64,000 bases of DNA from Lumbricus terrestris. Its lineage: Eukaryota; Annelida; Clitellata; Crassiclitellata; Lumbricidae. The notes under the pieces are model-generated. The model ran no database searches. It saw nothing but the letters and a program-made list of their open reading frames with translations, and was not told the origin of the DNA. A program made the translations under genes and the position numbers. Of this stretch, positions 1 to 64,000 are shown piece by piece (positions within the stretch are counted from its first letter, which is position 1; every line of letters begins with the position of its first letter). The stretch spans positions 27,563,400 through 27,627,399 of the forward strand of contig OX457041.1 of NCBI GenBank assembly GCA_949752735.1, in the 5' to 3' direction.

Positions 1-159
1 TGGCGTAGCCAGGAATTTTTCATGGGGGGTTTATGGCCGGAAACCCTGTTTTTTGCTATTTTTTCTTACTTAAATGGAAAAATAACCTTAAAAAACCTTT
101 TTCCGGAGCCAATGGGGGGGGGGTTTTAACCCCCGAAACCTCCCTTGCCTACGCCACTG
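1..159. mobile_element. hAT-like MITE, left end cut by the window edge
   Basis: The window opens inside a terminal motif TGGCGTAGCCAGG. The matching inverted end, TTGCCTACGCCACTG, finishes at 159. CAGTGGCG...CCAG termini are typical of non-autonomous hAT elements, and related ends occur at 32.1, 36.0, 49.8 and 52.3 kb. The interior is short, with G-run and C-run arms. The element sits inside a mariner transposase relic (160-748). The left target duplication lies outside the window, so the class is inferred from the termini. Confidence 0.6.
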
Positions 160-748
160 ACGTGAACGATGCGCCAGCGCTCCATCTTGCTGAAAGATGT
201 AATCATCAACTACAGACAGTTGGCGAATATCACGTAGAAGTCCTCTTGCGAGTACTTCATCGCAGTAATAACCACTGTTCACCTTAGTCTTTGGAGTAAC
301 AAAGAATGGCGCCGTCTTTCCTAGCTTTGAAACAGCCAACAAACCGAGCAGACGAAACCACACGCTTAAAGCCAACAAGAAGTGAATAACAGATGAAAAT
401 ATCGACAGAACAATGAGAACATGGTTCACAGACTAGAAGATCTTCACGGTTCAGACGCCAACAAACACTCAGAACGACCGTGTGTAGGCCTATGCAAAAT
501 TAGCTTTTGACATAATAATTATTCAGTTTCAGACTTTTTTCTTGAAGTTTTGTGGCAAAAAATGGAACCTCGATTCCTCGAATATTAATAGCATTATCTC
601 AAAACATCGTAATTGCATCTCTTAGATATTTTGCAGAATGATAAAATGGATAATTTTGTTCAATCTGATATATTGGACAAGATGCTCAGATAAAAATTGT
701 TCAAGTTATCAGGTGTCAATATTGTTGCATTCCTGCTGACCCACCCTG
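160..748 (-). pseudogene. Tc1/mariner transposon remnant
   Basis: On the minus strand, 160 to about 300 reads KVNSGYYCDEV, then LARGLLRDIRQLS, then FQQDGALAHRSR. This is the mariner transposase stretch around the second catalytic aspartate (QQD). The reading frame is lost on both sides. The element's end is CTGACCCACCCTG at 736-748, followed by a TA target. The hAT-like MITE at 1-159 interrupts the transposase directly after HRSR. There is no intact coding capacity. Confidence 0.65.
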
Positions 749-749
749 T

Positions 750-1504
750 ATATAATATACTAGCTGGGGTACCCGGCGTTGCCCGGGAAATTTAGGATTC
801 GATCCGCTCCGGCCACAACCCCACCACACAACACCCCACCACACTGCGACCTCTATACCAGTACGCCACCGGAGAAATTTGGGTTTGACGAAAATTTCCA
901 CCCCACCCCCCAACCCCTCCACCCCCAACCCCCTCCCACCCCACCACCCCCACTCCACCCCACCCTACCTCCCACTCCATCTCCCTCCACCCCACCCCCA
1001 CCCCTCCACCCCACCTCAACCCCACTCCCTCACTCCACCCCACCCCAACCCCCCACCCATCCCCAACCCCACCCCTCGACCCCTACGCCACCCCACCCCA
1101 CCATCTCCACCTCCACCCCTCCACTCCACTTTAGACACCTCTAAAACGGCGAAAATGACGGCTTTTATACGTGGCAAGCGAATGAAAATTGTTAGCGAAA
1201 ATTAGTGTTTTTGACCCCCCGCACCCTGGCCCCCCCTGGTGGTGGAGATTTGCCAACCACTGATCCGGGGGTTCTGATGGACCTCTATCTAGAAAAAAAA
1301 TTCAAATCAATAGCTGCGTTTTTTGAAAAAAAGGGGGGTTTCGCCCCCACCCTGGCCCCCATGGTGGTAGAGAATCGCCAACCCCTCGCCTTTGCGTCTC
1401 GTGCCGAGACCTACGCAGTAGTGAAGGTTTGGAGTGAAAAGCTCAAAAACTGCGAGCGTGCATTCTGGACAAAGTCACATACACACATACAAACATATAT
1501 ATAG
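750..1504. repeat. Unclassified interspersed repeat with C-rich core
   Basis: It begins at about 750 with TACTAGCTGGGGTACCCGG and a short GC hairpin (CCCGGCGTTGCCCGGG). It ends in CACATACAAACATATATATAG. Between these lie the C-rich tract (890-1130) and two diverged copies of a block containing CACCCTGGCCCCC, at about 1220 and 1350. No protein is encoded convincingly. The start and end style suggests a dispersed retroelement-like family, but I cannot name it. Confidence 0.4.
890..1130. repeat. C-rich low-complexity tract (CCACCCC-type)
   Basis: About 240 bp are almost entirely C, A and T, with runs of CCCC and CCCCC every 5-10 bases. The complementary strand is therefore G-run rich and could form G-quadruplexes. 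The apparent proline-rich and glycine/tryptophan-rich reading frames here are composition artefacts. Confidence 0.85.
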
Positions 1505-1533
1505 TCACATCCTTCCTTATAGATTATATATAA

Positions 1534-1535
<2 letters not shown>

Positions 1536-1581
<46 letters not shown>
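1536..1581. repeat. (TA)n microsatellite
   Basis: About 46 bp of alternating T and A, directly after the unclassified repeat. Similar TA runs occur at 33.75 kb and 54.7 kb. Confidence 0.9.
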
Positions 1582-1583
<2 letters not shown>

Positions 1584-2214
1584 CCTATGCCTGTCTCAGA
1601 AATTCCTCCTTGCCTGGATGCCAAGCATGCAACTGCAGGGTTTCTCTGTATATATTCTGGCTACTTGCGGTCTTCATAGGCTATATATTTCAGATGAGGA
1701 AAATGTTATTTCAAATTGCATGTAGGCTAGGCCTACATTCGCATGATCAACAATCACTCGATCAATTCATCAAAATATGTCTATCAAATTTGTGGAGTTG
1801 TTCACCTATTATGCCTAGGCCTACATATATAGGCCTAGTCCTTTAATATGTCAGGCAAGAATTTTGTTGCTAAGACTGATTATCGCCAAAGAAATAGGAT
1901 GTAGTTTGCAGGCAAGTTTGTGCTAATCTATACAGAACTTCCTCAGTTGAAAACCAGTTGCGGTCTGTCAATCGGAATGTTCACTAAAGGAAAAATATAA
2001 TAGGCCTATTAATAAGCATTGTGTAAGCCCATAGGCCTAGTAGTAAACTATAGCCACGTTCATAGCCTTGAGGAACCTCGTAGGCCTAATGCCAAAATAA
2101 CTGATTTCGAATTTTTTTATTGAGTGATTCATTCACTAAATGAATTTTTTATTCGCACCACTTCAAAGGTAGCCTAGCTATTACTCGGAGTCGTTCCCAG
2201 CTCGAGCACACAGT
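1582..2214. other. Gene-free stretch upstream of CHERP, rich in TAGGCCTA
   Basis: No exon-like sequence is visible. The palindrome TAGGCCTA and close variants occur repeatedly (about 1731, 1814, 1834, 2002, 2032 and 2080). AT-rich filler makes up the rest. Confidence 0.6.
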
Positions 2215-2312
2215 CTACAGATTGCGTGAAACCGATGCAGTGTCTGCGCTGCAATCGGGAGCACCTCTGAGTAGATATCTTGAAGGGGTGCTATAACAAA
2301 TGCACATACAAC
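2215..2312. mobile_element. 3' body fragment of a tRNA-derived SINE
   Basis: The sequence from GTGAAACCGATGCAGTGTC through TGCAATCGGGAGCACCTCTG to CTTGAA.GGG matches the body of the nearly complete SINE at 62276-62520 with point differences. The tRNA-like head is missing. It lies about 240 bp upstream of the CHERP start codon. Confidence 0.6.
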
Positions 2313-2549
2313 ATACAGACGGGCCGGCGAATAGCTTAAGTTGCTCGCAGAACGTCAAACCATTCACTTCAATCGATGAGCGTTTTAACCGGCACCCAGG
2401 TGTCGCCACACATCAATTTTGGAGCTTGATGTATGATCACCGATAACGCCATCTCTCAAAATGCTTAGTCCTTGTATGGAATCTCTGCTTCCGGTAGATT
2501 TCTGAGGATTTTGTTTTAGTTTTTCTTTAAATTCACATGAACAGATAAA

Positions 2550-5500
2550 ATGGACTTCCCAAAGGCTCCCGATGGTAAGATTCTAAGTTACGTACGTAAA
2601 GGCGTTATGTAGGATTAGTTAGAATTTGTTTTTCAATGTTTGCTTACGGAATGTACCCGACACCGGTGTGTCTGGTCATACCATGTTTTATTATTCGTGA
2701 GCTTTATGTTCGAGGGCAATTCTTGTATAAGCAAAATTAAAAGTTGGGTCTCCTACGGCCGGCTGATCAGTCATCACCGTACACAGACTTTTATAGAATG
2801 GATTGCTGCAACCTTCCACAGCGAAAATATGGTAAACACGCACACTGCATGCCCGTACTCCAAACAATATGGTTGACAACGAATACAATAAATTAGAGCG
2901 CAGCGACCTATCGACGGCATTTAAGGATGAGGTAAGAAGGAAGATCAGCAATAAAGTAATTTGAATAACATTCACGTGATCAAACCGCACAGGGTTTGCG
3001 CATCGGCATGCGTTGTCTCACAGTTGTCGATGAAGACGTGATGAGCAGGTAACATTCTTTATAGGAGGCAGTTAAAAACTTTAGCATGGTTGGGGTTGTT
3101 AAGACAGAGGGGTAAAGGGAGGAGTCATCATGCCCATATAGAGGTTGTCATATGTCTGCTGGTTGACAAAAAGAAACGTGAGCTCTGTACCATTTTCTAT
3201 ATACATGAACCTTAGTAATCTCAAAGTAGTGGAGATAGCTTACTGTAAGAGATTGCAAAATTCTATTTAATCCTAGGCTAGAGCAGCAATGTTGTTTGTG
3301 TAGATGCCAGGTTACCACCGGACTTATCTATGTTAGCTTCTACCACAAAATTTTTGTCAGTTTTTAAATTAGACCATTATATTTACATTTCTCTGAGAAC
3401 CATGAGAATAACTCTTATAAACTTAATATTTGAATCACCATGTCTTGGAAATATGTCTCCTGAAAATGATCTTTATACATTAACAAAAGTGTGTGAAATT
3501 AAGTATGCAACAAAAATAGAATAAGGAAAATTTTAACAATGCGAATTTTCAGATCCTGAGCTGAAGAACATTATCGACAAGTTGGCCAACTTTGTTGCAC
3601 GCAATGGACCGGAATTTGAGGCGATGACAAAGCAGAAGCAGAAGGACAATCCGAAATTCTCGTTCCTTTTCTCGGGAGACTACTTCAACTATTACCAGTA
3701 TCGAGTGACCACAGAACAAGCAAGTATGGATGCTTTTTATGTGATTTGAATGCAATGTCTGCTAAAATAAGACACTTAGTGTGGCTATGTCATTTATAAT
3801 TGTTCCCGAAATGTGTGCCCTTTGTAAACTTAGTAACAAATAGTACAGCAACCAGACACTGTCAGTGGGAAGAACAGACAGCAAAGGGACTAAACCACAC
3901 ATTCTAGTGTGCCTCAGAGGTTTGAAAAGAGATGGCTGATACTTCATATCCATGTCTGCCCGTTGGTATGGTCTCAAGGGACGTACTCTTCAAAAAATAA
4001 AGTGAATAGCAGAGTTAAAATAGGCGTTTAAGGCATTGTTCTTTTTGTTTGTACGGCAAAAAAATAAAATTCGTGTAGTAATTCAAACCAACAAGTAAGC
4101 AGTGAGAATTGATTATAACATGACAATATAATTATAACACTACCAGGTGATAACATGTTTAACCTTTCCCACCGGACAATTTAGCTCAATTCAATCATTA
4201 ATTGGAGTGGTAGAGGTTAACGTGAGTTGAATATAGTTGCTGTATGGCAGTCTGCAAGGTGTCCATCTGACCTTTAACTCGTTTCACAGTCATCCCAAGC
4301 GGGTTGCAGGGTAAGATGGGGCAAGTAGGTATTTAACCCGCATCCTTCTGATCTTTGTGCCAGCATGTTTCTAGTCAATCATCTCCTCACCGCAATGACG
4401 GCTCTAGTTAAACGAGGTGTATGAGGTGTGCTCTTTTCTTCTATATTGTCTTCTAGTCTTGAAACAGCAGCAGCAGAAGATGGCCCAACAGCAGGCGATG
4501 GTACAGCAGGCAATCACCCAGCAGGCAATACGAACAGCGCCATGGCAACAGCCGCTGCAGCAGCAGCCTCACATGCAGCAGGCGCAGATCATTCAGGACC
4601 AGCTCGAGCAGCAACGTCAGATCGCTCAGGAAGAAATCAAGCGCAGTGAGACGAATCTCGCAGCGCAGTATCAGCGGATTCTTCAGGAGCAACAGGTAAC
4701 GACGACAGGAGCAACACTGACGCGCGATTTGGATGGATGTTTGTTGCTTTCAACTTCAATCGCTTGGCTTATGTCTGCTTTGGATTTAAGGAGACAATTG
4801 ATATGAGCACTCCTCAGTCCTGAGGCTATATACAGTTTCATAACATGATCAATATCAGTTTTCCCATGATCGATCAGGTACCTGAACCGGAACCTGGGTC
4901 ATGGAGTTGAATAACCTGTATGCCATATCTTATATGTTTCATTTGAGCACCTTTACTGAAGCAGCAAATATGATAATATCGATATGCATTGTTTCTTGCA
5001 CAAATCGGCTTGTAATGCATATTCTGTTCAATCTGAGTTTTGTTCCGTTTAACTAAGAAGAGCTACTTTTTGATAAATTCGTTAAAAGATGCTATGTAAT
5101 GGTCTGTATATTATACATAGCTTCAATTTTAGATAACCTGTTTCCACTGACCAGTGCAACATTTCAGTCCATGTTGGTGCACGGTCAAAAGCGCGCAGGA
5201 CAAAAGCGCGCAGACAAATGCGCGCAGACAAATGCGCGCAGCGACATATGCGCGCAAGACAAAAGCGCCAACCGACAAATGCGCGCAACAGGAACAATGA
5301 AATCAAAATTTCGAGTATTAGAATGACCATTTAATATAACCACAACATCGTCAGAGACGGTTGTTAAAAGTAGATGAACAAGAGCATGTGGCGTAAGGTT
5401 CAAGACCTCTCTTGCCGCAGCCTATCGATCGTGACGACGAAAATATACGCCTTCAGAGAAATGGAAGCTGGATGAAGGTCAGAGAAATGGAAGCTGGATG

Positions 5501-8500
5501 AAGGTTCGCTATAGGTGAAATGGAAGCTGGATGAAGGTCAGAGAAATAGAAGCTGGATGAAGGTTCTCTATAGATGAAATGGAAGCTGGATGAAGGTTCG
5601 CTATAGGTGAAATGGAAGCTGGATGAAGGTTCTCTATAGATGAAATAGAAGCTGGATGAAGGTTCGCTATAGGTGAAATGGAAGCCGGATGAAGGTTCTC
5701 TATAGGTGAAATGAAAACTGAATGAGGCTCGAAATTTCGATTTCATTGTTCCTGTTGCGCGCATTTGTCGATTAGTGCTTTTGTCTTGCGCGCATATGTC
5801 GCTGCGCGCATTTGTCTGCGCGCTTTTGTCCTGCGCGCTTTTGTCGGCGTGCCGTCCATGTTATATGCTATCTGAAAGGAAAGGAGTCTGATTTCGAATA
5901 GTGTACAGTGCTCAGCAATTGTCAAAACTAGCCGAATGTCCCCTCATTTATTCTTCTTATCAAAATTCCCCGTGATGCAGACGACTGCACAATTGAGAAC
6001 ATCCTCGAGGCGCGTGACTTGTACGTTATCACACTTTACTGATCAATGCATTGAAGACATGCAGATCTGCGTCCCAGGTCATGCTGGCATCAACCCATCT
6101 TCTATCATCTGCGGTGAAGAGCACCAAGAGTTCACAGTCTATTGTCTGTGGCAATGGTTCCATAAGTCGTCTATTCCCTGAAGTAAAACCATGGGGTTGG
6201 AAACCATTACTCTTCGGAGAAAGCTGTGACCCCACGCTGATGAAGTCAAGCGCACTTCCGATCAACTGATTAAATTTTCGGTTTATGACACGTGTTTTAT
6301 TGCTTTGAATATTGTTGACTGCAGGTGATGATCGATGAGGCAATTGTTGCTGCGAAGAAGAATCACATTTCATCTCTGAGCCAGGAATGCGAGATTCCGT
6401 TGGAAGAGCTCGATAAAATCGTGTTGCCAATCATCGACTCCTGCACCAAAGATGCCATTTCCGTGGGTTTTTCTTTGACAACTGTTTGCTAATTTGCTGT
6501 TGCTTAAACTTATTTAACTAACAAAATAAATAAAACATGTTATTATTATTATTGTAAAAGTTTTCAGTTCACTCATGTAATGTAAATCTGAGGCGTGGTT
6601 AGTCAGTTTCCGGTAAGAATCCGGTAGGCTTATTTTTATTTATTTAAGTTTTTTTACGGGTCCTACATGTTCATTCCAAGTGTCTAGGATATTGTTTTAC
6701 CTTGAAGTAATTTGCTCCCTAGTGCTTACAATATCTGCATTTCCCTTTATTTCAGGACCGATGATTCGTTAAATTTGTTTACTTTTGCAGGGTGTTCCTT
6801 GTTCTGGAAGTGTATTTGTTTGCCTCTGAGTTTTAATAAGGGTCTTCTCAGTGTGGTCTTTAATATTGGAAGTAATATTTTTGCTCTTCAGGTACTTTAT
6901 CATTTCAGGAGTGTGCTGATAAAAGATTAACACTACCTGTATTGTGATAAAATTGTAAGTCATTAGATTAGTATACCCAACCATGTTTGCTTAATCTGTG
7001 TAAAATTATCTTTAAGTTTTGTGTATTGTTTCTACAGAATGGTAAAAATTGGATTTTCACCCACTTCACTTCACCAAAGAGTGGAGAACTTATAACAAAA
7101 TACCTGCTGGAAAGGTTAGATGTTTTGTGAATATGTTGAGGTAAACTTTCAATATGACCTGACTGTCTAGCGGAATATGCTTTTGACAATGCAACCATTA
7201 ATCAATGCTTATGTATTATAACGATGATGTTATAAAAGTCTGTTGATTTGATTCGATTATTAGAATATGGCACAGCTAGAAACTGCTGGTTCAAATTTAT
7301 GGTCTCTCTTCCAAAAATCATATACATGTACATGATGTACTTGTCGCAATACAGTAACGGAAAGTGTGTTTTCTCTCATCACACTATCTCTCGTGAGCTC
7401 TTTGAAATTCTCAGAATACATTCGGGAGTTACTTTTTGGGACAACTGGGTTGACAAACACAGCATTCTGTAGCACTGCAGCCTTGAAAATCAGTTCAGCA
7501 GCTCGGGAAGCATTTTCGGATTATCTTAATTTGCACCTTTTTTAAACCGTTCGATATTTTGAAGTTCTTGATGAGCTCTGTATATTTGTTGCAACACATA
7601 CATACATCTGTCTGAAATGGCTTACCTATTCATCGTCGCTTTCTCATTGCACGTCAAAGTTGAGGTTGACTGCAATGTTAAAGTGAGACAGTGCAGGAGG
7701 GAGTGATGTGATTACTTAACTATTCATAATTTCCTGTTTCGTGATAAAACACTTTCATCTTAAACTGATCTTTAGAAATATGACTTGTTGCGATGACTTT
7801 AACTTGTGTTGGCCACTTGAGTTGCGTCATGATGAAAAGGTGATGATAGCTGTTACTATTCCAAAGATATTGTTTTTGTAATTTTTACTGGGCATCTCTT
7901 GCATTTAAATTTGATTTCCTTGCAGGATTCTGGACAAGGATGCGACATTTGAACTGCGTCTCCATCTGATCTATTTAATAAATGACGTTCTTCATCACTG
8001 GTAATTATTCTAACCATTCTCTTTCTTTGCTACTCTTTATCCCATCTTAATATTTATCCACATTTGTTTGAGGTTGGTATTAACACATCACACTAATTCT
8101 AGATGATTTTATTTGACTGGTGTGCAAGAACCAATGTGTAGCGACCTCAGTTATATGACATATCGTGATATGCTTAATAAAATGATGTATTTCGAGTCGT
8201 ACTTCTATTCTAAAGTTATGTTCTTTCTATTCGTAATGAGCACTGTTTAGGTTAGTGTTATTTGAACATATTATTGGTAACTATAGTTGCTCCATTGTTT
8301 TATTTATTTTGTTAGTGATATAGCCACAGAACCACTTCAATAAGTATCTGATACAACTTGACAAATGTGATACTTGACGTTGAATTTAAAGTTAGAAGCC
8401 TTCTGTGCTTTTGACTTTGCATCATTTGTACTTTTTCAATTGTATCTGTTGTAGGCATGTGACATTTTGTGATGCAATCTGACAAATCATGCTTATATTG

Positions 8501-11500
8501 CGAAACCAACATTCACAAATAAGATTAACCGAAATATTTTTGGACTTATTTTAGATGTAAGATTTGGTGAGTAAGTAGGTTATGCATATAACTCTATGAG
8601 AATGCAAACAAGTAAGTATCAGCTGTACTAATTACCCCATTTCAGCAAAATGTACAATCACTAAATGCTTTCATGCTGTATAAGCCTGATTTTGTCACAT
8701 CGCCTTGCATGTATTTGAGAGATTTAATTCTTTTGCAGTTTGCGAAAGAACGTTGACGATCTGCGTAAGCTGTTGGAAGACATCGTCGTTGCTGCTTTCT
8801 GCGTTTCTCAGCTTGATGTTGACGAAGACCGCAAGTTGAAACTGTCTAGGGTTCGTTGTTTCTCCTGGTTTTTTGTTGGACTGAGTTTGGTTTTTCTTAT
8901 CAGGTTTAATTTGTTTGGATCCTGGGTTTGTTTACTGGCTTTGGTTTATCAAATAATAATGATGGATTTATGTGATCGGTTTTTGACTATTTAATCAAAC
9001 TTGACTTTTCCCATCAGTGTTAGGATTTGTTTTTGTTTTGTTTAATTTGTGTCTCATAGGGTGTTGCTTATTTTCACCAGGCGTGGCTTTGAGTGTAGTT
9101 TTTTGTGATCAGGTTTTGTTTGACTGTTGCTGAAACGATATTTTCCTATAGCCATGGTTGCTGATGAAGCTGGTTTTCATCTTCAAAGCCTGAGTTATTC
9201 CCTTTAACTCTTTGAAACATCTCATTTGGGGGGGAGGGGGTTCCACAGTAGCCTGTCTTCCAGTCTGTTGCCCTTTGCTGCTCAACTGGTTTTGTCTCGA
9301 CAATCACGATTAGCTGATTATCGATGTAATGTAATATAAGTTGATATCTTTTAGTGTTTGTGTGCATGGAGTAATGTGAATTCGCCTAGAAGTTACCATT
9401 GACTAGTGCCTTGTGTTCTTGTAATTGTAAATTTTATCATAGATTTGTGTTGTGCAACTTTAAGGGAAGCTCATCAGTAGAACTTGTGACAATTGAGCAG
9501 CACGATTGGATTAAATTGGGAAAAGAGGCTAAAATGACTAAGAAAACCGCATGTCACCGCGTAATAGAAGAATGGTCTGGCTATAGTGAAGCTTCTTTGC
9601 TGAACTGGGAAAGTTTGGAGTGGCTGGACAAGCAGGTCACCTTACACAGCAGTGCCAAGAGATCTTGGACTAGAATATGCAGAAGGGACTTAATGACCTT
9701 GAGATGTTGCACAGCCTGAAGGACAACTAGCCTATGCATTAGCATAAAGATTTAAACTCAGACAAATGCACTTTCTTTCACGTGAAGCTAGACATATAAA
9801 TTATATGCTTAAATGTAAGTGGTCTGCTGATTGGTAGAGCCATAGCATTTCACGCATATTGTAGCTCATCAAAGTGAAAAAGGACTAGACATGTGTAAAT
9901 GGCAAGATCATAATTAACCCTGGTGTGTGTGCTTCGATTTATGGTGATCAGAGTTGTGCTGAGCAACATTTATGAGGGCGATAAAAGTTTCAAGATTAGA
10001 TACCTGAGAATTTTTCTATTTAATTCGCTAGTTCGCTGTACAAGTTATGTCTTTTTTTGTGTTTCAGCTGCTTAGCCTGTGGGAGAGTAACAACTACTTT
10101 GAACAGGGTGTCATTGATGTAAGTTTCTTTATAGATGTTTGGTTTTATACTGTAGCCAAAATAGTGTTCGTAACTGACAATGACATGTTTGGTAATACAT
10201 GGGGAATCATGTAACTCTTACCTTTCTACCAGTACATCCCAAATATGTTCATCTCGGAATGAATGTAGAGTTCCCATGTCCCCTAGTGACAAGCAGTTCA
10301 GGTGGTTTTCTAGACCCTTGAACTAGCAATGGAGGAATCCAAAAATTGTGGCTAGAGAGTGCATCAAAGGACTTGCCAATGTTTACTTGGCAGCTGCTTC
10401 TTGTATGTACCAAATTATACAGACCAAGATAAACATATGTGGGCAACTTGCCCACAGTCGTTGCTTGATGCCCATTCAGCAGAATTCAACCTGCAGTTGG
10501 TGAATTGCAAGCCAGACATGCGCTGAATTGACCAATGTGTTGTAAATGTAGAATTCGATTGCTTAAAAAATAATGTGAAATTGTCAGTTTGTTGTTTTTG
10601 TGTCCTTTAAATTGGTAGTTTTTACCCAATGCTGTGGTGCTGAGGTTCATAGAGTCTATGCAAAATGTCTTATTGCATTACACGTGTTATCTAATGATAT
10701 ACTGCAGTAGTCATGCGTCACATAGCTGTGGTGACCTCCAGCACAGTACAGTAATTTTAATTATGCAATTTGCATTGTTTTATACCATAATATATATTCA
10801 TTTTACTAACACACAAAATTGTGGGATACAAACTATAAACCTGGAAGGAGGGATGGATATTAGCCTATTGCAAGTGTGTTTCTTTAGTGTATTTTTATAA
10901 AGTGTGTTTTTATATTCTGCATAATTGTAGCGTATGAAAGACCCGGACTCTGGCATGGCTACTTATCAGGTATGACATTCAATCACTATTGCCAAATTTC
11001 CTTTATGAAGCCGCGATTGTGATAAGTATCTGCAGAGGAATATAAACAATTGTGTTGGCTTTACCTTTAAAATTGTAGACCGAACTTTCTAAGAATTTAA
11101 TTAATCTCCTGTAACTGTTACTTGTACATTGTATATTAAAGACCTTTAACCGTGTTAAGGCCAAAAAAAATAATGCTGTGTTTCCGGTAACAGAGCTCTA
11201 AAAAATTGGGTGGGTAGGTCGAAAAATATTTTTATTTTGGTAAAATATTTTTATACAGCAACTATCCGAAAAATTATACCCAACTACTCTTTTTGCATAA
11301 AGGTACATGCTGCAGCAAAGTACGTGTTCTAAGCAAGTATAAACTGCCTATTTCCCGACTGTCTGTACCTAAAATTGCTCTAGAAAACAATTCTATTAAT
11401 TTCATTTTGTTGACATCTTTTGTGGTAAGATGAAGTGGGAAGGGAAGGGGAAGATGAGTGCGAACAGAACATCACTGCTAGGGGTCGTTCCAGACTGGCC

Positions 11501-14500
11501 GAGCCAGTGACTAGTTACATCTAGAGGTTGCTAGATTTATTATCCCTAGTCACCATTACAGGTGGCTCAAGTGAGAATGATAAGGCTAGAGGTTTTTCAA
11601 GACTGGCAACCAGGAAGTAGTTAGGCAGGCGTGAAACTCTAAGGCAATGTCACTGTAAATAAAAAAAATGTACAAAATTTTCAGAGTCTCGGCAATAAAA
11701 GTGAGTCAGTCGGGTTACCGGAAACACAACTTTTTTTGCCTAAAATCCAACTCTATACGGAAGCAATGTCACCATATTATGTTAATAAAAGTATTTTTAA
11801 ACAAGTTTAAAAAAAAATTTACTAAAAATTTTTTTTTTTAAATTTAATAAAAAAAATTTCAATAAATTTTTTTTACAAAATTATTTGAGTCGCGGCAATG
11901 AAAGAAGGTCGGTCGGGTTACCGGAAACACAACATTTTTTTTGGCCTAACTTTACTTGCATAGACCGTGCCTTTTGACTGAAGCTTCTGTTGTTGCCTGT
12001 CATCAGTTTTGTTAAGTTTCCGTTACAGACTATGCTTTTAGAAGTTTTTGTAGAGTGATCTGTAAGAAATTGTGTTGTCGCAGTCTCATAAGCTATCTCT
12101 GTAAAGTATCTATGGTTTGTGTCTTCAATGACTCTTCACTTTCAGCCGTGGCACATGTGTGTTTGGGTGTGTGGGTGTGTGCATTTTGTGTTCCATCCTA
12201 TCCTCACCTTTTGACCTTGCCACCAACAGTGCGTGTTTAGCTTTCTCAGATGATTGAGTGTTTGCTTTTATAAAAGGCGAGCCTCATAACGGACCATGCG
12301 ACTGAGGTGACGCATATCTCGACCGAAATGAACGCTCGATATCTGGCGCTTCAGAAACAACACCAGGACTTTGTCAACCACTGGAACAGCCAGATCACAA
12401 CTCTCGAACAACAGTTACTTCTCCAGAGTAAGTTACTTCTCCAGTGTAAGTCATATAATTGGGAACATCTCTGTGTTAGTCATTGTATTAGGAATATCTC
12501 TGGACATTCATGTATGTGTAATGCATGCATACATATGCATATAAGCAGGTACATATGTCGATTGTGGTGCTTATTGTTTGTGATTTATCGCAGTTGTGTT
12601 AGTTTATAAATAAAACTTAATCCTTTAATAATGAGCATGTAGTAAACTAGCACAGCTGACCATTAAAGGTTTAAAAATATAAGCTTTTTTACTTGTATGT
12701 ACGAAAGTGGAGGCCAAATATTTGCACCTGACTTGTTTGTTTCTATTTTAGGTTCAACTGGTACGAGCCTAATCAGTGCGGCATCTACCCAGATGGCGAT
12801 AGGATCTTCTGCTGCACTGATCTCGCAAGCGCCACCTAGTGGCATTGGTACCAGCCAGCTGTCCATTCCTCTGCCTATAGTGCAGCCATTGGTGGCTTCA
12901 CAGGTCTGTGCATTGGTTTTATCAAATGTTGGCTTTGCTTCTTTGTTTCACAGTATCTATCAAGCGCTGCTGTGACTTTTAAAGTGCTTTGAATGATCAA
13001 AGCAGAAACCCTTTAAAGAAATCCTTTGATAGTAACATTGGGCACTTTGTAAATGTCGTATTACATGCTTCTTGCTTGCATACATTTGTCTATGCACCAG
13101 ATGCATACATACAGAGTGGGCCATAAAAAGTACCCCCTAAGGTTTTTTGCCAATATCTTGGCCAGAAGTATGAATTTTTAAATGCAATTTACAGGCTTAA
13201 GGCTACCTTTTTATGGCCTACCCTGTATGTTCAGGCATATGCACACATACATAATCCACACAATCCAGGTACATGGATACATACATGCACTTGACTTGCA
13301 TATAGTTATACATGTACATGTATTCACTATTCATGTATATATATTTTGTATGTATGTATTTGTGCCTTTAGACTCCGGAGTGCATAGAAATTAGCTCATT
13401 GTTCGTTACTTGTATTTGTTGATCAATGCATCTTGTTGCAGTGTTCTCTGACATCAACAGCGCAGCAATCAATGGCTCAAGTTGGAGGTCCAATGGTCTT
13501 TCCTCCACCAGGTTTTGGTCCACCACCTCTTGGTTTTAGCCAACCACCACCTGGGTTTGGACCGCTCCCACCCCCTCAACAGTTTGACTACGCACATGGT
13601 ATGTAAACGATTGTCTTATCTTGTAATATACTGGATGATTGGTATTTGCTGGATGGTGTATACATACTTAATGGTTGGTATACGGCTATACGCTGAATGA
13701 TGAATATCTTAGATAATAGTTTTAACCAAGCTGTCAGTAATTTAACTCTGACAGCTTGTACTTGAGGACGGTGGAGGGAAAGAATTAATGTTTAGGGGAC
13801 ACTTTAGCTTGTGGACAGGATGATGGTGATATAATTAATGCTTACTGGATGGATATTTGTTGGTTGATCGCTGCATGTTTGTGGTGGGGTTTGTCTCCAG
13901 ATGCACAAACACTCAGCCGCAGACAAACCTGTTTTATATATACTTTTATAACTCAAGCGTAAGTTGGGTTGTTGAAAGATACTTCGTTAGCATGCTTCAT
14001 TTTATCATTGATTGTGGTGCTCAATGTTGTTGTCCAGACAATTTGTTTGTCAAGGACAGCATTATAATGAGCTTCTCACGCACCTGTATGCACCTACATG
14101 CACATATAAACAGGTGCGCACACATGCATTGCATATATGATATACATAAAATATGTGTGGATAATCATGTAACAATTTTTTAAACTCTAAGATCTGAGAA
14201 TCCTGTTTTTGTTGACCTTTCAGGTCAAGTTCCACCGCTGATGGGAGACTTTGGAGGTCTTCCTCCATCGCTTTCAAGTGCAGGACCACCACCGACAATT
14301 CATCTGCCTGATCTGAGCAAACCACCTCCAGGGTTTCCACCTGCTGGAGGCTTCCCCTCTGGAGCTATTCCACCTCTGATGCCTCCCAATTCTGATGCTG
14401 ATCTGATGCCTTCGATGCCATATTTTGACCTACCTGCTGGGCTAATGGCACCTCTTGTTAAGGTAAGACAGGTTGACACCTCTCGTTAAGGTTAGACAGG

Positions 14501-17500
14501 TTGGCACCTCTCGTTAAGGTAAGACAGGTTGGCTACTTTCGTTAAGGTAAGACAGGTTGGCGCCTCTCGTTAAGGTAAGACAGGTTGGCACCTCTCGTTA
14601 AGGTAAGACAGGTTGGCACATCTCGTTAAGGTAAGACAGGTTGGCACCTCTCGTTAAGGTAAGCCAGGTTGGCACCTCTCGTTAAGGTAAGACAGGTTGG
14701 CACCTCTCGTTAAGGTAAGCCAGGTTGGCACCTCTCGTTAAGGTAGGACAGGTTGGCACCTCTCGTTAAGGTAGGACAGGTTGTAGTACTTAACACTGAC
14801 TTATTTAAATTGATACAGATATGCATTTAACTGATGAATGTACGCTGCAAGTCTGTTAGCGCTAGATGTTGGGCGTCAAACTGTTAGAATAATATATACC
14901 GAGTTGCTTGCGACTGGAATACATTGAAATTTCTTAGAATCTATGACAGATTATTGCCTGAGTACTTGCCTTTATCATCATGTGTGTATTTTCATCAGCA
15001 TTGTCAAAGGCCTATATGTTGAATTCTGTTTCAATTATGCATTTAAATTTTTAATTAGTAAAAACCTAAATAGAATTCATTCAAACTACAAAATATAATT
15101 TATATTTTTAATGCTTAAATGTGTTACCATTCCATTGAACGTATGCGATGAATTTTGACATTTATGTTTCATTTATTGGTGTTCATTTTTACATATTTTG
15201 TGAACCTACCACAGGTTGTTGATTCTTTGACCTAAATATCTGTTGAAACATTGACCAGAATGTTTTCAACATTTTTGTGACCTATGACCTTATTTTTCTT
15301 GCACAAGTATTGATGCCTGTTATCACCATTTATTATATTGCACACATGCTAAGATCATGGACTTTTAAAATACTGAATGAATGCAGAATATAATATTGGC
15401 ATGAACGACATTGAACGTGTGATTGATCATGATACGTATTGGCAACTTGAAGTGGGCATTTGGAAGAAAGGGAATACTGTACAGCATGTTCTCATTTCTC
15501 AAATGTGCCAATCATATTCATGTGTAAATGAGACATGGAACAAAGATTACTTTGCTGGTGCATACATCGTATATTAGCCGCTTGCAAGATGTATTTACGT
15601 CTTTACTGTATGTTATGTGAATGCTATTACCGATTAATGTTGCTGGAATTTTACCTCAACCTGAAGAGGGAAAAGCTGTTGGTGAATATTTGGCTGTTAG
15701 ATTAGGGCGTGACTGTGAAGGTCTGATGGTTATTATGGCTGGTCTGTGTGTTGCACTTAGCTGGAGGATTGTGACTACAAGCCGTTAGATCCGAAGGACA
15801 TTCGTCTTCCTCCTCCAATGCCTCCGACGGAACGTCTGCTGGCCGCTGTCGAAGCATTCTACAGTCCACCGTCGCACGAACGACCAAGGGACAGGTCTGA
15901 ATCATTAATGCTTCCTCCTTTTTTTATTTCATGGATGTCAGTAAAGACCTGTGCTATATAGACGATGTGCAAACCTGTGGCATCATTTGGAGAGTAACAA
16001 AGTTTTGAAGAGTGGTGGAAAGTAAAAAAGTACGTGTTTGGTTTGTTTGAAAGTAAAAAAGTAAGTGTTTGGTTTGTTTGAAAGTAAAAAAGTAAGTGTT
16101 TGGTTTGTTTGAAAGTAAAAAAGTAAGTGTTTGGTTTGTTTGGAAGTAAAAAGTAAGTGTTTGGTTTGTTTGAAAGTAAAAAAGTAAGTGTTTGGTTTGT
16201 TTGAAAGTAAAAAAGTAAGTGCTTGGTTTGTTTGGAAGTAAAAAGTAAGTGTTTGGTTTGTTTGAAAGTAAAAAGTAAGTGTTTGGTTTGTTTGGAACCA
16301 TATGTACAGACATAGTGCCACCTATTTGTATAAGTGCTGCAGTTTTCTTGTTGGTAGCATGCTTGGACTGTAAAGCAGAGATTACATTTTCAATCCAGCT
16401 TAGCAGACTGCATGTAACAACCCTGAACAATTTATTCATGTGCACTTGTCTGTCACCAAACAATATTTGTCACTGCCATGAGCTTGGAAAGAAAGAGGAA
16501 AACCTGTGAAGCAACAACAACGCAATTTACACGACCTTGAATTTTATCGGCTGATAGCTGAAGAGCCTAAGAGAAGGAAGTGAGTGCTTGCTGTTCATCC
16601 TACATGGAACAAATGTCCAGTTCTTTACTGCCATCTACGAGAGGCACTATATAAATTCATGGATACAATACAGTACTGAGGAGTGCTACCTTCAAGATAT
16701 ACACTACTGTGAAACTTAAATTGTTTTGTTAATTGGCTGTTCCTTTTAATTAATTTTTAGCGATGGATGGGAGAAGCTTGGTTTGTTTGAATTCTTCAAA
16801 GCGAAGCAAAAGGCAAAGAAGATGAAAGCGGAACGAAATGTCGGACGCAGAAGGTCACGTTCGCGGTCGCGTTCTCCGTCCCCGAGACCACGTCGGCGAA
16901 ATTCTCGAAGATCAAGGTTACAACTTTTTCGATTGTAGACTTTAGACTTTGTTGCAGACCATCTCCAGCTGCAGAAGCATCAGTCGTATAAGAGCAAACT
17001 TGTTATTGTTTTCTGTTCTAACTATAATTTCATAAGTTGGTGAAAATTGCTTTTATGTGATATATTAAAAACCTTTGTAAATGCCGAGCTATATGCAAAA
17101 TAGCAATAAAAATAATAGTGATAATAATAATGATAATAATAATGATGAATAATGATAGTAATGATATGATCGTATATTACTTCAAACTGACAACTACGCT
17201 GTTAGATAATAATGAATAATAATGATAATAATGAATAATTACAATAATCATAGATTACATGATGTAGTCATAACAGACGATGATGACATGTTCAACATGA
17301 GTTGAATTTAACTGTGTGCCATTCTGCAAGGCATCTATCTGCTTAGATATGTGGCATGCATAGTTTGAATGCATACTCAACTACATGCTGTTATGCACAT
17401 TCATGTGTGTACTGTGCTTTTGTACATTCCTACTATTGAACCTGGCTTCAAAGCAAACACTGAAACAGTTCATTGAAGTACTCAGTATATACAGTAAAAC

Positions 17501-20469
17501 TGTATACAGTAAAACTATATGTATACAGTAATACTCATTACTTGTTCAGACAAATTGACTGACAGCACTGCAAAGTTTCATGCATAAAACTGTATACAGT
17601 AAAATGGTCAACGTTTAGTTAAATACACAGTATTTACTATCAGTCAAGAAAATTTACCAGTTCCTATTTTTGGAGAGACCTGAACAAGAACTGTGCTTGT
17701 GAACGAATGTTTTTAATTGATGCAAATAAATTTTAGAATGTTCTTCCTACAGGTGTCTTTTCTTTCTGCTTGTTTTTTTTTGTCATGTTGTTCTCAAGCG
17801 AAAAGTATATATTTTTTTCAAATTGCATTTTTGCCATGACCTTCTAGATTTAACCTGTCTACTGCAGCTCGAGTGCGATTTGCCATCTTTTCATTTCTTT
17901 GTTGCACTGAGAGTGGCAGGATCAGACAGTGAGCACCTTGCCATTCACCCGCACTTGCAAATGCTACGACATGGACTCATTAATGCTTTATATTTGTGAC
18001 TGCTTCTCATGGTCAGTCAAAGACTGTTTCTCTTTTGCATGAAACTTTGCAGTGTTGTCAGTCAAATTGAAAGATGCTTTATGTTGTAAATTGCTTCTGT
18101 CATATAGATCAAGATCAAGGTCACCACTTGAGTATCAGAGAAGTTCACTGTCAAAGTCAAAGTCGAAGTCGCGTTCTAGATCGAGGTCAAGATCTCGTTC
18201 TCGATCAAAGTCACGTTCTCGGTCAAAGTCACGTTCTCGATCTCGTTCTCGATCTCGATCGCCTGCTCGAAGACGTTCCGTTGAGAAGAGTCCGCCTGCT
18301 GCGGGATTCTTGTGAGTACAGATTGTGCTTGAGAGATGAAAGAGAGCATTTCCACAGACTCTGTTTAAGTTCTACTTCTGAGAAGGTTTCCAGGAACTCA
18401 GTTTCCTTGGCATCTTCCAGTGATCTATGTTCCCTTTGGATTTTCACCGTTCCTGCTTTCGAGATGCTGTTCCCAGGGACTTTGTTTCATTGACAAGGTC
18501 CCTGAGGTTTGCTAGAGACCTTAGAAACCGAGGTTTGCTGACGATCCTTGGAGTGACCTTTAGAATCGAGGTTTCAGTCCTAGAAATATCTGGAACCCTG
18601 TCCTTAAATTATTTACTAGCGTTATTATTTTTAAGACATTTTTCTGCACCTTTTTACTTTCATGCTTTATAAGGACATGATAATTCCACTGTGTGATTGT
18701 TTGCATATGAGAGTTCAGGCACTTTTTGGCTTTGTATTGTTACTATTTGAATTTTAATTTGAGTGCAGTTATTGGTGACCTCTCCAAATATGAATTATGG
18801 AATCTTTACTAGGATTCTAGAATATTATTCTAATGAACCCCTGGACTTAACCCTTTGCCAGCTCCTATAGATATAGGGTCCCATACCTTGCTTTAGCGAT
18901 AAAGGGTTAAATAGTTGCATTGACGTCTTTTCAGCAACAAATCTTGTTCAACGTGGGGGTTAATGGTTAATAGAACTTTGACTCTAGCCAACCATAGCCT
19001 TTCTTCTAAGTCTTCTTACTATCCGACAAATCATCTGGTTGTCTTAATTTCATTGTAAACACCTAAAACCAGAACAGTGCTTTGGAAAAAAGCCTTTTGA
19101 GTCGGTGGAATCTAAATTCTGTAAAATTTGTCTTCCTGTTTCTGTTCATTCTACTCACTTTGCATCTAATTTTCAACTTAAAAGTTTCTTTTTCAACTTG
19201 ATCTCTACACCATTGTCTGTCTGTGTCTGTCTGTCTCTCTCGCTCTATGCCACAGCGGACTGACTTTCTGGATGTTGTCCCGGTTGCAGGATGTATTTTG
19301 TGCCTTTGGTGGATGCCATCCACATTTGATATTGCTTCTATAGAGATGCTCCTACACAATATCTTCTTTGCTATGTGGTGCTCTACATCCCAAACATATT
19401 GCTGACCACGTGCAGCTTTAATCTACTTTTGACTGATCTCCATAATTTGCTTTACAAAATAAGAAAATAGTTATGTTGTTCATGTCGTAATAATAATTGT
19501 GGACAGGTTTAAAATAGACTTGTGATGAATGTATTCATTTGTAGAATGTGTACATAATTTATTAAATGTAAGCACATATTATAAATGTAAGGATGTTGAA
19601 GGTATCGACTTGTCATAGGCCTAGATGTTGGATAAATATTAGCATTATATTATTATATTATATTTTAATATTATTGTTTTAATTAATGAATGATTGTCTC
19701 TTCTTGTCTCTCTGTATCTTCAGTTCTGAACCGTATTATCAAGCAAACGCTGAGTCACGTCTAGGGGAGGAAAACAAAGGACATCAGCTGCTGACTAAGA
19801 TGGGTAAGAAGACCAAATGAACTGTTTGTCTTTCGCAGATTTTTCTCGAGATACTGTTTTTGTTCTGCAGCTCGGCAACAAGCATCAAATATTTGCTGAG
19901 AGCGTTGAGCAATTTTTGAACTGTCTTAAAATGCACTTATTCAGATCTGTTGGATAGGCATGATGAGTACGGCGTGCACATGTGAGTTATTTAACCCTTT
20001 AATGATACATGTAACATAATACTCTATTGCTGTAGTTCAGCAAATATCTTTGTAACATGTTTTTTGCAATGCTACATCTATTAGCACTATGGTTTGGGTT
20101 GACATTGCTGTTCGTGTAAAAATTGTTCACCTTCATGGTCACGTTTGTTTGTTTATGATAAATATCTTCAAGGACTGTAATACTTAGATGTTTCGACACC
20201 GGTACAATATATTGGAATCATGCTGTAGCTGAGTTATGATTTTTCCAGGTTGGGGTGGAGGTGGACTTGGAACGCGAGAGGAAGGCATCGTCGATCCCAT
20301 CAACCATGCAGATGTCCGCGATAAAATGGATCAGTTCAAAGGTCTCGGCCTTCCCATGAACGATCCGTTTGAGCAGTTCCGCAAGAGCAAGAGTCACGGC
20401 TTTACTACTCGGATGAGGGAAAAGGCAGAGGCTGCTGCCGCCACTGTTACTCAAACACCGGCTGTTTGA
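2550..20469 (+). CDS. CHERP: CHERP homologue (SURP, CID, RS and G-patch splicing factor), 18 exons
   Basis: Exons: 2550-2574, 3553-3723, 4457-4695, 6325-6462, 7038-7114, 7926-8000, 8739-8850, 10068-10118, 10931-10969, 12277-12427, 12752-12903, 13442-13598, 14224-14462, 15761-15894, 16761-16916, 18108-18311, 19724-19803, 20249-20469. All introns are GT..AG. The exons sum to 2421 nt, giving 806 residues and a TGA stop. Residues 12-62 are a SURP domain (NIIDKLANFVARNGPEFE). Residues 66-145 are a glutamine-rich helix. Residues 146-296 are a CID, the RNA polymerase II CTD-interaction fold. Residues 410-540 are proline/glycine-rich. The block MPYFDLPAGLMAPLVK is at 527-542 and ERLLAAVEAFYSPPSH follows. 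An RS domain covers about 613-695, and a G-patch (about 721-765) starts LGEENKGHQLLTKMGWGGG. The order and motifs match human CHERP, which is somewhat longer. In vertebrates CHERP associates with the U2 snRNP and was first described from effects on ER calcium release. Weak donors follow exon 4 (GTGGGT) and exon 7 (GTTCGT). The first ATG gives the conserved N-terminus MDFPKAPDDPEL. The homology call is firm; exact ends of the short exons are inferred from phase and conservation. Confidence 0.95.
5176..5853. mobile_element. Non-autonomous TIR element with GCGCGCA-repeat termini (CHERP intron 3)
   Basis: Inverted ends of about 120 bp are each built from tandem copies of ACAAA(A/T)GCGCGCAG, followed by CAGGAACAATGAAATC. 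The left end carries one extra unit. The flanks are a direct duplication GTCCATGTT (5167-5175 and 5854-5862). The interior is a tandem array (5455-5715) without coding capacity. A 9-bp duplication with long TIRs suggests a Mutator-like relative, and an 8-bp reading would suggest hAT. The class is therefore open, while the insertion structure is clear. Confidence 0.85.
5455..5715. repeat. Minisatellite inside the TIR element
   Basis: Tandem units of about 20-33 bp contain GAAATGGAAGCTGGATGAAG, alternating between TTCGCTATAGGT and TCAGA-type linkers, with about ten copies. Copy number probably varies, and the array makes a spurious 103-residue frame on the minus strand. Confidence 0.85.
11154..11950. 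mobile_element. Fold-back/MITE element in CHERP intron 9
   Basis: The left end TTAAGGCCAAAAAAAATAAT, followed by GCTGTGTTTCCGGTAAC, is matched by the inverted right end GGGTTACCGGAAACACAAC, then a T run and GGCCTAAC. A third, internal copy of the right end lies at 11712-11742. The remainder is AT-rich and non-coding. I saw no clear target duplication. Confidence 0.75.
13112..13225. mobile_element. 114-bp mariner-type MITE (CAGRGTGGGCCATAAAAAG family)
   Basis: Ends CAGAGTGGGCCATAAAAAG and CTTTTTATGGCCTACCCTG form inverted repeats flanked by TA on both sides. The interior contains TGCCAATATCTTGGCCAGAA, also present in the longer relatives at 44961 and about 47794. It lies in CHERP intron 11. 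Confidence 0.8.
14457..14783. repeat. 28-bp minisatellite built from the exon 13 splice donor
   Basis: There are twelve 28-bp units, each starting GTTAAGGTAAGACAGG and ending TTGGCACCTCTC. The first unit is the real exon 13 end plus its donor (exon ends at 14462), so every later copy repeats the exon tail and a GTAAGA donor. Units differ by single bases (GTTAGA, GTAAGC, GTAGGA). Confidence 0.95.
16021..16292. repeat. 31-bp minisatellite in CHERP intron 14
   Basis: About nine units read AGTAAAAAAGTAAGTG followed by TTTGGTTTGTTTGAA, with small length changes (30-31 bp). The minus-strand frames of 112 and 169 residues (NKPNTYF repeats) are products of this array and not genes. Confidence 0.95.
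17103..17250. repeat. AAT/GAT-rich imperfect microsatellite
   Basis: Imperfect AATAATGATAATAAT runs occupy two blocks (17103-17165 and 17205-17250) within CHERP intron 15. Confidence 0.8.
17552..18068. repeat. Inverted repeat pair upstream of CHERP exon 16
   Basis: A 36-bp sequence (AATTGACTGACAGCACTG, then CAAAGTTTCATGCA) at 17552-17587 recurs inverted at 18032-18068 with few changes. The right copy ends 39 bp before exon 16. Nearby (17456-17620) are several copies of CTGTATACAGTAAAA. Confidence 0.8.
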
Positions 20470-21461
20470 ACACTGACTTGACTCGATAAAGATGTCTACT
20501 TGCGTAAGATCGGTGACTAGATAGGGTGGTCCATAAAGTACATGTTCCCTTACCTATTGACCATATTCGTCTACCAATTTAGAATGATCCAAGCCCTCTG
20601 TCAACATTGACACTCCAGTGAAGTCCATTTAACTGCAGTTGGGGCTTAAGATGCAGGATGTAATGAAAACGGCATATACCGAATTTGCCGGTATATGCAG
20701 TGATTCCTCTTGACTATAACTGTTCGTAACATGTGCATGATTTTTCTCCATCTCACATTTTGTAGATGTCCTCTGTCGAAATCCCCTCGAGCTATACATG
20801 TTGTTTACGAGATGCATTTGATGTGAATTTGATTTAATTCTAGTTAAAGTCAAGTGGATTTTCTATTTCGAGGACATCCAAACATGTTGGAGTAAAGTGA
20901 GAGGACAGTTTCTTCTGATGGACAGTAACTTTTTGTGTTCTCCAACTATGGCCAGAGTTGTACCGACTTTCACTGAATGTTGGTTTCAAATGGAGCGTGC
21001 TAACTGTGAGGCATTAAAGACATTGGCTGCGTTGTTACGATTTTGTCTGTTCGTATGCTCTGTTATTTACATATTTCTCGTATTTGCTATAGCGCCCTCT
21101 TAAGCTCGCTACTCAGAATTGCTCCTGAATACACCGCGGACACTGTCTTGGAGTTTCACGCCAAAGCACACAAGCAATTGCGAGTGAGGACTTTGTTCAA
21201 GGTCCCTAAAAACTCCCTATGCGGTGGCTTGATGTGGATTCGAACCTGTAGGGATTCATCCAAGGCACCGGACCCACCACTGTGCCCCACATTCTCCAGG
21301 AATGTTATGTTTGCGACAAACATAATATTCTAGAATCAGTGTTTGTCTAAACAGAGTCAGCGCTTACTCTTGTTTTGTTTACACTGGTTCTTTCCACTTC
21401 TTACTAATATTGCGAAATAAGACTTTGATGATATTCCAAACGTGAAGTCTCTTCCAGTTTA
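20470..21461. other. CHERP downstream region; probable 3' UTR, no other gene seen
   Basis: No convincing exon and no AATAAA hexamer appear close to the stop. An ATTAAA lies at about 21014. A single mariner-like end (AGGGTGGTCCATAAAG) occurs at about 20524 without an evident partner. The poly(A) site cannot be placed from sequence alone. Confidence 0.4.
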
Positions 21462-22864
21462 CAGGGTGGCTCAAAAAAAAACGTACCACCGGGGAAAATG
21501 CGATATCTTCGCAGCCGATTGGGGTTTTTCTGCGAAAATTTCACAATTTGAAGGGGAATGAATATACAACAATCCCTGAAAGTTTCATTTGAAACTTTTC
21601 ATGTTTGCAAAAGTTACAGCTGTTCAAACTTAAAATTTCGTTTTTTCAATTATCCGGAGAATCATGCTCCAATACAAGTGATTTCATTAGGATGTTTGGC
21701 AAATTACAACACACACACATTGATGATGATGTCATACGACCTCACTATGAGCTGTAAAGAAGCTGTTTATGAAGCAATCTGCTGGTATTTGGTGATATTT
21801 TATAGATTAAGGTCTCAATTGGTGAACCCAAACAATGAACGTCATGGGCAAAGTTTCTGCAAAAGATAAAATGGGAACTCGGACTTTGCATGAACAGAGA
21901 CTGAGACATCGCGTGATCATAGCAAAATACCCAGTGAAAAGTGGAGCCTGAGCACATTGAAGACTATCTGCAAACGGGTTTATGTAACGAAGATCAGATG
22001 TCGGAAGAGAGGCAGGAAGTGGTCGCTTGATCTGACGGAAAAAGCGCGATTTTCACGAAATTCGCTTGGTAATCGAAAGGTCAAGTTTGCAAAGCAAATC
22101 GTGGTTTCGGCATCAGATATGCCGGCGTGTGTTGCGGCTGCAAGAAAAGACTGCAATTAATCCCATTCAGTAGGTTAGATGTCAAACTCATCATTGAACT
22201 CGCTTACCCAGACTCATTGAAGACCAGGTATGCTCTAACATCTGGTTTTATTATGCAGCAGGACAGTGCGCCTGCTTGCTCGCACGGCAAGGTTGATTAT
22301 GATGGCGCTACCTTATTGACATCAACTGAAGTAAATGCATTGGCAAAGATGATTTACAAACTCGCCAGACCTTAACCCTCTTGTTTATCACGTCTGGGGA
22401 GCTATGCTGGAACGCTGCAAGACATTTAATCCCAAGTTGGAGAACATTGGCCAGCTGAAGCAAGTCTTGCTGCTAATGTGGGGTCAGTTGCCGCAGGACC
22501 CGACCAACAAGGCCATACTGAGCTTCACAAAAAGAATTTGAGCTTGTGTTAAGGCAGGGAGTGGACACTCTCATTATACCTTACAATAAACTGCAAAACG
22601 GAATGCTGAGGTCGTAGTGAAAAGTGATATCATTTGACTTGGAAATCTACAAGTGACGTCAATTTTCCGCGGATAATTGAAAAAACGAAATTTTAAGTTT
22701 GAACAGCTGTAACTTTTGCAAACATGAAAAGTTTCAAATGAAACTTTCAGGTATTGTTGGAAATTCATTCCCCTACAAATTGGAAAATTTTCGCAGAAAA
22801 AGTTCGATCGGCTGCGAAGATATCGCATTTTCCCCGGTGGTACGTTTTTTTTTGAGCCACCCTG
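21462..22864 (+). mobile_element. Degenerate mariner element with ~220-bp inverted ends
   Basis: Ends CAGGGTGGCTCAAAAAAAAA at both termini are flanked by TA. The inverted arms extend about 220 bp and include AAACTTTTCATGTTTGCAAA. Plus-strand transposase pieces, in broken frames, include LTEKARFSRNSLGNRKVKFA, MQQDSAPACSHGKV (second catalytic Asp), NPLVYHVWGAML and TNKAILSFTKRI. Frameshifts and stops make it non-functional. Confidence 0.85.
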
Positions 22865-24589
22865 TAGATTGACTTTTATAAATTGCCTTTTTTCAAAAGT
22901 TGCAGGAATAAACTTTAGATGATCTGCTTGTTGAGCACTCTGAAGGTACTCATCATTAGAATGGTCCTGGTCCACTGTGAGACTGAGGCTCTAAGTGGTA
23001 TATAGGCTACAGGGTGAGAATTGCCAGTGGGTTATGGTTTCAACCCCAGTCTTTCTTAGAGCTCCATAGTAAAGTCTCTAAAACCATTCAATGACGAATC
23101 AGTTTAGCCTCTAACTCTGTGTCTGACTCGTTTGCGGCTGCAAAGAGATCCAAGTGAGAGCCACCAGGTCTGTGGCATTGGATTGTTGATCAACCACAAA
23201 AAACAACTGGGCTCGATGGTGCTCAACTCCATTACCGGTTTCGAATCAACTGTGCAAGCAGCCACCTGTCTCTGATGACGTTTCTGGCGCTTTGTTTGTG
23301 TCTCTCTCTGCGGTCGGTAAATGTTCACGATTAGGTTTTGCTGGTGAATGTTTATCGGCAGCCAGCTTTGATTTCTTCTGTATCTGGGAGGATCTGATTT
23401 TCATTGTTTCTGGGTTTCTTGGAAGGGCTTCAGCAGGGCTTAAAGTGTGCCTGGATGGTCATGGCCGGCGTCCATGCACTTGTTTTAAAATCTGAACGCC
23501 ATCCAGCCACTTATTGGCGAGCACAGGCTGGAAAGGTAAGAGGCGTTCAGGCGCTTATTTTTCCACACTTTAGGCACTGGGCTTCATGGGTCAGCATGTC
23601 TGGCTGTATATATTCTTCCTTCGTCCATCTTTCTTGTGGCCAGTCTCATTGTCTGTGTGTGTCCACCTCACTGTCTACTTATAGTAGGCTAAGTCTTTAA
23701 TCTGTGTCCGCTTCTTTCTCCGTCTGTCTATCTTCGTGTCTATCTGTTTATATGCATACATAAAGTATGTTTGTATGCATGGCTTGCAGTGTATGCTACA
23801 TGCAGGGGCAATTAACTGAGCAGTTAAAGGTTATGACCGTAAACGATTCTTGTCGTTTATTTATTCCGTTCTAAATGCATTTGTGTGGAGAGAGAAATGT
23901 GTGAGGAGGACACGGAATTAGTGGCTGTTGGGTGGGATGCGATGGAGGAAAGACTCCACACTAGAGTGATCACTCTAGTGTGGAGTATTTCTCGAGGAAT
24001 TAAGACAGAGAGGAAAGAAGCGTGTTGACTTGTGCACAGCGAGGTGAACTTCTATTTATACTGGAGCTCTTTCGATTCAATTTCGCATTCAGTGTCTGTA
24101 AACGTGGCAGACGTTGATCTGCTGAGTCATGGCTATCTGGTATATTTAACCAGATTTGTTTAGATATAGACTGAAAATGTTTTCGACTGTCTTTATTTGC
24201 AATTTTCAGATAGCTACATTGATTGGAGCGCACGTCGCATGGGATGATAACCATAATTGTATGCTAGAGTGCTTGCGGTTTCCAATGCTCTTACTTTGGC
24301 AGTACCAGTCCCAAGCCTGGGAAAATGAGAAGGGACTGAGACTAATCATCTGTGATATTATGACATTCTCGCTATAAACACCAACAAGCGGTTCCCCTCC
24401 CGATTGTAACTTTATTTAAGAGATCTCGATCAGGTAGAAAAAGGACCTTAATTCAATGGCATTGTATGGCACTCATTCACAATGTGGTGGTGATGAATTA
24501 TCTCATCCAATGCAATCATTGAACATTGAGAAGGGTCGAGGCTAATTGCATACCGGTAGGCTACGTGTATTTTTAGGGCTACATGTATA
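22865..24589. other. Convergent intergenic stretch without a recognisable gene
   Basis: Only short frames without family resemblance are present. The stretch holds a 34-bp palindrome (23953-23986). It also has a short CAGTCCCAAGCCTGGG segment at about 24306, similar to one at about 46020. Confidence 0.5.
23953..23986. repeat. 34-bp perfect palindrome
   Basis: The left half ACTCCACACTAGAGTGA is followed at once by its exact reverse complement TCACTCTAGTGTGGAGT, with no spacer. It lies between the two convergent genes. Confidence 0.97.
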
Positions 24590-27019
24590 TTAGGGTGGAG
24601 TGAAAAAAACGAAAATCAGAAATTCGAAAAGTAATAGCAACCAAAAGTTGCCCAATGACATGGGGTCAAGAAATGTGAAAAAAGTTTTTAAAAATATTAA
24701 TGTCTTCCGACCGCATAAGTGGGCCAAAGTTCCCAAAAATTGCATTTTTTAGAGAAAATTGAAGGTTTTCTTATGAAATATTCTTAGTGTAAAATAATTT
24801 GCTGCAGTTCAATATACCGTTGGGAAGAGCTCTTTAAACTGAATAAAATGATGTATTATTTTTGAGAATAGTTTCATATTTGTAGAAGATATTAAATTTT
24901 TACCATATCTCCTCTTCGCGACATGTCGCGAAGCTTAAAAACAGTAAAACACCAATAACTTTTTTATCCTTTGAGATATTTCAACACGTAATATACCATT
25001 CGCTTCAGTTTAGCACCAGCTTTCAAGAGGTATATTGAAATATGAGATTGTTTCTTGCTTGTATGATATTTTGTGATGATATGTAATGTAGGCCTACACT
25101 TTAACACTTCCAACAAGCATCTGTGAAATCATATTGCCTTCAGGGTAGTTTAAAGTTACAAATCAATTAACAAATTGGCTTAAGACTCGCATGAATCGTC
25201 ATTTCAATCAACAAGTTGTCATCAATATGATTTTAAAGAGTTTCTGTTAGGCACTGTCACTTTGAGTGGCAGCAGTAGTTCTTTTTGGTTTCAAATATCG
25301 GCATCAGTTCTCGTGATTGTAACCGTGCTCAAATAAAACCATCTGTATTGTGTCTGCACCACATACGGATGCAGCCGCTTCAGTCACAATTTTGACACAC
25401 CTTTCAACACTCTGAGTGTGACATGGAAAATTCTCAAACTCTATTGCTGGTGGAGAATGACCAGCAACAAGAGAACTTTCAGCTGTTCTTCCGATATGTC
25501 GGTTAACAATGGTGGAACAGTGACTCTGCACCCATTCCATTTTATTAAGTCAACATAATCTGTCGAGTTGAAATTCATAAGTGGAATTTGGAAGCACCGC
25601 AGAAATGGCTTTCTTTTATCAATTTTAGCTTAGTATTCTTCTAAGTCCAAGTTCTCTTACATGAGGGCGCTCATCAACGATCATGCACAACAGCAGATTG
25701 TCTGGATGTGCAAAGTAAGCATTTCGCTGAATCACTGGGTCCAATACTGCTTTCAGTGAATCACAAAGATACCTTAAGAAGTGTATCATCTGCCAAACAT
25801 GAAGGCCTCCATATCTGCACGACGGCTTCGTTTTGATACAAAACCATATCTTGGCATATACTACAAATTGACATTTGACAACAAATTCCGCGAGAAGTTC
25901 ATTGAGTTGTTGGCTTTAATGTTGCCACATAAAGTCTAAGTATTCGATTAACCATTGTCAGCCACCGTGCATGAGACAACTTCCCAGGCTCCTTATGTGC
26001 AAGATCTTCAGAACAGCTACGGTATCGGATGTTGGATTCGAATCCATTGGATGCGAAATGCCAGACGTTGACTGTAGCGGTCTAAGTAGGCCTTCCGATC
26101 AGAACATATCTGCTTGACATATGCAACGCAGTTCGACCCTGTCACTGTTTTGAAGATCTTGCTGTTGTGCATGTTCGTTGATGAGCGCCCTCATGTAAGA
26201 GAACTTGGACTTAGAAAAATTGTGACTGAAGCGGCTGCATCCGTATGTGGTGCAGACACAATACAGATGGTTTTATTTGAGCACGGTTACAATCACGAGA
26301 ACTGATACCGATATTTGAAACCAAAAAGAACTACTGCTGCCACTCAAAGTGACAGTGCCTAACAGAAACTCTTTAGAATCACATTGATGACAACTTGTTG
26401 ATTGAAATGACGATTCATGCGAGTCTTAAGCCAATTTGTTAATTGATTTGTAACTTTAAACTACCCTGAAGGCAATATGATTTCACAGATGCTTGTTGGA
26501 AGTGTTAAAGTGTAGGTCTACATTACATATCATCACAAAATATCATACAAGCAAGAAACAATCTCATATTTCAATATACCTCTTGAAAGCTGGTGCTAAA
26601 CTGAAGCGAATGGTATATTACGTGTTGAAATATCTCAAAGGATAAAAAAGTTATTGGTGTTTTACTGTTTTTAAGCTTCGCGACATGTCGCGAAGAGGAG
26701 ATATGGTAAAAATTTAATATCTTCTACAAATATGGGACTATTCTCAAAAATAATACATCATTTTATTCAGTTTAAAGAGTTCTTTCCAACGATATATTTA
26801 ACTGCAGCAAATTATTTCACACTAAGAATATTTCATCAGAAAACCTTCAATTTTCTCTAGAAAATGCAATTTTGGGGAACTTTGGCCCACTTATGCGGTC
26901 GGAAGACATTAATATTTTTAAAAACTTTTTTCGCATTTCTTGACCCCATGTCATTGGGCAACTTTTGGTTGCTATTACTTTTCGAATTTCTGATTTTCGT
27001 TTTTTTCACTCCACCCTAA
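24590..27019. mobile_element. 2.43-kb fold-back element with ~0.8-kb inverted arms
   Basis: Ends TTAGGGTGGAGTGAAAAAAA are inverted and flanked by TGTATA (24584-24589 and 27020-27025). Arms pair 24590-25391 with 26218-27019 at high identity, and a further part pairs 25630-25695 with about 26150-26217. The left arm has about 240 bp (25392-25630) missing from the right arm. Each arm contains the perfect palindrome CTTCGCGACATGTCGCGAAG (24914-24933 and 26676-26695). The superfamily is not identified. Confidence 0.9.
25304..25610 (-). pseudogene. Transposon-associated protein fragment in the left arm
   Basis: Minus-strand reading, with one frame change, gives FQIPLMNFNSTDYVDLI, then VPPLLTDISEEQL, then PPAIEFENFPCHTQSVERC and VKIVTEAAASVCG. 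The last part is also encoded on the opposite strand of the right arm (26209-26305), because the arms are inverted copies. It looks like the C-terminal part of a repeat-borne protein. I cannot assign the family, and the frame is broken. Confidence 0.5.
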
Positions 27020-27302
27020 TGTATATTAGGCGACAATGCATGATAAACCCATGATAAGAGCAGTTGTCAAAAATGCGCAGCATGTCTTCTAGCAGCTAAT
27101 TTATAGCGGTGTATAATTAAGCACGGCTTCCTCATAAACCAACTGGTGATAAATGGATAAGACCACACTCCATCCCCACCACCCAATGTTTTGGATGGAT
27201 TGACACCACTGCTAATCTTACTCCTCAAACCTTTGTCATGTTCGTTGAGTCTATAGCATGGCTGGCCACACAACAGTGGATTCACTGTTGGTTCAGTGAA
27301 TG

Positions 27303-27575
27303 TGGCCGTGTAGGCCTATTGGTAATTATAGTAATGGCCCCATTGGTAATTAGTGGTGGCCCTATTAGTGGTGGCCCCATTGGCAATTAGAGATGGCCCC
27401 AATAGTAATTTGTGGTGGCGCCATTGGTAATTAGTGGTGGTCCATTGGTAATTAGTGGTGGCCGCATTGATAATTAGTGGTGGCCCCATTAGTAGTTAGT
27501 GGTGGCCATTATCAATTAAAGATGGCCAAATTGGTAAATTAGTGTTGGCCCCATTGGTAATTAGCGGTGGCCCCA
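27303..27575. repeat. 22-bp minisatellite
   Basis: About twelve imperfect units contain GGTAATTAGTGGTGGCCCCATT, with variants GGCAATTAGA and AGTAATTTG. It is intergenic and without coding sense. Confidence 0.9.
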
Positions 27576-29447
27576 TCAATGCTGACATAGGCCTTCACGT
27601 GTAGTTTTTTGCCTAGGCAACTTGCAAACAGAAATGACAAGAACTTGTTTCGTCAAAAATGTAATTATTGAAATAGCAAAAACTGTAATAAATTAGTACA
27701 AAATGACTCACAGGTTAAGACTAGGCCTATCTGTTTTAGCCATAACAGTGGCGTACATGTGTAATAGGCCTACATTATTAAGACAATGTAATGTTATATT
27801 ACAAGCCGATACTGCAATAGCCTATGCGCAGATGACATAAGCCAAGCACCATGTGTTATAATAGGCCTAGGCAATGGCATATCCCCAATCATGCGCACAA
27901 CAAACGGTGCAGGCAATGTAAGAATTGAAAGACTGAGGGGTTTACACCCTATAGTCTTTCCTTTTGCCCTCCATAGTAAAGTCTTCATTGCACATCCCAA
28001 GTCCACACAAATCTACATCTGAACCACCGCCACACCCCCGCCATTATTTTTCTACATTTCTCACACTGGGTACAGACCTAGAACTGTTCACATGCAATTC
28101 AAAAGAGCATTTTCATTTTAGCCTATGTTCACAAATCGGAAATCATTATGGTTTATAATAGGCCTATGTTCAAACCGGCGTCATATAAATTCTCAGATAA
28201 ATGGTAGGCCTACATATATTATATACACACATGCAGTATTCATGTACCGGATCTTCTATCTGGGTATAGATCTAAGCCTATTTGTATGGCACTTCTCTTC
28301 AACACGTGTTTGTTACACATGTGCACGCCCAAATACATAGCTACCGTACGTCCTTTATATGGATCACATAATTTTTTATATGGCCGGGCTTGGGAGGGAA
28401 ATGGTTCCCGAAATTCGAACCCCAGACTCAGGGATCAAATAGTAGCCCCACTAGCAGAGTGGAACAAAATAAAGTATAGGTACATGGGCCTACAGCCTCG
28501 AACACACTGACAATACTAAACTGATTCAACTTGACTGTTGAACAACAGTCTACACAAAATGCAGGGCAGGCTTAGGCCTAATTGTTTTATGGTTCATTAT
28601 GCAATTACTTCAATAAGTTCAATGTTTAGAAATAATTTCTATCCTTTACAAGCAATCGTACGTAGGCAATACGAAGCAATAATTTTAGCGTTAGCACAAC
28701 TAACGGCGTTAATAGGCCTACTCTAGTCTTAGCCTATATATACATAGGCCTAGCAGTTGTTAGATACATTTTACATTTGATATGTTGGCAGAAAATTCGT
28801 CGAAAACTTTGCATAGCTGACCACGTGAAAAAGCAAATTTTATAGGCCGGCCTATTCTGGCATCAGGCCTATCTAATCTAGTCTAATTATAGGCCTAAGT
28901 CTAGCTAGGTTTTCTGAGTTAAACAAGAAATTCGTGGTTTATTTTTCAAGATGCTGGTCCCTCTTGTTTGGATTTCGCGCTCTGTGAAGAAGCGTCTTTG
29001 TTTAGGAATTGGTCCTGTGACATAACTTATTTAACGGAGTTGAGAGTCAGAACGTCACTTCAGACTCGCAACAGAATCCTAATCAAAATTAGCTATATCA
29101 TAAAAGATTGCATGTCTTGCACAGTAATTGTATAGGCTATTCTCCATAAGACAAGAGTCGACAAGACTATACTTGCAAAAGTTGTGCGGAAGAATGCGGA
29201 AAAGTGACGCTGAAAAAGTGACGGAGAGTAGAAGTGACGCTGGTATACGCTCTGGAACTGGACAGAAGTAATGTCTGCCTCACAACAGACACTACTGTGG
29301 TTTACAGTCAGACAAGTTACACACAGCATTCACCGTAACTTTAAACAGACATTATCAGAGTGTTCCGCACAACATTCGTCGTCGCTTAAAACAAACCTGG
29401 AAACTGATCAGATAGCCTATTTGTTGAGTTATTGAAGGCACTGCGTT
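27576..29447. other. Gene-free stretch; possible distal 3' UTR of Scratch
   Basis: TAGGCCTA is very dense here (at least ten copies between 27.7 and 28.9 kb). A minus-strand AATAAA lies at 28938-28943, about 1.1 kb past the Scratch stop. At about 28400-28470 a degenerate tRNA-like segment contains GGGGTTCGAATTTC on the minus strand. No exon is visible. Confidence 0.4.

Positions 29448-29531
<84 letters not shown>
29448..29531. repeat. (ATC)n microsatellite, ~28 copies
   Basis: An uninterrupted ATC run of about 84 bp. The polyhistidine (+) and polyaspartate (-) frames across it are artefacts. It lies about 0.5 kb downstream of the Scratch stop codon. Confidence 0.97.
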
Positions 29532-29533
<2 letters not shown>

Positions 29534-29699
29534 TCATCGACGTCGTCGTCATCATCATCTCTCTCTGTCTTTGAGGAGTCCAGATGGATTTGTGCTTTTA
29601 TCTCCAAACACTTTGGTCACATTGCTTTACCTCTGGAATCAATTCGAGTATACTCCTGCATACTACTATGCTATGTACTCCCGAATATCCACTTAGCAA

Positions 29700-30012
29700 G
29701 TTAGCATACTCTGGATTTCACTGAGTCTACATAGGTTACTTCTGATTCCACTGATCGATTCTACTTCTGGATTCCGTTACGTATCCTTCTGGATTCCACT
29801 GAGTCCATGATTCAGATTCCATGAAGTGTGCAGCTGATCGTTTCCATTGCGTATAATCTGGATTCCACTTTGTCTGCTTTTGGTTCTACTTCAGGATTCC
29901 GTTAAAGTGAGGGCGCTTCTGCATGGTTTCCATTGAGTCTACTTTGGATTCAAATGAGTCGGTTTCTGAATTGCGTTGAGTCTACTTTGGATTCAAATGA
30001 GTCTGGTTTATG
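29700..30012. repeat. Degenerate tandem repeat directly after the Scratch stop
   Basis: There are ten or more imperfect units around CTGGATTCCACTGAGTCTAC, with variants such as TTTGGATTCAAATGAGTC. The array starts about 40 bp downstream of the Scratch stop (minus strand), so it is probably in the 3' UTR. Confidence 0.75.
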
Positions 30013-30050
30013 CTGAGTGTGCTGTTATTTTCTACTGACGCTGATTCGTG

Positions 30051-59245
<29,195 letters not shown>

Positions 59246-59298
59246 CTTCGACTGTCACGGGCAGCAGCGAAAGCAGAGAAAGAGGGGATCAGCAAAAG

Positions 59299-59537
59299 AT
59301 CGATAATCACATCGAAGTGATCGATGATTGCAAATCAAAGAGGCCGGTGTTAAAGTCGAAGAGATCGATAACAAAAATCGATTCGATTCAGCAGAAGAAA
59401 TCAGCGATAAAATCGATTGCACTGACGATGCAATTGAAGTCGTCGATCAAACAGTTAAAGAAGCTGAATCGATTATGAAAATCGATGAGAACAATGGGAG
59501 CAACCGAAGAAATCGTTGACAATTCAGATAGATCGAT
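59299..59537. promoter_or_regulatory. Cluster of eight ATCGAT palindromes upstream of the Scratch start
   Basis: Exact ATCGAT at 59299, 59320, 59364, 59377, 59412, 59468, 59481 and 59532 lie within 239 bp, 55-290 bp 5' of the Scratch ATG. Most are in an A-rich context (AAATCGAT). One per 4 kb is expected by chance. The core resembles sites of CUT/Onecut and DREF-type factors. The same bases also carry a 63-codon plus-strand frame rich in KID/EID, which is a by-product of the motif unless shown otherwise. Confidence 0.55.
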
Positions 59538-59929
59538 CTGCTCCGATTGAGACCATGATGTCTAAATCGCACTCAATTATTGATCACCACTACCTCGGAA
59601 AAATTTTCTCTTCTTGAAAGTGCATCGAATTAACGATATTGCATTTTATCCAGCAGCAGCAGAGGCAACAGCTAACGGCTTTCCAATTGGCTCCAATCCG
59701 AATCCACAGCACACTATCCAGCTGATGCAGCTGTTGTTTGAGGAAAAGACCCCTGAAGATAACCAGGTTGTCTTCCCGACCGTGATCACAAACCGCGCTG
59801 AGTTTTTGCAGGACTTTTTTCTCCGCTTTCTTCCAGACCTTCTTTCTTCTTCCGATTCCTTTTCTCCGCCGTCGGTGCATCTGTCAGGTGTCAGATTGTT
59901 TGTGCCACGCTTTCCAGTCGTTTTACCGA

Positions 59930-60300
59930 ATTACACCGTATTTCCTTGTAACAGGCGACTTACGATCGTGCCTCTCCGGTCCGAAGGCGCGAGCTGAACG
60001 GACTTATCAGGTAAACACATCTGCCGCCGACGCCGCCGTCGTTTGTGCGGACGCCAAAGAAACTCTTCTTGCGCGTCTTAAGTTTATCACCTGGCCATGG
60101 AAGTAAAGGCCGGTAAATCACCGATGGAGGAGCTGCGCGGTGGTGGTGGCCGCCTTTGCCTTCGCTTGGCTGATGGCGCTCGGGGCATCTCCTCCGACGC
60201 CGCCGCCGACGCCGCAGTGGAACACCTCTCGGCGGCCAATCGCATCCGCTGATAACGAAAGTTTCTAGGCGCTGCTTGACACTGTCTTCTGCCGATTTTC
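59930..60300 (-). promoter_or_regulatory. CpG-rich block, possible Scratch promoter/5' UTR
   Basis: Dense CpG (CGACGCCGCCGTCG at about 60030, CCGACGCCGCCGCCGACGCCG at about 60193) lies 0.7-1.05 kb 5' of the Scratch start codon. The GC content is far above the surroundings. No TATA box or transcript start can be fixed by eye. Open frames in this block are probably composition effects. Confidence 0.35.
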
Positions 60301-60550
60301 CAGTCCGCTCCTCCTCTTCCTCTCCTCCTCCTCCTTCCAGGCTTACCACTGCAGCGACTCCACCTTAAACGTTCCTCGTTTTCCAGTCGTCTCTTCTCCA
60401 TGCATACAGATTCCAATCATCCTTATAATTAATTCCATCCTCTCTCTCGTCGTCTTTATTCTTATATAATTTATTTCTTTTCCTCTTCCTTCTCCTCCTC
60501 GTCATCCTTTTCCAACCACTTATACTCACGCTCCGTTTTCAGTATTGTAT

Positions 60551-60640
60551 TGTGTTGTATCTGACAGCTTATAAAGCGCTTCTCACGGCAAAAGCCTTTC
60601 AGAAGCGCTCCCAGTGCGTGCAACCCCGAGGGAAAGGAAG
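60551..60640 (-). mobile_element. Solo LINE 3' end with hairpin
   Basis: TTATAAAGCGCTTCTCACGG...TTCAGAAGCGCTCC matches the 3' end of the LINE at 52906 and the copy at about 63430. AGCGCTTCT and AGAAGCGCT form an inverted repeat, giving a stem. Confidence 0.6.
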
Positions 60641-60994
60641 GTTTTGAGACGAGAGAAAGATGACGAAAGACTACCAGAGAGAAAGATCTCTATGTTTATG
60701 TGTATGTGTATGTGTATGTGTGTACTGTCTACATATGGTCGCGTATACGCGTAGGAACGTAGATATGCTACTATATATTATACCTATATGCGTATATGCC
60801 GATACATACATAATTATAATAGATCTAATATATATAAACGCTTTTCTGCAGCGATTATTTGATAAAAAGCGTTTTCCTATATAAGATACTTCTGGGTACA
60901 AATAGACTGCAGCTGCAGTGCGTACATGTATACATATTGACATCGCGGCCCTGGCACTTTCTTTCGATGCTTTGTTGTATGTGGATCAGGCGGT

Positions 60995-61045
60995 CGTCGG
61001 ATGGAGAAGGAGGAGGAGAAGAAGGAGGAGGAGATGGAGAGGTGG
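60995..61045. repeat. GGA-rich purine run
   Basis: GGAGAAGGAGGAGGAGAAG-type sequence. It produces spurious Glu- and Arg-rich frames. Confidence 0.8.
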
Positions 61046-61204
61046 AATGGTCTTCCCCCTCATCCCTCGTTGGTCCGACAGACCGAAGCCCTGTTCCTCA
61101 TCACGACGATGCGTTGTTTATACGGGACATTGTTAGACTCCGTGTTTCTGCACTTTACTCCGATCCTTTGTAAAGAAGGCTTGCCTGCAGCAACAGCGAC
61201 AGAA

Positions 61205-61475
61205 TAGTACCCCTCCTCCACCCTCCTTCCGCTCTTCTCCCACTTCTTTTATCCCTCCTCGTCCCTCCTCTCCTCTTCCTCTGTCTCCTCTGCACTCAAC
61301 TCCTTCGTCTTCTCCGCCTCCTTTTCCTCCTTCTCTCCTCTTGCTCCTCCTCTTGCTCCTCCTTCTCCTCCTTCTCTCCTCTTGCTCCTCCTCTTGCTCC
61401 TCCTTCTCTCCTCTTGGTCCTCCTCTTGCTCCTCCTTATCTTCCTTCTCTTCTTCTTCCTCCTCTCTTTTGAACT
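61205..61475. repeat. Polypyrimidine CCTCCT/TCTCCT tract
   Basis: About 270 bp are almost only C and T, with the phrase CTCCTCTTGCTCCTCC repeated at intervals of about 27 and 48 bp. With the purine run at 61.0 kb it frames a simple-sequence-rich area. Confidence 0.9.
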
Positions 61476-61479
61476 CCCG

Positions 61480-62275
61480 ACACCGGTAAAAGGTCGTTCA
61501 TGATCATGGATGGTCGACAAAAGGCGAGAAATTGGGGGCGGATGGAACATTCTATAGTATACGGTGGGTCTGTTGGTGCAACATATAATTTTTTAATTGG
61601 ATAAACTAATTTCCCAGGGTCCTGGAAAATATTACATTGGCCTGCATCGCATTGCGTAATATAATAGCATATTAGTATGGTGTAATAGCGTTAAATAGCC
61701 TAATGATCATTGGAATGTTGTCATATATATTGCCATGTATAGTTTATGATAAATAAATTATATTACAGCATATTATAGTACTATGTATAGGATAGTATGG
61801 TATAGGAAGTATAGTATATTGTAATTATATATAGCTCTAATAGTGTGAATAGTCAGGACTGATGTCTATAGCGCCGTGTAGTTGGGTGCAGCCTTGTATG
61901 ATGTCACAGCACAAAGTAAATTGTTTTATCCTTGATTTTTATAGCGCCATTCTGATGAGGTTTTCCCCTGACGGATCCTGAGCTCCTTATCCACGAAGCT
62001 AAACGGTTGTCAGCTGAGGTCGTCTTCAGCCGTCGACAGAGCTCAGCCCTCCTCCCCTTCCATGTCGTCCTCGATCAGTACCGTAGTCAGCCGCCACCGC
62101 CGCCACCGCCTGCAGAAGAACGTTGAGAAGAGGAGGCTGTAGCAGCACATGTACCAAGCAGTCACCACTCAATCCTCAGGCCACGTTTAGAAGCAGAACT
62201 AATGCACGTTCTCTGCGTTGATGTTGGCCACACTGTAGTCTGAGGTATCGACATAGCAGACACTGACACAACAGG
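61480..62275. other. Stretch 5' of Scratch without a recognised gene
   Basis: It is AT-rich to about 61860 with ATAGTATA-type phrases. 62000-62110 is GC-richer with GCCGCCACCGCCGCCACCGCC. No exon is supported. Confidence 0.4.
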
Positions 62276-62520
62276 GTGGGGCGCGGTGGTGTAGTGGGTA
62301 TGTTCGCTGCCTTGCAGCCGAAGGGTTGCAGGTCCGAATCCACCTCAAGGCGTCACGTAGAGACCTGGGCTGCAGGTCCTTCACTCGCAATTGCTCACCG
62401 CTTCGGCGTGAAACACCAGTGCAGTGTCCGCTCTGCAGTCGGGAGTGCCTCTGAATTGAGAGCTTGAATGGGCACATGTATCTTGGAGTTGATAATTATT
62501 ATAGCGTCTTTGTAAAATAT
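62276..62520 (+). mobile_element. Nearly complete tRNA-derived SINE
   Basis: The head GGGGCGCGGTGGTGTAGTGG contains box A TGGTGTAGTGG (62287-62297). Box B GGTCCGAATCC is at 62331-62341. The tRNA-like part is followed by a unique body (GTGCAGTGTCCGCTCTGCAG, GGGAGTGCCTCTGAA) and a tail TTATTATAGCGTCTTTGTAA. A partial copy is at 2215. The tail resembles the CR1/L2 LINE 3' ends in this window, suggesting how it was mobilised. Confidence 0.8.
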
Positions 62521-63404
62521 CATACCTTATTATGTGACGCTATAGCATTCCATGCTGACTTAACGTGCATCAGAACTTTCCAAGACCTAAGTCACCTAAC
62601 TGGCGATGACTGATGACGATGACGAGTGTTCAACTTAAACATCGAAGTCAATATAGATTGACTATTCTATAATAATTATTCTGAATAATGCTTGAATTAA
62701 ATGACTAATGGTTCTATAGATTGCTTGACGTTCGCTCCTGCTGTCACTATACCATTGCCTGACAATTTTTTCTTCAAAAAAAGGACACCACAAGAGAAGC
62801 ATCCTCTGGTAGCTCACTATCTTTAGTAAACATGTTATAATTGTGCCTGGTGGACTGGTGATTGACAGAAAGGGGGCCCAGAAGGTTATCACAGCATGGT
62901 TGTCTACATATAAATTCGACTCGTTTAATAACTTTGGTTTATCCGTTGGGGGGTTTGGGTTATCCATGGGGGGGCCTATTACATATTTTAATCGTATAAA
63001 CTCCGTTGTGTCAATTTGAAAGCAAAAATGACGTTAAACAATAAATAAAGACTTTAGTTAGCTGACTCCTTGAGAGTAGGCCTACGGTGAAAAAGGAAGG
63101 AATATCAGACAAAAATAAAATTAATGAAAATTGTAACAAACAGTAAGTAAATAAATAAAGTTAAATAAAAAATAGAAAAACGGAATAAAACGGTAACACA
63201 ATTAAAAACGAAAAAACGACGGTTTTTGGAAATAAAAAAGCACGAAAAAAACTTTTAAAACAGCTATCGTATACGTAATATAATAGCATTATTATAAGAG
63301 CGTAATGCACTAACTAAAATTTAAATTGAAATACACTGAGTTTCTGCACCACGAACAAAATAGATATATGCGGTATAATTATGCACATAATCTAATCTAA
63401 TCTA
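62521..63404. other. AT-rich stretch, nothing recognised
   Basis: AAATAAATAAAG-type phrases and A-runs lie at 63040-63260. No gene, RNA gene or known repeat seen. Confidence 0.4.
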
Positions 63405-63424
63405 ATTTAATTAAGCTATCTAAT

Positions 63425-63540
63425 CGAATAAAACATTTGTAAAGCGCTTCTCGCAGCAGAGCTATTCAGAAGCGCTCTCAGCGTGACAGGCCCATGAAAA
63501 GAGAAATATCTTCAAGCAGCGAAAAGATGCCTAAGAATGC
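63425..63540 (-). mobile_element. Solo LINE 3' end with hairpin, second copy
   Basis: CATTTGTAAAGCGCTTCTCG, then TTCAGAAGCGCTCTCAG, has the same stem-forming inverted AGCGCTTCT/AGAAGCGCT as at 60.58 kb. The LINE at 52.93 kb has AGCGCTTCT/AGAGGCGCT. Confidence 0.6.
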
Positions 63541-63688
63541 TGTCTGCCGTCCTGCTGTCTTTGTATTGTAATCATGAAAACCTAATTATGTATGTAAGCA
63601 TCCGGGACAACACTAAAGATTTCATAACAATTTGATGTATACATTAAAACAATAATTCTAAGATTTTAGAACAGTTCATACTATTGTC

Positions 63689-64000
63689 ATGGATGGGGCA
63701 TAAGGACCATCATACATGGGGCATAAGGACCATCATTCATGGGGCATAAGGACCATCATTCATGGGGCATAAGGACCATCATTCATGGGGCATAAGGATC
63801 ATCATTCATGAGGCATAAGGACCATCATTCATGGGGCATATGGACCATCATTCATTCATGTGGCATGAGGACCATCATTCATGTGGCATGAGGACCATCA
63901 TTCATGGGGCATAAGGACCATTATTCATTCATGTGGCATGAGGACCATCATTCATGGGGCATAAGGACCATCATTCATGGGGCATGAGGGCGATCATTCA
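63689..64000. repeat. 23-bp minisatellite running off the window end
   Basis: Units CATGGGGCATAAGGACCATC + ATT repeat about 13 times, with variants GTGGCATGAGG and a 4-bp insertion CATT. The array continues past 64000. Confidence 0.95.

What the first reader, a model, noticed from the sequence alone, without database searches (positions are those of the whole stretch)
14457..14783. A minisatellite made of twelve copies of a real splice donor
The 28-bp unit consists of the last 6 bases of CHERP exon 13 plus its GTAAGA donor, continuing to a copy of the preceding exon tail (CACCTCTC). Eleven extra donors therefore stand directly behind the authentic one, each with an exon-like GTTAAG|GT context. 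Using any of them adds 28n bases and meets TAA after eight codons (VRQVDTSR, stop), so use of a decoy would give a premature stop. The array could tune CHERP level by copy number, and CHERP is itself a splicing factor.
Basis: seen in the sequence. Interest (0 to 1): 0.75.

Follow-up and report, generated by a model that had tools for sequence, protein, structure and literature searches.

The report
Twelve-copy exon-intron junction repeat in CHERP
In a worm's CHERP gene, the short stretch of DNA that marks the end of one exon stands twelve times head to tail, leaving eleven spare "cut here" signals behind the real one; a similar repeat is known in a human gene, and whether any of the spare signals is ever used is unknown.

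Summary
The array is real: twelve 28-bp copies without indels, 14446-14781. Each unit is the last 17 nt of CHERP exon 13 plus the first 11 nt of its intron. Eighteen exons join into an 806-codon frame, so the donor at 14462|14463 is authentic. All 11 downstream donors keep GTTAAG|GT; 8 equal the authentic one by score. Use of any of them, or intron retention, gives VRQVDTSR and a stop.

Decoy use and dose tuning are unproven. A relative's protein, 95% identical, has the normal LVK-LED junction, and 0 of 126 held proteins have the decoy tail. Changes between copies hit the donor at the neutral rate (3 of 10; 3.2 expected). Closest precedent: human CBS 31-bp VNTR, c.1444_1467+7(16_21). Verdict: a new member of a known kind, most likely a slippage-born minisatellite with at most leaky decoy use. 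The host groups with a leech CHERP, so it is probably a clitellate annelid.

The parts
2550..20469 (+). CHERP gene, 18 coding exons, 806 codons from ATG to stop; SURP, CID, DUF7819 and G-patch domains
   Evidence: in-frame join of 18 exons (exons 2-18), Pfam on the exon 2-18 protein, homologues
14224..14462 (+). CHERP exon 13 (239 nt), ends ...PYFDLPAGLMAPLVK, phase 0
   Evidence: motif around the junction conserved in relatives
14446..14781 (+). 28-bp minisatellite, 12 head-to-tail copies of the exon 13/intron 13 junction (17 exonic + 11 intronic nt)
14463..14464 (+). GT of the authentic donor AAG|GTAAGA, the highest-scoring of the 17 authentic donors (7.16; next 5.16, exon 1)
14491..14492 (+). 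GT of decoy 1 (AAG|GTTAGA), the weakest decoy
14519..14720 (+). decoys 2-9 (last exonic base at 14518, 14546, 14574, 14602, 14630, 14658, 14686, 14714), all AAG|GTAAG[A/C]
14743..14776 (+). decoys 10 and 11 (last exonic base at 14742, 14770), AAG|GTAGGA
14487..14489 (+). TAA met in frame by each of the 11 decoy products and by the retained intron
14463..15760 (+). intron 13 (1,298 nt); acceptor ...TTGCACTTAG|CTGGAG
15761..15894 (+). exon 14 (LEDCDYKPLDPKDIR...), joined in frame by the authentic donor
16018..16294 (+). second 31-bp array, in intron 14, with 8 AAA|GTAAGT donor-like sites; that intron's own donor is CAG|GTCTGA
12413..12451 (+). two-copy (18 bp) repeat across the donor of CHERP exon 10 (end 12427); use of the second donor (12445) would add 6 codons in frame

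Best explanation
A 28-bp segment spanning the exon 13/intron 13 junction of CHERP was duplicated head to tail, and the copies then grew in number by slippage or unequal exchange into the intron (inferred). The result is one authentic donor followed by 11 donor copies, 8 of them of equal predicted strength (shown by score). The spliceosome mainly uses the authentic first donor and so makes normal CHERP (inferred, from a close relative's protein). Any use of a later copy, or retention of the intron, leaves an in-frame TAA in the mRNA with further exon junctions downstream (shown on the sequence), which should send it to nonsense-mediated decay (established knowledge; not tested in this animal). 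The array is therefore most likely a tolerated junction-spanning repeat of the human CBS type, with at most a leaky loss of mRNA and no selected function. This includes, as its limit, the case of no decoy use at all.
For: 12 copies with unit = 17 exonic + 11 intronic nt; gene model and phase; the same stop for 11 of 11 decoys and for retention; the 9 highest-scoring donor-like sites on the gene's strand are the authentic donor plus 8 decoys; 14400-14830 folds less stably than 100 of 100 shuffles (z +3.67), so the donors are not predicted to be hidden; P0001, 95% identical over 722 columns, has the normal junction; donor positions change at the neutral rate, 3 of 10 against 3.2; shared private changes in copies 8/10 and 11/12 fit one- and two-unit expansions on the intron side; CBS precedent (PMC2630376, passages).
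Against: No RNA from this species was examined, so main use of the first donor rests on a relative that may lack the array. As I recall from in-vitro work on duplicated donors (the paper looked for was not held), equally strong competing donors often favour the intron-proximal copy, which would predict much decoy use. The neutrality test has 10 events and little power. The copy number comes from one sequence.
Confidence: 0.75

Rival explanations
1. Copy-number rheostat: decoys are used at a substantial rate, the fraction sent to decay grows with copy number, and so array length sets CHERP level.
For: 8 decoys equal in score to the authentic donor, and 11 of 11 give a stop; [quoted passage not shown] 2001, seen in a reference list).
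Against: No protein with the decoy tail among the 15 hits or the 126 held, though decay and 90% clustering would hide one; no excess conservation of decoy donors.
Confidence: 0.15
2. Passive array (the limiting case of the best explanation, so the odds overlap): exon definition and transcription order commit the first donor so strongly that the decoys are never used.
For: The intron 14 array holds 8 donor-like sites far stronger by score than that intron's own donor (5.56 against -0.07), yet the gene's frame needs the weak one, which suggests that score alone does not decide; P0001 reads normally through both junctions, although it is not known to carry either array.
Against: Unlike those of intron 14, these decoys begin only 28 nt away and carry exon-like flanks.
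Confidence: 0.3
3. Recursive or corrective splicing: because each unit ends its exonic part in AG just before GT, copies act as acceptor plus donor, so that a decoy product can be re-spliced from the authentic donor to the unit's AG and be corrected.
For: The unit has CCTCTCGTTAAG|GTAAG; scored as acceptors the 12 copies (-1.13 to 3.95) overlap the 5 weakest of 16 authentic acceptors (-0.14 to 1.9, leave-one-out).
Against: 11 of 16 authentic acceptors score above every copy, and 10.7% of 971 AG in 3600-20400 score as high as the best copy; position -3 is A; I saw no good branch point in the unit by eye.
Confidence: 0.03
4. Assembly artefact: the copy number, or the array itself, is an error of assembly.
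For: Tandem arrays are often mis-sized in assemblies (general knowledge); no reads could be checked.
Against: Copies carry distinct private changes and there are no indels; the array abuts an intact coding exon.
Confidence: 0.04

Closest known systems
Human CBS 31-bp VNTR, c.1444_1467+7(16_21)
   Same: Minisatellite whose unit spans an exon-intron junction (read from its name: last 24 nt of an exon + first 7 nt of the intron, 31 in all), so every copy brings a donor; many copies.
   Different: Gene, species and sequence differ; there alleles of 16, 17, 18, 19 and 21 copies are tabulated (PMC2630376, passages); here variation between individuals is unknown and the unit is 17 exonic + 11 intronic nt.
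CBS 844ins68
   Same: Duplication across a splice boundary giving two competing sites, with normal mRNA still made.
   Different: [quoted passage not shown] PMC7277093, passage).
Intron gain by tandem duplication of AGGT segments (Rogers model; ATP2A1; potato RdRp; fission-yeast multiple 24-bp duplications)
   Same: Tandem duplication of short segments carrying AG and GT.
   Different: There a new intron is created out of the duplicated segment; here the array lies at the start of an intron whose acceptor is not a repeat copy (PMC4974935, passages).
Earthworm metallothionein intron minisatellites
   Same: Minisatellites in introns of an annelid gene.
   Different: In the first intron; not described as spanning a donor in the passages read (PMC12783039, 12 of 21 passages).

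Membership tests
Junction-spanning VNTR (CBS type) | Repeat unit includes exon end and intron start, so each copy has a donor | tested here: met
   17 exonic + 11 intronic nt; 12 of 12 copies with GT
Junction-spanning VNTR (CBS type) | Copy number varies between individuals | not testable with these tools
   one sequence only; own-genome search did not complete
Junction-spanning VNTR (CBS type) | Repeat donors used in vivo, or expression associated with length | not testable with these tools
   no RNA data from this species; no protein with the decoy tail found
Minisatellite | Head-to-tail tandem units of about 10-100 bp | tested here: met
   28 bp x 12.1, 93% matches
NMD-coupled alternative 5' splice sites | Alternative donor use introduces a stop upstream of later exon junctions | tested here: met
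   11 of 11 decoys give a stop after 541 codons of the exon 2-18 model (550 codons with exon 1 for decoy 1); four exon junctions follow exon 14
NMD-coupled alternative 5' splice sites | Both donors are used | not testable with these tools
   needs RNA-seq with decay blocked
Tandem-duplication intron gain (Rogers) | Both splice sites of the intron come from the duplicated segment | tested here: not met
   the acceptor TTGCACTTAG|CTGGAG does not resemble the unit, by eye; the array ends at 14781, 979 nt before the intron's end
Tandem-duplication intron gain (Rogers) | The intron is absent from relatives | not testable with these tools
   no genome of a relative could be searched

The most novel reading that the evidence does not exclude
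The array is a working dosage element in a splicing-factor gene: CHERP, a U2 snRNP-linked factor, influences which of the twelve donors is chosen or whether the intron is removed; every wrong choice ends at the same TAA; and array length, which can change by slippage, sets the gain of this self-control and varies heritably between individuals.
Probability: 0.06. Interest if true: 0.8.

Novelty: new member of a known kind. Interest (0 to 1): 0.4.

Why it matters
Twelve near-identical donors in series, nine of them equally strong by score, are a natural experiment on how the spliceosome picks one donor among equals, a question that, as I recall, is mostly studied with two duplicated sites. A junction-spanning repeat like that of human CBS, here in an annelid splicing-factor gene, suggests that such arrays arise independently and could be searched for systematically, with copy number as a ready-made variable for expression studies.

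Tried and rejected
Secondary structure hiding the decoys: not supported; 14400-14830 folds less stably than 100 of 100 shuffles (z +3.67). Selection on decoy donors: 3 of 10 change events fall in -3..+6 against 3.2 expected, so no sign of either keeping or purging; low power. A general tendency of this gene to duplicate its junctions: of the 32 junctions tested (16 donors, 16 acceptors; exon 1's donor and the exon 2 acceptor not tested), 2 donors and 0 acceptors have a copy with 3 or fewer of 18 mismatches within 60 nt, but so do 6.9% of 5,000 random positions in the gene (arrays included), so 2 is unremarkable (P = 0.30 for 16, 0.66 for 32). Coding use of the array: rejected, stops occur in all three + strand frames, and in the three minus-strand frames too. 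The intron 14 array as a derivative of its own exon's donor: rejected by eye only. Decoy-truncated protein among public proteins: 15 hits, none with the tail. Literature: Hodson 2012 and Lievers 2001 are not held, so the proximal-donor rule rests on recall and the CBS effect on a seen title. Only one search put CHERP beside repeat terms, asking for any 2 of 4 terms: 5,608 papers, 10 listed, 0 of those 10 with the word CHERP; it does not show that nothing is in print.

Full report
What is there. A 28-bp minisatellite lies at 14446-14781 (12 copies, no indels). In register, each unit is TGGCACCTCTCGTTAAG|GTAAGACAGGT: the last 17 bases of a coding exon and the first 11 of its intron. Copy 1 is the real junction; it differs from the array consensus at one silent position (CTT against CTC).

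The gene. Exons 2-18 join in frame into CHERP; exon 1 (MDFPKAPD) is at 2550; all 18 together give 806 codons with one stop, at the end. Pfam finds SURP, CID, DUF7819 and G-patch domains. A loose motif around the junction (P[AG]GL[MI]..L[VI] and the next four residues) matched in 126 of the 126 homologues held, which are 120 of the 404 hits and 6; 108 of 126 read KLED across the junction and 62 read APLVKLED. The exonic half of the unit is thus old coding sequence, and the array most likely grew out of it into the intron.

The host. On a quick tree of 120 homologues plus the window, the window joins P0001 (95% identical over 722 columns), and these two join P0002 and P0036 with SH-aLRT 99. P0036 is Helobdella robusta, a leech, class Clitellata. 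The host is probably a clitellate annelid; P0036 sits on the longest end branch, so this is not certain.

The donors. By a human donor weight table recalled from memory, the authentic donor AAG|GTAAGA scores 7.16, the best of the 17 authentic donors (next 5.16, exon 1; then 4.31). Of 1,217 GT dinucleotides on the gene's strand, 9 score 7 or more and all 9 lie in the array: the authentic donor and 8 decoys. Decoy 1 (GTTAGA, 2.91) and decoys 10-11 (GTAGGA, 4.59) are weaker. Pairing with the U1 5' end gives -9.5 kcal/mol for the authentic donor and the 8 strong decoys, -9.2 for the last two and -5.6 for decoy 1; by this measure the gene's other donors come closer (exon 17's -9.2, and two at -8.5). 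The region folds less stably than 100 of 100 shuffles, so structure does not obviously hide the decoys.

Consequence of decoy use. Each of 11 decoys, and retention of the intron, gives VRQVDTSR and then TAA at 14487-14489. Skipping exon 13 also leads to a stop. Four exon junctions follow exon 14, so decoy mRNAs should be targets of nonsense-mediated decay (established rule, not tested here). Because 28 is 1 modulo 3 and each unit brings a TAA in one frame, stops recur in all three frames of the array on this strand.

Is it used? No RNA of this species was available. P0001, a protein from a 3,296-nt contig (source label lgn, which I recall to be Logan assemblies of public reads), has the normal LVK-LED junction, but its species may lack the array. 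A search with the truncated product found 15 proteins; all 15 are among the 126 held, of which 0 contain the decoy tail. Decay and clustering at 90% identity could hide such a form. Of 10 change events between copies, 3 fall in the 9-nt donor, 3.2 expected: no sign that decoys are kept or purged, with little power. Copies 8 and 10, and 11 and 12, share private changes, which fits recent one- and two-unit expansions on the intron side.

Neighbouring arrays. Intron 14 holds a separate 31-bp array with 8 AAA|GTAAGT sites scoring 5.56, while that intron's own donor is CAG|GTCTGA at -0.07, the fourth weakest of the 16. Of the 19 sites scoring 5.5 or more in the gene, 9 lie in the first array, 8 in the second and 2 elsewhere. 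The donor of exon 10 (12427) is also repeated once, 18 bp on, in frame. Junction-spanning repeats are still not more common than repeats at random places in this gene: 2 of 16 donors and 0 of 16 acceptors tested, against 6.9% of 5,000 random positions (P = 0.30 for the donors).

Known relatives. The human CBS 31-bp VNTR is named c.1444_1467+7(16_21), which I read as 24 exonic and 7 intronic bases; copy numbers from 16 to 21 are tabulated (PMC2630376, passages). A 2001 title seen in its reference list links it to reduced CBS activity. That is the same anatomy. Tandem-duplication intron gain (PMC4974935, passages) uses similar DNA events but makes new introns; here the acceptor is not a repeat copy. 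CHERP depletion alters splicing, mostly intron retention, in human cells (PMC8910253, abstract); since retention here gives the same stop, a CHERP effect on this intron would be self-reinforcing at low CHERP, unlike the negative feedback that I recall for many splicing factors (inference).

Conclusion. The best account is a tolerated junction-spanning minisatellite, a new member of a known kind, with at most leaky decoy use. Its value is as a natural test bed for donor choice among equals.

Noticed in passing
window 16018-16294: 31-bp array with 8 AAA|GTAAGT donor-like sites in CHERP intron 14, whose own donor (CAG|GTCTGA) is the fourth weakest of 16 scored; use of any of the 8 would give a stop after FISWMSVKTCAI.
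   Followed up: partly
window 12413-12502: The donor of CHERP exon 10 (end 12427) is repeated 18 bp on (second donor adds 6 codons in frame), followed at once by a 29-bp two-copy repeat that begins with GTGTAAGTC / GTGTTAGTC.
   Followed up: partly
window 5180-5850: Inverted repeats (longest pair 103 nt, 95% complementary) around a 33-bp minisatellite in a CHERP intron: looks like a MITE-like element with an internal array.
   Followed up: partly
window 30054-31025 (-): Open frame with several C2H2 zinc fingers; by recall it resembles the Snail/Scratch family.
   Followed up: no
window 40154-41326 (-): Reverse transcriptase (RVT_1) fragment of a retroelement.
   Followed up: no
window 63693-64000: 23-bp minisatellite (ATGGGGCATAAGGACCATCATTC), 13 copies, runs to the window end.
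   Followed up: no
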